Source of the DNA: an uncultured Flavobacteriaceae bacterium
GTDB taxonomy: Bacteria; Bacteroidota; Bacteroidia; Flavobacteriales; Flavobacteriaceae
Reading direction: 5' to 3'
Assembly: GCA_947494565.1 (NCBI GenBank)
Contig: CANLVG010000001.1
Location: forward strand, 434,001 to 498,000
Length of the DNA: 64,000 bases
Shown here in pieces: positions 1 through 64,000 of this stretch. The notes beneath the pieces are model-generated. The model saw nothing but the letters and a program-made list of their open reading frames with translations. It was not told the DNA's origin and made no database searches. The translations under genes were made by a program, and so were the position numbers. Position 1 is the first letter of the stretch, and each line of letters opens with the position of its first letter.

Positions 1-826
1 ATACACTAAAGGCCTCCAAACTCTGATAATATGAATGTGCATCTACCGATTGTGAATATTGATTGACCAGAATACTATAGCGGTGTGTCAGTATATAGTT
101 CTCGCGATTCACGAACCGGACCTCAAAATCAGAAACCGTATTGTTATCGAGATTAGCGGTTGAGACCAAAATAATGTCTTTGGACTTGTCTTGACCATAG
201 CAAATACGCTCTTTTTGGGGATCTCGTTGCTTAATACCTACCTCAAATGCATCACCGTCAACACAGGCCAAAGAATCAATAATATTAAATGCTACAGGGT
301 CCCAATTTGGGGCCACGATTTTATAATTCTCCTCATAATCATAGCGAAAGTACCGCGGCTGGTCACCCAAACTTTCATTATCCAAAATAATGGAAACCCC
401 ATCTTCACCAAAGTCGTTGGTAGCCCGTTTGATTTCTATGTCCGCTATGGGTACATTGTCCGGCATCGTTTCGGCTGTCGAACTATAGGTCGCACCATCA
501 GATGTGGTGATTTTTAGTTGGTAGCTTTCATTTGACTTCGCACCAAAGGCCACAGTCGACGTATACTGTCCGGGTGAGGTCTCTTCAAAGGTATAGCTGA
601 TACCTGACCCCTCTTCTATGGTCACCGTAGCATTGCGCTCAGGACTACTATCGTCTTGTTCAAAAGGTCTTGCCCTGGTCAGTACTACCTGATGCTGTTT
701 TTCTTCGTTCGTTATTCGCGCATCTACGACCAAGGCACCTTCAAAATCTAGGGTTTCTGCCTCAAAGGGTTCAATACACCCTTGGAAGAGTAAAAAAACT
801 AGGATAACGAGGATTGATTCTTTCAT
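1..826 (-). CDS. DUF4249 family lipoprotein, partial (3' end beyond window)
   Basis: The reading frame starts at the ATG at 826-824 and stays open to the window edge, so the C-terminal part is missing. The first residues form a lipoprotein signal with the lipobox LFQGC followed by IEPF, so the mature protein should be acylated and sit in the envelope. The body matches the next gene (833-2083) nearly codon for codon, including the shared stretches FEGALVVDARxTNEEKQH, YFRYDYEEN and SVDAHSYYQSLEAFSV. DUF4249 proteins are Bacteroidota lipoproteins of unknown function, usually encoded beside a TonB-dependent receptor, as here. The gap to the upstream paralog is only 6 bp, so it should be co-transcribed from the receptor promoter. 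Family call is confident; function unknown. Confidence 0.85.
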   Translation of the reverse strand, partial: MKESILVILVFLLFQGCIEPFEAETLDFEGALVVDARITNEEKQHQVVLTRARPFEQDDSSPERNATVTIEEGSGISYTFEETSPGQYTSTVAFGAKSNESYQLKITTSDGATYSSTAETMPDNVPIADIEIKRATNDFGEDGVSIILDNESLGDQPRYFRYDYEENYKIVAPNWDPVAFNIIDSLACVDGDAFEVGIKQRDPQKERICYGQDKSKDIILVSTANLDNNTVSDFEVRFVNRENYILTHRYSILVNQYSQSVDAHSYYQSLEAFSV

Positions 827-832
827 ATTTTT

Positions 833-2083
833 TTAATCTATCCAAAAGTCGGGTTTCACTTTGCTACCCAAAACCGTGCAATCTCCACACGTCCTAGGTA
901 AGGTATAATAGGGAGCCGCGAAATCTGCCGGTTCTGCAACGCCGGCATACACAATAGTACCCGTCTGTATCTGTCCGATCAAAGGCGAATCGCAGTTTCC
1001 ATCGCAAACACTATCGGGGGGTTGCGTACAATGGTACCCTTCCGGAATCAATTGGGGGTTACCTATGGTACGACAATTTATAGGGTACTCCGGAAGTTCT
1101 TCATCGGGAAAAAGATCTTCGTAATTAAAAAAGATCCGTTTTGAACTCACTGCCGCTGTCTCGAAATAGCCAATCACATTTTCATTCGAATCGCGGTCGG
1201 AAACGATATTCCCGGCCAAAAAACCAGGTTGTATTTCAGAGAAAATACTCTCGGATACACTAAAAGCCTCTAAACTTTGATAATAGGAATGTGCATCGAC
1301 CGACTGCGAGAATTGATGCACCAAAATGCTGTAGCGATGTGTGAGCGCGTAGTTATCCCGATTTACAAATCGAACTCGAAAATCCGTGATGCTATTGTTC
1401 TCCAAATTTGAGGTAGAGGCCAATAAAATCTCGGTGGAGGCATTTCGTCCATAGCAAATACGGCCATCGGTAGAACCTTTGGGTTCGATGTCCACTTGAA
1501 AGGCGTCTCCATCACTGCACGCGATAGAATCGATCACCTTAAAGGTAAACGGATCCCAATTCGGGGCAATGATCTTAAAATTCTCTTCATAATCATACCG
1601 GAAATACCTCGGTTGCACTCCAAAACTACTATTATCAACAAATACGGCGATGCCATCCTCACCCAGGTCATTGACTTCCCTTTGTATTTCAAGATCCGCA
1701 ATTGGCACGTTTTCGGGCATCGTCTCGGTATTAGAAGTATATGAAGCACCATTTGAGGTGGTGATCCGTAATTGATAAGATTCATTTTCCTTTGCGCCAA
1801 AAATGGCGGATGATAGATACTGCCCGGGCGCTACTTCCTCGAAGACATAGTTTGTACCTGAACCCTCAACAATACGCACCACCGCGTCGCGTTCCGGTAC
1901 CGTACCCTCTTCCTCAAAAGGACGGGCCCTTGACAATAATACGCGATGTTGTTTCTCCTCATTCGTGAGTCGCGCATCAACGACCAATGCACCTTCGAAA
2001 TCAAAAGTTTCGGCCACAAAAGGTTCAATACATCCTTGATATACCGGAAAAACGAATATGACATAGAACACCTTCCTCATCAT
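833..2083 (-). CDS. DUF4249 family lipoprotein (second tandem copy)
   Basis: 416 residues. An N-terminal lipoprotein signal ends in the lipobox VYQGC and the mature protein begins CIEPFVAETFDFEGA. The N-terminal half, roughly residues 30-125, looks like an Ig-like/carboxypeptidase-regulatory-like beta domain; the remainder has the DUF4249 aromatic motif YFRYDYEENFKIIAP and the C-terminal VKPDFWID. Several Cys pairs near the C-terminus (around residues 330-400) may form disulfides after export. It lies 4 bp downstream of the third copy and 6 bp upstream of the partial copy, so the three form one transcription unit behind the receptor at 3392-6169. It is closest to the partial first copy and more distant from the third, indicating two rounds of duplication. 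Biochemical role unknown; a surface or periplasmic partner of the receptor is an inference from context. Confidence 0.88.
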   Translation of the reverse strand: MMRKVFYVIFVFPVYQGCIEPFVAETFDFEGALVVDARLTNEEKQHRVLLSRARPFEEEGTVPERDAVVRIVEGSGTNYVFEEVAPGQYLSSAIFGAKENESYQLRITTSNGASYTSNTETMPENVPIADLEIQREVNDLGEDGIAVFVDNSSFGVQPRYFRYDYEENFKIIAPNWDPFTFKVIDSIACSDGDAFQVDIEPKGSTDGRICYGRNASTEILLASTSNLENNSITDFRVRFVNRDNYALTHRYSILVHQFSQSVDAHSYYQSLEAFSVSESIFSEIQPGFLAGNIVSDRDSNENVIGYFETAAVSSKRIFFNYEDLFPDEELPEYPINCRTIGNPQLIPEGYHCTQPPDSVCDGNCDSPLIGQIQTGTIVYAGVAEPADFAAPYYTLPRTCGDCTVLGSKVKPDFWID

Positions 2084-2087
2084 CCTT

Positions 2088-3374
2088 TTAATCTATCCAA
2101 AAATCAGGTTTTACATTTGATCCAAATTCCCTACAATCAATACAACCCGTGGCCTTGACAAAAAACGGCCCCAGCCCTTCTACCAACCCATCGCCCATGG
2201 GTGGCTCATAGTCTTCATTGACCTCATGATAGGCGATAAGACCAGCTTGTATTCCATCTAGAAGCGGCGAGACAACGTCAGACTCATCCACTACAAAACC
2301 TGGGCCGACATGGGGTACGAAGGCAATTAGTTGTGGTGCTGTTGTCAATTCACAGTTAATGATGTAAGGCGGCAATTGACGATCTGGATAAAAATCCACA
2401 TAATCAAAAAAGAGGCGTTCGTTCGTTATTGCGGCTATTTCAAAGTAACCCAAAACGGTCTCTTCCGGATCTTGGGCCTTAATATTGCCTTCCAATAAAC
2501 CGGGTTGTATGTCGGTAAACACACTTTCATCGGAGGTGAAGTCCCTTAGCGTACTATAATAGCTATACGAATCAGCACTTAAGTTGTATTGCTTTATAAG
2601 AATACTATAGCGATGTGCTATCTTAAAATCATTATTTTCCAGAAATCGTATTTCAAACTTGCCGGCGGCATTGCCAACGTTTTGCTCACTATCTCGAAGA
2701 ATCAAGTCGAGACTCTTTGCAGAGGCATAACAGAATTGTGAGGCATCGACCCGGGGTTTGATACTGATGTCCAAAGGATCATTGTCCTCTTCTTGGAAGA
2801 ACAAGGAATCAATCACATCAAACTCAAAGGGGTTATAAAAGGGGGCAACGATTTTATAGGTTTCCTCATACTCATATCTAAAATATTTGGGTTCCGCATT
2901 GGCACTCTCGTTCTTGATCTGAACACTTAATCCCTCATTGTCTTCATCGTCGAATCCTATTTCGGCCTTTAGCTCGGTAATCGCTATGCGCTCCGGGGTC
3001 ATCACGGTTTCGGATATATAAGATCTACCTTCGGCCGTGGTAACCGACAGGGTGTAACCCATATCGGGCCGGGCCGCAAAAGCTGAAGTAGATTGATAGT
3101 TGCCTGCTTTCGTTTCCTGAAAATTATAGGTCGCACCTGAATCATCCCTAATTTGGATGGTCGCATTTGACTCTACCTCAAAGTCACTATTCTCAAATGG
3201 GTAGGTTCGTCTCAGAATAACCTCATGTTGTTTTAGCTCGTCCGTAATCCTTGCATCGATTACCAAGACATTCTCGAAGGTCAAAGTCTCGGCCACAAAG
3301 GGTTCGACACAACTACCCAACGCCATAAACAAGGCGACAAGAACATATTTGGTATCTATATTGTGTAACTTCAT
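2088..3374 (-). CDS. DUF4249 family lipoprotein (third, most divergent copy)
   Basis: 428 residues with a lipoprotein signal ending MALGSC (lipobox Cys 22) and the family start CVEPFVAETLTFENV. It shares with its two downstream paralogs the motifs YFRYEYEETYKIVAPFYNPF, AHRYSILIKQYN and the C-terminal VKPDFWID, but differs at many positions between them. It is the first gene after the receptor (17 bp spacing), so this copy is probably the ancestral partner and the other two arose by tandem duplication. No catalytic motif is visible. DUF4249 is a Bacteroidota-specific lipoprotein family; a role in binding a substrate for, or assembling with, the neighbouring outer-membrane receptor is inference. 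Confidence 0.88.
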   Translation of the reverse strand: MKLHNIDTKYVLVALFMALGSCVEPFVAETLTFENVLVIDARITDELKQHEVILRRTYPFENSDFEVESNATIQIRDDSGATYNFQETKAGNYQSTSAFAARPDMGYTLSVTTAEGRSYISETVMTPERIAITELKAEIGFDDEDNEGLSVQIKNESANAEPKYFRYEYEETYKIVAPFYNPFEFDVIDSLFFQEEDNDPLDISIKPRVDASQFCYASAKSLDLILRDSEQNVGNAAGKFEIRFLENNDFKIAHRYSILIKQYNLSADSYSYYSTLRDFTSDESVFTDIQPGLLEGNIKAQDPEETVLGYFEIAAITNERLFFDYVDFYPDRQLPPYIINCELTTAPQLIAFVPHVGPGFVVDESDVVSPLLDGIQAGLIAYHEVNEDYEPPMGDGLVEGLGPFFVKATGCIDCREFGSNVKPDFWID

Positions 3375-3391
3375 AGGGTCAAATTCCGCTA

Positions 3392-6169
3392 TTAGAACTT
3401 AAAATTATAGGTAATCGAAGGGATCGGAATTGCGAATATTGAGCTCTTGAATGCCTTTACCCCACCATCTTCGGACACAAAGAATACGGAATACGGATTC
3501 GCACGTCCCAAGACATTATAGACCGAAATATTCCAGAAACTATGTGCGAACTTTTTGATCTTGTGATTTCCCTCAATATTGATCCCAATATCCATTCGAA
3601 AGTAATCGGGAATTCTAAATTCATTTCGATTGCTATAAAACACATATTCGGAATTGTTGAAATTGTACTGCCCGATCGGATAGGTTACCGGACGACCTGT
3701 CTGATACGAAAAATTGAGGGATGCACTGTACCGTGTAGTAAACTTGTAATTGGCCACCAAACTCACATCATGCGGCTTGTCGAAATTGGATGGGAAAAAT
3801 TCCCCGCCATTGATTCGCTCTTCCGAAAATTCACTAGCGAATTTTATGAGCGATCGCGAGTAGGTATAACCCAACCAACCGTTCAATTTGCCAGAGTTCT
3901 TCCGCAACAGAAATTCTACGCCATAAGCTTGTCCCTCTCCTTGCAACACCTCTTGTTCAATGGTGTCGTTCAACAATAGCTGAGCACCTGTCTTGAAATC
4001 CAAAATATCTTCCGAGGTCTTATAGTATCCTTCGATACTTAATTCGTAAAGATCATCATCAAAATTCTTGAAGAGCCCTAAGCTGTATTGATTGGAACGC
4101 TGTGGTCTGATATTCGAGTCTGAAAGTTTCCAGGTATCGATGGGTGAAACGGTGGTGGTATTCGACAAGGTATGTATGTATTGGTACATACTATTGAAAC
4201 CGGCTTTCAATGAAAAATCCGGCGTAAACGAATATCTACCCGATACGCGAAATTCCGGTCCTCCGTACGTTTCTATGGTCTCGTTGTCATCAAAATCGGT
4301 ACTTCCGATCAACGTTGCTTGATTTCTCGGCTGTCCATCGGCATAAATCCGTTGGGTAGAAGGTCCTAGAGCGGTATAGTATGAGTACCGCAATCCTGCG
4401 CTAAGTCCGACCTTATCCCCGAGATTGATCTCATCACTGATATAAATCGCACCTTCCAACGCTCGATCTTCGGGCACTGCAAACGAACTGATAATGGATT
4501 CACCCCCCGTAGGTCGAATAAACCCGGGATTCACACTATACAATTTTGCCGCAACTCCATAATCAAACGTATGCACGTCGTTCATCAGATATTTGAACTT
4601 GAGTTTGGCTTCTGTTTCCTCAACACTATATCCTAATAAAAAGTCATTGTTCGCCTGACCGTCAAAATCGATGTCAAAGGCATATTTACTATTGGCCAAC
4701 GACAGACTACCGTTGTTCTTTTCATTGAACTTATGCTTCCAATCCACTGAAAACATTCGGTTACTGTACCCGAACAAAGAGTCCGAGGTGATACTGAAAG
4801 AATCCTCACTGTAATACCCGGTAGCCTTCACCTGATTATTCTCATTGATCTTATGGGTATAATTAGCGACGATATCATAAAAGGAAGCCGAACTGTTATT
4901 TAACGATTCATCGTCTAAAGACTGCAATATCCAATCGGAATACGCGCCCCTACCGCCTATCACCAAGGAAGATTTATCTTTGACCACGGGAATCTCCAAC
5001 ATTAAGTTACCGGTCACGGGACCAATGGAGGCTTCCCCTGAAAATTCTTCGGTATTTCCATCAATCGTGGTGATATCGAACACGGACGATAGGCGTCCAC
5101 CAAATTCAGCAGGTACGTTGCCTTTATAGATATCCACTCCTTTTGTTGCAAAAGGGTTTAAGGCCTGGAATATTCCGAAAAAATGAGTTGGATTATAGAC
5201 GACTCCTTCATCTAGTAGAATCAGGTTCTGGTCGGTTTTACCTCCCCTTACATTAAGTCCGGAAGCCCCCTCGCCCGCATTGGTGATGCCCGGTAGTTGG
5301 GTAGCGACCGAAAGGATGTTCCGTTCTCCCAAAACCATAGGGATATCCTTGGTTTCTTCCGACTCTATCGTCGTAGACCCCGTAATCTCTTCCTCCACGT
5401 TCTTTGCTTTATCGGCCTCAACGACCACTTCATCCAATTGTTCGATATTCTCGTTCAAACTAAAATCAAGACGCCCGTCATTGTAGATCACCACTCTTTT
5501 ACGCTGGGTCTCGATACCAAGGGCCTTGGTTTCAAAAAGATTTTCTCCTGGCGGAAGGGCGATTTCATAAAAACCGTTCTCATCGGTCACTGTGCCGATC
5601 TTTCGATTTCGAACCACTAAGGAAAGGTCCGGAATTGGCTTACCGGTTTTGGCATTCATGACATACCCGGTAAGGGTATACCGCCGCTTCTGGCCTTCCA
5701 GAGTTTCTTTACCTATTCTAACGGTCTCGACCCGCCGTTGTAACCGAGATTGTTGTTCCGGAAAGAAGACCGGATTCAATGCTTCGGTAGACTCCTCCGT
5801 TTCCCCCACCTGTATTGTTTCCTGTCCTGATTTATCAAAAAAACCATTGGGCAGTTCATCGTAAATGATGTTGTTTTGGGTCAAAATGACTTTCTCTCCA
5901 TCCAGCACGTAATAATTGATGATCGTATTCTGGAAAATAGCATCCAATATATCCGTCACTGCAACATCGGTATATGAGCCGGAAATCGCTTCATTGCTCA
6001 ACCAGTCATCAACATAATAAAAGTTCAACTGGGTTTTTTCCTCAATGGACTTCATCACCTCTCGTACATTGGTATCAGTGAAGGAAATGGTGATTTTTGG
6101 CTCTTCGGTTTGACCCATGACAATAGTACTTGCCATGAGAAACAACAACGAAAATAGTGTTCTTCTCAT
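3392..6169 (-). CDS. TonB-dependent receptor with N-terminal STN and carboxypeptidase-regulatory-like domains
   Basis: 925 residues. A signal peptide (residues 1-19) precedes an STN (secretin/TonB N-terminal) domain at about 25-98, a CarboxypepD_reg-like beta-sandwich at about 165-255 (GYVMNAKTGKPIPDLSLVV ... GTVTDENGFYE), a plug domain near 265-370 (GLNVRGGKTDQNLILLDEG; FGGRLSSVFDI) and a beta-barrel ending in the aromatic residues TYNFKF typical of outer-membrane barrels. Such receptors import large or scarce ligands through the outer membrane using TonB energy. STN domains can contact FecR-type anti-sigma factors, but no fecI/fecR pair lies in this window. It heads a tight operon with three DUF4249 lipoprotein genes. 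Ligand unknown. Confidence 0.92.
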   Translation of the reverse strand: MRRTLFSLLFLMASTIVMGQTEEPKITISFTDTNVREVMKSIEEKTQLNFYYVDDWLSNEAISGSYTDVAVTDILDAIFQNTIINYYVLDGEKVILTQNNIIYDELPNGFFDKSGQETIQVGETEESTEALNPVFFPEQQSRLQRRVETVRIGKETLEGQKRRYTLTGYVMNAKTGKPIPDLSLVVRNRKIGTVTDENGFYEIALPPGENLFETKALGIETQRKRVVIYNDGRLDFSLNENIEQLDEVVVEADKAKNVEEEITGSTTIESEETKDIPMVLGERNILSVATQLPGITNAGEGASGLNVRGGKTDQNLILLDEGVVYNPTHFFGIFQALNPFATKGVDIYKGNVPAEFGGRLSSVFDITTIDGNTEEFSGEASIGPVTGNLMLEIPVVKDKSSLVIGGRGAYSDWILQSLDDESLNNSSASFYDIVANYTHKINENNQVKATGYYSEDSFSITSDSLFGYSNRMFSVDWKHKFNEKNNGSLSLANSKYAFDIDFDGQANNDFLLGYSVEETEAKLKFKYLMNDVHTFDYGVAAKLYSVNPGFIRPTGGESIISSFAVPEDRALEGAIYISDEINLGDKVGLSAGLRYSYYTALGPSTQRIYADGQPRNQATLIGSTDFDDNETIETYGGPEFRVSGRYSFTPDFSLKAGFNSMYQYIHTLSNTTTVSPIDTWKLSDSNIRPQRSNQYSLGLFKNFDDDLYELSIEGYYKTSEDILDFKTGAQLLLNDTIEQEVLQGEGQAYGVEFLLRKNSGKLNGWLGYTYSRSLIKFASEFSEERINGGEFFPSNFDKPHDVSLVANYKFTTRYSASLNFSYQTGRPVTYPIGQYNFNNSEYVFYSNRNEFRIPDYFRMDIGINIEGNHKIKKFAHSFWNISVYNVLGRANPYSVFFVSEDGGVKAFKSSIFAIPIPSITYNFKF

Positions 6170-6383
6170 CTTAATCGGTTGGTTTCATTGGGTTTCAAGC
6201 CCATATAGAAGGCCCTAACTCCCATTCATAATAGGGTTGTGGAAAAGTCAATTCTTTTCTTTGAAGATACTAAAAAAATCTTAAAATAAAGGGGAAATGA
6301 AACTTATCAGGAATTCCATAAAATTCGCAGATGTTTATTGTCAAATTGGAAAGCTTAACAGAAATGACCGTTAAAATTGACAA

Positions 6384-8777
6384 TCACTTGGGAATCAAAA
6401 TCAATTTGGAATCGGAGTCTTCCGTAATCGCCGTTCGGTTCATTTGCATTTTTCGAAACGCGCCTTTGACATACATTTCGGCCTGATCTTGATAGTACTT
6501 ACTAAAGGGATTTCCCGACTGGCCCGTAGGAAGAATGCTCATACTATTCTCAATATCCGAAAAATCGACTACTCTTCGGGTCGAAGGACCGGAGCTCACT
6601 TCATAATAGCCCGTCGCACTATAACCAAATCCGAGATTATTGATAACCTCCCTACTACCGTGTATGGGAAAAGGTCCTACGTTGAAAAAAGAACGCAAAA
6701 GACCTCCAGCTTGCCCGATAGGGTGCCCGTGCTCCAACGTATGCAGTTTATTCCATGTCCAATCGGAAGGGTCATTGCCCAAGTCATTCTCGAGCGAAGC
6801 GAAGGCTTCCGAAAACGATTTTTGAATCATGTCCGACTGCTTTTCGTTTGCTTCGGTACGCACATCGTTCCACCAGATAGACCTCGGGTTGGCGACCATC
6901 TTGGCGATGTTTCGCTTGAGCAAGTGTGTTTTTAGCAATCGATTGAAATTGGTTGCGCCCAACTCATCCTCAAAAGTATCTTTAAGAAGATAGTATATCC
7001 ATCGGTGATACAGGGCCGCCTCAACGCTACTGGTCGGATAATCACCCTTCCAATTGTACAACTGATCTAAAAGTTCGAGCTGCACCGAGTTCAGTACTTT
7101 GATATCCAATCCTTTTGATAAATTCTTCACTATCGATGGATTGACAGCGGATGTCACATCGGTCAACATTTCACCTATCGATTCTCGATCCCAATCGTTT
7201 TTAGGCTCAAGGAGTTCAACAATGCGTTTTGCTCTGTTTTCCGGCAAGTAGTACCCGGGGTACAATTGACCGGCAATGGAATCAGGCTGATTATTGGCCG
7301 AATATACATAGTGCCAAGGAGGATTTATTGCCTGTGGGTTCTCAGTGAAGGGCAAATATTCACGCTCCGCGGGATAGGCCTTCTGATCAACTTGAATTAA
7401 TTTGGTGTTTATGCTATCTGGTACTTTATGCAGTTTGGCAGTAGCCCACCAAGCGATATTACCCTCCACATCACCATACATGATGTTAAGTCCAGGGGCA
7501 TGAATTTTGGGCAAGGCATCCTTGAACTCCACAATGTTACGAGCGGTAGCCATTTCGTATAAGGCCTGCATGGCTTGATTTTCATTTTGGGTATAGGTCC
7601 ACCACATTGATATGGGCTTCTCATGCCTTATTTCGTTCATGATCCCACTTAACACCGGACCTCTCCGTGTTTTTTTTACCGTAAAGTCAACAGTATCCCC
7701 ATCTTTAACACTGATACTATAGGCCTTTGTTTCAAACGGGACCCAGGTATTCTTCCATCGGTATTTGTCCGGGTCTTGAGGGTTTACCTCCTCATAATAA
7801 AAATCGGTATCGTCATTCTCGAACATGGTCATGCCATAGGCAAGGGTTCTATCATGAGCGAGCGCAGGAAAGGGAATACCCGCCAAATGATATCCGTACT
7901 TTTCATAGGTTGGCGTGACAACGTGCGCTTCGTACCAAACCGAGGGTTGTGCAAACCCTATATGTGGGTCATTGGCAAAAATCACCTTCCCATTTTTAGT
8001 TTTTTCCGGGCCGACCACCCAACCGTTACTGCCTTCAAACAGCGGTATATGAAGTGACTCAAGTGTTTCGATTACCGAGCTGACCACCTCGGTCTGCCCA
8101 TTTTTACCGGGCGCTCCCTTGAAGTTTTGTATCAAAGTACTCTTGGGGTCGATAGCAATGTCAAAATCATTGAGATATTCGCTCCCCAAACTATCCTTGA
8201 TTTTGGTAAGTAAGGGATCCGTTTTGTGTGCCTGAGCAAAACTGAAGGCCATATAGCCAAAGACGTTCTGAATGTCATGCAAGGTAAATTCGGTTTTCTC
8301 TAGCCCCGTCAGGTAAAACTCCAATGGGGTCGGTCCGTCCTTTACGAACTCATTAATTCCATCAAGATAGGCTTGGGACAACACCACCGCTTCAGAATTG
8401 GGATCGAGTTTCGCAACTGCGCGGGCAGAAGATTCATCTATACCCAGTGCTAAAAAGAACTTATCGGTTTCAAGTGTTGTTTCACCGAAAACTTCCGAAA
8501 GTCCTCCCCTGCCGATTCTTCGCAATAGTTCCATTTGCCAAAGACGGTCTTGAGCGTGCACATAACCCAGTGCACGAAAGGCATCTACAGGTTCGTTTCC
8601 ATAGATGTGAGGGACACCATAGCGATCAAAATACACTTCCACCGCTGCCGATAGACCGACTATTGTCTTCTCACCATCATAATCGGGCTTAAGTGAATAT
8701 GTAAAGATTGCCGTACCGATTGCTAGAATACCAACCAATACCATTAACACGCGACCTACTCTTCTAAATAGTTTCAA
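6384..8777 (-). CDS. penicillin acylase family protein (S45 Ntn-hydrolase)
   Basis: 797 residues. An N-terminal hydrophobic segment (residues 8-28) acts as signal or anchor. The alpha-chain motif VYFDRYGVPHIYG (about 48-60) and the beta-chain start SNGWVVGPEKT (Ser250) match the penicillin/cephalosporin acylase and acyl-homoserine-lactone acylase family. In that family the precursor is cleaved autocatalytically just before the Ser, which becomes the N-terminal nucleophile. NDPHIGF about 20 residues later is the usual downstream motif. The enzyme hydrolyses amide bonds of acylated substrates outside the cytoplasm; in non-producers likely roles are quorum-signal or N-acyl amino acid breakdown, which sequence alone cannot separate. 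It lies 214 bp upstream of the receptor operon and on the same strand; linkage is uncertain. Confidence 0.9.
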   Translation of the reverse strand: MKLFRRVGRVLMVLVGILAIGTAIFTYSLKPDYDGEKTIVGLSAAVEVYFDRYGVPHIYGNEPVDAFRALGYVHAQDRLWQMELLRRIGRGGLSEVFGETTLETDKFFLALGIDESSARAVAKLDPNSEAVVLSQAYLDGINEFVKDGPTPLEFYLTGLEKTEFTLHDIQNVFGYMAFSFAQAHKTDPLLTKIKDSLGSEYLNDFDIAIDPKSTLIQNFKGAPGKNGQTEVVSSVIETLESLHIPLFEGSNGWVVGPEKTKNGKVIFANDPHIGFAQPSVWYEAHVVTPTYEKYGYHLAGIPFPALAHDRTLAYGMTMFENDDTDFYYEEVNPQDPDKYRWKNTWVPFETKAYSISVKDGDTVDFTVKKTRRGPVLSGIMNEIRHEKPISMWWTYTQNENQAMQALYEMATARNIVEFKDALPKIHAPGLNIMYGDVEGNIAWWATAKLHKVPDSINTKLIQVDQKAYPAEREYLPFTENPQAINPPWHYVYSANNQPDSIAGQLYPGYYLPENRAKRIVELLEPKNDWDRESIGEMLTDVTSAVNPSIVKNLSKGLDIKVLNSVQLELLDQLYNWKGDYPTSSVEAALYHRWIYYLLKDTFEDELGATNFNRLLKTHLLKRNIAKMVANPRSIWWNDVRTEANEKQSDMIQKSFSEAFASLENDLGNDPSDWTWNKLHTLEHGHPIGQAGGLLRSFFNVGPFPIHGSREVINNLGFGYSATGYYEVSSGPSTRRVVDFSDIENSMSILPTGQSGNPFSKYYQDQAEMYVKGAFRKMQMNRTAITEDSDSKLILIPK

Positions 8778-8847
8778 ATCGTTCGGGTTTTGGGAGAAAA
8801 GATAGGAGAATTTATGGGATAAAAAAAGACTACGGTCAGGCGATCGT

Positions 8848-10827
8848 TTATTTGCGCATTGCGGTCGCGTTGAATCGTTGCAGTCCCGTATTCAACCAAT
8901 TCAAATAGGTGTCCCTATCGGTATATTGCACCGCAGCATTCAAGACTTCCAAATCTGGTGATAACAATACATAGTAAGGTTGTGAAGCGGCATTGAAGTT
9001 CAGCGTTTGAAAAGTTCCCCACTTCTGCCCTACTGTCTCGATACTTTTAACCCTACCGGATTCATACTGAAAATCAAATTGCAGTGCTTCGGGAAGCTCT
9101 TTTCGGTCATCTACGTATAGTGATATCAGTACGTACTCTTCTTTGATGATAGGATAAATATCGGCTTCGCTCCATACATTTTCTTCCATTTTTCGGCAAT
9201 TGGCACAGGCCCAACCCGTAAAATCGAGTAGAATGGGCTTGTTTTCTTGATTTGCAAACGCCAAGCCTTCCTCAAAGTCTTTAAAACAATCAAGACCCAA
9301 GGGGCAATCACTTTTCTTCTCGTACACACTGTAAAAATCGGGTGGAAGGATTCCGCTCAAAAGTTTTAAATCGACGGTGTTTACTAACCCGAGTGCCAAA
9401 TACACCGTAAAGGCCAAACTTAAGAACGCGGTAATCTTTCGGCCTGGAGACAGTTTTTTCTTCGGACCATCATGTGGAAATCGGAACAAGCCGAAAAGAT
9501 ACCCGGTGAGCAAAAGCCCAAGAATAATCCAGATACCAACAAAGACTTCCCGTTTAAGCCATCCCAAATGTCCGACGAGATCAGCATTCGATAAGAACTT
9601 AAAAGCGAATCCGAGTTCGATGAATCCTAGTACCACTTTTACAGTGGTCATCCAACCGCCTGATTTCGGCAAGGAATTCAGCCATGCTGGAAACAAGGCA
9701 AACAAAGCAAATGGCAAGGCCAAGGCCAAACCGAAACCGGTAATACCCGCAGATAGGTTTGTTGCCAAATCTCCTTCGGAGAGGACGGTTCCTCCCAATA
9801 ACAATCCTAGAATAGGTCCGGTGCAGGAAAACGAAACTATGGCCAAGGTGACCGCCATAAAAAATATCCCTATTGCGCCCCCTACCTTAGTGGAAGCGGA
9901 ATCCATGGTATTGCCCCAAGAGTTCGGTAAGGTCAATTCATAGTATCCAAAAAAGGAAAAGGCAAAAAAGATGAATATCACAAAGAATAGGATGTTCAAC
10001 CACATATTGGTGGAAATCGTATTCAAGATTTGAGAATCGATCGAATCAAAAGCATGAAAGGGCAGACTGAGCAGAAAATAGATCAACACGATAAAAAAAC
10101 CATAGAGCAAGGCATTAAAAATGCCCTTTGATTTGTTCTGGGATTGTTTCGTGAAAAAGGACACGGTCAAGGGAATCATCGGAAATACGCAGGGCGTTAA
10201 CAACGCGATCAGCCCCCCTAAAAAGCCCAATCCGAAAATACCCCAGATACCAGACCCTTTGGCACTTACCGATCCTTCACCTGTAAGTCGTTCTTTGTTT
10301 TTCAAATCCTTCTTAAGTGCATTGGTCATGGCCAAACTTCGCTTGTCAAGCGCTTTGGTTTCAACGGTCGCCGATCCTCCATCCAAAACAAAATTAAAGT
10401 CGTATTCGCCTTGGATACAGACTTCTTTGCAGACTTGATAAAAAATATTCGCGTCGATTTGACGAACATCAGGATTCAACAGGGCAATTTTTTGCCGGAA
10501 GATGGCTTCCTTTTTGAAGAAGGTTTCATCTACCTCAAAAATATCACTGAACTCCGTTACGGTCTTACTTTCTAAAGTCTCCCCTACCAGTTCGTAGTCG
10601 GTTCCCGCTTTGACAAAAGTAAATTCCGTGGGCAGGGCACCCCCTTCTGGAGTGTGCTGCGAATACACATGCCATCCTTCGAATATTTTGGCCCTGAACA
10701 CCAATTCGTATTCGGTATCCGACACTTGATTCCATTCACTTGACCACAATACGGGGTCCTCATCGGTTTGTGCCACCAGTGTAGTACAGAGAAAAAAAGA
10801 AAAAATAAGTAATGCTATGTGCTTCAT
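8848..10827 (-). CDS. dsbD: DsbD-like protein-disulfide reductase (thiol:disulfide interchange protein)
   Basis: 659 residues with three parts typical of DsbD. After a signal peptide comes a periplasmic immunoglobulin-like domain with the Cys pair C133/C137 (VCKEVC). A membrane domain of about eight helices (residues 195-480) has the two conserved cysteines C213 (LTPCVFP) and C335 (FSCTGP). The C-terminal thioredoxin domain has the active site C541-A-N-C544. The family carries electrons from cytoplasmic thioredoxin to periplasmic disulfide isomerases and cytochrome c maturation. The start codon overlaps the stop of tilS by 4 bp (ATGA), so translation is probably coupled. All six expected cysteines are present, so the relay should work. 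Confidence 0.93.
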   Translation of the reverse strand: MKHIALLIFSFFLCTTLVAQTDEDPVLWSSEWNQVSDTEYELVFRAKIFEGWHVYSQHTPEGGALPTEFTFVKAGTDYELVGETLESKTVTEFSDIFEVDETFFKKEAIFRQKIALLNPDVRQIDANIFYQVCKEVCIQGEYDFNFVLDGGSATVETKALDKRSLAMTNALKKDLKNKERLTGEGSVSAKGSGIWGIFGLGFLGGLIALLTPCVFPMIPLTVSFFTKQSQNKSKGIFNALLYGFFIVLIYFLLSLPFHAFDSIDSQILNTISTNMWLNILFFVIFIFFAFSFFGYYELTLPNSWGNTMDSASTKVGGAIGIFFMAVTLAIVSFSCTGPILGLLLGGTVLSEGDLATNLSAGITGFGLALALPFALFALFPAWLNSLPKSGGWMTTVKVVLGFIELGFAFKFLSNADLVGHLGWLKREVFVGIWIILGLLLTGYLFGLFRFPHDGPKKKLSPGRKITAFLSLAFTVYLALGLVNTVDLKLLSGILPPDFYSVYEKKSDCPLGLDCFKDFEEGLAFANQENKPILLDFTGWACANCRKMEENVWSEADIYPIIKEEYVLISLYVDDRKELPEALQFDFQYESGRVKSIETVGQKWGTFQTLNFNAASQPYYVLLSPDLEVLNAAVQYTDRDTYLNWLNTGLQRFNATAMRK

Positions 10828-12131
10828 TTGACGTACGTAAACCTTAGTATATTTTTAGAATGACCTGAAACCTTAAATCGATTATCGGCGCGTTGTCCCA
10901 CAATCCAGACAATATCCTCACCAGAGCAAACGAGCCATTGTTTTTCTTTCGTGATCATATCCACTTTTTCGTCTTTGAAAAATTTGGATACTTTTTTCTT
11001 TCCGACCATCCCGAATGGATAAAAATAGTCGCCTTTTTTCCAATTCCTGACTATCAGTGGATATTTTAACGATGATTTATCAACGTATAGTATATTTTTC
11101 GAAGTGAGACCTATAGCACTGACCTCGGAAACCATCAAATGAATCGGTACTTTGATTTCACTGACCCCCTCATGAATCAGATATGAATGCGAAGGCTTTT
11201 CCCCTAATTCGGAAAGGAGCAGATGCGCTCGGTCCCTTACCAATCTGTGGGTCTTGGAGTGTACTTCCTTACCACTCATTCCATGCAGCAGACCCTCGAT
11301 ATCCTTCCATGCCTTGAAACCATAGGTATCGAACAAGGCGTGGAGGTAATCACCAATGGGTTCTAATTGTAACAAGTCGTCAATAGAAATTCGGATATAG
11401 TTTTCTTCCGTTAAAAATAATTTCGATTTCAATAAACGAATATAGTCTTCGAGCATCTTGGCAGAACCGGAAAGATGGGATTGTGTCTTCTGAAAATTGT
11501 TCAAAAAAGTAGGATGCAGTTCCTTCAATTTGGGTACAACTTCGAGTCGGATTTTGTTCCTCAAATGTACCGTTTCTTGATTTGAGCTATCCTCTCTCCA
11601 AGTGAAACCTTCCGTTTTTGCAAACTCTAAAAGTTGAGATCTGCTAAAAGGCAGAAGTGGTCGCACGACGGACACCGTCGAACTCGGTATCCCTTTTAGA
11701 CCAGTGATACCTGTTCCTCGCGATAGATTGATCAGAAAAGTTTCCAGGGAGTCGTCGGAATGATGTGCCGTAACCAAAATTTCCAAGTCGCTCTCCTTCA
11801 TAAGTTCGGCGAACCAAGCATAGCGTAATTCACGGGCGGCCATTTCAATAGAAACTTGATTTCCATAAACATAATCCATTGTATCAAAATGAGTTACAAA
11901 CAGTTGAACACCTAGCGTGTTCGCCAACTCCCTGACGAAACCTTCGTCTTGGTCGCTTTCGGCACCTCTCAAATTGAAGTTGCAATGTGCCAAGACAAAT
12001 TGCAGCCCGGCGCGGTGGCATAAATGGGCTAAGACCGTACTATCCAACCCGCCACTACATGCCAGTAAAAACTTTCGTTCTTTTAAAGCGGGATATCGCC
12101 CTTGTATATATTCTTGAAATTCGGCTAACAC
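10824..12131 (-). CDS. tilS: tRNA(Ile)-lysidine synthase
   Basis: 435 residues. The N-terminal PP-loop ATPase motif CSGGLDST (residues 24-31) begins the N-type ATP pyrophosphatase domain; a TilS substrate-binding region and a C-terminal domain follow, the latter with VRNWKKGDYFYPFGMVGKKK and KVSKFFKDEKV. TilS adds lysine to C34 of tRNA-Ile(CAU) so that it reads AUA rather than AUG; it is essential in nearly all bacteria. Length is normal for the family. It lies 12 bp downstream of the alpha/beta hydrolase gene and overlaps dsbD by 4 bp, forming part of a long minus-strand run with pabB. Confidence 0.95.
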   Translation of the reverse strand: MLAEFQEYIQGRYPALKERKFLLACSGGLDSTVLAHLCHRAGLQFVLAHCNFNLRGAESDQDEGFVRELANTLGVQLFVTHFDTMDYVYGNQVSIEMAARELRYAWFAELMKESDLEILVTAHHSDDSLETFLINLSRGTGITGLKGIPSSTVSVVRPLLPFSRSQLLEFAKTEGFTWREDSSNQETVHLRNKIRLEVVPKLKELHPTFLNNFQKTQSHLSGSAKMLEDYIRLLKSKLFLTEENYIRISIDDLLQLEPIGDYLHALFDTYGFKAWKDIEGLLHGMSGKEVHSKTHRLVRDRAHLLLSELGEKPSHSYLIHEGVSEIKVPIHLMVSEVSAIGLTSKNILYVDKSSLKYPLIVRNWKKGDYFYPFGMVGKKKVSKFFKDEKVDMITKEKQWLVCSGEDIVWIVGQRADNRFKVSGHSKNILRFTYVK

Positions 12132-12143
12132 AGCTCAAAGGTA

Positions 12144-12971
12144 TCAAACAATTCGCTCTTTCAACCAGCCGCTTATGCATACCAATAACTCCTCTCGACA
12201 GCTATCATGATGAAGTTCATGATAGGCACCTTCAAATAACCGCAAATCGGTGCTATTTGAATGCTCATGAAACGCTTTGGTTCCCTCTTGGTCAATGATC
12301 ATATCTCCCGAGCCATGGCACAATAGCGTATCAATATGTAACTGCTGTGCATGGGTAATGGCCCACTCCCCGGCCTCGATGACCGGAAACGAAAACATCG
12401 GGCTGACCAGATCATGCACTAGGGGATCCCTACGGTACGCCTCAACTTCATCTTGAATTCTAGATATTGCGTTGGGATCAAGACCAGAAGACAGCGTGAT
12501 CGATGGTGCGATGCGCATCATCAATTTGCCCAACACCAATTTCCATTTGGGCGGTTTGAATGCCAATCTCAAAAATGGGCTAGTCGCTATTACCCCTGTT
12601 ATCCCTGCTTTGTTTCGCAAGGCGTAATTCAATACTAAATTACCGCCCATACTATGGCCATAGAGAAAAAACGGTACCTGTGGGTAAAGGGTTCTTGCTC
12701 GCGAAACGATGGTATCCAAAATCTCAATCAGAAGGGTATAACCCGAACAATGTCCTCTTTTGCCACTAGACTTGCCATGCCCGACCTGGTCATAGAGTAC
12801 GACTGCCAATGATCCGTCGACCAAGGTCGGGACCACACTGTCAACATACCTACCTGAATGCTCGCCCATGCCATGAACCAATACAACAACTCCTTTCACC
12901 CTTTCCGGGGCGCTACTTCTGATGAAGATTTTAGTATTGGATACTTCTAAGTGGGACTTTTGAAATTTCAT
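12144..12971 (-). CDS. alpha/beta hydrolase, monoacylglycerol-lipase/lysophospholipase-like
   Basis: 275 residues without a signal peptide, so cytoplasmic. The oxyanion segment VLVHGMGEHSGRY, the nucleophile elbow GHSMGG (Ser107), the acid loop CHGSGDMIID and the terminal His in AYHELHHD form a complete triad in the order of the Hydrolase_4 / serine aminopeptidase S33 group, which includes monoacylglycerol lipases. It hydrolyses an ester, probably of a lysolipid or monoacylglycerol; substrate cannot be fixed from sequence. It lies 3 bp downstream of pabB and 12 bp upstream of tilS on the same strand, so it is probably co-transcribed. Confidence 0.88.
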   Translation of the reverse strand: MKFQKSHLEVSNTKIFIRSSAPERVKGVVVLVHGMGEHSGRYVDSVVPTLVDGSLAVVLYDQVGHGKSSGKRGHCSGYTLLIEILDTIVSRARTLYPQVPFFLYGHSMGGNLVLNYALRNKAGITGVIATSPFLRLAFKPPKWKLVLGKLMMRIAPSITLSSGLDPNAISRIQDEVEAYRRDPLVHDLVSPMFSFPVIEAGEWAITHAQQLHIDTLLCHGSGDMIIDQEGTKAFHEHSNSTDLRLFEGAYHELHHDSCREELLVCISGWLKERIV

Positions 12972-12974
12972 AGA

Positions 12975-14285
12975 TCATCCTTTTCGTGACTCTTCCAACA
13001 CCTCACGCATGGCCTTGGCTTTTAAGAGGCATTCCTCGTATTCGTTTTCAGGTATCGATTTCGCTGTTATGGCACTACCTACTGAGAAAGATACGTATCT
13101 TTTATTTTGGTTATACAGAATACTGCGGATGATAACATTGAAATCAAAATCTCCATCAGGTGCAAAATATCCGACCGCTCCGCTGTATACACCTCGTTTA
13201 AAGGATTCCAGTTCCTCAATGATCTTCATGGCCGAAACCTTGGGTGCTCCGGTCATACTACCCATAGGAAATGTGTGTTTGATGATATCTACCGGTTTTT
13301 CATTTGCCTTGACCTTGGCACTAACCGTGGACACCATTTGATGCACCTGTTCAAAGGAATATACCCCACAGAGTTCTTCTACCGTCACAGAGCCTTTTAA
13401 AGCATTTTTCGCCAAGTCATTGCGGACTAAATCTACAATCATGATGTTCTCGGCACGTTCCTTTTCATCATGTTGTAAGGTTGATTTCAAACGCTGGTCT
13501 TCATCTCTTTGGGAGGAGCGCCTAGCGGTACCTTTTATCGGTTGCGAAATGACCTTGTCTCCCAATTTTTTGAGGTAGCGCTCCGGGGAAGCCGATAAGA
13601 CATATTGATTCTGAAGCCTGAGATAGGTGGCAAAAGGCGGTTTCGAAATAGCATTGAGCTGTTGGTAGGTCTCCAAGGGTTCAATTTCCGTGTCCTCGGC
13701 ATAAAACTCTTGACAAAAATTGGCTTCATAAATATCACCACGATGTATATGCGCCAACATCCGATGGACTCGTTTGAAATACTCATCCTTAAAAATTCGC
13801 ATGCGTATACGAATAGGAACAACGGACGGTTCTTGAACCGTTGGGACCGTTTTCAAGCTTAAAACCGATTTAAAATCGGTCTCGATTTCGTCAGAAACCA
13901 TATTGAGGTATTTGAAACATACTTCAGTACCTGAAATACTAATGATCCGCTTGGGCTGAAAAAAAAAGAGGTCTGGAAAATCGAGTTCGTCAAAATTATC
14001 AGAGGTCAAATTCTCCACATCATTTTTGAGATCATACGACAGGTAGCCAAAAATCCAATCCTTTGTCCTACTTTGATACTCCTCCAAATTCATGAAGGCG
14101 TCTGTGCTATCGCTGATTATGGAGGTCAAAGCGTCAGCTGCCAATAGCGCATCGAAAGAAGTATAGCGCGTTTCGTGTTCATTACTGTCCAACCAAACTA
14201 TTTCTTCAAATTGTTGTGCCCATTCGAGCACCGCCGCCTTGAATTTTAGGATGTCATCGACCTTGAAATTGATCTCCTTCCGCAC
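12975..14285 (-). CDS. pabB: aminodeoxychorismate synthase component I
   Basis: 436 residues of the chorismate-binding family. The motif PIKGTARR has Lys251 at the position that separates PabB (PIKGT) from anthranilate synthase TrpE (PIAGT); this Lys forms a covalent intermediate in PabB. Other family motifs are ERAENIMIVDLVRNDL and GSMTGAPKVSAM. With a glutamine amidotransferase subunit it converts chorismate to 4-amino-4-deoxychorismate on the way to p-aminobenzoate and folate. No pabA or pabC lies next to it, so partners must be elsewhere. It lies 5 bp after the FMN reductase gene on the same strand. Confidence 0.92.
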   Translation of the reverse strand: MRKEINFKVDDILKFKAAVLEWAQQFEEIVWLDSNEHETRYTSFDALLAADALTSIISDSTDAFMNLEEYQSRTKDWIFGYLSYDLKNDVENLTSDNFDELDFPDLFFFQPKRIISISGTEVCFKYLNMVSDEIETDFKSVLSLKTVPTVQEPSVVPIRIRMRIFKDEYFKRVHRMLAHIHRGDIYEANFCQEFYAEDTEIEPLETYQQLNAISKPPFATYLRLQNQYVLSASPERYLKKLGDKVISQPIKGTARRSSQRDEDQRLKSTLQHDEKERAENIMIVDLVRNDLAKNALKGSVTVEELCGVYSFEQVHQMVSTVSAKVKANEKPVDIIKHTFPMGSMTGAPKVSAMKIIEELESFKRGVYSGAVGYFAPDGDFDFNVIIRSILYNQNKRYVSFSVGSAITAKSIPENEYEECLLKAKAMREVLEESRKG

Positions 14286-14290
14286 TACTC

Positions 14291-14824
14291 TTAAAGCTTA
14301 GCGATAAGGGAGTTTATCGCCTCATTCCATTCCTCGTGTAACGTCTGGTCAAGAATGCCTTTTTCTGCGTCGAAATTCGTATGGAATGACGGTAAGGAGA
14401 AGGTGGCCACGACATCTGCGCCAAACCTGACCAGTATGTTTTCACTAATTTCAAGAGCACTTTTCCCTCCTCTTTTTCCGGGGGAAGTAGAAAGTAGTAG
14501 CACTTTTTTTTCCTTGATAAAGTTCCGTTCTAGACGGGATAACCAATCGATCAAGTTTTTAAAATAGGCCGATGGGTTGCTGTTATGTTCATTTACCGAA
14601 ATTAGGATGCCATCAGCGCCCTGTATATCATCTTTCAATTCAATCAACGAATTAGAGAAGCCATGCTCACGCTCATAATCCTCACTATACATAGGAAATG
14701 GGCAATTTGCCATATTGAGCACTTGAATTGTATGATCAGGAATCCGTGAAGTTGTATAGCGTATGAGCTTTAGGTTAATCGAAGTACTTGAATTACTGCC
14801 TGCAAAGGCCAATAGATTCGCCAT
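14291..14824 (-). CDS. NADPH-dependent FMN reductase family protein
   Basis: 177 residues from the ATG at 14824. The frame is open further upstream to 15040, but the flavodoxin-like beta-1 strand and phosphate loop (NLLAFAGSNSSTSIN) start three residues after this Met, and a longer start would overlap the divergent acyltransferase gene; this start is therefore preferred. The second motif, LLLSTSPGKRGG (around residues 110-121), fits the SPGxxGG loop of NADPH-dependent FMN reductases/azoreductase-like proteins. Such enzymes use NADPH to reduce flavin or quinones in the cytoplasm. It is the first gene of the minus-strand run through pabB and tilS. Substrate unknown. Confidence 0.88.
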   Translation of the reverse strand: MANLLAFAGSNSSTSINLKLIRYTTSRIPDHTIQVLNMANCPFPMYSEDYEREHGFSNSLIELKDDIQGADGILISVNEHNSNPSAYFKNLIDWLSRLERNFIKEKKVLLLSTSPGKRGGKSALEISENILVRFGADVVATFSLPSFHTNFDAEKGILDQTLHEEWNEAINSLIAKL

Positions 14825-14962
14825 AATACCGTTTAAGAGGTTCGCAGAACGAAAATACCGCAAATACTGCTTTTCTGCGACAATTTTAGCTAATTTTGCC
14901 CAAAAAGCATCCAAACCCGCTGTAAAACAAGTATATAGACCGTTAAAAGCCTGCGATTCAAG

Positions 14963-16138
14963 TTGGAAAAGAAAAGTACAAGACTCTATTTTATCGATGC
15001 CATTCGTGCATGGGCCATTTTGATGATGCTGCAAGGCCACTTTGTGGATGGGCTTCTCGATACTGCCTTTCGAGATACTTCAAACTCAGGGTACTTACTT
15101 TGGAAGTATTTCAGGGGAATAACAGCACCCGTATTCTTTACGGTATCCGGATTCATTTTCACCTATTTGCTAATCAAGGTCCCGCAAAAGGGATTTGAAA
15201 ACCCACGGGTCAAAAAAGGTCTTAAACGGGGGCTCGAATTATTGTTTATAGGGTATTTATTACGATTGAACCTTGGGGGACTCCTACAGGGAAAGCTCTA
15301 TGATACCTTCTTTCTGGTGGATGTTTTACATTGTATCGGTCTATCGCTTTTGGTCATCATTGGCATGTACCTCATCACCTACACCAGAAAAGCATTTCTT
15401 TTCCCGCTGGCTTTGGTCTCGCTCACGCTTTTACTTTTCACTTTTGAACCGGCGTATGCTGCGACAACGTTCAGTGCAATCCCAGATGCATTTGCCAATT
15501 ATTTGACCCGAGCTAACGGTTCGGTGTTCACCATTATACCTTGGTTGGGCTACACCACATTCGGCGCCTTTGTTTCATTGTTGTTCAACAAATACAAGGA
15601 ACGAGAACAACTTTACTCCTGGGCCATCCCCATCGCAGTGGTTTTCGGACTTAGCTTGATTTTTCTGTCTTCCGACTTCTTTGTGGTACTATCTGAACTT
15701 ACTGGCATTCCGTTGTTCCTATCAATTTCCTTGAACAACTACCTCTTCATTCGACTAGGTGATGTTTGTATTGCATTTGCCATTTTCATGTTAATTCGAA
15801 AGTGGTTGACCAATCGTACTTTCTTGAAAATCGGTCAAAGTACGCTTTCCATATATGTTATTCATTTTATCATCCTATATGGCAGTTTCACGGGACTTGG
15901 ATTATACCGCTTTTTCCATCATTCCCTCTCTCCTGCTGTGACTATTTCAGGTGCTATCGCCTTTATGGTCGTTTGCTCATTTACGGCCTTGCTTTACGAA
16001 AGGCACAAGTTGGTCATAAAGGAAAATATTCGCAACAGTCTTCACCTGACTTGGACGACAGCGGAACCTTTCTTAAGAAACGTCATTTCAAAAACCAAAG
16101 TACTCCTCCTGAAACTATTTGGATTCGTTAAAAATTAA
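14963..16138 (+). CDS. membrane acyltransferase family protein (acyltransferase-3 / DUF1624-like), TTG start
   Basis: 391 residues with about ten hydrophobic segments. The N-terminus RLYFIDAIRAWAILMMLQGH has the conserved Arg/Asp and His pattern of membrane acyltransferases; FRGITAPVFFTVSGFIFTYL and KIGQSTLSIYVIHF resemble the heparan-glucosaminide N-acetyltransferase (DUF1624) and acyltransferase-3 groups. These transfer acetyl or other acyl groups from CoA to sugars or lipids at the membrane. The catalytic N-terminus lies only a few residues from the stop that opens the frame, and the only plausible starts are non-ATG: TTG at 14963 is the best (a CTG lies at 14951). It is divergent from the FMN reductase, 138 bp away. 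Acceptor unknown. Confidence 0.8.
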   Translation: MEKKSTRLYFIDAIRAWAILMMLQGHFVDGLLDTAFRDTSNSGYLLWKYFRGITAPVFFTVSGFIFTYLLIKVPQKGFENPRVKKGLKRGLELLFIGYLLRLNLGGLLQGKLYDTFFLVDVLHCIGLSLLVIIGMYLITYTRKAFLFPLALVSLTLLLFTFEPAYAATTFSAIPDAFANYLTRANGSVFTIIPWLGYTTFGAFVSLLFNKYKEREQLYSWAIPIAVVFGLSLIFLSSDFFVVLSELTGIPLFLSISLNNYLFIRLGDVCIAFAIFMLIRKWLTNRTFLKIGQSTLSIYVIHFIILYGSFTGLGLYRFFHHSLSPAVTISGAIAFMVVCSFTALLYERHKLVIKENIRNSLHLTWTTAEPFLRNVISKTKVLLLKLFGFVKN

Positions 16139-16195
16139 CGGCAGGGTACGCTACGGAAAATCATTTTGACTAGCTTTATATCCAAAAATTGGAAT

Positions 16196-16426
16196 ATGAG
16201 CGATACAAAATTCTCCCCGATTGCAGTAGATTTAGAAGAAGGTAAAAAATATGCTTGGTGTACCTGCGGCCATAGTGAAACACAACCCTTTTGTAACGGT
16301 GCGCACCGTGCTGCCAATGCTACTCCCCCCCTGAAGTTCACTTGTGAAGAGCCTAAGGAAGCGTATCTGTGTACCTGTAAAAAAACGGACAATCCTCCTT
16401 ATTGTGATGGATCCCATAATCGATAA
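16196..16426 (+). CDS. double CDGSH iron-sulfur domain protein
   Basis: 76 residues from the ATG at 16196; an in-frame TTG at 16166 would add 10 unconserved residues. Two complete CDGSH motifs are present: CTCGHSETQPFCNGAH (about residues 22-37) and CTCKKTDNPPYCDGSH (about 59-74). Each C-x-C-x8-C-x3-H set should bind one [2Fe-2S] cluster with three Cys and one His. Tandem CDGSH proteins of this size resemble CISD3 and bacterial MiNT-type proteins, which are redox-active cluster carriers in the cytoplasm. The gene lies 57 bp after the acyltransferase and ends at a strong hairpin terminator. Confidence 0.93.
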   Translation: MSDTKFSPIAVDLEEGKKYAWCTCGHSETQPFCNGAHRAANATPPLKFTCEEPKEAYLCTCKKTDNPPYCDGSHNR

Positions 16427-16459
16427 AAAAAGCGCCTTCGTTTGAAGGCGCTTTTTCTT
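16426..16459. terminator. bidirectional intrinsic terminator between CDGSH gene and lpdA
   Basis: A perfect stem: left arm AAAAAAGCGCCTTC (16426-16439), loop GTTT, right arm GAAGGCGCTTTTT (16444-16456). The A-tract on one side and T-tract on the other make it work on both strands, terminating the plus-strand CDGSH gene (stop at 16426) and the convergent lpdA (stop at 16476). Confidence 0.93.
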
Positions 16460-16475
16460 ATGGTGTTGTTCTTAC

Positions 16476-17882
16476 TTAAATATGCAATGCCCGATCATCC
16501 GTGGCCGCTAAGGCAGCCTCTTTTACTGCTTCCGCATATGTCGGATGCGCATGGCTCATACGGGCAATATCTTCGGCTGAAGCTCTAAACTCCATCGCTG
16601 TAACGGCTTCGGTAATCAAATCGGCACATCGAGCTCCGATCATATGCACCCCTAGCACCTCGTCTGTTTCTTTATCGGCCAAAATTTTGACGAAGCCATC
16701 GATATCCATGCTTGCGCGGGCGCGCCCCAAGGCCCGCATAGGAAATTGACCCACTTTATAGGCAACCCCAGCTTCTTTTAGTTCCTCTTCGGTTTTACCT
16801 ACAGCGGCTACTTCTGGCCAAGTATATACTACTCCTGGAATCAAATTATAGTCGATATGGGGTTTTTGTCCCGCTAGGATCTCAGCAACCAAGGTTCCCT
16901 CTTCTTCCGCTTTGTGCGCTAACATGGCGCCTTTGATTACATCACCGATAGCGTAAATATTGGACACATTGGTCTGCAAATGTTCGTTCACCGCTACTCT
17001 TCCCCTATCTTCTGTTTGAACACCAGCGGCTTCAAGATTGAGTCCTTCCGTATAGGCACTCCGCCCTACTGCAACCAAACAATAGTCCGCAGTGAAACTG
17101 ACTTCCTCTCCTTTTTTGTTATCCGCCGTGATGATGACCTCATCACCTTTTCGTTCAACGGACTTGACTTTATGGGAAAGCTGAAATTTCACCTTTTGTT
17201 TTTTCATGGTCTTCATCAGTTCTTTCGAGAGGGCAGAATCCATAGTAGGAATAATACGGTCCATAAACTCGACCACGGTCACTTCTGAGCCTAACCGTTT
17301 ATAAACCTGACCTAACTCAAGACCAATAACACCCCCGCCGATGATGACCATATGCTTGGGAATCTCCTTTAATTTCAATGCCTCGGTAGACGTAATGATA
17401 CGCTCCTTGTCAAGCGCAATAAAAGGCAGGGTCGAAGGTTTTGAACCGGTAGCTATGATAATGTTTTTCGCTTCAATGGTTTCCGTACTACCGTCGTTTT
17501 TTTTGATATCGATATGAGTGGCATCTTTAAAACTTCCTAACCCTTCATACACCGTTATCTTGTTCTTGTCCATCAAAAACTGAATTCCCTTCGTGGTCAT
17601 ATCGACAACGCCTTGCTTACGGGTGATCATTTTTTCAAGATTGACCTTCACTTCCCCAGGAATTTCAATACCGTGCTCTTCAAAGTGCTTTACCGCATCT
17701 TCATAGTGGTGCGAAGAATCGAGCAAAGCCTTAGAAGGAATACATCCAACATTAAGACAAGTGCCTCCCAAAGTCGAATATTTTTCGATTATTGCGGTTT
17801 TCATTCCCAACTGGGCACAGCGTATCGCTGCTACATATCCTCCAGGACCCGAACCTATAACGGCTACATCATATTGCGTCAT
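16476..17882 (-). CDS. lpdA: dihydrolipoyl dehydrogenase (E3)
   Basis: 468 residues, the usual length. The FAD dinucleotide fold GSGPGGY (10-16), the redox disulfide GGTCLNVGC (Cys42/Cys47), the NAD-binding loop GGGVIGLELG and the C-terminal His-Glu pair in HAHPTYAEA are all present. The enzyme reoxidises dihydrolipoamide of pyruvate and 2-oxoglutarate dehydrogenase complexes and the glycine cleavage system, making NADH. It stands alone here, without E1/E2 genes, as common for a shared E3. It converges on the terminator at 16426-16459. Confidence 0.97.
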   Translation of the reverse strand: MTQYDVAVIGSGPGGYVAAIRCAQLGMKTAIIEKYSTLGGTCLNVGCIPSKALLDSSHHYEDAVKHFEEHGIEIPGEVKVNLEKMITRKQGVVDMTTKGIQFLMDKNKITVYEGLGSFKDATHIDIKKNDGSTETIEAKNIIIATGSKPSTLPFIALDKERIITSTEALKLKEIPKHMVIIGGGVIGLELGQVYKRLGSEVTVVEFMDRIIPTMDSALSKELMKTMKKQKVKFQLSHKVKSVERKGDEVIITADNKKGEEVSFTADYCLVAVGRSAYTEGLNLEAAGVQTEDRGRVAVNEHLQTNVSNIYAIGDVIKGAMLAHKAEEEGTLVAEILAGQKPHIDYNLIPGVVYTWPEVAAVGKTEEELKEAGVAYKVGQFPMRALGRARASMDIDGFVKILADKETDEVLGVHMIGARCADLITEAVTAMEFRASAEDIARMSHAHPTYAEAVKEAALAATDDRALHI

Positions 17883-18009
17883 ATCTATTGTTTACTAATG
17901 AATTGTTATATCCAAAAAATGAAGGTACAAAAGTACGAATGTTTTGCCGTTTCCCAATGCGAAGAAAGGCCAACAATACACGAATCGTAACGTTTGTTTC
18001 GTTCGCGGT

Positions 18010-18510
18010 TTAGTACAAGTCTATTTTGGTTTTCGTTGCACCCAGTGATTCTAAGTATTCTTTGACTTCCAAGGCTTCATCACCTCCTTTTTGGGCGTGG
18101 TGCAATAAGGTAAATCCATGAGGGCCTTTGGCATGCAAGGTGTTTGGAAAGGCCAAAAGCATGGGCTTAATGATATCGATCTCACCAAAAAGACAGGCGG
18201 TGAAGATATTCGCTTGGGCTCCTTTTTCAAGAAGAAACCGAGCAAGCTCCTTATGCCCTACATGACTCGCTGCGCCAAGGCCGGTTTCAAAATCCCCATA
18301 CTTCCAATCATGTGCCGCATTGATCAGGTTCGGATATTCTTCCAGAAGTGATTTTACCACATCCATTTTGCTGTGGGATACACTGACGAACTCTTCCACC
18401 ACTTTTTTATCCAATTGTTCTTCTTTCCCTATTGAAAAAGCGACCAAAGGAGCCGAGGCTGCAACAAGCCCGGTACCGCCCGCCATTTTCAAAAACGTAT
18501 TTCTGTTCAT
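18010..18510 (-). CDS. exported ankyrin-repeat protein
   Basis: 166 residues. The N-terminus MNRNTFLKMAGGTGLVAAS resembles a Tat-type leader but has a single Arg (NRNTFLK), so the export route is uncertain. The remainder contains three ankyrin-like repeats, for example SHSKMDVVKSLLEEYPNLIN and ASHVGHKELARFLLEKGAQA, then HGFTLLHHAQKGGDEALEV. Ankyrin repeats are protein-binding scaffolds; partner unknown. The gene lies 80 bp downstream of the Lrp-type regulator on the same strand, without obvious functional link. Confidence 0.8.
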   Translation of the reverse strand: MNRNTFLKMAGGTGLVAASAPLVAFSIGKEEQLDKKVVEEFVSVSHSKMDVVKSLLEEYPNLINAAHDWKYGDFETGLGAASHVGHKELARFLLEKGAQANIFTACLFGEIDIIKPMLLAFPNTLHAKGPHGFTLLHHAQKGGDEALEVKEYLESLGATKTKIDLY

Positions 18511-18590
18511 TGTCCAAGTATTTAGCTATTTAAAGTAGGTATTAAATGAACAGCCACGTAGCTGTTTAACAATACTTTATAAACCACATC

Positions 18591-19052
18591 TTAAAGGTTG
18601 ATCGCAGTCGTATGACGTACCTCATTGATTACAAAAGAACTCTGGGTGCTACCGATATTGTCTAGGGCCGTAAGTTTGGTGACCATAAAGTCTCGATAAG
18701 CCTCCATGCCACTCACATGTATTTTGAGAATATAATCATAATCTCCACTGGTATGGTAACATTCTACAACGGCTTCCAATTTCAATACCTCACGTTCAAA
18801 CTTGAGCACATATTCCTTGATATGCTGACTCAATTTCACATGACAGAAGACGGTGAAGGCCTTCCCGACTCGCTCTTTGTCGATAAGTGCCACATAACCG
18901 GTGATGATATGGCTGCGCTCTAAACGTTTGATGCGCTCATAAACCGCCGTCGTGGAAAGCTTAAGCGTATGGGCATAAGCCGCTGTGGTCTTTTTGCAAT
19001 CTGCCTGTAAGAGGGTTAGGAGTTTCGCATCGGTTTCATCAAGTTTGACCAT
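18591..19052 (-). CDS. Lrp/AsnC family transcriptional regulator, divergent from the Cys/Met PLP enzyme
   Basis: 153 residues. An N-terminal winged helix-turn-helix (about residues 5-60; DAKLLTLLQADCKKTTAAYA and LSTTAVYERIKRLERSHI) precedes a RAM ligand-binding domain (about 68-145) with YHTSGDYDYILKIHV. The family binds amino acids or related metabolites and forms dimers to octamers. It is transcribed away from the PLP enzyme at 19198; the 145-bp gap holds two matching palindromes, suggesting it controls both that gene and itself. The exact ligand, perhaps methionine or a sulfur amino acid, is an inference from the neighbour. Confidence 0.92.
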   Translation of the reverse strand: MVKLDETDAKLLTLLQADCKKTTAAYAHTLKLSTTAVYERIKRLERSHIITGYVALIDKERVGKAFTVFCHVKLSQHIKEYVLKFEREVLKLEAVVECYHTSGDYDYILKIHVSGMEAYRDFMVTKLTALDNIGSTQSSFVINEVRHTTAINL

Positions 19053-19082
19053 GGTGTTTTTTCGGTTTTCAGTAGATTAACA

Positions 19083-19113
19083 CAATAAAACAGATTTTAA
19101 ATCTATTTTATTG
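19083..19113. promoter_or_regulatory. candidate Lrp-type operator 1
   Basis: A 31-bp near-perfect palindrome: arms CAATAAAACAGATTT (19083-19097) and AAATCTATTTTATTG (19099-19113) match at 14 of 15 positions around one central T. Its core AGATTTTAAATCT occurs again 31 bp away. Position between the divergent regulator and PLP enzyme genes fits an Lrp-type site; binding is inferred. Confidence 0.6.
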
Positions 19114-19122
19114 CCAAATAAA

Positions 19123-19135
19123 AGATTTTAAATCT
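19123..19135. promoter_or_regulatory. candidate Lrp-type operator 2
   Basis: Exact second copy of the 13-bp core AGATTTTAAATCT. Centre-to-centre distance to the first core is 31 bp, close to three helical turns, so two dimers could bind the same DNA face. The outer arms are less symmetric than in operator 1. It lies 62 bp before the PLP enzyme start. Confidence 0.55.
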
Positions 19136-19197
19136 AAAAATACGAATTATGATTGTTAATCAACCGGATTGCCCATAGCTTTACTGTATAAAACTCA

Positions 19198-20421
19198 ATG
19201 ATTATGGACAATAAAGCAGCGAATCGACTACAGGATTTACAGTACTTTGGAGAGTTTGGTGGAATCAACCCTTCCATTTCGGACTCTTCCACCTACACCT
19301 TCTTATCGGCAAAGACGATGTTCGATACGTTCGAGGGCAATACCGAGGGTTGCTATTTATACAGTCGTCATTCATCGCCTTCCAACTTATATCTTGGGGA
19401 AGCACTTGCTGCGCTTGAGGGTACGGAAACGGCCAATGTATATGCGAGCGGTATGGGAGCGATCAGTTCCGTAATCATGCAACTCTGTAACGCTGACGAC
19501 CATATTGTAAGTAGCCGTACGATTTATGGCGGAAGCTACGCTTTGCTTAAGAATTTTATCAAGAAATTCGGGATACACACATCATTTGTCGATATCACCT
19601 CAATAGCGGAGGTCGAACAAGCAATCAATCCACGAACCAAAATGATCTATTGTGAATCGGTAAGCAATCCCCTATTGGAAGTTGCCGATATTAAAGCCTT
19701 GGCGCATCTTGCTAAAAAGCACGGTATACCATTGGTAGTGGACAATACTTTTTCTCCCCTTTCCATCGCTCCCGCCAAATTAGGTGCTGACATTGTCATT
19801 CATAGCCTGACCAAGTTCATCAACGGAACCAGCGATTGTGTTGCGGGCGCTGTTTGTGGTACCACTGATTTCTGTTTAAGTCTAAAAGATGTCAACAACG
19901 GCGCTGGAATGTTGATGGGGAGCACTTTAGACAGCCTAAGGGCCGCCTCTATTTTAAAGAACATGAGAACGCTCCACATTCGTATGCAAAAGCACAGTGG
20001 GAATGCACTCTATCTGGCCGAAAAATTCGAAAACGAAGGGTTTCGGGTGGTTTATCCGGGGTTAGCCTCGCATCAGGGCCATGAGGTCATGAAAAAGCAA
20101 ATGAACGCCGATTATGGTTTTGGGGGACTATTGACATTGGATGTTGGGTCTCTTGAAAACGCCAATGCCTTGATGGAACTCATGCAGATCGAAAAAATAG
20201 GATATCTTGCTGTTAGCCTTGGGTTTTATAAAACCCTCTTCAGTGCACCCGGAACATCCACTTCTTCTGAAATTCCTTTGGAAGAACAAATGGAAATGGG
20301 ACTATCGAACGGACTCATTCGATTCTCCATCGGTTTGGACAATGATATTGAACGTACCTTCAAGATGATAGTAGAATGTATGCGACAATTGGAAATCAAA
20401 CCGCTATCGGTCACGACCTAG
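19198..20421 (+). CDS. Cys/Met metabolism PLP-dependent enzyme (methionine gamma-lyase-like)
   Basis: 407 residues; ATG at 19198 or 19204. Family signs are the cofactor phosphate region YASGMGAISS (82-91), the Asp in VDNTFSP (181-187) and the Schiff-base lysine Lys206 in HSLTKFINGTSD. The fold class covers methionine gamma-lyase, cystathionine gamma-lyase/synthase and O-acetylhomoserine sulfhydrylase. The loop that reads YGC in well-studied methionine gamma-lyases (Cys116 in the Pseudomonas enzyme) reads YGG here, so the exact reaction is open. The divergent Lrp-type gene and paired palindromes suggest amino-acid-responsive control. Cytoplasmic. Confidence 0.88.
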   Translation: MIMDNKAANRLQDLQYFGEFGGINPSISDSSTYTFLSAKTMFDTFEGNTEGCYLYSRHSSPSNLYLGEALAALEGTETANVYASGMGAISSVIMQLCNADDHIVSSRTIYGGSYALLKNFIKKFGIHTSFVDITSIAEVEQAINPRTKMIYCESVSNPLLEVADIKALAHLAKKHGIPLVVDNTFSPLSIAPAKLGADIVIHSLTKFINGTSDCVAGAVCGTTDFCLSLKDVNNGAGMLMGSTLDSLRAASILKNMRTLHIRMQKHSGNALYLAEKFENEGFRVVYPGLASHQGHEVMKKQMNADYGFGGLLTLDVGSLENANALMELMQIEKIGYLAVSLGFYKTLFSAPGTSTSSEIPLEEQMEMGLSNGLIRFSIGLDNDIERTFKMIVECMRQLEIKPLSVTT

Positions 20422-20492
20422 GGGCTTTTAATTCCAGTTTGCATAGCCCTATTCAAAATCGTAATATTACAGGGTAACCAATTCATGGCATA

Positions 20493-21983
20493 ATGGCAGA
20501 CCAAAAAAAGAAACCTAAATATCGAGAGAATGAGAATATTGTGGAGAATAAGGAACTCAGTATAACCGAGGCCTTATTGCCCGTTATTGTTCTGGTCGCG
20601 ATGCTCGCCTATAATGTTTTTGTTTTTGGTGACGATGCCTTGAGCGGATCCAACCAGTTTATTCTGTTATTAGGTGGAGCTGTGGCGGCTATTGTAGGCT
20701 TCTTCAACAAGGTTTCCTATAAGCAAATGATGGCCGAGGTGGCCGAAAATGTGAAGTCTACTACCGGGGCCTTGCTCATCCTCTTAATGGTAGGAGCTTT
20801 ATCCGGTACTTGGTTGATCAGTGGTATTATTCCCTCCATGATTTATTATGGGTTACAAATACTGAACCCAACGATCTTCCTGGCTGCCTGCGTGATAATA
20901 TGCGCCATCATTTCAATTGCCACGGGTAGTTCTTGGACCACTGCGGCAACAGTGGGTATTGCTCTTATTGGAATTGGCGATGCCCTCGGCATTTCGTTGG
21001 GTATGACCGCCGGTGCCGTTTTGTCCGGAGCATACTTTGGTGATAAACTATCCCCCTTAAGTGATACGACCAACCTCGCTCCTGCTATGGCAGGTGGTGA
21101 ACTATTCAGCCACATTAAGTATATGACCATTACCACGATACCTACAATTTCGGTCACCCTAATCGTTTTTATAATTTTAGGGTTTACCATTGACACCAAC
21201 GGAACTGCCGATACAGACGCTATTTTAGCCTCAATCAAAAAAAGCTTTACCATTACACCATGGTTGTTTTTGGTGCCCGCCGTGGTCATTTTCCTTATCG
21301 TAAAAAAAGCACCACCATTATTGGCACTCCTCATAGGAACACTATTGGGGGGTGTATTTGCCTTGATTTTTCAGCCGAGCGTAGTTGCTACCATCGGTGG
21401 GGGCGATATGTTGACTTTCGAATCGGGATATAAAGGTATTTTAAACGCGATTACCATCAACACCGCTGTACCCTCTGATAATGAAGCTTTAAGTGACTTG
21501 TTCTCGGCCAAAGGCATGGCAGGGATGCTCGGAACCATATGGCTGATTGTCTGCGCTATGGTTTTCGGAGGCATTATGGATGGCATCGGAGCCTTGGCCC
21601 GAATTACAAGATCTCTATTGAGTTTAGCAAAAACTACATTTGGCCTGTTTGCCAGTACCGTCGGCAGTTGTTTGGCCCTTAATGTAACTGCTTCAGATCA
21701 ATACTTGGCTATTGTGGTGCCCGGTAAGATGTTCTCAAAAGCCTATGCCGACAGGAACTTGGCCCCGGAAAATTTAAGTAGAACCCTAGAGGATTCCGGA
21801 ACCGTAACATCCGTCCTAGTACCATGGAATACGTGTGGAGCGTACCACAGCGGTGTTCTCGGTGTAAGCGTCTTGGATTACTTTGTATATGCAATTTTTA
21901 ATTGGTTAAGCCCCATTATGACGCTTATTTTTGCCGGTTTGGGCATCAAGATCCGGCAGTTGACGGCGAAGGTGGTAAAGTAA
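20493..21983 (+). CDS. NhaC family Na+/H+ antiporter
   Basis: 496 residues with about eleven to twelve membrane helices. Family motifs include ATGSSWTTAATVGIALIGIG, SGAYFGDKLSPLSDTTNLAP and, near the C-terminus, LEDSGTVTSVLVPWNTCGAY, all typical of the NhaC branch, which also includes MleN-type Na+/malate-lactate exchangers. Acts in the inner membrane, exchanging sodium for protons, possibly with an organic anion. It starts 71 bp after the PLP enzyme on the same strand; co-transcription is possible. No alternative family considered likely. Confidence 0.93.
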   Translation: MADQKKKPKYRENENIVENKELSITEALLPVIVLVAMLAYNVFVFGDDALSGSNQFILLLGGAVAAIVGFFNKVSYKQMMAEVAENVKSTTGALLILLMVGALSGTWLISGIIPSMIYYGLQILNPTIFLAACVIICAIISIATGSSWTTAATVGIALIGIGDALGISLGMTAGAVLSGAYFGDKLSPLSDTTNLAPAMAGGELFSHIKYMTITTIPTISVTLIVFIILGFTIDTNGTADTDAILASIKKSFTITPWLFLVPAVVIFLIVKKAPPLLALLIGTLLGGVFALIFQPSVVATIGGGDMLTFESGYKGILNAITINTAVPSDNEALSDLFSAKGMAGMLGTIWLIVCAMVFGGIMDGIGALARITRSLLSLAKTTFGLFASTVGSCLALNVTASDQYLAIVVPGKMFSKAYADRNLAPENLSRTLEDSGTVTSVLVPWNTCGAYHSGVLGVSVLDYFVYAIFNWLSPIMTLIFAGLGIKIRQLTAKVVK

Positions 21984-22058
21984 TCTTAATTTTTACCGTC
22001 TGTTGAATCAAAACGGTTCATATTTTTTTAATTTCGTCGAAAATCAAAATTTACAATT

Positions 22059-22565
22059 ATGGCTACGATAACACTGCACGGAAATACGATACATACTTTA
22101 GGCAATCTCCCCGAAAATGGAAGCGAAGCACAAGATTTTACTTTAACCAAAGGGGATTTATCCGCTACAACACTTGAGGCCTATAAGGGCAAAAAAGTGG
22201 TGATGAATATTTTTCCGAGTATCGATACTGGAACATGTGCCCAATCGGTACGCCAGTTCAACAAAGATGCCGGCGCTTTGGAAAACACCGTAGTTCTTTG
22301 TATTTCAAAAGACCTTCCCTTTGCGCAAGGCCGATTTTGTGGGGCCGAGGGAATCGAGAATGTTGAGATGCTTTCTGATTTTAGGGATGGAAATTTCGGG
22401 AAGACCTACCAAGTAGAGTTCACTGACGGGCCTTTACAAAGCCTTCATTCAAGGGCAATTGTCGTTCTCAATGAAGAAGGAAAGGTTATTCATACCGAAC
22501 AGGTTCCGGAAATTGTAGATGAGCCCGATTATAAAGCCGCCCTAGAAGCATTACAGAATGGCTAA
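22059..22565 (+). CDS. tpx: thiol peroxidase (atypical 2-Cys peroxiredoxin)
   Basis: 168 residues, the usual Tpx length. The peroxidatic Cys60 lies in SIDTGTCAQSVRQF and the resolving Cys94 in GRFCGAEGIENV, matching the C61/C95 pair of the E. coli enzyme. It reduces hydrogen and alkyl peroxides with thioredoxin as electron donor. A further Cys81 is not part of the usual mechanism. Its last 8 bp overlap dgkA, suggesting translational coupling at the head of the tpx-dgkA-ftsK-lolA-lptFG-ribBA run. Confidence 0.96.
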   Translation: MATITLHGNTIHTLGNLPENGSEAQDFTLTKGDLSATTLEAYKGKKVVMNIFPSIDTGTCAQSVRQFNKDAGALENTVVLCISKDLPFAQGRFCGAEGIENVEMLSDFRDGNFGKTYQVEFTDGPLQSLHSRAIVVLNEEGKVIHTEQVPEIVDEPDYKAALEALQNG

Positions 22566-22923
22566 AGAATCATTTGTCAAGAACAGGATAAAAAGTGTGG
22601 GCTTCGCATTACGTGGAGCCCTTCTTTTGATTCGTACCGAAGCTAGTATTAAGGTACAGGTATTCATTGCCATTGTTATGACATCGGCAGGTTTCTTTTT
22701 TGATATTTCGAATACCGAATGGATCGTTCAGATTCTGACCATAGCGGCGATAATGGGCGTAGAGGGTTTAAATACTGCAGTTGAAAAACTGGCTGATTTT
22801 GTGCAACCCGAATTTGATGAAAAAATCGGGGTAATCAAAGATGTTTCGGCCGGAGCGGTAATGTTGGTTTCGATAGCGGCGACCATTATTGGCTTTATCA
22901 TTTATCTACCGAAGATTTTTTGA
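22558..22923 (+). CDS. dgkA: DgkA-type diacylglycerol/undecaprenol kinase
   Basis: 121 residues with three membrane helices. Motifs are the N-terminal GFALRGALLLIRTEASIKVQ and the signature GVEGLNTAVEKLADF before the last helix. The family phosphorylates diacylglycerol or, in many bacteria, undecaprenol to feed the lipid carrier cycle of wall and LPS synthesis. In this genomic setting the undecaprenol role is plausible but not shown. Overlaps tpx by 8 bp; 62 bp ahead of ftsK. Confidence 0.93.
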   Translation: MAKESFVKNRIKSVGFALRGALLLIRTEASIKVQVFIAIVMTSAGFFFDISNTEWIVQILTIAAIMGVEGLNTAVEKLADFVQPEFDEKIGVIKDVSAGAVMLVSIAATIIGFIIYLPKIF

Positions 22924-22985
22924 AGCCAAATTCGAATCCCCTTCTACTCTAAATTTGTATTTTTACCTCCAGAATCTACCAATGA

Positions 22986-25361
22986 ATGGCAAAAAAGGTA
23001 AGAAAGACCCAAGCGAAATCCGCTAAAAAACCCCGGTCTTACAAATTGTCCAAGCAGAATAAAATCATACTGGGAAGCCTTTTGATGCTTTTCAGCATCG
23101 CGTTATTCTTTTCTTTCGTCTCTTTTTTTTTCAATTGGCAAGATGACCAAAGCCTGCTCTCCGAGTTCCAAGATAGAAATGAAGAGGCAAAAAACCTTTT
23201 GAACAAATTCGGGGCTGCGGTCAGTCACTTCTTTGTGTACAAGGGTTTTGGTATCGCTACACTCATTCTGCCCATACTTCTATGCCTCACCGGTCTACAT
23301 ATGTTTTTGGGCCTTGAGCAGAAAGGCATGCTGAAGAAGTGGATCTGGGGATTGGTGTTTATGATCTGGATTTCCATTGCCTTGGGTTTCTTTGCATATA
23401 CCCAACCGCTCTTGGGAGGGCTCGTCGGCTTTGAAATGAATGATTTTCTACAGGACTATACCGGAAAGATCGGGGTGATGCTCTTACTTGTTTTCGGTAT
23501 GATTTTGATCATGGTCCGTCTTTTCGATTTTTCACCCGAAGCCATTGGAAGTTACTTTCAAAGGAAATCTTCAGATCTTAAAGCCGAGTTCTCGAGTGAT
23601 AAATCAAAATCGAGTACTACTGTGGTGCTCGATACCAAAGAAGAGGCTCCGGTGGTTATCGACACCTATACCCATAAGAAAGACATTCCCTCTTTAAAAA
23701 AGGAGGCGGAGTTGGAAAAGACCTTTGACAAAATAGAGATTACCCCCCCTAAGGAAATGCCGCAAGAAGAATTGGCCATGGAGGTAGAAAAGGTGGTAGA
23801 AGAGAAAGAGGAAGTGGATAATATCGCCGACAAGCTTGTGGATGATTTTGGCGAATTTGACCCAACCTTGGAGCTAGGTAGTTACAAATTTCCCACCTTA
23901 GAACTGTTAGATCCGCATGGAGTTACCGGTGGAATAACCATCAATCAGGAGGAACTAGAAGAAAACAAGAACAGGATCGTACAGACCCTGAACAATTATA
24001 AAATCGGAATTGCCCAAATAAAGGCCACCATTGGCCCTACGGTAACCCTTTATGAAATAGTACCGGAGGCAGGTGTTCGTATTTCAAAGATTAAAAATCT
24101 TGAAGATGATATCGCACTATCACTCGCGGCACTTGGTATTCGTATCATCGCTCCAATTCCCGGTAAGGGAACAATTGGTATAGAGGTACCCAATAAAAAT
24201 GCCACAATCGTATCAATGCGTTCGGTAATCGCATCAAGTAAGTTTCAAAAGGCTGAAATGCAACTTCCTATCGCTTTTGGTAAGACCATTAGCAATGAGA
24301 CCTTCGTTGTTGATCTGGCTAAAATGCCACACCTCTTAATGGCCGGTGCAACTGGTCAAGGTAAATCCGTTGGACTGAATGCGGTGCTCACCTCCTTGCT
24401 CTACAAAAAACACCCTGCCGAGGTAAAATTCGTACTAGTGGATCCGAAAAAAGTGGAACTGACACTTTTCAATAAAATCGAGCGACACTATTTGGCGAAA
24501 TTACCGGATTCAGAAGATGCGATAATTACGGACAATACGAAAGTAATTCATACACTGAATTCCCTCTGTATCGAAATGGATAATCGTTACGAATTGTTGA
24601 AAACCGCTATGGTTCGTAACATCAAGGAATACAATGACAAATTCAAGGCAAGGAAATTAAATCCGAATGACGGACACATGTTTCTTCCCTATATCGTCTT
24701 GGTAATCGATGAATTTGCCGACTTGATCATGACCGCTGGTAAGGAAGTGGAAACTCCCGTTGCGCGCCTGGCCCAATTGGCAAGGGCCATTGGCATTCAT
24801 TTGATTATCGCCACACAGCGTCCGTCGGTCAATGTCATTACGGGAATCATCAAGGCAAACTTCCCCGCGAGGATAGCCTTTCGCGTGACCTCTAAAATCG
24901 ATTCAAGAACGATTTTGGATGCTCAAGGCGCGGATCAATTGATCGGACGGGGCGATATGCTCTATACACAAGGAAACGATGTTACCCGTATTCAATGTGC
25001 CTTTGTAGATACTCCCGAAGTCGCCAAGATTACCGACTATATCGGTTCTCAAAGAGCGTACCCCAGCGCCCACATGCTTCCTGAGTATGTTGGGGAAGAC
25101 TCTGGCACAGGAATTGATTATGATATCGCTGATCGTGATGCCCTATTCCGTGAAGCTGCCGAAGTAATCGTTACGGCACAACAGGGTTCTGCATCGCTGA
25201 TCCAAAGAAAATTGAAGTTAGGGTACAACCGTGCAGGCCGTATTGTCGATCAACTTGAAGCGGCAGGCATCGTCGGACCATTTGAAGGTAGTAAGGCGCG
25301 TCAGGTCTTGGTACCTGATTTGGTCGCGTTGGACCAGCTTCTAAGTAATGAAACAAACTAA
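22986..25361 (+). CDS. ftsK: DNA translocase FtsK
   Basis: 791 residues. Four N-terminal membrane helices (residues about 27-50, 80-108, 120-138, 160-180) are followed by an acidic/charged linker (about 185-295), the alpha domain, and the RecA-like beta domain with Walker A GATGQGKS (454-461) and Walker B VLVIDEFADL. The C-terminal gamma winged helix (about 725-790; SASLIQRKLKLGYNRAGRIV) should read KOPS-type orientation sequences. FtsK pumps chromosome ends through the closing septum and activates XerCD resolution. The linker is short compared with the E. coli protein, as is normal for Bacteroidota. Confidence 0.97.
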   Translation: MAKKVRKTQAKSAKKPRSYKLSKQNKIILGSLLMLFSIALFFSFVSFFFNWQDDQSLLSEFQDRNEEAKNLLNKFGAAVSHFFVYKGFGIATLILPILLCLTGLHMFLGLEQKGMLKKWIWGLVFMIWISIALGFFAYTQPLLGGLVGFEMNDFLQDYTGKIGVMLLLVFGMILIMVRLFDFSPEAIGSYFQRKSSDLKAEFSSDKSKSSTTVVLDTKEEAPVVIDTYTHKKDIPSLKKEAELEKTFDKIEITPPKEMPQEELAMEVEKVVEEKEEVDNIADKLVDDFGEFDPTLELGSYKFPTLELLDPHGVTGGITINQEELEENKNRIVQTLNNYKIGIAQIKATIGPTVTLYEIVPEAGVRISKIKNLEDDIALSLAALGIRIIAPIPGKGTIGIEVPNKNATIVSMRSVIASSKFQKAEMQLPIAFGKTISNETFVVDLAKMPHLLMAGATGQGKSVGLNAVLTSLLYKKHPAEVKFVLVDPKKVELTLFNKIERHYLAKLPDSEDAIITDNTKVIHTLNSLCIEMDNRYELLKTAMVRNIKEYNDKFKARKLNPNDGHMFLPYIVLVIDEFADLIMTAGKEVETPVARLAQLARAIGIHLIIATQRPSVNVITGIIKANFPARIAFRVTSKIDSRTILDAQGADQLIGRGDMLYTQGNDVTRIQCAFVDTPEVAKITDYIGSQRAYPSAHMLPEYVGEDSGTGIDYDIADRDALFREAAEVIVTAQQGSASLIQRKLKLGYNRAGRIVDQLEAAGIVGPFEGSKARQVLVPDLVALDQLLSNETN

Positions 25362-25367
25362 AAACAC

Positions 25368-26012
25368 ATGAAAAAGTATTTATTTGTAACACTAGCGCTC
25401 TTAACGGTGAGCTTCATGAACGCACAAGGTTCAGAAAAAGCCAAGGCCTTATTGGATGAAGTATACGAGAAAGTCTCGGGCTATGACAACATTTCTGTCG
25501 ATTTTCGATTTGAGTTGAGAAATACGGAGGCCGATATCAATTCGGAAACACGGGGCAAGGTGACACTTCAAGGAGATAAGTACCTAGGCGATCTTTTCGG
25601 AACGAAGCAATTGTACGACGGTAGTAAGGTGTATACCATCATTCCTGATAATGAAGAAGTGACCATTGAAGATAAATCGGATGACGAAAATACCTTTACC
25701 CCCACAAAAATGTTGACCTTCTATAAAGAAGGCCATACGTACAGCTGGGATATCCTTCAAAATGTTCAAGGGCGAAAAATACAATATGTAAAATTGGTAC
25801 CCATTGACTCCAATACGGAAATTAAGCACATTTTAATGGGCATCGATAAGGTCACCAAACACATCTACAAAATTATTGAGACAGGTAAGAATGGTACCAT
25901 GACTACGATTACTGTTAATTCTTTTAAAACGGATCAGCCTTTATCAAAAACCTTATTTACCTTTGACGAAGGCAAGTACCAAGACGATGGGTACTATATC
26001 ATAAAGAACTAA
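25368..26012 (+). CDS. lolA: LolA-like outer membrane lipoprotein carrier protein
   Basis: 214 residues with a cleavable signal peptide ending near MNAQG. The mature part begins KAKALLDEVYEKVSGYDNIS and has the LolA beta-sheet pattern, including GKVTLQGDKYLGD and the C-terminal PLSKTLFTFDEGKYQDDGYY. LolA ferries lipoproteins across the periplasm from LolCDE to the outer membrane. It follows ftsK by 6 bp and precedes the lptFG-type gene by 1 bp, so the three are almost certainly one operon. The lolA name is by family and position; these Bacteroidota versions diverge much from E. coli LolA. Confidence 0.9.
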   Translation: MKKYLFVTLALLTVSFMNAQGSEKAKALLDEVYEKVSGYDNISVDFRFELRNTEADINSETRGKVTLQGDKYLGDLFGTKQLYDGSKVYTIIPDNEEVTIEDKSDDENTFTPTKMLTFYKEGHTYSWDILQNVQGRKIQYVKLVPIDSNTEIKHILMGIDKVTKHIYKIIETGKNGTMTTITVNSFKTDQPLSKTLFTFDEGKYQDDGYYIIKN

Positions 26013-26013
26013 G

Positions 26014-28077
26014 GTGAGAATTCTAGACCGGTATATTTTATCGCGATTTCTATTCAATTTGTTCAGTTCGTTCGCGATAATGATGCTCATCTTCATTTTC
26101 CAATCGATTTGGCTCTTTATAGATGATCTCGCCGGTCGTGGCCTCGATATGTTGATTATCGGGAAGTTCTTTTTTTACAAAATGCCCGAACTTACCGAAA
26201 AGGTACTGCCGCTAACCGTATTGCTCTCTTCAATTCTGACCTTCGGGACGTTCGCCGAAAACTACGAGTTTGCTGCGATGAAGGCCTCTGGTATTTCATT
26301 GCAACGTTCGATGTTGAGCATCATCATCTTTATATTTGTTTTGGGTGTTGGCACCTTTTGGTTTGCCAATAGTGTCATACCTGCCTCGGAACAGAAAATA
26401 TTCAACTTACGAAGGAATATTGCGAAATTAAAGCCCGCAGTGGCTATCGCGGAGGGCGTTTTCAGCGATTTTGAAAGTGCCGACATGAATATTAAGGTGG
26501 ATAATAAATACGGTGAAAACGACCGCTTTTTAGAGAATGTCATCATCCACCAAAAGACAAAGACCAATATCAATTATCGTGTGGTCAAATCCAATACAGG
26601 TGAATTGATCAGTGGTGAAAAATCGGATATCATTCAATTGGTATTACAAGATGGTCATCTCTATCAAAACGTTCAGTCTAAAGGTCAGGGTAAGCGCAAA
26701 CAGCCCTTCGCCAAAGGAATCTTTGAAACCTATACCATGAACATCGATCTCTCGGAGTTCAACAATGTCGATTTGGAGGAAGAGCGCGATACCCGTACGG
26801 AAAAAATGAAGAATGTTTCGCGTCTTAGAAAAGATACGGATTCCTTAAAAAAAGACAACCTGCGAATCGTTCGGGCGTTTTCAAAGAACGTACTCGCCAC
26901 GAAAATGGGAGCCTTTACCGTACTACCCTCAGACAGTACGTCGGTCAAAAGCAACAACACCGAAAAGGACAGTCTGTACCAATTAGAACACCCCATCAAA
27001 AAAGTGACTGCCAAAAACGGTGGTGAAGTCGTTGAAAACATCGTCGACCTCTATCCGGAATGGCAACAAGTACAACTCACGAATTCTGCCAAAAACTCGG
27101 TATCCAATATTCTGACCTCGATACGTGGAAAGCGGAACGAACTCGATAAACGCTATGAGATTCATCGCCGACACATTTATGCAACGCATGAAAAGTTCGC
27201 CTTGGCCTTCTCTTGTATCATTTTGTTCTTTGTCGGGGCACCTTTAGGAGCGATTATCAGAAAAGGCGGACTGGGGCTTCCCATGGTTATCGCGATCGTG
27301 CTCTTTTTGGTGTACTATTTCTTGGGAGTTTTTGCTGAAAACTACGCTTATAAAGGTAATATGCACCCCATTTTAGGAGCTTGGACACCTACACTGATCA
27401 TGTTGCCACTGGGGATTTCCCTCACCAAGCGGGCAACGGCCGATAAAGGATTGATGGCCTTTAGTCGAATCATAGACTTCTTCAAAGGATTGTTCGCCCG
27501 GTTCAAAAAAGAAGACGAAACGGATGCTGACCCCTCCCCCGACGAGACCATTTTTCCGGTGGATTCCGCTGATTTCAAGTTACTACAAGCCAATTCGGAC
27601 GATAATTTGATCGATATCGCAAAAAGATACAAGCAATATGATATGGACTTGAAAAGCAGGGATACGGCCCTGCATATTTTGGAGTCTAGAGGGATTTCGA
27701 CTTTTGAACTCAAAATTCACGGGCAGTTAGACAATTCCAAATTCGAAGAAACCGATTTGGCTATGAAAAGTTTTGTTCGGAATTCAAATACCGCCTTAGT
27801 ACTCTATCTTTCATCCATTTTATTGGTTGTTGCTGGCTTCTTTTTAACCAAGGAATCGATTCTTGGTGTTCTTTCCATCGTTTCCCGGATTGGCGGACTG
27901 GCCGCTCTTGTTTTCATCGTTTTGGCCGCTGATAGTTACAAAAAAGTGAGGAAAATGATTGGCAAGAACGACAGTAACCTGATTTACGCCATTTTCTTAT
28001 TGGGCGTACCTGCATTTTTCATTATATATTTGTTTACTAGGTCGAAACTAAAAAAAGAAATCAAATCAATCCGATAG
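26014..28077 (+). CDS. LptF/LptG (YjgP/YjgQ) family permease with C-terminal extension, GTG start
   Basis: 687 residues, nearly twice the E. coli LptF/LptG length. Starts at GTG, 1 bp after lolA. The N-terminal MRILDRYILSRFLFNLFSSF and three helices (about 12-38, 62-85, 105-128) are followed by the periplasmic jellyroll region with a charged insert (about 260-380), then three helices (about 395-475; APLGAIIRKGGLGLP). Beyond the normal end lies about 200 residues: a charged cytoplasmic segment and three more helices (about 590-685). The family extracts LPS from the inner membrane and feeds the Lpt bridge, driven by LptB. The extra domain is of unknown role. Confidence 0.92.
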   Translation: MRILDRYILSRFLFNLFSSFAIMMLIFIFQSIWLFIDDLAGRGLDMLIIGKFFFYKMPELTEKVLPLTVLLSSILTFGTFAENYEFAAMKASGISLQRSMLSIIIFIFVLGVGTFWFANSVIPASEQKIFNLRRNIAKLKPAVAIAEGVFSDFESADMNIKVDNKYGENDRFLENVIIHQKTKTNINYRVVKSNTGELISGEKSDIIQLVLQDGHLYQNVQSKGQGKRKQPFAKGIFETYTMNIDLSEFNNVDLEEERDTRTEKMKNVSRLRKDTDSLKKDNLRIVRAFSKNVLATKMGAFTVLPSDSTSVKSNNTEKDSLYQLEHPIKKVTAKNGGEVVENIVDLYPEWQQVQLTNSAKNSVSNILTSIRGKRNELDKRYEIHRRHIYATHEKFALAFSCIILFFVGAPLGAIIRKGGLGLPMVIAIVLFLVYYFLGVFAENYAYKGNMHPILGAWTPTLIMLPLGISLTKRATADKGLMAFSRIIDFFKGLFARFKKEDETDADPSPDETIFPVDSADFKLLQANSDDNLIDIAKRYKQYDMDLKSRDTALHILESRGISTFELKIHGQLDNSKFEETDLAMKSFVRNSNTALVLYLSSILLVVAGFFLTKESILGVLSIVSRIGGLAALVFIVLAADSYKKVRKMIGKNDSNLIYAIFLLGVPAFFIIYLFTRSKLKKEIKSIR

Positions 28078-28082
28078 GAAAA

Positions 28083-29228
28083 ATGGCTATAGATACCATT
28101 AGTAAGGAAATACAATTGCATACCATCGAAGAGGCCATTGCCGATATTCGTAAGGGCAAGGTCATTATCGTAGTAGATGACGAGAACCGTGAGAATGAAG
28201 GTGATTTCGTCGCTGCTGCGGAACTGGCGACCCCTGAAACCGTCAATTTTATGGCGACCCATGGCCGGGGCCTGATTTGTGCCCCGTTAACGGAAAAACG
28301 ATGTGAGCAACTCGGTCTGCACATGATGGTCAACAACAATACGGACCCTTTGGAAACCGCCTTTACCGTTTCGGTCGATTTAAGGGGCCATGGGGTCACT
28401 ACAGGCATTAGTGCTTCTGATCGTGCTAAAACGGTTTGCGCGCTTACTGATACGAATGTTAAACCGCACGATCTCGCACGTCCTGGGCATATTTTTCCTC
28501 TTGTTGCCAAAGAAGGTGGGGTGCTCCGTAGAACTGGTCATACAGAAGCGGCAATCGATTTTGCACGTTTGGCAGGATTGCAACCTGCCGGCATCATCGT
28601 GGAGATTATGAACGAGGACGGAAGTATGGCCCGTTTGCCGCAACTATGTGAGGTCGCCAAAAAATTCGACCTTAAAATCGTCTCGATCGAATCATTGGTT
28701 GCGTATCGAATGGAACACGATAGCCTCATCGAGAAAAAGGAAGATTTTGATATTACGACCCGTTTCGGCAAGTTTCGGTTACGCGCCTACATGCAAACGA
28801 CCAACAACCATGTTCATATCGCTCTTACCAAAGGAACTTGGAATAAAGATGAGAAGGTACTGACCAGAATCAACTCTACCCTGGTCAATAATGATATTTT
28901 AGGCACCCTGACCAATAATCCGGATAAGAAGTTGGACGATATGTTCAAAGCCATCAATAAGGAAGGAAAAGGGGCGATCGTATTCATTAACCAAGACTCC
29001 GAATCACTTAACCTCCTCGCCCGATTGAGCGAATTAAAGGAACTTCAAGAAAAGGGTATTCTGAAAGCACCTAAAATTGAAATGGATGCCCGTGACTTCG
29101 GTATCGGTGCTCAAATTCTTCATGACCTCAGTATCACAAAAATGAGATTGCTCTCAAATGGAGCGCATACGAAACGAGTCGGCATCGTCGGCTACGGTCT
29201 TGAAATTGTGGAATACGTGGGTTATTAA
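28083..29228 (+). CDS. ribB: 3,4-dihydroxy-2-butanone-4-phosphate synthase fused to a degenerate GTP cyclohydrolase II domain
   Basis: 381 residues. The N-terminal RibB domain (about 1-208) is intact: DDENRENEGDF (32-42) for metal binding and RRTGHTEAAIDFARLAG (149-165). It makes the four-carbon riboflavin precursor from ribulose 5-phosphate. The C-terminal part (about 217-381) has the RibA fold but lost its chemistry: the three zinc cysteines of GTP cyclohydrolase II are Leu267, Asn278 and Pro280, and the RQEGRGIG motif reads NQDSESLN (303-310). It is therefore RibBA-like in layout but should be only RibB in activity. Five bp after lptFG, at the end of the conserved run. Confidence 0.9.
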   Translation: MAIDTISKEIQLHTIEEAIADIRKGKVIIVVDDENRENEGDFVAAAELATPETVNFMATHGRGLICAPLTEKRCEQLGLHMMVNNNTDPLETAFTVSVDLRGHGVTTGISASDRAKTVCALTDTNVKPHDLARPGHIFPLVAKEGGVLRRTGHTEAAIDFARLAGLQPAGIIVEIMNEDGSMARLPQLCEVAKKFDLKIVSIESLVAYRMEHDSLIEKKEDFDITTRFGKFRLRAYMQTTNNHVHIALTKGTWNKDEKVLTRINSTLVNNDILGTLTNNPDKKLDDMFKAINKEGKGAIVFINQDSESLNLLARLSELKELQEKGILKAPKIEMDARDFGIGAQILHDLSITKMRLLSNGAHTKRVGIVGYGLEIVEYVGY

Positions 29229-29264
29229 GCCACACTGCATGAATTCAAGTCCCCTTTAACCTGG

Positions 29265-30053
29265 TTAGAGTCTGCGTATCCAAATATTTCTGAATTGTGT
29301 CTTGTTACCGTGATCCTGAAGGGAAATCACATCTTCACCATGGGCTTCTGGGTAATCATGAAGACCAATATAGTAGGTGTTTCCGTTGATCATGGAATGA
29401 TTTTGTACTAATACCCCATTGTGAAGTACCGTTATTGTCGCTTTGGCATCTAAACTACCATCTTCCTTGAATCGTGGCGCCTTATAAATGATGTCATAAC
29501 TATTCCACTCCAACGGACTACGCATGGCGTTGACCAAAGGTGCGTGGTCTTTGTAAATACTGGCCGCTTGACCATTCCGGTAGGTACGGTTATTATAGGA
29601 ATCCAAAATCTGCAGTTCGTACCTGTTCTGCAAAAATACGCCACTGTTCCCCCTACCTTGACTTTCACTTTCTACTTTATCAGGAGCACTGAACTCAATA
29701 TGTAATTGACAATCCCCGAATTTCATTTGGGTCTGTATTCCACCTGAACCTGGTACAACTTCCATATGATCGTTATTGACGATTTTCCATGGAGCTCCTT
29801 TGGTTGCATCCGTTGAACTTACCCATTGATCGAGATTCTCTCCATTGAATAAGATAATCGCATCGGAGGGGGCGTCGCCCAGCGTCTTGGCTGGGGTGAC
29901 CACGGGTACCTCGGGCTCCCATATCTCGGTCATCTCCGGCTTCATAGGCATTGGAGACTCCTCAGGCGGTGTACTTGAATACGTTTGTGCTTGCAGCTGA
30001 ACACCGAAGCAAATAAGAAAAACATGGAACAAGGAAGGCTTTAATTTTATCAT
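29265..30053 (-). CDS. exported DUF1080 (3-keto-disaccharide hydrolase-type, LamG-like) protein
   Basis: 262 residues. A signal peptide ends near LQAQT; a Pro/Glu-rich linker (residues about 25-60) leads to a single DUF1080 domain beginning SDAIILFNGENLDQW and including GGIQTQMKFGDCQLHIEFSA, RGNSGVFLQNRYELQILDSY and EWNSYDIIYKAPRF. The family is a concanavalin-like beta sandwich; some members hydrolyse 3-keto-glycosides in sugar degradation. It is alone here, convergent with the ribB gene. Periplasmic or outer-membrane location likely. Enzyme activity is inferred from family only. Confidence 0.88.
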   Translation of the reverse strand: MIKLKPSLFHVFLICFGVQLQAQTYSSTPPEESPMPMKPEMTEIWEPEVPVVTPAKTLGDAPSDAIILFNGENLDQWVSSTDATKGAPWKIVNNDHMEVVPGSGGIQTQMKFGDCQLHIEFSAPDKVESESQGRGNSGVFLQNRYELQILDSYNNRTYRNGQAASIYKDHAPLVNAMRSPLEWNSYDIIYKAPRFKEDGSLDAKATITVLHNGVLVQNHSMINGNTYYIGLHDYPEAHGEDVISLQDHGNKTQFRNIWIRRL

Positions 30054-30126
30054 AGGTTCTTTATAAAAAATGTTGTTTTAAATATAGCTAAATCTTTATT
30101 AAGATTTAGCAAATGGAATCAAGACG

Positions 30127-31320
30127 TTAGCTGACCGCCCCTATTATTTCCTTCATTCGAAGTGCTCGTGAGTTCACCTCTTCATCGGTCCACCCTAATT
30201 TAATCAAACATGAAATCGTACGCCCCACCCAATGATCGGATTTTGAAAAATCGGCTTTCCCGTAATCAGGAAGTTGATCATAGACTGCTTGAGGTAATCT
30301 CCCCAAAGATTTCAATTGGGTGAGATGATGCCATTTTCTATGATAATGCCAATTGTTATCGTACCAATAGAAACAACCATCAATACCTTTCGAAGTCAGG
30401 GCCTCTTGTGTTTTTTTTGCCGTATCGGCGTCTGGCATAAAGAAATTCAAGAAGGCATAGCTCTCCTCTCCCCCTTCGGGCACGCGCCGAAAAGAAACTC
30501 CTTTGACCCCTTCTAATGCGCTTCTGAGTGTTGAATAGTTCTTTTTCTGAATCGCTAAAAAATCATCAAGTCGCTCCAATTGCGCCAAGCCGACAGCGGC
30601 ATTGAGCTCTGAAATACGATAATTATACCCTAGAAAAGGATGTGTCTCAGCTCCCCTATCGTTTCCTACATGGTCATGGCCATGATCGGAATAGTGATCC
30701 GCATGCCGTTTGTACTGCTCATGATCTGTAACTACTGCCCCACCTTCCCCGCAGGTAATTGTCTTTACATAATCAAAGGAAAAGCATCCTAGATCACCAT
30801 AAGTTCCTAAGGGTTTCCCCTCAAAGGTTCCTCCAATGGCTTGACAGGCGTCTTCCAATAGCAACAATTGATGTTCTTCACAAATATGCTTCAAAGCCCT
30901 CAAATCGGCCATGGATCCGCACATATGAACGGGCATGATTACCTTGGTCCTTTCCGTAATTGCTTCTTTTACCGCATGGGGGTCAAGTGTCAGGGTATCA
31001 TCGACATCGACTAAAACAGGTACAGCGCCCAACGCCAAAATAGATTCAAAACTGGCGACAAAAGTAAATGTGGGCATGATTACCTCATCACCTGCCCCGA
31101 TACCCGCGCTCGCCAGGGCTACAGTTAGTGCTGAAGTACCGCTACTTACCAACTGTGCATGCCCTACTTGCAGTCTTTTTGCCAATGCCTCTTCCAATGC
31201 TTTGGCCTTCCAATGCCCATTGCGCATGCCATCAAACCCATAGCGCATGAGTACACCTGACTCCAATACATGATTTACTTGTTCACGTTCGGCCTCTCCA
31301 AAAAGTTCAAATCCTGGCAT
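30127..31320 (-). CDS. DegT/DnrJ/EryC1/StrS family PLP aminotransferase
   Basis: 397 residues of the sugar aminotransferase family. Cofactor motifs are SSGTSALTVAL (59-69), the Asp-containing LLLLEDACQAIGG (153-165) and the Schiff-base Lys186 in CFSFDYVKTITCGEGG. Members transfer an amino group from glutamate to a keto-sugar nucleotide for surface polysaccharides or antibiotics. A His-rich stretch DHYSDHGHDHVGN (about 210-222) is unusual by eye. No sugar-nucleotide genes flank it, so it may be a stand-alone enzyme; the substrate is unknown. The Met at 31320 fits the family start (MPGFELFGEAE). Confidence 0.9.
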   Translation of the reverse strand: MPGFELFGEAEREQVNHVLESGVLMRYGFDGMRNGHWKAKALEEALAKRLQVGHAQLVSSGTSALTVALASAGIGAGDEVIMPTFTFVASFESILALGAVPVLVDVDDTLTLDPHAVKEAITERTKVIMPVHMCGSMADLRALKHICEEHQLLLLEDACQAIGGTFEGKPLGTYGDLGCFSFDYVKTITCGEGGAVVTDHEQYKRHADHYSDHGHDHVGNDRGAETHPFLGYNYRISELNAAVGLAQLERLDDFLAIQKKNYSTLRSALEGVKGVSFRRVPEGGEESYAFLNFFMPDADTAKKTQEALTSKGIDGCFYWYDNNWHYHRKWHHLTQLKSLGRLPQAVYDQLPDYGKADFSKSDHWVGRTISCLIKLGWTDEEVNSRALRMKEIIGAVS

Positions 31321-31435
31321 ATTAGTATTTTGCTACTTGATATTAATTAATTCACAACTAAATATTGATACATGCAGATGGTTCACCACCAATTGATCAT
31401 TCTTCACTGATTATTTTTTATTGATAATCCTACCC

Positions 31436-32092
31436 CTAGGATATTTCGATAATACTGTCATCCATATTTCTACGGACCTTCTTAAAGGTCGAAAAAATAT
31501 CATCTTCCGACCGATAGCCTACTGGCATGACCAGAACGGCCGTCAATCCTTTTTCTTCCAAATTTAAAAGGCGATCATATCCTTCTGGCGAAAAACCTTC
31601 CATGGGGCAAGAATCTATTTTTTCCATGGCACATACGGTCAATAGATTTCCCATGGCCAAATAGGCTTGGTTTTTGGACCATTCTTGAACTTCAAGCGCA
31701 TCTTTTTTTGAAAAGCTTTCGACCAGACTATTTTTGAACGGACTCAAGATATCATCACTGGTACCACGAACATTTTTTACCTTTTCAAAATAACTGGCGA
31801 TGTAGGTTTCATCGATAGTTTTTTCGATACAGAGTACCAATATGTGCGATGCCTGGGCTACTTGCTGCTGCTGCATGGATAGGGGCACGAGCTGTTCTTG
31901 CAATTCTTTGTTGTGCACAACGACCATCTTTATCGGCTGTAGGCCATAGGAAGTTGCCGTGAGGTTAAAGGCTTGCTTTAATTTCTCTACCTTCTCTGAA
32001 GGTAGCATTCGCTTCGCGTCAAACTTTTTAACTGCGTAGCGCCACTCCAAATTCTCAATACTGTTCATGTTTTCCATAGCGTTATTCCTCAA
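31436..32092 (-). CDS. nitroreductase family NAD(P)H-dependent oxidoreductase (NfsB-like)
   Basis: 218 residues. FMN-binding motifs of the nitroreductase fold include the N-terminal RYAVKKFDA, the central TATSYGLQPIKMVVV and the C-terminal MPVGYRSEDD. NfsB-type enzymes are cytoplasmic homodimers that reduce nitroaromatics and quinones with NAD(P)H. The annotated Met may be preceded by unneeded residues; MENMNS five residues in is an equally good start. Downstream neighbour is a TauE/SafE permease, 24 bp away on the same strand. Confidence 0.9.
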   Translation of the reverse strand: MRNNAMENMNSIENLEWRYAVKKFDAKRMLPSEKVEKLKQAFNLTATSYGLQPIKMVVVHNKELQEQLVPLSMQQQQVAQASHILVLCIEKTIDETYIASYFEKVKNVRGTSDDILSPFKNSLVESFSKKDALEVQEWSKNQAYLAMGNLLTVCAMEKIDSCPMEGFSPEGYDRLLNLEEKGLTAVLVMPVGYRSEDDIFSTFKKVRRNMDDSIIEIS

Positions 32093-32116
32093 TACTCAGG
32101 AATCAATTTAATATGT

Positions 32117-32869
32117 TTAAAAAAACCAAAGTTTAATGGACATGGCCGCCACCATGATGACCAAGAAGGTCTTGATAAAACCATCTCCTTTATCGACAGA
32201 AACCCGACTGGCCAACCAACCTCCTGTTGCATTTCCGATAGCCATTATCAAACCTACTTTCCAAATGACCTTATCGTTCCAAATGAATATGGCCAGGGCA
32301 GAGAGCGTGTAAATAAATACCACGGCCACTTTGGTCGCGTTCGCCCGTACCAAGGTCATATGGTGTACATAGTGCAAAAATAAGATAATTATAAAGCCCA
32401 ATCCGGCATTGATGAAACCGCCATAGATACCAAAGAAGAAAAAAGCGATGACACCTATCCAGAGGTATTTCCCCGTTAGACGCTCTTGTAGCTCCATCAG
32501 TTTGATCTTAGGCTTGAATAGGATGATCAATACCACGATAATCATGATGATCGCAAGAATTCGATTGAAGGTTTCCCCCTTGATGTCCACAGCGATTTGG
32601 GCCCCTATAATCGCCCCTAATAGTGCGGATATACCCAGATAAATATTAAAAGGGGCCGTAGAGACGCCCTTACTTTTAAAACCGGCCGTGGCAATGGCGG
32701 TCTGTATGATGATGGCCACCCTATTGGTTCCGTTGGCCACACTGGGCGGAAGACCCAGAAAAATCAATACCGGAAGCGATAGTAGGGATCCACCCCCCGC
32801 CACGGTGTTGATGAAGCCGACGGCAAAACCAACAACGATCAATAATGGATAGTGGTACCATTCTTGCAT
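32117..32869 (-). CDS. TauE/SafE (TSUP) family sulfite/sulfonate-type permease
   Basis: 250 residues with about eight membrane helices. The family signature GFINTVAGGGSLLSLPVLIF lies in the first helix pair (about residues 17-37), and the second half repeats the pattern (GGFINAGLGFIIILFL). TSUP proteins move sulfite, sulfoacetate or related anions across the inner membrane. It is the last gene before the large membrane ATPase and is on the same strand, 24 bp after the nitroreductase. Substrate cannot be set by sequence. Confidence 0.9.
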   Translation of the reverse strand: MQEWYHYPLLIVVGFAVGFINTVAGGGSLLSLPVLIFLGLPPSVANGTNRVAIIIQTAIATAGFKSKGVSTAPFNIYLGISALLGAIIGAQIAVDIKGETFNRILAIIMIIVVLIILFKPKIKLMELQERLTGKYLWIGVIAFFFFGIYGGFINAGLGFIIILFLHYVHHMTLVRANATKVAVVFIYTLSALAIFIWNDKVIWKVGLIMAIGNATGGWLASRVSVDKGDGFIKTFLVIMVAAMSIKLWFF

Positions 32870-33030
32870 TGCACAAATATAACACCAATTGCATCTAGGA
32901 TGTACTTACCTTCAAGAGAAATTGGTAGTCGATCCGGAAGGGAGGTTATTGCAAACAAAATCGAAGGTGCCACTGAACGAACCCGAGTTGATGCGGTCAT
33001 GTACCTGTTGGTTCCTAGTTAATTGCGGCA

Positions 33031-36000
33031 CTACCCTTTTTGTCCGCCACGGGCCAGTAGTGCACTCAATATCGGAATAACCACTCCGATGCCCCCCAAC
33101 GCCCCGACAAGTGCTTCAAAATCCTTCAGGAATCCGGGTTCCCCAAGAAAAATAAAAACGAGTATGGTTAAGATGATCAAGTAAAAAATAACGCGCATAG
33201 TTCCCCAAGAACCTTCACCTCGGTTCTTATATTCCAATCGCAAAGCTTCATTCATGGAGACCGAGGAAGAAATAAAGTTTTTAAAACTGCGATTAAAGAT
33301 GGCCGGTCGGTCGTTCCATATGATAAGCCCTTTTTTCATTAACGAGAACAGTGAATTCCCGTTTTTTATATTCAGGAATCCATCTTTGGCCAGATCGTAG
33401 AGCATGTAGCGCTCACGGGTAGGTAGCGAATTCCAAATGTCGGTATAATACCCGTGACTTAAGTTTTGCGTATGCATCACCATGCGCTGTTCATCTATTT
33501 GAAAGCTATCATCCTCAGTCTTACCCAAGGTTATTAAGTTTTTGGCATAGATTACCGGAGCAAGGGTGGGAAGGAATTTGCCAAACCCCAATTCATCGGC
33601 AACACATTGTTTTATGGCTTCGTCCGGTTCGTCAGTGATCATTATTTTCACTTTTTCCTTTCCATCGGTAATGCCTATGAGCACTTGAGGGAATGCACTT
33701 AGAATGTTTCGCCACGCATTGAAATCACTCACTAGTTTGATATTCAATTCTTCCGATTCAGATTGTGAATTTTGGTAAAAACCCAAAATCTGACTGGGGT
33801 ATACCTCGGAACACAGCACCACTGGTTTACCTAAAGAAATCAAAAATGAAATCAAGCGTAACTTGATTCGGTTGGCTTCATATGACATCAGGTGGTGCTC
33901 TAGATTCTCAATAATGAAAGCGCATTCGTCGTGTAGTTGCTGTTCAAGGGATAGTATGGGGTTTTCTTCCTTCTGGCTTTCGACCTGAGAGCTCTTCTTT
34001 CTAACTGGCTCGGTATTGGTGACCGGATACTTGCGTAGCTTTTCTACAATTGCTGAGATATCAGTATCTTCCCGTAAATCGTCTAACCGCATCATCGACA
34101 GAATAAGCGGCTCGTCACAACCAGCAGCACGCAACACTTCTTTCGCAAAGGTGGTTTTCCCCGAGAACGGAAGACCGGTAAGCAGCAATCCTGAATTGGC
34201 ATCTCTTGTCGCCAATACCTTAGCAAATTTGGGGATGTATTCCTTATTGCCCTTGATATCAAAATCATTGGGTTTTAAATTCATAAAACGAAATCCGATA
34301 AAGCGATCGATGAAAAAGGAAATCAAGGCGAAAAGCAAGGCCAAAATACCAAGTAGTCCGATTCCTTTCAGCACCAGCATTAACCAAGGCACCCCTGCAA
34401 TGCCCTTCTCTTTAGGGCTGTTAGGTGACTGTGTTGTGAGTAGTTTTGTGGGGCGAGTGCCATAATCCATTTGAAACATGGTGCTATCTTCCATTTCTTT
34501 GCTCCTCCATGTTTCATCAAGGGATTTTCGATAGATCATGGCTTGGAAATCCCTGATCTTTTCATCATAAATCGGTCGCGTGCTCCAAAGAAGTCTTCGA
34601 AAGCTGTCAGACTCATAATTTTCCTCTTCATCTAAAGGATCCATGGGAACACGGGATACAGTACCCAAATATTGTCCTTCGTTCAGGTGATACTCATAAA
34701 CACTTTGGAATTCACCTTCATGGTATTCCGGTGCGGGAAGCTTTTCCCTTAGGCGATTTTCTTTTTGAACAAACTCTGATGACATATGAAATTGGTCAGC
34801 CTTTGTCCAAATCAAATCGTTGATTTCCCTGGCCTTTTTAAAGAATAAGGTGGTGGGAAATACAGAAGCCAATAATAGCCAACAAAATAAAAATAGAATG
34901 TAGTTCTTTGGAAAGGGTAAATTCATTCTTTTTTTGACAAATCCCACCCAAGCATCGGTGGCATTGTGCTCTTTGATTTTTTGTAATCGGAAAAGATAGA
35001 TGGTGCATACCACTTGTACCGGAATAACCACTAGAAGTATCCAAAATAAACCACTTCCGAGACGTATCAATAATACATCGAGTAAGAAAATAGCCAACAA
35101 CACCAAGGCGTCACTCATCCGCAAACCCAATTTATTCGCTTTTGTTCTTGGCTTCAGCGAGTAGTACACTAGCAGGTAAGACCATGAAATGAATAAAAAA
35201 CTAAGGATAATGGAGGAAGAGGGTAGAAAACTTACAAACATACTAAGTGGAACGGCAATTGTAAGCACTGCCAAAAACAGTGTGGAAAGCAGAATATAAC
35301 TCTTTTCGCTGTCCTCTTTTGGAGTCAGGAACTCAAACGGAAATACCTTGAACTTATAGAGACCTGATCCCGTGTTCTTCTTGAGTACCGAAAAAAGGGC
35401 GACCAGACCTATGAGCAATAGCACAAAGAATATGGCCATTCCAGTAATGGACAATACCTCGGAAACCCGAATCCGTAATAGGCTTAAATCATAGAAGGTG
35501 ATTACGCTCAGGTTAGTGCCCTCAATAGGGGCTACATAGAATATTTGACTTTCATCGCGATACTTCACGACCCCTTGTGCTGCCACTCTACCATTAATCG
35601 CAGCCCTTACATCACCGAATTTCCGGCTTACAGCAAAAAAGTTCTCTAAAGTGGAACGTCCGATCCGTGAATGAAACCAGACTTCACCCGTATTATCGAT
35701 AACCGCGTACTGGTAGCCAAATGGCATAATTGGATTGTGAACGGAACTGAGTTGTGCGCTGGCCACCTTGAAATATCTTTGATCCTTGTGGTCGCGCAAA
35801 ATATAAACGGCCTCTTCCTTTTGGTCCTCTATGGAAACCACGGGCCGCATTACATAGGGTATACCATCGTTGGTTTTCCAGACGTTGTGGTCTTTTCTGA
35901 AGTCCTCGTAATAAATTCGTTCTTTTAAATTGATTCTTGAAAGAGAATCCTTTGGGCGCCGGATACCGTTTAAGGTATAGCATACAAGTCCATTTTCATA

Positions 36001-37104
36001 CATTTTAGAAACAAACTTAAAAATGTACTGGAGCGAATCAGAGGCGGCACCTTCCAGAGGTTTGAACTTGTCCTTACACATACAATAATCGGTATGGCAT
36101 TCTTTTGGCTCGTAACCAGCGATGTCAAGTCGATACAGGCGTTGAACGGCCTTCTCATTCTCTGTCGTGAAATCGGTTACCAGTTCTTCCGCAAAGTGCC
36201 TTAACTGATTGGGAATGGTATGCTCTCGGTTATCGAAATAATCGAGTAGTGATAGAAATATAGCGACCATAATGGGAGCTCCGACCAAAATGGATGTTCC
36301 CGCCATGATGACATCCTTACTACTCAAGCGCTCGTCTTCCGCAATGAATACCATTTTAAAAAAAGGGAGTCCGAAAAGACAGAGTAACAAGAAGGTCACC
36401 AGAAGAGTAATTATCCAAGAATTAAGTTTTCGGGTACTGGTCTTATACTTATCCGCCCCTATCAAGCCAATAAGAGCAATATCGATTTCAAGGCCTTTTG
36501 AGTCGATACTGCCTCTAAATTGATATTCACGGCCAAAAAGTTGGTATCTCGAATCTTCTTTTGGTATTGCGCTCGATACACCGATATTGAGCTGATTGTC
36601 TTTTAGAAGATCATCGATTTCCTTATGAAATGACCCTGGCAAAGAACTGAGGTATTTTGCTGGTTTGTCAGCTGTGCCACCATTGCTCGTAAACCTTATG
36701 ATGTAGGCATCGAATTCATTGTCGTTCGGCAATGTGGTATTTACACTGGTAAGGATTTTCCAAATTTCCGTTTGTGCTTTACCAACCTCGCTTTCTTTTT
36801 CATGAATAGTATCCTTCAGAGATACCGGAGCATCTATTTGCCCATCTCCAGGATTTGCCAAGTTTTCACCTTTTTTCGAGTTGTAGGTTTGGATATCGTT
36901 GGTAAACCGTTTTGAAATGATATCGAAATAAGAGTCAAGGGTCTGCAGTTTGTACGCCTTGAAATTTTGTTCGTTTTGTTTGATCCGGTACCAATAACTT
37001 GTCGCCAAAACCGCTATGATCAGCAATGCGATGGTCGTAAGACCAAGAAGCCTTTTATTCGAACCAAGTGGTTTGCGTATTGCGGTCAGTATATTCATTG
37101 CCAT
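33031..37104 (-). CDS. giant membrane protein: Cache-like sensor plus cytoplasmic P-loop (STAND/AAA-like) ATPase
   Basis: 1357 residues; no named family recognised. Visible order: TM 20-38; extracytoplasmic region 39-228; TM 229-250 and 266-288; a second extracytoplasmic region 289-550 that reads like a double-Cache sensor (NDGIPYVMRPVVSIEDQKEE, GYQYAVIDNTGEVWFHSR); about six TM between 551 and 753; a third extracytoplasmic region 754-904; TM 905-931; a cytoplasmic ATPase with Walker A GLPFSGKT (977-984) and a Walker B-like CAFIIENLEHH (1061-1071); a winged-helix-like stretch 1220-1285; and two terminal TM (1304-1320, 1330-1350). The helix count gives a consistent topology with the ATPase inside. 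Ligand and output are unknown. It appears monocistronic; the upstream 400 bp contains a gene remnant. The Cache and STAND labels are inferences by eye. Confidence 0.85.
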   Translation of the reverse strand: MAMNILTAIRKPLGSNKRLLGLTTIALLIIAVLATSYWYRIKQNEQNFKAYKLQTLDSYFDIISKRFTNDIQTYNSKKGENLANPGDGQIDAPVSLKDTIHEKESEVGKAQTEIWKILTSVNTTLPNDNEFDAYIIRFTSNGGTADKPAKYLSSLPGSFHKEIDDLLKDNQLNIGVSSAIPKEDSRYQLFGREYQFRGSIDSKGLEIDIALIGLIGADKYKTSTRKLNSWIITLLVTFLLLCLFGLPFFKMVFIAEDERLSSKDVIMAGTSILVGAPIMVAIFLSLLDYFDNREHTIPNQLRHFAEELVTDFTTENEKAVQRLYRLDIAGYEPKECHTDYCMCKDKFKPLEGAASDSLQYIFKFVSKMYENGLVCYTLNGIRRPKDSLSRINLKERIYYEDFRKDHNVWKTNDGIPYVMRPVVSIEDQKEEAVYILRDHKDQRYFKVASAQLSSVHNPIMPFGYQYAVIDNTGEVWFHSRIGRSTLENFFAVSRKFGDVRAAINGRVAAQGVVKYRDESQIFYVAPIEGTNLSVITFYDLSLLRIRVSEVLSITGMAIFFVLLLIGLVALFSVLKKNTGSGLYKFKVFPFEFLTPKEDSEKSYILLSTLFLAVLTIAVPLSMFVSFLPSSSIILSFLFISWSYLLVYYSLKPRTKANKLGLRMSDALVLLAIFLLDVLLIRLGSGLFWILLVVIPVQVVCTIYLFRLQKIKEHNATDAWVGFVKKRMNLPFPKNYILFLFCWLLLASVFPTTLFFKKAREINDLIWTKADQFHMSSEFVQKENRLREKLPAPEYHEGEFQSVYEYHLNEGQYLGTVSRVPMDPLDEEENYESDSFRRLLWSTRPIYDEKIRDFQAMIYRKSLDETWRSKEMEDSTMFQMDYGTRPTKLLTTQSPNSPKEKGIAGVPWLMLVLKGIGLLGILALLFALISFFIDRFIGFRFMNLKPNDFDIKGNKEYIPKFAKVLATRDANSGLLLTGLPFSGKTTFAKEVLRAAGCDEPLILSMMRLDDLREDTDISAIVEKLRKYPVTNTEPVRKKSSQVESQKEENPILSLEQQLHDECAFIIENLEHHLMSYEANRIKLRLISFLISLGKPVVLCSEVYPSQILGFYQNSQSESEELNIKLVSDFNAWRNILSAFPQVLIGITDGKEKVKIMITDEPDEAIKQCVADELGFGKFLPTLAPVIYAKNLITLGKTEDDSFQIDEQRMVMHTQNLSHGYYTDIWNSLPTRERYMLYDLAKDGFLNIKNGNSLFSLMKKGLIIWNDRPAIFNRSFKNFISSSVSMNEALRLEYKNRGEGSWGTMRVIFYLIILTILVFIFLGEPGFLKDFEALVGALGGIGVVIPILSALLARGGQKG

Positions 37105-37316
37105 CGAATTATCAATATGTCATTGGTATGTGTCCTTGTGAAGAAGGAACAAAGCAATGCGTGACAAAAAAATCAATAAGGGGAACAGGAAAAAATCAGA
37201 AAAAGTCTAAATCCTGAAGCTAAGAAACTCAATGATGCAACTTTACTGCTTTTGTATGAATTGTAAGTTTTTATGTATAAATAGTAGGTGTATATTCTGT
37301 TTTTGGCACGTATGTT
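37105..37316. other. intergenic, upstream of the giant membrane protein
   Basis: AT-rich with no convincing open frame or hairpin. It should hold the promoter of the 33031-37104 gene; no clear TAnnTTTG box was seen. Confidence 0.4.
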
Positions 37317-37504
37317 TTAGTCAAGGTCCACTTTCTCAGTAAAAGCTACTAACTTATCGCTTAAGGTCTTTGGATTCCTAAGCAACTGCAAAAATACATC
37401 AGCGACTTCTTAAGGGTAGCTACGGCCTCACTATGAAATGATGCGCCTACAAGGTTTAGGTCCAAAATGACTTCATCTATAGAGAGTTCGAGCAAACCCA
37501 ATTT
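37317..37504 (-). pseudogene. frameshifted remnant of an unknown gene
   Basis: Directly after the mutS-like stop (TAA at 37507-37505), and in the same frame, the minus strand reads as protein-like sequence: LELSIDEVILDLNLVGASF then HSEAVATLKKSLMY. At a run of five T the coding sense moves to another frame and continues FLQLLRNPKTLSDKLVAFTE and KVDLD to a stop at 37319-37317. The mixed polar/hydrophobic pattern on both sides of one homopolymer shift is what a decayed C-terminal gene end looks like. No start codon remains. Family not recognised; a chance open stretch is possible. Confidence 0.35.
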
Positions 37505-39133
37505 TTATGGGATATCTGAAATAGTGGGGGCATTCTTTCTCCCTATACGGTCCAGCTCTTTTGCAATAGCCCTAGCTTCTATGATCACCTCATCTGGATA
37601 TTCATTGACTTCTAATATTTTAATGGCGTTCCCGTGCTTTAGTTTCCCTTTTTTCAGTTTATAATCGAAACCGACTTTTTTATCGTTTACAACTTCGCTA
37701 AAATGGTAAAGCTCATATTCCTCTGAGAGAAGGTCGGTCAATTCAATATCGTGTGTGGATACAAAAACCAAGTTGTTGTTCTTTGACAATAAGGAAAGTA
37801 CCGCTTTGCCGGCTGCAATGCGCTCAACGGTATTCGTTCCTTTAAAAATTTCATCAAGAAGAAATAAATTCGATTGGCTGTTAGCGCCTTCAGAGATCAT
37901 TTCTTTAATTCTAAAGACTTCTTCCGAATAATAGCTTTTGTCATTCAATAGATCATCGCTTATTCTTATCGCCGAAAATACCCTAGTGAATGGAATGGTC
38001 AAAGATTTTGCAAAACAAGTATTTATGGTCAAGCCTGTAATCACGTTCGACCCGATGGTACGTATAAAGGAAGTCTTACCGGACATATTTGAACCGGTAA
38101 GGAGAATTGATTTATTTGAGACCGAAATGTCATTGGTTACACAACTCGGTAGTAAAGGATGATAGAGGCTCTCAGCGTTAAGTTGATTACTATTTTGGCT
38201 AATTTTAGGGATAGAGAACGAGTCGAGTCCCCTTCGTAAAGAGGCGATCGAAATTAAGGTATCTACTTCTCCAACAAATGAAAATACCTGCTCGACTTCC
38301 CTGCGTTTCGTGTTCAGCCTTTTTAAAACCCCGAACAATAATAGTGGCTCTAAAAGAAAAAGGGTCTTTATTAATTCGAAAGTTGCCCAAAACAGTACTG
38401 CCAGATCTCCTTGCAATTTTCCTTCGAGCTGAAAGAATAGCATTCGATTTCTTACTTGATTTAGTAATTCAATCGGCTTTTCAAGATTGGGATCAATCTT
38501 TTTTAAAAGTGCCTTCTTATGTAGATTGAAGGCCACTCGATTTAAGTTTAATAACTGAGGAATCGCACTTAAATACTTGAATAAGTTCTTTTTGTTCCAA
38601 AAATGAATTCCAAGGTTCACTACAAAGACGCCAATAAGAGCAAGAATATATTGTGGGTAAAAATAGACCAGTAGCGACAAGAGTAGCGCGCTAACCGATA
38701 ATATTTTGATGATAAAAAACCATTTCGGAGGATTTAAATGCGCTTCTTGAAAGAGGGGCGAAACATCGTAAGCAGCGTAATTATCGAGTTCTTTGAGTTG
38801 GCTCTGGATCGCAATTCTTAAGTCGGTATCCTCCGAAATCACTTTGATGATTTCTTCGTTTAAATCGATTCGGGTACGGTCAGTGGAAATAACTCTCAGC
38901 TTGTTATAAAGGTATTGCTGGCCGACTTTTGAAACTGTTCGATCCATATAGGCGAACAAATCTTCAAAGTCCAGATCAGCACATGTTTTATCAGATAGAA
39001 CTTGAAAACAACCAGAGTTGTCTTTATTCTTGAAGTAGTGCCGGATTTTGGTGAAATCGAATGAGTTTTCCTTAATCCTCCCAAATGAAGCTTTTAATCT
39101 TTCACTCTCTTTTTTCTTCCGATTAAATAGCAT
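37505..39133 (-). CDS. MutS-like ATPase with internal membrane helices
   Basis: 542 residues. The C-terminal MutS ATPase domain has Walker A LLTGSNMSGKTS (345-356), Walker B FLLDEIFKGTN (424-434) and the signature STHDIEL. The middle has the helical MutS core/lever-like region, but hydrophobic stretches at about 138-178 (FFIIKILSVSALLLSLLVYF) and about 245-270 suggest membrane insertion. There is no N-terminal mismatch-recognition domain (no F-x-E motif), so it is not a mismatch-repair MutS; MutS paralogs of this type are common in Bacteroidota and of unknown function. It is alone, with a gene remnant at its 3' side. Confidence 0.88.
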   Translation of the reverse strand: MLFNRKKKESERLKASFGRIKENSFDFTKIRHYFKNKDNSGCFQVLSDKTCADLDFEDLFAYMDRTVSKVGQQYLYNKLRVISTDRTRIDLNEEIIKVISEDTDLRIAIQSQLKELDNYAAYDVSPLFQEAHLNPPKWFFIIKILSVSALLLSLLVYFYPQYILALIGVFVVNLGIHFWNKKNLFKYLSAIPQLLNLNRVAFNLHKKALLKKIDPNLEKPIELLNQVRNRMLFFQLEGKLQGDLAVLFWATFELIKTLFLLEPLLLFGVLKRLNTKRREVEQVFSFVGEVDTLISIASLRRGLDSFSIPKISQNSNQLNAESLYHPLLPSCVTNDISVSNKSILLTGSNMSGKTSFIRTIGSNVITGLTINTCFAKSLTIPFTRVFSAIRISDDLLNDKSYYSEEVFRIKEMISEGANSQSNLFLLDEIFKGTNTVERIAAGKAVLSLLSKNNNLVFVSTHDIELTDLLSEEYELYHFSEVVNDKKVGFDYKLKKGKLKHGNAIKILEVNEYPDEVIIEARAIAKELDRIGRKNAPTISDIP

Positions 39134-39226
39134 TTGTAGTAGATGGAGATGTATACCGATACGTAAGTATCATTTATTGGTATTATGTTACAGACAAAAC
39201 TTTAGAATAGTGGTTCAAAAGTAACA

Positions 39227-39394
39227 ATGGTCGAGAATTATTTAAAAGGGATTGAAATACACGCAAGTGAACTCTCTTCCAAAAGAACATTTAAACCAAT
39301 GGTTCACAGTTTTTATGACTTGACATCACTCAACGAAGGAAGAGGAACTATTCTTATTTTGATATCGCCAATGTACAGCCTTGTGGTTAACTAA
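39227..39394 (+). CDS. small hypothetical protein, uncertain
   Basis: A 55-codon frame from ATG to TAA, beginning MVENYLKGIEIHASELSSKR and ending ILISPMYSLVVN. It fills most of the gap between the mutS-like and asnC-like genes, on the opposite strand and pointing at asnC. No domain, signal peptide or ribosome binding site stands out, so it may be chance or the end of an old gene. Confidence 0.22.
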   Translation: MVENYLKGIEIHASELSSKRTFKPMVHSFYDLTSLNEGRGTILILISPMYSLVVN

Positions 39395-39426
39395 GGGGTA
39401 GAATGGTACTAAAAAATTGATAAATA

Positions 39427-39885
39427 CTACTTAAACTCAATATGCCTACTCATATTTTCCTCGACAGACATAAAAGACTCTACGCCTTTTATTCCCTCGA
39501 TTGTCAAAACGGCCTCTTGGTAAACTTGGCGGTAATGCATGCTGTCTTTGGCGTGCATTTTCGCAAAAATGTCATACTTGCCGGTACTATGGTGAATTTT
39601 CACGATTTCCGGTACTTTCATAAGCTCGTCTATGACTTGTTTATAAAGTATTGTTTCACGTAAGTAGACCCCTAAAAAAACCGTCATTTTCCAACCGATC
39701 TTACTGTAATCTAGATTTAAGGTCGCACCTTTTATGACCCCAAGGGTTTTCATTTTTTTTGTTCTTGCGTGTACCGTCCCAGGTGAAATACTTAGTTTCT
39801 TTGCCACTTCTGTATATGGCATCTGCGCATTATCGGATAAAAGCCCTAAAATCTCAAAATCAACCTTATCCAGCTTATTCTTCAT
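39427..39885 (-). CDS. Lrp/AsnC family transcriptional regulator (divergent from TonB receptor)
   Basis: 152 residues: winged HTH (about 5-62; TEVAKKLSISPGTVHARTKK) and RAM effector domain (about 68-148; HHSTGKYDIFAKMHAKD). It is divergent from the receptor operon starting at 40440, across 554 bp of AT-rich DNA that holds an 18-bp perfect palindrome. It is paralogous to the regulator at 47614 (shared GTVHxRxKxM and LDYxK segments), so the two regulators bracket the receptor-aminotransferase-permease genes. An amino acid effector is likely given the family and the aminotransferase in the cluster. Confidence 0.92.
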   Translation of the reverse strand: MKNKLDKVDFEILGLLSDNAQMPYTEVAKKLSISPGTVHARTKKMKTLGVIKGATLNLDYSKIGWKMTVFLGVYLRETILYKQVIDELMKVPEIVKIHHSTGKYDIFAKMHAKDSMHYRQVYQEAVLTIEGIKGVESFMSVEENMSRHIEFK

Positions 39886-40365
39886 ATTTCATTTCTACTT
39901 TTTAAACTTATCAATGCCATTTTAAATTCCATTTGGGAATCTTTTTTGCGAAATCTGTAATTTTCTTATCGCTAAAGCATAGTATGGTAAATTTAATTTA
40001 ATGATTTATTAAACTTGGAAATAATTAAGCAATTAATTAGGTCTTTTTTTAATTATATTTCATTTTAACAAAGGCTGATTTAAGATATCAATAAAAATGA
40101 TTTTTCATTTTTTTTAATCATATAGATAGTTTTTTTTCTTCAAAATTATCAAACCTGATGAATTGATATAAAAAGATGATAAAATTGGCGATATGTCAAA
40201 TTATACATCTTTAAACGTCTTAAAAACAGCTATTTACAAAGAGGTCGGATTTTTATTTTTCCAATTCAATCCCTAACATTGTACCAGTCACGAGCAATAA
40301 AATTGAAGTTGTTTTTGACCGTGAAGTTTCCGGAACTTTTCTTTTCACATGTAATGAACCATCAT
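39886..40365. other. long AT-rich regulatory intergenic region
   Basis: The gap between the divergent AsnC-type gene and the TonB receptor is unusually long and AT-rich, with many runs of T and A. No gene was found. Bent or flexible DNA with several regulator sites is plausible, as Lrp-type proteins wrap DNA; the palindrome at its right end is listed separately. Confidence 0.4.
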
Positions 40366-40383
40366 CCAAAACCTAGGTTTTGG
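40366..40383. promoter_or_regulatory. perfect 18-bp palindrome upstream of TonB receptor
   Basis: CCAAAACCTAGGTTTTGG is a perfect inverted repeat, ending 56 bp before the receptor start. A second shorter palindrome ATGTATACAT lies at 40396-40405. Both fit dimeric regulator sites for the divergent AsnC-type protein; binding is inferred. Confidence 0.5.
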
Positions 40384-40439
40384 TAGCGTCCAAAAATGTA
40401 TACATGTGTCATATTGTTAGTTAACCAAAACACTATGTT

Positions 40440-43406
40440 ATGAAGAAAGTTCTTCTGTTATTGATTACAATCATTTCCCCTATATATTTCATGCAAGCAC
40501 AAGACATTGCGGTTACTGGGAAAACAAAGGACACAGGCGGAGAAATTCTACCGGGTGTTAATTTAATGATAAAGGGCACCACCAAAGGAGCGGTGTCGGA
40601 TTTTGATGGAAATTATACAATTGACGCTCCATCAGATGGAATTTTAGTCTTCTCTTATTTGGGTTACGCCACATTGGAAGTTCCAATAAATGGTAGGTCT
40701 ACTATAGACGTGTCCCTAGAGCCCGCTGCAGAGCAGCTCTTAGAAACGATCGTTATAGGTTCCAGGGGCCAGGGAAGAACCAAATTACAAACTGCGGCCC
40801 CGGTAGATGTCATCAGTGTGAGCAAACAGGCTATTAATATGCCACAGTTGGATGTAGGCCAATTACTTGTTGCCTCTGCGCCCTCATTCACGGCCGTACG
40901 ATCACAGGGGGGCGACCTTAGTGCATCGGTAACACCGCCGTCATTAAGAGGTTTAGGGCCCAACCAATTGTTGGTCCTTGTCAATGGTAAGCGACGCCAT
41001 AGTGGGGCACAATTGATAGGCTCAGCAACAGGTGGGTCTGCAAATTCAGTCGATATGGACTTTATTTCCTTAGATGCTATAGACCGAGTAGAAGTATTAC
41101 GTGATGGAGCCTCGGCCCAATATGGTTCTGACGCTATTGCGGGTGTTATCAATTTGGTCACCAGAAAAGGCACGAACAGATTTACTGCAAATTATACCGC
41201 TGGTTTTTATACCAATTCCAATCCTGATATTAGTGACTCCAATATAAGCGAGTCAGATCAAGCCTTACTAGAGGATACAGATGGAATTGATGGTATAACC
41301 CATCAACTTGGAATCAATTATGGCACCTCTTTTGAAAATGGCGGATACCTCAACATTGCAGGAACGTACCGCCAAAATGAAGCGGCCATTCGTCCAAATA
41401 TTAGCGGTGCAACCCCATATGGCGACTCTTACCTGAACAATGAACGAACAGATGCCCAAGGTAATCCTATCATAACCAACCCCGAGTTATTGGCTGCACA
41501 AACAGCTGGTGACGCGGCCCTTGCCGCCGAACTTCAGACAGACGATGGCTTACTTGCTGCGCGGGGGCTTACGGCAAGGGATATCTCAACCTTTGCAGGT
41601 TTGTCCCCCAGTGTATTAGGAGTGGTTTCATATGATTTAGAATTGCCGCTTTCCGCAACATCTGAAACCAGCTTTTATTCCTTTGGGGATTTCGGCTATA
41701 AATCTGGACAGCTCTTTGGTTGTTTTTATCGAAGGTCAGCGCAAACAGATCGATTTAATTTTGACCTATATCCCAATGGTTTTAGACCACAAATGACCAA
41801 TACACAGACTAATATAGCTTTTACGGGTGGCATCAAAGGAAAATTAGGGGATTGGGATTTTGATTTTAGCAATACCTTTGGAACCAACACCCAAAGACTC
41901 GGCCAATTTAATACGTTCAACGCCAGTTTACAGTCGGCATCGCCTACGGTAATGGATTTGGGTACGCATAAATTTACACAGAACACGGCCAACTTTGACC
42001 TTACACGTTTTTATCCCGATTTTCTAGCAGGACTTAACATAGCAGTTGGAGGAGAATTAAGGATAGAGAATTATATCATAGAAAGAGGACAAGAGGAAAG
42101 CTATGCAGCTGGCGATGCGGGTGTCTTTACGGCAACCGAAGATAATCAAGAACTTATTGGGCCTGATGGTTTTCCATTGGAAGGTTTGAACGGCAGTCCA
42201 ATTGTGGACGATAACGGAAATGCACTTGTACTACCATACGGTGGAGTAAGCTCTTATCCTGTACTACAATACAGCCCCAATTGCCAATGTTTTAGAGGTT
42301 TTGCTCCCGAAAATGAAGCGGATGAGTTTCGTTCCGTTACCGGTCTTTATTTGGATTTGGAATTGGACGTAACTGATAAATGGTTTGTAAGTGGTGCTGT
42401 ACGTTCGGAACAGTATTCCGATTTTGGTGGGGTATTCACTGGAAAGTTCGCCACACGTTACGCTATTACCGATAATTTTGCTGTTCGAGGTTCTGTGAGT
42501 AACGGTTTCAGGGCGCCTTCTTTACAAGAATTGAACTACTCGCACACCTTTACCTTTTTTGTTGATTTAGATCCCTTTGATGGAACGCTCTATCCAAATA
42601 GTAGTCAGGTCGCAAAAGCTATTGGTATTCAACAGCTGCAGGAAGAAAGATCTACAAATTTTGGTATAGGCATTACTGCAAAGCTTTTTAATAAGCTGGA
42701 TCTAAGTATCGATGCTTTTCAAATAGATATCAGAGACCGTTTGTTCAGCACTGGTAACTTCAGCGCGGATGACGCCCCTGTATTAGAACCACTCATCGGT
42801 GCTGGTCTGGCTAGTTTTCGAATTAATGGTGGGGATATTAGTACAAAAGGTATCGAGTTCGTGGCGAATTATAACGATAGGGTTGGTGAAGGGATGTTAA
42901 ATATAAACCTCTCTGGCCTAATTTCAGACAGAACCTTTGAAGGTGCGAATGTTCCCGATTTGAACACTGTATTGACCGATCAAGAATTGGAGGACCTCTA
43001 CATAGATCGCGGGGTAATAGGAGCCTACGAGCAAGGTGTTCCAAATACACAGTTTATTGCTTCGGCAACTTATACCCTAGGAAAATGGTCAGCGATGCTA
43101 AGAGGCAATTATTTTGGTGAAATCGCCAGAATAGACGACGGTGAAGGAACCTTAACCGATGAAAATTTTCCGGGCGCTGGCACACAAGGTTTTTCAGACC
43201 AAACCTTCTCGGCACAGGTTACTTCTGACCTAGGAATAACGTACAAAGCTTCCGAGAACTTGGCCTTTACCCTTACAGGGCAAAATATCTTTAATAATTA
43301 TCCCGATTTATATCGTTCCGAGGAAAGAGGCTTTTACCTCTATGGCAATGCGCAACAGGGTTCTCTTGGTGCCTTTTATTCAGTAAGAGCTACATTAAGT
43401 TTTTAG
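40440..43406 (+). CDS. TonB-dependent receptor
   Basis: 988 residues. A signal peptide (1-20, ending MQAQD) precedes a carboxypeptidase-regulatory-like domain (about 22-108; GEILPGVNLMIKGTTKGAVS), a plug (about 115-245; LRGLGPNQLLVLVNGKRRH, VEVLRDGASAQYGSDAIAGV) and a 22-strand-type barrel ending YSVRATLSF. The plug motif set is of the general TonB receptor type rather than SusC. It is followed by a lipoprotein (26 bp) and a Tat aminotransferase (29 bp), so one operon is likely. The ligand is unknown; context suggests an amino acid or peptide-derived molecule. Confidence 0.93.
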   Translation: MKKVLLLLITIISPIYFMQAQDIAVTGKTKDTGGEILPGVNLMIKGTTKGAVSDFDGNYTIDAPSDGILVFSYLGYATLEVPINGRSTIDVSLEPAAEQLLETIVIGSRGQGRTKLQTAAPVDVISVSKQAINMPQLDVGQLLVASAPSFTAVRSQGGDLSASVTPPSLRGLGPNQLLVLVNGKRRHSGAQLIGSATGGSANSVDMDFISLDAIDRVEVLRDGASAQYGSDAIAGVINLVTRKGTNRFTANYTAGFYTNSNPDISDSNISESDQALLEDTDGIDGITHQLGINYGTSFENGGYLNIAGTYRQNEAAIRPNISGATPYGDSYLNNERTDAQGNPIITNPELLAAQTAGDAALAAELQTDDGLLAARGLTARDISTFAGLSPSVLGVVSYDLELPLSATSETSFYSFGDFGYKSGQLFGCFYRRSAQTDRFNFDLYPNGFRPQMTNTQTNIAFTGGIKGKLGDWDFDFSNTFGTNTQRLGQFNTFNASLQSASPTVMDLGTHKFTQNTANFDLTRFYPDFLAGLNIAVGGELRIENYIIERGQEESYAAGDAGVFTATEDNQELIGPDGFPLEGLNGSPIVDDNGNALVLPYGGVSSYPVLQYSPNCQCFRGFAPENEADEFRSVTGLYLDLELDVTDKWFVSGAVRSEQYSDFGGVFTGKFATRYAITDNFAVRGSVSNGFRAPSLQELNYSHTFTFFVDLDPFDGTLYPNSSQVAKAIGIQQLQEERSTNFGIGITAKLFNKLDLSIDAFQIDIRDRLFSTGNFSADDAPVLEPLIGAGLASFRINGGDISTKGIEFVANYNDRVGEGMLNINLSGLISDRTFEGANVPDLNTVLTDQELEDLYIDRGVIGAYEQGVPNTQFIASATYTLGKWSAMLRGNYFGEIARIDDGEGTLTDENFPGAGTQGFSDQTFSAQVTSDLGITYKASENLAFTLTGQNIFNNYPDLYRSEERGFYLYGNAQQGSLGAFYSVRATLSF

Positions 43407-43432
43407 GTTTAACGATTAAAAAAGTAAACGAC

Positions 43433-43936
43433 ATGATAAAGACATATATAAAAAAGTTAAGTGTATTAACCGTAATTCTGATAACCCTTGGGTCCTGCGA
43501 CTTAGAACGATTGGAATCTGCTCAAGAAGTTGCGGATGGAGGTGGAACTTTAGATACCTACACCGCTTACACGATTGATTCCACAGATCCAACCGGGTCT
43601 AACGTTAATGGACGAATAGTTTTCTGGAAAACGGATTTAGATCAGACCTTGGTACAGATTTCCCTATTCAACACGGTCGAAGGACTTTTACATCCAGCCA
43701 TTTTAGTTGGTGGAGCCGCAGGTATAGGAACAACGACCATGATGGCAATAGACGATGTAGATGGAAGCACTGGCGAATTGTCAACGAACAAATTTTTTCT
43801 CATAGCCGATACATCATTTTACGATGCATTAGTAGCTCTTGACGCACATGTAAGTGTCTCTCTGAGCACCGAAGATGATACCATCGTGGCTTTGGGGAAT
43901 ATCGGCGCAAACGCAGAACCGGTAGCAATGAATTAG
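43433..43936 (+). CDS. small outer-envelope lipoprotein of unknown function
   Basis: 167 residues with a lipoprotein signal ending ITLGSC (Cys at about residue 23). The mature part is beta-rich and weakly resembles a CHRD/Ig-like fold (NGRIVFWKTDLDQTLVQISL ... TGELSTNKFFLIAD ... HVSVSLSTEDDTIVALGNIG). It contains no catalytic motif. Position between the TonB receptor and the Tat-exported aminotransferase suggests it is an accessory of the receptor. Family assignment is uncertain. Confidence 0.75.
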   Translation: MIKTYIKKLSVLTVILITLGSCDLERLESAQEVADGGGTLDTYTAYTIDSTDPTGSNVNGRIVFWKTDLDQTLVQISLFNTVEGLLHPAILVGGAAGIGTTTMMAIDDVDGSTGELSTNKFFLIADTSFYDALVALDAHVSVSLSTEDDTIVALGNIGANAEPVAMN

Positions 43937-43965
43937 AACTTTTAAACTTAAATAAATAACGCGTT

Positions 43966-45156
43966 ATGAAAACAACAGTAAACAGAAGAGACTGGCTCAA
44001 AAGAGGCGCTCTCACCGCTGCCGGAATGATGGCAGCACCGTATTTGGCCCAAGGGGCCTTTTCGAATCGTCCAGTAGTTTTGGATGCAGAGGGAAATCTA
44101 CCCTATACCCCTTTTTTTAAGGAGTACCTTCCTTACGAGGTAGATAGGCCCGTAGAACTTTTGGCAAAATTGAATGCCAATGAAAATCCTTACGGCCCTT
44201 CCCCCATGGCAGTGGAAGCGATTAAAAAGTATGCGGACAAAGGCAATCGCTACGCTTGGAAAGAGCTGTTCCAATTAATGGATAAGATTGCGCTAAAAGA
44301 AAGTGTAAAGCAAGAGAATATCATGATGGGACCTGGCTCATCTGATTTATTGGAAAAAACGGCCATGGTATTTTTCCAAAAAGGAGGAAACATCGTTTCG
44401 GCAGATCCTGCCTACATGTCTTTGATCAAAGTAGCCGAGGCGACAGGAGCCACATGGAAGCCCGTTCCGCTTAAAGAAGATTGGTCACATGACCTGGCCG
44501 GAATGGAAGCTGCCATCGATTCGGAGACCAAATTGGTATATATCTGCAATCCCAACAACCCTACGGCAAGCATGACCGACCATGCAGAGCTGCTCGATTT
44601 CTGCTCGAGAGTTTCTGAGAAAGTACCGATTTTCATTGATGAGGCCTATATGGGTTTTTTAGAGGATGGAGATAAAAAGAGCATGGTCTCTTTGATCAAT
44701 GAAGGTAAAAATGTAATGATTGCTAGAACATTCTCTAAAATTCAGGGTATGGCCGGTATCCGTGTAGGTTATGTAGTTGCACAACCAGAGACTTTAGAAA
44801 TCATACAGAAAATCACCAGAGGCGGCATGGGAATTTCCCTCCCTTCGGTACAAGCCGCAATGGCCAGTATGGATGATATCGAGTTCCAGAACAAATCGAG
44901 AACCCTGAATAAAGAATGTCGTGAATATGTTTATGAGAACTTAACTAGAATGGGCTTTGAATATGTACCATCTTCTACCAGTTTTATCATCTTCCCAATA
45001 GAAATGGAAGGAAAAGGCTTCTTGGAAAAAATGACCGCCTTGGGTGTCGGCGTACGCGCTTTTGACATCATGGGTAAAAACTGGTGCCGTGTGAGTATGG
45101 GCACCATGAACGAAATGAAACTCTTTACCGCTGCACTTGAAAAAGTGCTAGTTTAA
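43966..45156 (+). CDS. Tat-exported class I/II PLP aminotransferase (HisC-like)
   Basis: 396 residues. The N-terminus VNRRDWLKRGALTAAG is a twin-arginine signal followed by a hydrophobic stretch and an ALA-like cleavage region, so the folded, cofactor-loaded enzyme should cross to the periplasm. The fold I motifs are ANENPYGPSP, the PLP Asn in CNPNNPT, the DEAY motif (Asp/Tyr) and the Schiff-base Lys258 in ARTFSKIQGMAGIRVGY. It resembles histidinol-phosphate aminotransferases, but no histidine genes are near and the periplasmic site argues against histidine synthesis. Likely acts on an amino acid brought in by the neighbouring TonB receptor. Confidence 0.88.
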   Translation: MKTTVNRRDWLKRGALTAAGMMAAPYLAQGAFSNRPVVLDAEGNLPYTPFFKEYLPYEVDRPVELLAKLNANENPYGPSPMAVEAIKKYADKGNRYAWKELFQLMDKIALKESVKQENIMMGPGSSDLLEKTAMVFFQKGGNIVSADPAYMSLIKVAEATGATWKPVPLKEDWSHDLAGMEAAIDSETKLVYICNPNNPTASMTDHAELLDFCSRVSEKVPIFIDEAYMGFLEDGDKKSMVSLINEGKNVMIARTFSKIQGMAGIRVGYVVAQPETLEIIQKITRGGMGISLPSVQAAMASMDDIEFQNKSRTLNKECREYVYENLTRMGFEYVPSSTSFIIFPIEMEGKGFLEKMTALGVGVRAFDIMGKNWCRVSMGTMNEMKLFTAALEKVLV

Positions 45157-45288
45157 GTTTGAGTTGATTTCTGAGTTAGCCCAAGAGTTGGATTTCTGGG
45201 TGGGTAGCCTTGACACATTTGGCATCCAGCTCTTCTTGGCTAACCGTCTTTGCTCATTGGATTGAAAACACTAATACCACTTTTCGAA

Positions 45289-46440
45289 ATGAATTTTGCG
45301 CTTCAAAAAACACTGGAACTTGTACTTATCATCGGACTAGGGATACTCCTGCAAAGGAAAATAGCCAAAGAAAACCTTAAAGGAGTCAAGATATTGATTC
45401 TTAGTGTTGCCTTACCTGCCGTTATTTTTGTCGCGTTGCTGAAAATTAAGCTAGAAAGTTCATTGTTGGTCTTTCCGCTCTTGGCACTTTCATTCAACTT
45501 AATCATGTTGGTGGCGTCGAAATACATTTTGAGTGCGACCCTACCAGAGAAAGAAAACGCTAAGAAACGAACGATTATGATGCTATTGCCCTCTTTGGCA
45601 CCTGGCCTTTCTTGTTTTCCTTTTATAGTGGTTTACTTGGGTGATGATTCATTGGCGCAAGCAGCTTTGGCCGACGTGGGTAATAAAATATTCGGATTGA
45701 TTCTATTATATATGCTCGCGATGCACTGGTACCATAAACGCTCGGTAAAAAATTTACGCGCATCTTCGGCAAGTAAATTGAAAAGTTTGGCACTTTCCCT
45801 GTTGAACGAACCCATAAACATGGTCATCATACTAGGTCTGGTATTGTTAGGACTCGGCCTGAATCTCGCATCATTACCCGACTTTCTTCAAAATACCATC
45901 TTAAACCTGAAAGTACTGATGACACCTTTGGTACTCCTCTTCATTGGTATGGCCGTCCGTATCAAGTCAGGAGAATTCAGCCTTATTCTATCTTTGCTAG
46001 CGCGTCGTGCCGGTATTACGTTTTGCCTATCGTCAATATTCGTTTTCCTGTTTCCATCTTTGACCCCCGCACTGATTTTACTGTTGGTAGTCTTTCCGCA
46101 AAGTGCATGTAGTTTTTGGCCTTTCGCACACATGAGTGCCGTAAATGCCTTGGAGGATAAAGATGAACAAAACAAACCTACCTTCAATATCGACTTTGCA
46201 GTTAATATCTTAGCGTGCTCATTGCCCTTCTCCACAATTTTGATTATTAGTGTATTTTCCTTCAGTGAATTCTTTATAGATCCCATTAAAATATTGGGCG
46301 CCGGTGTGGTAATGATCGCAGTATCATTTCTTCCTTTACTAGTCACAAAACTAAGAGTAGGTCGTATTTCCGGTGGGGTAAAAGATTGGCAGCGCTTTGA
46401 AGGTTTAAATGCCCACTCGCAAACTTCAGAAGACAATTAA
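45289..46440 (+). CDS. AEC (auxin efflux carrier)-type permease
   Basis: 383 residues from the ATG at 45289; an in-frame TTG at 45250 would add 13 residues without a clear reason. About ten hydrophobic helices in two halves, starting LELVLIIGLGILLQRKIA and KGVKILILSVALPAVIFVAL, with the proline-rich LPSLAPGLSCFPFIVVYLG; pattern matches AEC-type permeases, which export or import small organic acids and amino-acid-like molecules. It lies 132 bp downstream of the aminotransferase on the same strand, with a hairpin-like stretch between, so co-regulation is likely. Substrate unknown. Confidence 0.75.
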   Translation: MNFALQKTLELVLIIGLGILLQRKIAKENLKGVKILILSVALPAVIFVALLKIKLESSLLVFPLLALSFNLIMLVASKYILSATLPEKENAKKRTIMMLLPSLAPGLSCFPFIVVYLGDDSLAQAALADVGNKIFGLILLYMLAMHWYHKRSVKNLRASSASKLKSLALSLLNEPINMVIILGLVLLGLGLNLASLPDFLQNTILNLKVLMTPLVLLFIGMAVRIKSGEFSLILSLLARRAGITFCLSSIFVFLFPSLTPALILLLVVFPQSACSFWPFAHMSAVNALEDKDEQNKPTFNIDFAVNILACSLPFSTILIISVFSFSEFFIDPIKILGAGVVMIAVSFLPLLVTKLRVGRISGGVKDWQRFEGLNAHSQTSEDN

Positions 46441-46796
46441 GATTTGACGGGTAGTTTTACGGACTTTGATAGATAAATCGGGTTAGTAAGAGGGATTTAT
46501 AAATTGTGGAATCTTTTATTAATCAATCCATATGAGATTGGGATGACGACTAGAATTTCCAAGGAAAAAAAAATGAATCAAAGTTGTTGGTATTACTCCT
46601 GAAGAAGTATTTGAACTAACAGCATACAACCCTAGGGCAATGACCGCCAAGTAAGTAGGTTTTCTATCCTAATAGGCAGTACAAGAAAGCTCGTGCCCTA
46701 ATGTTGAATACTGCTCATAGCGGACAAAAAAATACTCCTGAATTAAATTCAAGAGTATTCGCTAATCCAAATAAAAAAAGAGTTGAGTAGTTTAAG
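46441..46796. other. intergenic with gene-fragment remnant
   Basis: 356 bp between the permease and a convergent small secreted protein. Apart from the short amidohydrolase-like fragment at 46577-46654, no gene or terminator was recognised. Confidence 0.4.
46577..46654 (+). pseudogene. possible amidohydrolase C-terminal fragment
   Basis: One frame reads IKVVGITPEEVFELTAYNPR and AMTAK before a stop. The pattern G-[IL]-[ST]-x-E-E-[AV]-[IF]-x-[KRL]-x-T-x-N-P-A/R resembles the last conserved helix of dihydroorotase/deacetylase-type amidohydrolases. Only about 25 codons are left, with a stop directly before them, so it is at most a relic. Weak evidence. Confidence 0.25.
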
Positions 46797-47138
46797 TTAT
46801 TCCCTAACCTCTAAAGGAATTCGATAAACAATGCCTTTTTCGTATGTTCCTTTGGTTAATTTTCTAAAATCTATGCTAGTACGAATGAATTTTTCCAGTT
46901 CCTCATTTTCAGTTTCTATGGAAAGTATACGTAAATAATTACCGGTGTCTACGGCAACACGAACCTCGGCCTTAGAACCCCGAATTTCAGTTGGAATTGC
47001 GTTTTCGCCCAACATATTATAAATCTGAACTGCTATTGCTTTAGACGTTTTCGGCTTGTTTACTTCAGGGGTCGAAGCTGTACTATTTGAAAGGCTAAAT
47101 AATAGGACCAAAGACAAAACAAATATGGATTTTCTCAT
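46797..47138 (-). CDS. small secreted protein of unknown function
   Basis: 113 residues with a clear signal peptide (MRKSIFVLSLVLLFSLSNS). The mature part (NKPKTSKAIAVQIYNMLGEN ... VRVAVDTGNYLRILSIETEN ... YRIPLEVRE) fits the pattern of small flavobacterial envelope proteins sometimes annotated near TonB-like C-terminal domains. No cysteine pairs and no catalytic motif. It is convergent with the permease and divergent from the second AsnC-type regulator. Confidence 0.8.
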   Translation of the reverse strand: MRKSIFVLSLVLLFSLSNSTASTPEVNKPKTSKAIAVQIYNMLGENAIPTEIRGSKAEVRVAVDTGNYLRILSIETENEELEKFIRTSIDFRKLTKGTYEKGIVYRIPLEVRE

Positions 47139-47613
47139 GATTAAAGGGCTTTACTAATTGGTAACAAAATTAAAATTACTTAAATAAATCTCAATATAAT
47201 CCCATAAAACTAAGAATTTAATAAAAATTAACACTTAATAATAAGAATAGTCAAATTTTGAATAAAAAGCTGAGGAATCGTCAGGTTTTTAAAATTGGGC
47301 ACCCACTGAACTAAGCCTAATCGCCCGTTTGCGCAAATCAATTTTGGTCCAATAGGGTCTAGCAAGCAAATTTCGTTGGCACCAATTGATTTTCTTGGAC
47401 TAAAAACACTAATCCTCTAGTAATGGGCACGACTTTTTTGTGATTCCTTAATACATTATTGGCAATTAAGCCCTATGATTAAAACGATTATGCCCTATCA
47501 AAGTTTCGAAAAACATAAATTTCGAAATTCCCTTTTAAAATAGCCCGGGTAGGTTGTATTTCCATTGGCATTGGTCTAATTTGTTCTTGTTATTTAAACA
47601 AAAAAATGTTCCT
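47139..47613. other. intergenic region upstream of second AsnC-type gene
   Basis: 475 bp between divergent genes. It holds the paired TTTCGAAA palindromes (47504-47527), listed separately. No gene or RNA was recognised in the rest. Confidence 0.4.
47504..47527. promoter_or_regulatory. paired TTTCGAAA palindromes
   Basis: TTTCGAAA occurs at 47504-47511 and 47520-47527, centres 16 bp apart, 87 bp before the AsnC-type start codon. Two short identical palindromes directly upstream of a regulator gene suggest an autoregulatory site; no more than positional evidence. Confidence 0.35.
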
Positions 47614-48093
47614 ATGCCTAAAGAAATGTTGGATGAAATAGACCGTCAAATTCTGGACATCTTAATAGAGAATACCAGGACACCTTTCACGGATATTGCT
47701 AAAAAACTACATGTATCGGCTGGCACGGTTCATGTCAGAGTAAAAAGAATGGAAGAGTTTGGACTTATAATAGGGTCATCGCTAATACTTGACTATGAAA
47801 AATTAGATTATTCTTTTGTTGCGTATGTTGGTATTCTTTTGAACAAGACAAACCGTATTAATTTTATAATTGAACGACTAGCTGAAATTCCTAATATCAC
47901 TAATGTGCACATTAGCACTGGGAAGTTTAATCTCTATTGCAAACTAAGAGCAAAGAATACATCTCATGCAAAAAGAGTCATTTTTCAGATAGATGATATT
48001 CAGGGAGTCGACCGAACCGAGACAATGATTTCATTGGAAGAAAGTTTCAATGACAAAAATCGCCTGATGCATCAAATTTTCAATGAACTATAA
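47614..48093 (+). CDS. Lrp/AsnC family transcriptional regulator (second paralog)
   Basis: 159 residues from the ATG at 47614; an in-frame TTG at 47554 would add a hydrophobic tail (WSNLFLLF) not found in the family. Winged HTH at about 10-65 (FTDIAKKLHVSAGTVHVRVK) and RAM domain at about 72-150 (HISTGKFNLYCKLRAKNTSH). Closest in the window to the regulator at 39427, and more distant from the one at 18591. The two close paralogs flank the receptor-aminotransferase-permease group, so they may form hetero-oligomers or act in series. Regulatory target not shown. Confidence 0.9.
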   Translation: MPKEMLDEIDRQILDILIENTRTPFTDIAKKLHVSAGTVHVRVKRMEEFGLIIGSSLILDYEKLDYSFVAYVGILLNKTNRINFIIERLAEIPNITNVHISTGKFNLYCKLRAKNTSHAKRVIFQIDDIQGVDRTETMISLEESFNDKNRLMHQIFNEL

Positions 48094-48619
48094 TTTTGTT
48101 TAAAGAGACTTTGTCTAAAGTTGTTGTTAAAGAAAAGACCTTTGCTGTTGTAAGTATGAAATCTGTCAACACCGATGTAATTTTTTAATACTACAATCCA
48201 TTTCAAATTTCAACTTGCTATTGAAATATCCACAATCCTTTTAAAACGGCTATAGGGGAATTTCTATCTATCAATACACTGCATAGTATAATCGGTACAA
48301 TTTAAGCAAGAATAAAAAAACCTGTAAATCATAGACTTATAGGTTTTGAGTGATTGGACATCACATATCCAAAGAATAGTAACTTTTCATATTTTGAAAA
48401 ATAACGTGTTTTTCTGTAGCTCCTAAATACTTAATTATACCGTTCTCTGGTGAACAGTTGTTCCGATACTACAACTAGGATTTCATAAAATGTTCATTAC
48501 GTGCAAACATATTTTATTTATCTTATTTTTCTGTCAAAAAAAATACTATTTTAACTCAATTATAGTTATTTTTTATTATATTGATTCTCATCACTGTTAT
48601 CTTAAATCCTATTGAAATA
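48094..48619. other. AT-rich intergenic region
   Basis: 526 bp, among the most AT-rich stretches of the window. It contains the terminator-like hairpin at 48317-48347 and no recognised gene. Confidence 0.45.
48317..48347 (+). terminator. terminator-like hairpin
   Basis: Arms AAAACCTGTAA (48317-48327) and TTATAGGTTTT (48337-48347) pair over 11 positions with one G-T, around a 9-nt loop. It lies 223 bp after the AsnC-type stop and may end a long 3' region or separate it from the peptidase gene. Confidence 0.5.
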
Positions 48620-50365
48620 ATGTATTACAGGGGTTATGCTACAACGGTAATAAGGTATATTTTTTTCTCTATAGTTTTTGCATCATGTGTCAGTGATAAT
48701 GGCAAAGACCATCCAAAAGTTATGGATGATATACTTGGTCAATACCCCATGTTTGTAAATGTATCTCCCGATGGTCAAAAAATACTATTGAAAGAACGAG
48801 GAGAAGACTCTTTTAACCTTTTTGTCAAAGACATCTCCACTGCCACTATCAAGAAAATAGACGATTCAGGTTTCACTCAATTATCCTTAACCTGGCATCC
48901 GAATAACAAGGATATTTTTTTTCAAGAATTAAACCCAAAATCGGGCTTTTTTCACCTGTACAGCACACATTTAGATTCTAAAAAACGTATTGAGCTTCAG
49001 CTTATACCTTCTAGCACGGCAATTCCCCCGTTAAGATGGTCTGAAAGTGGTAGTCATCTCGCCTACTTGGCTACAAATCAATCTAACGAATTGTTCGTTT
49101 ATGATTATACGAAAAGAAAGGTAATAACTTCTTTCAATAACATGAATCCGTATGCTGATTTTCAATGGGTTGGAGATTCTACATTGTACTTAATTAGAGA
49201 TGGTTCCTATCCGGAGCTGTCAAAAATCAATTTAAGCACCAATGAAAGAAGTGACTACGTTTTGTTAGAAAATGGAGAAGTTAATGGTGACTTTTCGGTG
49301 AAAAACAATAAGCTACTTTTCATAGGAAGAAAAGACAGTGAGCAGTTTTTTCAATGTTATGAATTCGATATCGCAACTAGAAAAACAACCAGATTGACCG
49401 ATGTTGACTATAATGTCAGTTCAGTAAAGTACTCTAAAAATGGTGAGTCCTACTTTTTTAGTCTCAACCAAGAGGGAGTTAACAAGCTATATAGTTCTGA
49501 TTATCAGATTAATAAAACCATAGTAGATTTAGGAGAAAAACTTCATGGCACCGATATTGTTCAAGAAAAAAAAGGTTTTCTATTGGTCTCCAACCATGAT
49601 TTTGAGTATCCTAGAAATTTAATGAAAATTGATTTTTCCAATCTTGTAGAAAAGGTCATCTATACCCCTCCTAAATCTTCAATTCTGAAACTGAGTAAAC
49701 CTGACTTTATTCGAATCAAAAATCAAAACCTAGATACAGAAATACCTGCCTATTTTTGGTTGTGCGATTGCCCGATTGCAAGAAAAACAATAATCTTTAT
49801 ACACGGAGGCCCTCACTTACAGGTCAAACCGCTTTGGAATCTTAGAGCTGCACTCCTTACAAAAAAAGGATTTAACATACTTGTTATAAACTATCGTGGG
49901 TCCTCTGGTTATTCAAATAGTTATAGTGAATTAGGGGGGGATTTTCTAGGGCAAATTTCAGACATTGTTTCAGGTGTCGATTTTCTTAAGGAAGAATATA
50001 AGATCAATCAAGAAGACATTATCCTAATGGGGTCAAGTTTTGGCGGAAAACTTGCGCTACATACATTCGAAGAACTAGATCCTATTGGAGGTCTGATATT
50101 ACTATCCGGAACTATTGGACCACAAAACCCAATGACTATTAAAAAACTGAAGACAACTAATTTGCTAGCATTTTATGGGGAACATGATCCTCTGACCGTA
50201 AAAGCATTTGAGTTCTTTTCAAAAAATGACCTTATTAATCCAAAAACAGATAACCTCAGGGTTTTTAGAAATGAGGGGCATTATTTCCATAAGACATCTT
50301 CTTGGGCTGTTGTCTACGCTGCTATTATTCAAAATTTTATCGATGTAAAAAAAGAATCTTCGTAA
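48620..50365 (+). CDS. S9 (prolyl oligopeptidase) family peptidase lipoprotein
   Basis: 581 residues from the ATG at 48620; this start puts a lipoprotein signal with lipobox VFASC at the N-terminus, whereas the in-frame TTG at 48581 would bury it. The N-terminal two thirds is a beta-propeller of TolB-like blades; the C-terminal alpha/beta hydrolase has the oxyanion HGGPH, the nucleophile Ser473 in GSSFGG, Asp523 in YGEHDP and His554 in EGHYFH. S9 enzymes cleave short peptides at the cell surface or periplasm. The stop overlaps the next start by one base (TAATG), so translation is coupled. AT-rich compared with the first half of the window. Confidence 0.9.
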   Translation: MYYRGYATTVIRYIFFSIVFASCVSDNGKDHPKVMDDILGQYPMFVNVSPDGQKILLKERGEDSFNLFVKDISTATIKKIDDSGFTQLSLTWHPNNKDIFFQELNPKSGFFHLYSTHLDSKKRIELQLIPSSTAIPPLRWSESGSHLAYLATNQSNELFVYDYTKRKVITSFNNMNPYADFQWVGDSTLYLIRDGSYPELSKINLSTNERSDYVLLENGEVNGDFSVKNNKLLFIGRKDSEQFFQCYEFDIATRKTTRLTDVDYNVSSVKYSKNGESYFFSLNQEGVNKLYSSDYQINKTIVDLGEKLHGTDIVQEKKGFLLVSNHDFEYPRNLMKIDFSNLVEKVIYTPPKSSILKLSKPDFIRIKNQNLDTEIPAYFWLCDCPIARKTIIFIHGGPHLQVKPLWNLRAALLTKKGFNILVINYRGSSGYSNSYSELGGDFLGQISDIVSGVDFLKEEYKINQEDIILMGSSFGGKLALHTFEELDPIGGLILLSGTIGPQNPMTIKKLKTTNLLAFYGEHDPLTVKAFEFFSKNDLINPKTDNLRVFRNEGHYFHKTSSWAVVYAAIIQNFIDVKKESS

Positions 50366-51393
50366 TGCTCCACAAATTAATTTTCTCTTTCTTGGCACTT
50401 ATGTCCTTTCTCGGGTGCAGTGACCTTTTCAAGAAGAATAGTGTTCCACTAATTGGTCAGGAAAATGCAATTTGGACCGAAAGTTTATACCTCCGGGGGT
50501 ATAGACCAAGTTCTGGTGAAAAGCTTACCGATGAACATCTCAGAACATACGCGTTCAATCTAAAAAAAAACAAGATCAAATATGCCTATCTATTTGCAGG
50601 ACCCTATGAAGAGGACGGGCGTTTACCTGACTACGCTTTTTCCAAACTGGCGAGAAAAAGTATAGAGAAATTGAGAAAACATTATCCAGAGATCATCATC
50701 CTACCTTGGATTGGAGGAGTTCAGAACAAAACCGTCTATTTAGGAGATTCCCTATGGGTTGAAAATGCACTAAATGATACCAAAAGACTTGTAGAAACAT
50801 TAGGCGTTCAAGGGGTACACATAGATTTTGAATACATCATTAAAGGTGATTCTTACTTAGATACCACCATTGGAGAAGAACGGGAGTTTGACCAAGAATC
50901 TTATGGAAACAATGTTAATACATTCCATAAAAAAATAAGGGCTCTACTACCGGATTCCTTCATTTCATCCGTTGTTGTTAGCACAGCTCCGGATACAAAG
51001 CCATGGAAAAGAAAAACAAGTATTGAAGAGCTTTTAGTGCTAACCGAGCATGTCGATCAAATATCATTTTTATTTTATGACACTTCAATTTCGTCTCAAA
51101 AAACATTTCAATATAATTGTGTAAAACAGATTGAAGACATTCGGTTTTTAAGAAAAGTTAATTCGGAAACACAATATTTACTATCCATCGGGACCTTTGT
51201 CAATCGAGTAGAATTGCATAAGTATAGAGATTTGAACATTGAGAATATTCCAAATAGTTTGAGAACGATCAAGGAAAGTACAGTTCATGTGAGTTCAAAG
51301 GAGTTACTCATTGATGGAATTTCTATTTTTTGTGATTGGCAGACTAGCGAAAAAGAATGGGAAGAGTTCTATGTCAATTGGGGCACTAATTAA
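50365..51393 (+). CDS. GH18-like lipoprotein
   Basis: 342 residues from the ATG that overlaps the S9 stop (TAATG). The lipobox SFLGC (Cys18) gives a lipoprotein. The TIM-barrel strand GVQGVHIDFEY (148-158) has the D-x-E of glycoside hydrolase family 18 (Asp154, Glu156), and the N-terminal part has beta strands KYAYLFAGP and IIILPWIGG in the expected order. GH18 enzymes cut chitin or N-glycans; related fold members bind sugars without cutting. The first Asp of the DxxDxDxE motif is not obvious, so activity is uncertain. Coupling to a peptidase suggests breakdown of glycopeptides. Confidence 0.7.
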   Translation: MLHKLIFSFLALMSFLGCSDLFKKNSVPLIGQENAIWTESLYLRGYRPSSGEKLTDEHLRTYAFNLKKNKIKYAYLFAGPYEEDGRLPDYAFSKLARKSIEKLRKHYPEIIILPWIGGVQNKTVYLGDSLWVENALNDTKRLVETLGVQGVHIDFEYIIKGDSYLDTTIGEEREFDQESYGNNVNTFHKKIRALLPDSFISSVVVSTAPDTKPWKRKTSIEELLVLTEHVDQISFLFYDTSISSQKTFQYNCVKQIEDIRFLRKVNSETQYLLSIGTFVNRVELHKYRDLNIENIPNSLRTIKESTVHVSSKELLIDGISIFCDWQTSEKEWEEFYVNWGTN

Positions 51394-51667
51394 CATTTTC
51401 ATCTCAGAACTTGTAAATGATAAATATAAATTGATTTAATATAGTGGAGCACTATTAACGCTCTAATCTGAGAATGTTCGTCAAGGGTGATTTCTGCTAT
51501 GAATTTTAGGTTGGAGAAGGTCCATCTATAGGAATTTATTTCATATGTAGATCAATACTATGATAGCATGACTTTTTTTTACGAGGCTTTATCGAATTTC
51601 AGACCCGACAGAGTATAGATAAAGGTTGACGGATCCCGTTGAAAAAAGAACCTAAAAAGGGATTGGT

Positions 51668-52876
51668 TTACTTGTTCTTTGCAAGAACATTGACCCTCTT
51701 TAACACCCTATTCCATGCAAATTGGCCATTATAGTTTGAAAATAAAACGCATTGGACTTTACCAGTTATTGCTTCTTCAGGCATAAAGCCAAAATATCTA
51801 GAATCCACGGAATTTTTTCGATTATCACCGATCATGAAAAAGTAATCTTTTGTAAAAGTATACGAACTTACTTTTTTCCCTGTTGTATCATAATAACCAT
51901 CCGGCTTTTGTTCTAGAGTTAGACCTTCATAACTATTGAATGTTTTCTCATAAAGAGCAAAATTAAATCGGTCAAGAATTATTTTCATTCCTTTTTTGGG
52001 AACAACAAAGGGACCCATATTATCAAGTGTCCATTGTTGTTTATTGAACATGGTGAATAGTTCTTTCCCATCTTTACTAGAATCTATTTGCTTTTCGATA
52101 GTAGCGACAGACCCGTCTTCTTTCAACAATGATTTTTGTTTGTTTGATAGAGAAACCCTTAGCCTATCCTCAACTTTTGACCCTTTCAATACATGAAGTT
52201 GAAACTTGGAGGAATCTAAATACTTGTAAAATCTTGCTCCATTTTCTAATTCTAAGTCGTATGTGTTTACGACAGTTAGAGGTTCCGAGTACTCAAAGCC
52301 CTTAATTTGTACAAGGCCCTGAACTATTGAAAGCGTATCTCCAGCTATTGCTTCACACCGTTTAACCATTGAAAAAGTTCTATCAGGTTCAAATACCAAA
52401 ATATCCCCCCGTTTAATATGATTTGTACCGCGCAATCTTCTATAAGGCCACCAATTTTTTTTCTTTATCGTTCGCGAATTCCTGTTTAAATAAAAAAGTA
52501 AGTTCACCCAATAAATATCGGAAGGTTTACGCGGGAGTCTTGGGCCATAAGCCAGCTTGTTTACTAAGATTACATCCTCCGGAAAAAGAGTGTTCATCAT
52601 GGAATTACTAGGGATCCGATAGATTTCTCCAATAAACATTTTGGTGGCTATACTCAATATGAAAACAAAAAAGAAGAGAAAAACTCCCTTCAAAGCCCTA
52701 CGCAGAGGCATATTACCCACCTTGTTCAAAAGATATGCTGTAAGAAGGTAAATCAGAATGCACAATAGAATAAAAAGTGTCAACCAGCTAATTTTCAATA
52801 GAATAGGCACGCAAAGTGAAATGAGGAATAGTCCTTTTTTCCAGTTCGATTTAAGAATATGAAATATCATTACCAT
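51668..52876 (-). CDS. lepB: signal peptidase I (S26A)
   Basis: 402 residues with two to three N-terminal hydrophobic segments (about 15-50 and 63-82). The catalytic region reads RIPSNSMMNTLFPEDVILVN with nucleophile Ser92, and the general-base Lys172 sits in MVKRCEAIAGDTL; GDNRKNSVDSRYFG is box E. The family removes signal peptides at the outer face of the inner membrane. Bacteroidota usually have a separate housekeeping lepB, so this one in an accessory block of secreted proteins may be a dedicated copy. It is 174 bp downstream of the MG2 gene, same strand. Confidence 0.92.
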   Translation of the reverse strand: MVMIFHILKSNWKKGLFLISLCVPILLKISWLTLFILLCILIYLLTAYLLNKVGNMPLRRALKGVFLFFFVFILSIATKMFIGEIYRIPSNSMMNTLFPEDVILVNKLAYGPRLPRKPSDIYWVNLLFYLNRNSRTIKKKNWWPYRRLRGTNHIKRGDILVFEPDRTFSMVKRCEAIAGDTLSIVQGLVQIKGFEYSEPLTVVNTYDLELENGARFYKYLDSSKFQLHVLKGSKVEDRLRVSLSNKQKSLLKEDGSVATIEKQIDSSKDGKELFTMFNKQQWTLDNMGPFVVPKKGMKIILDRFNFALYEKTFNSYEGLTLEQKPDGYYDTTGKKVSSYTFTKDYFFMIGDNRKNSVDSRYFGFMPEEAITGKVQCVLFSNYNGQFAWNRVLKRVNVLAKNK

Positions 52877-53050
52877 TAAAGGAATAATCTATTTGAGTAA
52901 AAACAGAACAACCATAAAACCCAAGTTAACGGAGTTATAATAATCTTTGCCGTTCGAAACGCTATAGAACAAACAGTATGTGGGATGAACTTTCGCTCTC
53001 CAATTAAGTACTTTTCGATTTTCTATGGTCAATCGTAAAAATTCGGTTCG

Positions 53051-55390
53051 TCATTTTTTTACAAGAAACTCGAAAGTATGCCTACCTAATAAGCCGTCAC
53101 CGCCTACACCTTCAACATTTCCTAAAAAACGGGTATTGATATCCGAACAAAAAAACTCCAACGAAGCATTACCATTCTTATCAGTAACAACTGATGGGTT
53201 CCAGAAAAGTGTATTCCGATAGTCTGGGAAGGACTCTTTTTCAACGTCATAATTAGGCTGGTAGAATTCCCGACGTCCATAATACCCTTTAACCCTAACT
53301 ATACCAAACAATTCCAAAAGTTCGGCATCGGTATAGTTGGGATACCGATATGGTGGTAGTGGCGGATTTCTCCAAGGCACATCGCCCATAAAATCTTTAT
53401 GTCCTTTTACCCAACTCTTTGTATTTTCATCCCAGACCTCCATATACAAATATATTTCGCCCTCTACCGGTTTTTTGTTTTGCTTATCATTGACGTGGTA
53501 TTCGCAATTCAGGATGTTGTATTTACACACATAATCAGTGGTCGCAGTTTTCGCAAGGCTATCCAGTTTTCCAAAATATTTTTCCCTATATACATTCCGT
53601 TTCTTTGACTTTACTTGCACCTCTTCCAATTCAACCAAATTTGGGTCTTGGGCAAAAATCTTCTGATTGTAGATTTGGTCATCAGTTATGCTATATAGCG
53701 GATAGGTTATTCCTTTCTTTTTTCTCAATACTTCAAAGCCATTATCCAATAATTCCATACGTCGACCTGACTTTTTATCAGCCATTGCTCTCAAATACAA
53801 ATAACCACTTTTTCCCATTTTCAAATGACTGGGCTCTACCGTAAACTTTCCGATAGAATCAGGCAAAATAATGTCTTTTGTATTTTCCGAAACCGGATTA
53901 TAGGCTATAATCGCAGGTTGAGACATATTGTTCTCGGCACCCTTTTTCCTTGACCTTAAGATACCCTCTATGCCATCTTTGACAAGCGGTTTTCTATACG
54001 CCTTTTTACGTTTTAGATTTGTTTCACTCCAAACATAACGACGCCAGCCTTGGGTCATCAATAAGAGATTCATGGCCCTGATTTTACCATCATTATCCGG
54101 ATCAAAATAGTAGTTTGGATTGTACACTTTACCCTTGAGTTGGGACGTTAGGTAGTAGTGAGTCATGATGTTTTTATCGTCCTGTACATTCTGATAAACC
54201 TGATCATAGACAGACACTCCCAAGTGTGCCTGCACAGGGTTTCCATGGGTATCGGTCACTTTCAATTTTAAAGTTACCTTATTCCGCACTCGATATTCGG
54301 TATCACTTGACAAAGTGCTTTGGATATGAAGTTTCAAATTCCGATTCACGTAGACCAGGCGTTCTGCCATCGGCCTTAGGTTTTTATCAAACAATGTGAC
54401 TTCAGCAATACCCTGAGGAATATGTTGCAATGGTATTTTTATGGAGATGGAGTCGTTGCATTTTGCTTCGGCCATGCTATAAGTTACTCCCCGAATTTGT
54501 AGTCTTACGAAAATTTTGGAGCCTTTAAAAACCGATGAGGCCAAAACGCTTAAATTCAAATTACCGTGCTTTTGCCCCTCAGATCTAATTAAAATTCCTT
54601 TATTTTCTATTTTAGGCAATCGAAAAATACTGTCAATATTATGCTCATTAAGCTTTACATGGTATTTCTTTCCAATTTTGGGGGTTATATCAAAGCTTCC
54701 CATTCCTGCATGTTCACTCTTAAATTCCAACACCGGGGACTCATCTTCAAAAAGAGTTCCAGAAACTTCAATAGGAAAACCTAATCTATCGATTGCCTTG
54801 AAGGCTATTCGGTTTTTTAATTCCGAGACCAAATACCCGCCCTCCGGGAGAAGTGAAAAGTCATCAAGATTACTTTCTCTTTTTGTTAAAGGTGCTACAT
54901 ACTCGCCTATGCGCTGCACTACTCTTATCTTGCGTACGCCCAGATAGTCTTCACTTTCGTTGAAAATTGAGTTTTGCGTAAATGCCGATAAGATATAGTT
55001 TCCAGGGCTTAGGGTATCATTGACATATATATGTCCTTCAGAAAAACCATTCTCAATCTCATACTTTTCTTCCCAAACTGTCTTTGAATCGTCTTCCTGA
55101 TACAATCGTACATAAAGTGTTCTGGCCTTATAAGAAGGTAAAAAAAACTGATTGTCCAGCACATAGGCCTTAAACCATAAATCCTCACCTGTTTCATAAA
55201 TTCCCTTGCTGGTTTGAATATAAACCTGATCAGATAGATTGTTTTTTGAAAGTAAGTTCAAATCGTTCACTAAAGGTGTGTAGACTTGTGAAAAAACATT
55301 GAGATAAGTTAGCCCGAAAAACAGCAATACAATGCCCGGATTGCACTTCAGATATGACAAAAATTCTTGATTAAACTTCTTCCAAAGCAT
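53051..55390 (-). CDS. exported MG2 (macroglobulin-like) domain protein
   Basis: 779 residues. A signal peptide (about 15-36, ending VFSQV) leads to an MG2 domain (about 45-150; TSKGIYETGEDLWFKAYVLD, SPGNYILSAFTQN), further Ig-like domains, a middle segment HLGVSVYDQVYQN, and a C-terminal region with several Cys (YVCKYNILNCEY). It ends with RHTFEFLVKK. These Bacteroidota proteins resemble alpha-2-macroglobulin fragments without the thioester; no CxEQ motif was seen. Function unknown, with a role in surface assembly or protection inferred. It lies 76 bp after the thioredoxin-like lipoprotein gene, on the same strand. Confidence 0.82.
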   Translation of the reverse strand: MLWKKFNQEFLSYLKCNPGIVLLFFGLTYLNVFSQVYTPLVNDLNLLSKNNLSDQVYIQTSKGIYETGEDLWFKAYVLDNQFFLPSYKARTLYVRLYQEDDSKTVWEEKYEIENGFSEGHIYVNDTLSPGNYILSAFTQNSIFNESEDYLGVRKIRVVQRIGEYVAPLTKRESNLDDFSLLPEGGYLVSELKNRIAFKAIDRLGFPIEVSGTLFEDESPVLEFKSEHAGMGSFDITPKIGKKYHVKLNEHNIDSIFRLPKIENKGILIRSEGQKHGNLNLSVLASSVFKGSKIFVRLQIRGVTYSMAEAKCNDSISIKIPLQHIPQGIAEVTLFDKNLRPMAERLVYVNRNLKLHIQSTLSSDTEYRVRNKVTLKLKVTDTHGNPVQAHLGVSVYDQVYQNVQDDKNIMTHYYLTSQLKGKVYNPNYYFDPDNDGKIRAMNLLLMTQGWRRYVWSETNLKRKKAYRKPLVKDGIEGILRSRKKGAENNMSQPAIIAYNPVSENTKDIILPDSIGKFTVEPSHLKMGKSGYLYLRAMADKKSGRRMELLDNGFEVLRKKKGITYPLYSITDDQIYNQKIFAQDPNLVELEEVQVKSKKRNVYREKYFGKLDSLAKTATTDYVCKYNILNCEYHVNDKQNKKPVEGEIYLYMEVWDENTKSWVKGHKDFMGDVPWRNPPLPPYRYPNYTDAELLELFGIVRVKGYYGRREFYQPNYDVEKESFPDYRNTLFWNPSVVTDKNGNASLEFFCSDINTRFLGNVEGVGGDGLLGRHTFEFLVKK

Positions 55391-55466
55391 GATATCATTT
55401 TATCAAAACTACTCTAAACTTAAAACTCCTCCGTTAAACAAACCATCTTTTAACAATACGAATTAC

Positions 55467-55934
55467 CTAATTTTTGTCGGGTATAGTAATTTGGGATTTT
55501 AGCTTTTCAAAGGCACTATTTTCAGGAGACTGAAATTCATGTGATTTAAACTTCCCGCCTTCTCGATGTATAACACAAGGATAAACACGATTATCTGTTG
55601 GAATATTAATATCCTCGTTGTTATCAATAATCACATTGGAGTAAGTACTTAGTTTTTTTTCGATTTTATGTTCTAGTATTTTAACCGATTCGACTTTAGT
55701 AAGAATAAACAATATTTCTTTATTATCTACATATTCACCCATGAAGGCTTCGGCTTCTTGAATACATCCATGGCACCCTAGGCCTGGTAGTATAACAACC
55801 CATTTCACACTATCGGGAAAAGTAATCGACTCCAAAGCTCTTATTAAGTAGTCGCGCTCCATTTCTTCCTGTCCTTTATTGCAAGAATAAAAGAGCAAGC
55901 TTAAAACCAAAACTATTAGGCCTGTTTTTCTCAT
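55467..55934 (-). CDS. thioredoxin-like CxxC lipoprotein
   Basis: 155 residues. Lipobox FYSC (Cys18). The mature part has a thioredoxin-like start (VKWVVILPGLGCHGCIQEAE) with the pair Cys54-His-Gly-Cys57 at the place of the active site, then helix and strand VDNKEILFILTKVES and the cis-Pro-like NRVYPCVIHREGG. Disulfide exchange with the cysteine-rich peptide encoded three genes away is a plausible job and an inference. It is 10 bp after the DUF4221 gene, so they share a transcript. Confidence 0.75.
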   Translation of the reverse strand: MRKTGLIVLVLSLLFYSCNKGQEEMERDYLIRALESITFPDSVKWVVILPGLGCHGCIQEAEAFMGEYVDNKEILFILTKVESVKILEHKIEKKLSTYSNVIIDNNEDINIPTDNRVYPCVIHREGGKFKSHEFQSPENSAFEKLKSQITIPDKN

Positions 55935-55944
55935 ATCAATTGTT

Positions 55945-57135
55945 TTAATTGTTTTTTTTGGGCAGAAATATTTTTAGTGAGAGGTTTGACTCCTCGACGT
56001 CCTTGTCTGCAACGTATTCAATATTCAAACCTTCTTTGGTAACAAAAGAATTTTGCCAATGCCAATTTCTCTCCGTACCTAAAATGGTTTCACCAAGGTA
56101 GTCGAAGTCCTCATCCATTAGGATGACGGCTATTGTCTTATCTTTCCAAGAAGTCTCAACACTGGCATTGGGAAGCGCTTTTCTTAAAAAACGATAATAT
56201 ACTTTTCTAAATTTATCATGGATAATAGCGGCATACATATCTTGTCGGACAAAGGAGGACTTAATCTCCTCTGCGGTCGCTTTTCCTGATTTCCTGTCAA
56301 TGGAATATATATCTCCTGCAAAATTGCTGCCTCCATAAAATTCTTCATAGGAATTATTCCCTATATCGGCTACGAATAAATCATGGGAAGTGGGAAAACT
56401 ATACACCATTTTTTTATTGCTATGATGTAGCGCAGGAAAAACTTCCATAAATAATCCTTCACCCCAATTGACATTATCGCCAAAAACGGCATAGGGATAG
56501 CCGTGCATGTAAGCGACATCACTCAATCCATAATCAATCTGCGCAGTAAAATTAAACGTATCGAGTATTTCATCAGGTAGGTCGCCACTAAACTGTCCCG
56601 TAAGCAAAAGTGAATTGGGGGTTGGAATAAAAGGTGTAACTGTCTCAACGTAAAACTCTGGATATTTGTAGGCCCATTGTTTATTATAGCTCATCATATT
56701 ATAACCATCGCTCAAAGACATTTGATGTTTGACTTCACCTTGAGCATTCGCCAAAACAACTTTTTGTAATCTACTGTATACATAGATGGAGTCCATATTC
56801 TTAATATGATACCCCATTGGCAATTCTACCGCATTTACCCCTTCTTTTTCGAAAGAAATTTTCTGAATATAACTCATGTCGTCATACTGGTAAAAATATA
56901 TTGAGTTATTATATTCATTCAAAAAGGTAAATTGTCTGACCCCAGATGAATCCTTGGTTATTTCCATATAATATGGTTTTGCCGCGGTCTCACCATCCAA
57001 CAAAAAGTCTTTAAAACCGACTTGATCAAGTTGTTGACTTCCATTCAGTTGTCCTTTTTTATAATTTTCTACGATTACTTGATTTGAGCAGGAGGCGACA
57101 ATCAAGATCATGGCTACTAGTATAGTTCGTATCAT
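55945..57135 (-). CDS. DUF4221-like lipoprotein (beta-propeller)
   Basis: 396 residues with lipobox IVASC (Cys16). The remainder has repeated beta-propeller-like blades such as FTFLNEYNNSIYFYQYDD and VYSFPTSHDLFVADIGN, matching the DUF4221 group of Bacteroidota lipoproteins. No enzyme motif. It follows the cysteine-rich peptide gene across a strong stem-loop, so its expression may be a fraction of the peptide transcript. Role unknown; propellers commonly bind peptides or proteins. Confidence 0.75.
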   Translation of the reverse strand: MIRTILVAMILIVASCSNQVIVENYKKGQLNGSQQLDQVGFKDFLLDGETAAKPYYMEITKDSSGVRQFTFLNEYNNSIYFYQYDDMSYIQKISFEKEGVNAVELPMGYHIKNMDSIYVYSRLQKVVLANAQGEVKHQMSLSDGYNMMSYNKQWAYKYPEFYVETVTPFIPTPNSLLLTGQFSGDLPDEILDTFNFTAQIDYGLSDVAYMHGYPYAVFGDNVNWGEGLFMEVFPALHHSNKKMVYSFPTSHDLFVADIGNNSYEEFYGGSNFAGDIYSIDRKSGKATAEEIKSSFVRQDMYAAIIHDKFRKVYYRFLRKALPNASVETSWKDKTIAVILMDEDFDYLGETILGTERNWHWQNSFVTKEGLNIEYVADKDVEESNLSLKIFLPKKNN

Positions 57136-57154
57136 CTAAATTCATTTTAATAAA

Positions 57155-57182
57155 GCAGGTTCTCCCGTAATGGAAAACCTGC
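57155..57182 (-). terminator. stem-loop between peptide gene and DUF4221 gene (attenuator/terminator)
   Basis: On the minus strand GCAGGTTTTCC and GGAGAACCTGC pair over 11 positions (one G-T) around a 6-nt loop, followed by a weak T-rich stretch. It starts 12 bp after the peptide stop. A partial terminator here would leave the peptide transcript in excess over the downstream lipoprotein genes, or protect its 3' end. Confidence 0.65.
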
Positions 57183-57194
57183 CTTAAATTAATA

Positions 57195-57407
57195 CTAGCA
57201 AGCTGCGCCACTACCGAACATGGAACATCTGCCAAATGAGTTGCAACTCATGGGCCATCCTCCGCCCCAACAATCCGCCTCAGCCGTATTCAGACTCGCA
57301 AGCTCTTTCAAATCCAAGGAATTTGAAGAGTCATTGGCGATATTGGTATTCAAAAACATTACTGCCGCAAAAATGGCAATCACGAAAATTCCAGCTATTT
57401 TTTTCAT
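57195..57407 (-). CDS. small cysteine-rich secreted peptide (NVEALA-like)
   Basis: 70 residues from the ATG at 57407; the frame runs further back to 57485, but the signal peptide (MKKIAGIFVIAIFAAVMFLN) starts here. Residues 31-45 (LDLKELASLNTAEAD) resemble the leader-end motif of Bacteroidota NVEALA peptides. The tail has four cysteines (46, 55, 61, 70) with Gly/Ser/Phe residues between, ending in Cys. It should be exported and may form two disulfides. Upstream of it, 185 bp away, is the O-antigen-ligase-like gene. Its own promoter is likely in that gap. Activity unknown. Confidence 0.75.
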   Translation of the reverse strand: MKKIAGIFVIAIFAAVMFLNTNIANDSSNSLDLKELASLNTAEADCWGGGWPMSCNSFGRCSMFGSGAAC

Positions 57408-57592
57408 TTTTTGTATTTTTAAATTATGAGATATTATTTTTTTCGCAAAAGTCTTAGGAGAGACACTACCTTTGCCAAATGCCATATTTTCACCAATCGA
57501 AAAAAATATAGTTAATACTTCCCCTGGTCTTGTCTTTGTTTACATAGGCTCTTGTTTAATAGTTAAAAATGATTGCAGTTTTTTGCTATTTT

Positions 57593-59482
57593 TCATCCAG
57601 GGGATTTCTCTACTATTTTTCTCATCTCCTCCTTCATTTGTTTGATTGCCTTAGAAGGTATTTTTACCTCTTTTCTCAATATCTCTTTTGCCTTCTTCCT
57701 GGCCTTACTCCTATTATTTGATTTTTCATATAATTTCGCCAACTGATAATGCGGATAAAATCGATTCGGAACCATGTCGGCAGCCCGTTGATAAGATTCT
57801 TCGGCATCATCATAGTTCTTAATAGCTAAATAGGCATCTCCTAAAGTGATTTCCAAAAGCGAATTATCAAGATGGTTTCTTGCCTGATTTAGTACATCTA
57901 TTGCCTTTGGCCATTGCTGATTCAAAGTGAGCGCTTTTCCGTAGTTCCATAAAAACTCTCCTTCATTTCTTAAACCAAAAGTGACATTTTCGAACATTCT
58001 AACGCTATCATCGTACTTCATGTAATCATATTGGTTCATAGCGGTTTTCCAGCCTTTGAAGTTCTGCCTCATCCCATGTACGTATAGGGCAATTTTCCAT
58101 AAGAAGATGCCGGAAACCACAAATAGAATTATACTAAAGACAGGTCTTATTTTATGAGTAGTGCCATTATTTTTATACTTCCATTTTTTCGAATCCAAAA
58201 CCGCTAAAAAGGCCAATAGGGTGATACAAACTACTTTTATGGGAAGTATTTGAGAAGGATAGGAGAATAAGCCAAAAACAAAAACTCCGAAAAGAACAGA
58301 AAGACAAAGCATTTTTAAATAATAATTTTCTTTTACTGTTCGCAACTTCACACTATAGGTAGTCAACACGAATAAAATCACCAAACCAACCAACCCGTTC
58401 TCCACGGTATATTGTAAAAGAGCATTGAATGCATACGTATTATTATCCGCCAACAAGCTTTCGGTTCGCGTTCCATTGTTGTTGAGGTACTTGGCCTGGG
58501 CTTTCATATAATAAGCTCTTAGCCTGTCAAATCCAGTTCCGAAAATAGGCTGTTCCTTAAGGACTTCTACAGAGACTTTCCAAATGAGCAGTCGACCATC
58601 GGCCGAATTCTTTTTATATCGATACATTACTAAAAAAAGGATCAAAAAACAGAAACCTATAAGTGTAAGTAAAAACTGTTTTTTAGACTTTCTAATGGCT
58701 TTGATTCTGTTCGGTATTTCATAATTAAAAAACACTAAGAGGAGGCTGCCAAAAATAAATGAAAGCCAAGCTGCGCGAGATTGAGTTGATGGAAGAACAA
58801 TAACAGTTACGACCATCGCTACCAATGGTACATACTCTAATAGGGTTTTCACAACTTTGCCCTCTCCGTGAGTTTTTCCTTTCCAAGAAAGAAGTACGTT
58901 CAATATTATCTTCTCTCTGTACAAATACATTCCAAGTGCCAGAATCCAAACCGAGGAAAGAAAACCGGCGTATGGTCCCGGATTAAAAAAACTTCCGGTT
59001 ATATTAAATTTTGCGTTCATAGAGGGGAAAAAATCCAATAATTGGAGTATTCCATATATTCCCTGTACAATACCGGAGACTAAGATGGAAAGTCCGATCC
59101 AAACATAATGACCCACTCTTACACTCCTTAAAACCACATAAAATACAGAAAGTCCAATTAGCTCTACATATCGGATGGAAAATCCATGTATATCTTGTAT
59201 ATAATATCTATTGACAATGATGTAGAGTACTACCAAGGAAAGAAAAACATCGATTTTTGATATTTTGATATTCATAATCATGCTTTTTGAAAGAACCAAA
59301 GACAAAAGGAACAGGATCCCTATCAATAAAAGAGCATTCAGAAAAAATATGGTTTTTGATGTAATAGTAGGTTTGATAAATAACGAATCATTAATCCCAG
59401 GAAGGATTAAAAGAACTAGCAGTATTACAATGAATACTGAAAAATGGGCCTTATCGGGTGCTTTTTTTTCAAGGAACAACAA
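57593..59482 (-). CDS. O-antigen-ligase-like membrane protein with TPR tail, TTG start
   Basis: 629 residues. About eleven to twelve membrane helices (residues 15-465) with the O-antigen ligase/Wzy-type loop region (EVLKEQPIFGTGFDRLRAYY) between them, then TPR-type repeats (about 490-610; EFLWNYGKALTLNQQWPKAI, EITLGDAYLAIKNYDDAEES, YPHYQLAKLYEKSNNRSKAR). Such WzyC/WaaL-type proteins join glycan chains to lipid or protein carriers in the periplasm; some act as oligosaccharyl transferases for pilins or peptides. No ATG fits; TTG at 59482 is best. It lies at the head of the peptide block. Confidence 0.85.
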   Translation of the reverse strand: MLFLEKKAPDKAHFSVFIVILLVLLILPGINDSLFIKPTITSKTIFFLNALLLIGILFLLSLVLSKSMIMNIKISKIDVFLSLVVLYIIVNRYYIQDIHGFSIRYVELIGLSVFYVVLRSVRVGHYVWIGLSILVSGIVQGIYGILQLLDFFPSMNAKFNITGSFFNPGPYAGFLSSVWILALGMYLYREKIILNVLLSWKGKTHGEGKVVKTLLEYVPLVAMVVTVIVLPSTQSRAAWLSFIFGSLLLVFFNYEIPNRIKAIRKSKKQFLLTLIGFCFLILFLVMYRYKKNSADGRLLIWKVSVEVLKEQPIFGTGFDRLRAYYMKAQAKYLNNNGTRTESLLADNNTYAFNALLQYTVENGLVGLVILFVLTTYSVKLRTVKENYYLKMLCLSVLFGVFVFGLFSYPSQILPIKVVCITLLAFLAVLDSKKWKYKNNGTTHKIRPVFSIILFVVSGIFLWKIALYVHGMRQNFKGWKTAMNQYDYMKYDDSVRMFENVTFGLRNEGEFLWNYGKALTLNQQWPKAIDVLNQARNHLDNSLLEITLGDAYLAIKNYDDAEESYQRAADMVPNRFYPHYQLAKLYEKSNNRSKARKKAKEILRKEVKIPSKAIKQMKEEMRKIVEKSPG

Positions 59483-59854
59483 TCTTCTTAGGTTTAAAAG
59501 AAATTTTGGACTATACCTTGAGGGAAATTTATACTACAATATATATAAAATAAAACAATTATTTTTGTAAGTTTTATCTCTTAACAATAAGATAACATTT
59601 GTAAGTACCACTAAAACGGATCAGTAATAGGTCAAAACGACATTAAACCCTCTTGCTGGTTCAAATAAACACTACGAAGCAGTCGAATATTCTAGCTCGA
59701 AGCTCTGTCGTACGATACTTCTTGTGAAAATCACTCTAACTTTCAGCTAACGGTTGAGTTAAAAACAGTATGGCTGAACTCAACGCTATGTCGTGTGAAT
59801 ACAAAGAGAAATAGACAATTATGAAGACCGTTTCTGTCAACGATATGCTCAACG
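59483..59854. other. intergenic, nothing recognised
   Basis: 372 bp of AT-rich DNA between the ligase-like gene and the tRNA-Ser terminator. It should hold the ligase-like promoter (minus strand). No gene, repeat or RNA recognised. Confidence 0.4.
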
Positions 59855-59895
59855 ACAAAAACAAAGCCCCGTCAACAATAAGTTAACGGGGCTTT
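59855..59895 (-). terminator. intrinsic terminator of tRNA-Ser
   Basis: On the minus strand AAAGCCCCGT (59895-59886) pairs with ACGGGGCTTT (59872-59863) and is followed by GTTTTTG, a good intrinsic terminator placed directly after the tRNA. Confidence 0.88.
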
Positions 59896-59898
59896 CAG

Positions 59899-59983
59899 CG
59901 GAGGAAGAGGGATTCGAACCCCCGGAGGTGTGACCCTCAACAGTTTTCAAGACTGCCGCATTCGACCACTCTGCCATTCCTCC
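59899..59983 (-). tRNA. tRNA-Ser (anticodon TGA)
   Basis: 85 nt. The acceptor GGAGGAA pairs with TTCCTCC, G is the discriminator and CCA is not encoded. The D arm GAGTGGTCGAATGC, the anticodon loop CTTGAAA with TGA, a long variable arm, and the T arm GGGGGTTCGAATCCC are all readable. Reads UCA and related Ser codons. Own promoter and terminator, so single-gene unit. Confidence 0.95.
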
Positions 59984-60040
59984 TTGTATAGTTAGTGGGC
60001 TTGCCCACCGTCGCCCTGCGCAGCATTGCAAAGGCGGGTG

Positions 60041-60048
60041 CAAATATA
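60041..60048 (-). promoter_or_regulatory. Bacteroidota-type -7 box for tRNA-Ser
   Basis: On the minus strand TATATTTG matches TAnnTTTG, the -7 consensus of the Bacteroidota housekeeping sigma factor. A TTG lies about 21 bp upstream in place of the -33 TTTG. It is 58 bp before the tRNA 5' end. Confidence 0.5.
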
Positions 60049-60258
60049 GAAAGCTTTTTCTATTCTTAACAAGGTTTTTTGAAAATTCTTAGGTAGTATC
60101 TCGTTGAAGAAACATTCAAGAACTCTTGGAAAATCCAAAAAACATCGGTGAATAACACTATTAAAGGGTCAAAATGCAAAACCTATGAATTTTTATTAAC
60201 AAAAGGTTCGGAACTATTTCCCAACTTTGACCCAGTATCAATCCAAAACCCCCATCCC

Positions 60259-61527
60259 ATGAAAAACTTCATAACTCCCAATGTGCTATTGACAAGTGTC
60301 GTTTTACTTTTTACGACTACCTTTTTTTCACAAGAAAATTTTGAAGTCAAATTTAGCGCTAGTGCTCAAGAAATCAGCAATTACGAAAAGCTCAGGGAAC
60401 TAGGCTATTCCGAAAAAGAAATCTTTCAAGATCTTGGCAACGCAAACTTCCTATTGGAAAAGTATGAAAAAGCGGCTTTTTGGTATAAAAAACTGGTTGA
60501 CCTTGAACCTAGAGGAGCCATAGGAAGCAACTACTTGAAGCGGTATCGGTTCGCTTTGGAACAGACGTCCGGTGCAAACGATATGGTCGCCGACAATAGA
60601 AACTGGTTGGACCAAATCAGGGAAGATTATCAACTCAAAAGGGATTTTGAAGCCCGTAAATCAAAACTAAGCACTGCCGAAGTGCACCGAGAATTCGACT
60701 TTCAACCTAATTTAAGGTCGCAATCACTTGACTATTTGGTAGAGTACGAACGGAACAAGGTCTTCGAAACCGAAATGCGCCCAGGTAAGAGAAATAGATT
60801 GGAATATCCGAACTATGAAGAGCCCACGGCGGTAACAGCAGATGGTAAGACGGCCTATTTTAGTAAAGCGGTCTATATGAAACCCCTAAAAGGTGTCTTG
60901 TCGAAAAAAGAATTGGTTTATAAAATTTACCGTACCGATAAGATCAATGGGCAGTGGAAGAATGTTCGCGAGGTGGCTTTAGGTCCTAAATACGCGTCGG
61001 TAAAACATCCAGCTATAACAAAAGATGGCGATCGTCTGTTCTTTGCCTCAAACATGCCCGGATCTTTTGGAGACTATGACATCTATGTTGCGGATATCAA
61101 TTCGGAAGGTCGAACCGGACCAGCTAAAAATCTGGGCACAAAGGTAAACACCAAAAAGAACGACCTCTACCCTAGTCTAATCGATGGTGAGACCTTGGTC
61201 TTTGCATCGGAAGGAAGAGAAGGTTATGGCGGGCTTGACCTTTACATGACCCAAGTAGGGCGTAAAAAAGTAGGTTGGGCGACCAACTTAGGAAACCCTA
61301 TTAACAGCAACAAAGATGATTTCTCCATGTATCTCATGGCCGAACGAGGTATTGGCTATGTACTTTCGAATCGTGGAAAAAATAAAAACAAATTACAGCA
61401 AGTCGCTTTCTCCTATACCAGTGACAGAAGAGAGGATTATAACGATGAAAAAGAAGAAAATCTATTGAATGCGCTGAACAACAAACTGAAAATAGATTAT
61501 ACGACTACGGTCTTTGAAGACCAGTAG
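60259..61527 (+). CDS. exported TPR/PD40-repeat protein (T9SS-associated family, no OmpA domain)
   Basis: 422 residues from the ATG at 60259, which starts a normal signal peptide (MKNFITPNVLLTSVVLLFTT); an upstream GTG at 60148 gives a poor N-terminus. After it comes a TPR-like segment (about 30-95; EIFQDLGNANFLLEKYEKAA) and PD40/WD40-like blades (EYPNYEEPTAVTADGKTAYF, ASVKHPAITKDGDRLFFASN, MPGSFGDYDIYVADINSEG, EGREGYGGLDLYMTQ). PorE-type partners of PorP/SprF have an extra C-terminal OmpA domain to bind peptidoglycan; this one stops before it. The PorP-like gene follows 63 bp downstream. Confidence 0.85.
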   Translation: MKNFITPNVLLTSVVLLFTTTFFSQENFEVKFSASAQEISNYEKLRELGYSEKEIFQDLGNANFLLEKYEKAAFWYKKLVDLEPRGAIGSNYLKRYRFALEQTSGANDMVADNRNWLDQIREDYQLKRDFEARKSKLSTAEVHREFDFQPNLRSQSLDYLVEYERNKVFETEMRPGKRNRLEYPNYEEPTAVTADGKTAYFSKAVYMKPLKGVLSKKELVYKIYRTDKINGQWKNVREVALGPKYASVKHPAITKDGDRLFFASNMPGSFGDYDIYVADINSEGRTGPAKNLGTKVNTKKNDLYPSLIDGETLVFASEGREGYGGLDLYMTQVGRKKVGWATNLGNPINSNKDDFSMYLMAERGIGYVLSNRGKNKNKLQQVAFSYTSDRREDYNDEKEENLLNALNNKLKIDYTTTVFEDQ

Positions 61528-61590
61528 ACGTACCGGCGTCCCCTTACAACCGACACAACTTGTTTTTTTTCAACCCAAATCTGTAGTACT

Positions 61591-63240
61591 ATGCTCCGTT
61601 ATACCCCCAAATTTTATGGAATGGTTCTCTTATGCCTTACTTTGATTTCCTTAGGAATTCAAGAGGTCGAGGCGCAAGAAACCGGCTCAACACTTGATTC
61701 GAAGAGCTCGTACCATAACCAGTTGTACTTCAATCGTTTCTTCATCAATCCAACCTTTTCGCTGGTGCGTGAAAACAAATCGTACATCAACATCCTCCAT
61801 CGAAATCAATATACATCTTTCGAGGATAATCGGCAGAATTACTTTCTCGGCTTTAGTAATAAGCTGAACGATCGAACGGCTATCGGAATCGGCGTGTATA
61901 GCCAATGGTCTGGTGTCGTTCAAGAATTCGGGTTCAATGCCAATTATGCTACGGCCGTACGTCTTGGAGCGAACAGCAAACTGAGTTTCGGTACCAATTT
62001 GACGTACTTCAACGAGGGACTGGATAAAAACCGCATTGTGATCGCGCAAGAGGACAACCGTTTGACCGAGACCCGAAAAGAAAGTAAATTGGCCATTCAG
62101 CCAGGGATTGCCTTGTCTTTGGGTAAATTCGATTTTGGTCTCTATGCTAAGGATCTTCTGCGGTATAACCAGACCACAAATGAATTCATCACCGGTCTTT
62201 CCAGTAAAAATTTGACGGCTTCGCTTCAATACACCCATACCTTTGAAAATGCTAGGGGTCTTTTTGAAGATGCACGCTTGATGCCCTTGCTACAGCTCGG
62301 TCAAAATGAGAATAGTGATTTGGTGTATGCAAGTTCCTTGATTTTGGATCTTCCAAAGTATGGTTGGTTACAAAGTAATTTTGATAGCGACTACGGCATG
62401 TCACTTGGACTTGGTTTTAACATCAGCAAAAAGATGTCGCTTGGGTATTTGCTTGAAAACGATATCCTTAATAAGGAAAACGATTTAGGCTGGAATCATG
62501 AAGTGAGTTTGGCATACACCTTTAAAAACAGCGAACTAACGGTTCAGCTAAGTGCCAATGAAACCCAAGACAAAAAAATAGATCAGATCATTCGCAATTA
62601 TGAGGAACAAATCTTGGCGTTGACAGCGCAGAAAGACGAAGAACCGCTCAATGAAATAGAGACCAACCAGGCCATAATGAATACCCTGGCCCATGAAAAC
62701 CGAATGATTCTAGATCAATTGATTCTTCGTCAAGACTCCATTGAAAAGGCACGTGAACGGGCTTTCGAAAAGCGATTTGAAAGAATTGTACGTGCTGTGC
62801 GTACCGACATTAAAAACAGCTTGAAATCAAATCTTGATGATTTTACCCCGAAACAGAAGACTGTATTGGCCTCGAATACGTCAAAAATAGAAGCGGAAAA
62901 GATTAGAGCAAAACGAAACTTTAAGGAGCTTCCGATAAAGAGATTGAACCAGCAAGACATTGTTGGAGCGAATTCAGGATACTACGTTATCGCCAATGTA
63001 TACAAGAACAAGAAGTATTTAAATGCATTCCTAAAAGAGTTGAAGTCAAAAGGGTTACATCCGAAGCAATTCTACAACACCGAAAATGGTCTGCACTATG
63101 TTTATCTCGCTGATTATGAATATAAAGACCAGGCCAAGGAGGCGTATGTTTCCAATTTAAATGGAAAATATGGCGGTGACAAATGGATTATGGAAGTAGC
63201 GAATACGGCAACACTTGTCCACAATTCATATGACTATTAA
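61591..63240 (+). CDS. PorP/SprF family membrane protein with C-terminal SPOR-like domain
   Basis: 549 residues. Signal peptide (1-29), then the PorP/SprF outer-membrane barrel (about 33-330; SSYHNQLYFNRFFINPTFSL, TAIGIGVYSQWSGVVQEFGF). A helical, charged region (about 335-440; ENRMILDQLILRQDSIEKAR) connects to about 85 residues like a SPOR domain (SGYYVIANVYKNKKYLNAFL ... GLHYVYLADYEYKDQAKEAY). PorP/SprF proteins link surface adhesins to the type IX secretion/gliding machinery. The SPOR tail would bind denuded peptidoglycan and may replace the OmpA domain missing from the neighbour. Confidence 0.85.
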   Translation: MLRYTPKFYGMVLLCLTLISLGIQEVEAQETGSTLDSKSSYHNQLYFNRFFINPTFSLVRENKSYINILHRNQYTSFEDNRQNYFLGFSNKLNDRTAIGIGVYSQWSGVVQEFGFNANYATAVRLGANSKLSFGTNLTYFNEGLDKNRIVIAQEDNRLTETRKESKLAIQPGIALSLGKFDFGLYAKDLLRYNQTTNEFITGLSSKNLTASLQYTHTFENARGLFEDARLMPLLQLGQNENSDLVYASSLILDLPKYGWLQSNFDSDYGMSLGLGFNISKKMSLGYLLENDILNKENDLGWNHEVSLAYTFKNSELTVQLSANETQDKKIDQIIRNYEEQILALTAQKDEEPLNEIETNQAIMNTLAHENRMILDQLILRQDSIEKARERAFEKRFERIVRAVRTDIKNSLKSNLDDFTPKQKTVLASNTSKIEAEKIRAKRNFKELPIKRLNQQDIVGANSGYYVIANVYKNKKYLNAFLKELKSKGLHPKQFYNTENGLHYVYLADYEYKDQAKEAYVSNLNGKYGGDKWIMEVANTATLVHNSYDY

Positions 63241-63709
63241 AACATGACGATACAAATGCTAAAAAAAACAGCATTTGAACGAAAAATCCTATGTAAGTCC
63301 CAATTTTTGACAATACTTTAGTACATTTAAATTCTATTAAATAGTAACTCAATTTATGTAGAACCCTCAAATCCCCCTACTGTATGAAACCAAATCTTAA
63401 CCTCAAAACAAGACAGAACAACACCGATTTAGACGCAACTATTCTTCAAACCCTGCTATCGAATCGTAATCCAACAACATCGCGTCTTCATTCCAAGACC
63501 TTTGAACAACACCTCGCTTAGCTTTAAAACTACAACTAGCAAAAAGCGAAGTATAATCAATTTTTCCAAACTTATTTAAAACGAAAGGCTGAAAAGCAGT
63601 ACTTGCTTTGATGGCTATACTAGCCTATCATCACAGGTATTCCATTCGCCAAAATCAACTTTGAAAGGGCCGCTGATTTGACCTCGCGGAGCCGTTCCTA
63701 TAAACCACA
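63241..63709. other. intergenic region before response regulator
   Basis: 469 bp. A short hairpin-like stretch near 63258-63275 (TGCTAAAAAAAACAGCA) may end the PorP-like transcript. A 45-codon frame (63384-63521) is listed separately as doubtful. The remainder should contain the response regulator promoter. Confidence 0.4.
63384..63521 (+). CDS. doubtful 45-residue hypothetical protein
   Basis: ATG-to-TAG frame beginning MKPNLNLKTRQNNTDLDATI, rich in Asn, Thr and Leu, with no signal peptide or known motif. It lies in the gap between the PorP-like gene and the response regulator. Reported only because the gap is otherwise empty. Confidence 0.15.
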   Translation: MKPNLNLKTRQNNTDLDATILQTLLSNRNPTTSRLHSKTFEQHLA

Positions 63710-64000
63710 TGACTATGAGACGAGAAATGTTAAATGTATTAATTATCGACAATGATGTAACACTACATAACACCTACAAAAGTTATTTCGAAAAATACAC
63801 CGATTTTAATCTGATCGCGCTGCATACCACTATTGAAGCCGCACTATGCGCACACGACGGAAGGTCTGCCGACATCATCATTTCAGAGGTAGACTTTGAA
63901 AAAATGAACGGTATTGAAGGCATCAAGTTTTTCCGAAAAAACGATCCGAATGTCAAAATTCTTATTGCAAGTGCGAACAATGATTTTGAAATTATCAAAT
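63710..64000 (+). CDS. response regulator receiver protein, partial (runs off window)
   Basis: 97 codons from the ATG at 63710 to the window edge; an in-frame ATG at 63728 is an alternative start. A receiver domain is recognisable: LNVLIIDNDVTLHNTY at strand 1, ADIIISEVDFEKMNGIEG at strand 3, VKILIASANND at strand 4. The phospho-acceptor position (Asp in canonical receivers, as in DLVLLDIxLPxMDG) is Glu60, and the first acidic pair DD reads Asp14-Asn15. Thr/Ser is kept as Ser. It probably has a C-terminal LuxR-type DNA-binding domain beyond the edge; not seen. Possibly regulates envelope genes. Confidence 0.82.

Follow-up and report, generated by a model that had tools for sequence, protein, structure and literature searches.

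What does a membrane protein do that appears to join a Cache-type sensor outside the cell to a STAND/AAA-like domain inside it? The question is raised by a gene in the window, i.e. the whole 64,000-nucleotide stretch of DNA analysed here, which a preliminary description had read as a sensor fused to an ATPase in an unfamiliar layout. The reading frame is confirmed: it begins with ATG, encodes 1357 aa with zero internal stops, and is more than a chance frame, having homologs over most of its length in many genera. The family is patchily distributed in Bacteroidota/Balneolota. In the source genome the gene is single-copy, and the window copy sits at the edge of a region missing from three congeners. 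The window protein matched no family at threshold in Pfam, NCBIfam and PADLOC, and a PDB sequence search with the single protein and with both profiles gave no match below E 0.1. The computations support an inner-membrane receptor with twelve predicted transmembrane (TM) segments, a double-Cache domain on the outer side and, in the cytoplasm, an AAA+/STAND-like module with a winged helix. The features are listed in the table.

Features of the receptor gene and its predicted protein (positions are those of the window)
Feature	Residues	Position	Strand	Basis or remark
CDS, twelve-TM Cache / STAND-like receptor	1357 aa	33031..37104	(-)	ORF reading, homologs
TM1	19-37	36994..37050	(-)	hydropathy
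First extracytoplasmic domain, mixed helix and strand	40-229	36418..36987	(-)	hydropathy, model
TM2-TM3	231-283	36256..36414	(-)	hydropathy
Double-Cache (dCache_1-type) domain	289-555	35440..36240	(-)	Foldseek; Pfam dCache_1 in relatives
TM4-TM9 bundle	556-754	34843..35439	(-)	hydropathy, model
Third extracytoplasmic domain, least conserved	756-909	34378..34839	(-)	hydropathy, alignments
TM10	914-932	34309..34365	(-)	hydropathy
AAA+/STAND-like domain	955-1150	33655..34242	(-)	model, Foldseek
Walker A GLPFSGKT	977-984	34153..34176	(-)	intact here; degenerate in other 48 aligned members
Walker B-like CAFIIENLE	1061-1069	33898..33924	(-)	ORF reading, alignment
Winged helix, best conserved part	1216-1283	33256..33459	(-)	model, alignments
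C-terminal TM hairpin TM11-TM12	1303-1350	33055..33198	(-)	hydropathy

Among the relatives collected, 46 loci were found via patterns in the winged helix, so that this sampling favours winged-helix conservation, and nine relatives were found without its motif by a whole-protein search. The 49-row alignment was constructed without the split or partial copies L034, L037 and L069 and without L006, L007, L019 and L021, second entries for the genes L038, L030, L043 and L072. From the 43-row alignments A2 and A3, L061 (nearly identical to L042), L020 and L022-L025 were further removed. The Pfam scans of neighbour families covered representatives, and the membership of these neighbour families was extended by phmmer.

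Hydropathy gives twelve hydrophobic segments, at residues 19-37, 231-249, 265-283, 556-574, 609-627, 632-650, 664-682, 686-704, 736-754, 914-932, 1303-1321 and 1332-1350. The segment count predicts that residues 40-229, 289-555 and 756-909 lie outside and residues 933-1302 inside. The family-average profile also has twelve segments, positioned as in the window protein; eight relatives taken singly at an equal threshold had from 8 to 12 segments each. The three extracytoplasmic regions, about twelve TM segments and internal P-loop-like domain described earlier are thus borne out by the hydropathy of both the window protein and the family average.

The identification of the sensor as a double Cache held up as well. 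The AlphaFold model of residues 1-610 has 91 Foldseek matches at E<=0.001; the top ones are dCache receptors, and the ligand-binding domains of this type are matched with a best E of 1.3e-6. Pfam dCache_1 (PF02743) is matched by 24 of 43 family members and is absent from the window protein itself in the Pfam scans. In the 49-row alignment R396 and S424 are invariant and Y398 is nearly so. Topology together with the model places the predicted double-Cache fold outside the membrane, flanked by TM segments, and what the receptor detects is probably an extracellular small molecule. An extracytoplasmic double Cache between two TM segments is common to this protein and to dCache_1 chemoreceptors and sensor kinases such as McpH, Mlp24, DctB and TlpC; unlike theirs, its predicted output is STAND-like, with no kinase, cyclase or methyl-accepting domain found by Pfam or Foldseek. 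Cache domains are the largest superfamily of extracellular sensors in prokaryotes, according to the title of PMC4822843, where a table legend gives as outputs MCP, HK, c-di-GMP enzymes, phosphatases, cyclases, Ser/Thr kinases, transcription factors and ion channels; an NTPase is absent from the outputs in that legend. The layout was indeed unfamiliar, in that no description of a Cache receptor with a STAND-like output was found in the portions of the literature searched. If confirmed, such a receptor would add an output type to those of Cache sensors.

The cytoplasmic part is modelled as an AAA+/STAND-like domain followed by a winged helix. Its best Foldseek matches are DnaA (4.1e-4), ORC (6.4e-4) and the NLR RPP1 (2.6e-3), with a best probability of 1.00; only two matches have E<=0.001, and TM-scores are about 0.2 over the whole model. 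As in these proteins, a P-loop-type alpha/beta domain is predicted, then helices, then a winged helix; it differs from them in being membrane-embedded, in the degenerate Walker A of 48 among the 49 aligned members, and in weak sequence-profile support. Pfam nSTAND1 and nSTAND3 each gave one match among 43 members (E<=0.01), and a genome search with nSTAND1 found one of 17 genomes above the cut-off. When the NTPase part was compared by hhalign with nSTAND3, one nSTAND1, Lon, RecA and a RadA-like protein, all five comparisons were weak, the highest (nSTAND3) reaching a probability of 2.2%, in a match confined to the end of the winged helix. Residues 950-1290, like the rest of the window protein, have no Pfam, NCBIfam or PADLOC match at threshold.

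Both motifs named in the preliminary description, GLPFSGKT and CAFIIENLE, are present. However, an intact GK[S/T] Walker A belongs to the window member only: among the rest of the 49-row alignment 25 keep GK without S/T and 23 are without GK, and the motif is also degenerate in all nine relatives from the whole-protein search. Because of this degeneracy a working NTPase is not supported family-wide, and from the sequences the label "ATPase" is doubtful for the family. The window's member itself may nonetheless bind nucleotide.

The winged helix is the part that is kept. Its mean identity among the nine relatives found without its motif is 41% vs 14-27% for other parts, which answers in part the search bias in the 46 loci. 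The winged-helix-like stretch noted earlier is well placed at approximately residues 1216-1283, not in the outer loop 754-904, where the sole hint of such a fold is a sub-threshold Pfam match to GMT-wHTH (residues 774-812, E 0.071). In STAND proteins the winged helix follows the NTPase and is part of the switch.

Since erosion of the nucleotide site is seen in almost every member and the winged helix is kept, the most likely reading, which we hold at roughly even chances, is a ligand-sensing receptor with a pseudo-STAND output that acts through protein contacts, i.e. a pseudo-NTPase switch or scaffold. A small periplasmic ligand would bind the Cache domain, and the TM helices would carry the resulting change inward. 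The cytoplasmic module, which the TM hairpin is predicted to tie back to the membrane, would then alter its shape or oligomer state and recruit, hold or release partner proteins. Such a receptor would be a case of a STAND-like fold used as a scaffold for signalling, with no functional nucleotide site.

A genuine STAND NTPase gated by a ligand, in which residues 955-1150 bind and hydrolyse ATP to power an oligomeric switch of the NLR kind beneath the membrane, is unlikely: the window member does carry GLPFSGKT plus an acidic residue in the Walker B-like strand, the Foldseek matches include an NLR and GK is kept in 25 members, but GK[S/T] occurs in no other aligned member, GK itself is lost in 23, and the tree places the window protein among non-GKT relatives. 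The conservation of the winged helix, together with DnaA and ORC as the best fold matches, could also point to a membrane-bound one-component regulator whose winged helix binds DNA or RNA, so that transcription would be under the control of the Cache signal; a role as nucleic-acid receptors has been proposed for inactive STAND domains (PMC8195603). Yet this winged helix lies after the NTPase, in STAND style, and is held between TM10 and TM11, and all DNA-binding Pfam families are below threshold in the window protein; we regard such a regulator as quite unlikely.

Six TM segments separate the Cache and cytoplasmic domains, and one of 43 relatives has a weak Pfam match to the transporter family CitMHS (E 0.001), as if TM4-TM9 were the working part, a transporter or an enzyme, with the cytoplasmic domain as its KAP- or ABC-like motor or regulator. 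This is improbable, given that the bundle is poorly conserved in the family alignment, that neither KAP nor ABC appears in the Pfam and NCBIfam scans or among the 50 Foldseek matches listed, and that the KAP profile has no match in the window protein (Pfam, E<=10) or in 43 members (E<=0.01). A further reading makes the receptor part of the programme of an extracellular contractile injection system (eCIS), where it would sense when the particle is to be loaded or released. In Pseudozobellia eCIS-type genes lie at the receptor locus (L030), with sheath homologs, and Pvc16_N is found in that genome at G024:C19; at L067 an eCIS_core protein adjoins the receptor; and Pvc16_N occurs in 7 of 9 carriers vs 15 of 61 non-carriers (P 0.003). 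The association, suggestive in nine carriers, was lost on size matching (6/8 carriers vs 11/25 non-carriers among genomes >=4.2 Mb, P 0.22) and in the larger set, where 23 of 45 carrier genomes have Pvc16_N. The eCIS link was dropped: an obligate one is largely refuted, and we consider the programme as a whole highly improbable.

For the pseudo-STAND switch or scaffold, a minority of genomes offer likely clients, namely cytoplasmic hydrolases encoded by adjacent genes (phospholipases, proteases, wall hydrolases). The next same-strand gene encodes a patatin, Tle1-type phospholipase, subtilase-caspase or metalloprotease in 15 of the 51 relative loci and none of these in the other 36. For the stress or defence role suggested in the preliminary description, such hydrolase genes beside some relatives are no more than indirect evidence. 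None of these hydrolases adjoins the window copy, and a client in its genome would have to be encoded elsewhere. A trypsin-domain ORF on contig 15 of the source genome was considered as partner; it matches part of a Zobellia trypsin-S8 protein (34%, query residues 102-327), a search without a positive control gave no match to the S8 partner, and no partner was established. By description, iSTAND and iSTAND2, inactive STAND proteins of MoxR-vWA ternary conflict systems with proteases among the linked enzymes (PMC7159879, PMC8195603), likewise place an inactive module of STAND type within a component resembling a receptor. Their partners are MoxR and vWA, none of which was spotted by eye in the neighbour tables of the receptor relatives, and the word Cache is absent from the text of both papers.

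We tentatively entertain the possibility of a transmembrane receptor class, undescribed in the literature searched, whose pseudo-STAND switch reads an outside Cache signal and arms killer-type enzymes in the cytoplasm, namely CBASS-like patatins, Tle1-type phospholipases, subtilase-caspases and metalloproteases. This would amount to an NLR-like logic at the membrane, set off by a small molecule from outside the cell and not by a phage component. Were the phospholipases and proteases encoded beside the receptor its clients, ordinary environmental sensing would be linked to enzyme types of anti-phage suicide and bacterial antagonism.

The patatins beside three relatives resemble CBASS phospholipase effectors: all three tested match PADLOC "Effector, Phospholipase" models (8e-26, 1.4e-47 and 4.9e-68), which we take to be the CBASS/CapV group. 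Unlike in CBASS, no cyclase model had a match among the nine neighbours scanned at four patatin loci, and the constant partner is the Cache receptor. All five patatins detected are encoded by the next gene (Fisher P 3e-5; 0.002 when collapsed to three lineages), a count from which other patatins may be missing because next-gene patatins served as search seeds. The Ser and Asp of the patatin dyad are retained in all five.

The receptor gene comprises 1357 open codons from an ATG start and is the sole match within its own 5.39-Mb genome. Hydropathy of the window protein yields twelve hydrophobic segments and three extracytoplasmic regions (residues 40–229, 289–555 and 756–909), and the derived topology places residues 933–1302 on the cytoplasmic side, in agreement with the preliminary description of three outer regions, about twelve transmembrane segments and an inner P-loop domain. 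Family-averaged hydropathy has twelve segments at the same positions, and eight single relatives have 8 to 12 each at the same threshold. We consider the receptor real and coherent and its layout unusual; its function is what we infer. Feature coordinates are collected in the table.

Coordinates of the receptor gene and of associated features in the window, in receptor loci (L) of other genomes and on contig 15 of the window's own genome
Feature	Sequence	Positions	Strand
Receptor gene	window	33031–37104	−
MutS-domain-V protein gene (542 aa), upstream of the receptor	window	37505–39133	
Stretch with no counterpart beside TauE in three congeners	window	33000–59983	
tRNA-Ser, possibly an island boundary	window	59898–59983	
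Subtilase–caspase–DUF7379 protein gene (1842 aa)	Dyadobacter locus L064	3554–9082	
Member of a family of ~400 aa	locus L043	4553–5797	
Receptor gene in pieces	locus L034	9974–14157	
Receptor gene in pieces	locus L069	9323–13354	
Trypsin-domain ORF	L074 (own genome, contig 15)	8714–10846	
Pvc16_N gene	L074 (own genome, contig 15)	16681–17238	

The AlphaFold2 model of residues 1–610, built from 43 aligned sequences (pLDDT 78.9, pTM 0.78), has 91 PDB matches at E≤0.001. The top ones are dCache ligand-binding domains (best E 1.3e-6), and the named matches include McpH, Mlp24, Mlp37, TlpC, DctB and sensor kinases. Pfam dCache_1 was found in 24 of 43 members (E≤0.01), with no match in the window protein itself. 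Across the 49-row alignment of family members R396 and S424 never vary and Y398 almost never does; we take these to be motif residues of dCache_1. The Cache domain proposed earlier for residues 289–550 is thus upheld by the likeness of the 1–610 model to dCache domains and by the Pfam matches.

The model of residues 590–1357 (pLDDT 77.5, pTM 0.73) consists of alternating strands and helices, then a helical part, then helices and a hairpin at about 1216–1283. Its best PDB matches, DnaA (4.1e-4) and human ORC (6.4e-4), are the only two to reach E≤0.001; other AAA+ proteins and the plant NLR RPP1 (2.6e-3) follow, and whole-model TM-scores are about 0.2. In Pfam, AAA_18 matches the window protein below threshold, and nSTAND1, nSTAND3 and AAA match one member each (n=43). 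Profile comparison with an nSTAND3 alignment was weak (probability 2.2%) and was confined to the end of the winged helix. Given these sequence comparisons, the label AAA+/STAND-like rests on predicted structure. Titles and abstract openings of a mostly open literature contained no Cache or dCache domain fused to STAND, NTPase, AAA+ or patatin, and the Cache outputs listed in a table legend of PMC4822843 include no NTPase. Inactive STANDs within MoxR-vWA systems are described in PMC7159879 and PMC8195603, in whose texts the word "Cache" is absent.

Within the 49 rows, G-x4-G-K-[S/T] stands at the Walker A place in the window protein only; GK is followed by another residue in 25 rows and is absent in 23, though highly divergent rows may be misaligned in this column. 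An automatic pattern tally gave 2/25/22, the pattern having matched elsewhere by chance in L052, a relative whose aligned motif is without GK. Placing these three classes on the tree takes no fewer than five changes. The Walker B-like strand of distant members ends mostly in N rather than an acid. Winged-helix identity, 82% among near relatives and 40% among distant ones, is the highest among nine parts of the protein, a figure inflated because the locus scan used patterns inside the winged helix. In the nine relatives initially identified by searching with the whole protein, the winged helix still averages 41% versus 14–27% for the other parts, and Walker A is intact in none of them.

Patatins were detected five times in 52 loci including the window, always as same-strand next genes with gaps of −25 to 121 bases. 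This position is enriched (103 next-gene ORFs vs 701 others, P 3e-5; 0.002 after collapse to three lineages), although remote patatins elsewhere may have been missed because these next-gene patatins were the search seeds. All five retain the Ser and Asp of the catalytic dyad, and all three tested match PADLOC phospholipase-effector models. Other next genes encode a Tle1-type phospholipase (L025 by Pfam, L056 by phmmer), a subtilase–caspase–DUF7379 protein (L064 by Pfam, a homolog in L066; a CHAP/peptidoglycan-binding protein is nearby), same-strand M10 metalloproteases (six loci, one of them by Pfam), a peroxidase (L058) and an eCIS_core protein (L067). In L064 the three domains form one protein adjoining the receptor, and its homolog in L066 is likewise a receptor neighbour. 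Patatin, Tle1, subtilase–caspase and M10 genes account for 15 of 51 relative loci; in the remaining 36 the next gene is none of these, and many of their neighbours are, judged by eye, housekeeping-like. By a crude measure, 21 of 22 such enzymes lack a hydrophobic N-terminus (the one enzyme that has it carries an overlong start), vs 2 of 9 exported controls, so the enzymes are probably cytoplasmic. A separate family of ~400 aa with a hydrophobic N-terminus lies four genes from the receptor in L043, L056, L063 and L067; the L043 member has no Pfam match.

The best-supported reading is a ligand-reading receptor that signals via a pseudo-STAND module. The Cache domain would read a periplasmic ligand, and the module would signal by touching partner proteins in the cytoplasm, which in some lineages would be hydrolases. 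Computation supplies the folds at either end and the erosion of the nucleotide site; the ligand, signalling direction and client contacts are what we propose. Across the family, the "ATPase" of the preliminary description turns into a mostly degenerate one. A rival closer to that designation is an active STAND switch: it has in its favour the intact Walker A of the window protein, which could be functional or a single residue that arose by convergence, and against it the degenerate site in the other 48 of 49 rows. The retained winged helix might instead be taken for part of a membrane-bound DNA-binding regulator, and other membrane machinery is a further rival. Walker A loss with winged-helix retention fits a module that is conserved for its shape and its contacts.

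We tested and dropped a connection with contractile injection systems: the association was gone in a size-matched set, and Pvc16_N was present in about half of carriers overall. Pvc16_N occurred in 7/9 carriers of the receptor vs 15/61 non-carriers (P 0.003), and in genomes of at least 4.2 Mb in 6/8 vs 11/25 (P 0.22). Across carriers overall it occurred in 23/45, four of the 45 being shared with the 9. Non-carriers had no receptor match in the related-genome or phylum searches; a few may be missed carriers because phylum candidates were scored in part.

With the window's own genome excluded, matches at E≤0.001 occurred in 2 of 58 related genomes and 6 of 394 of the phylum draw (3/59 and 7/395 with it included), and in none of 13 congeners, several of whose assemblies are incomplete. 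Scanning the genome collection with sequence patterns yielded 46 loci, and loci occur in Flavobacteriaceae (Zobellia, Pseudozobellia, Arenibacter, Pricia, Robertkochia), Sphingobacteriaceae (Mucilaginibacter, Pedobacter, Hufsiella), Dyadobacter, Chitinophagaceae, one Cyclobacteriaceae and the balneolote Gracilimonas. Intact members have 1187–1639 aa; the L037 copy is truncated by a contig end. The genes in pieces (L034, L069) perhaps reflect decay or sequencing error. A Zobellia–Pricia clade is sister to the window protein (SH-aLRT 97) in a tree with long branches in nine rows and unsure deep order.

The receptor's neighbours in the window are ordinary: TauE permease, nitroreductase, DegT aminotransferase, MutS-like ATPase and Lrp regulator. 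Homology with three congeners (G002, G007, G011) spans the nitroreductase and TauE genes and stops at ~32885, just before the receptor; in their next 14–15 kb all window-like fragments are at most 58 codons. The receptor gene thus sits at the edge of a region missing from these congeners. For the MutS-domain-V protein, 13 congeners hold only paralogs of at most 29% identity. Elsewhere in the window's own genome, at L074, a trypsin-domain ORF lies ~6 kb from a Pvc16_N gene.
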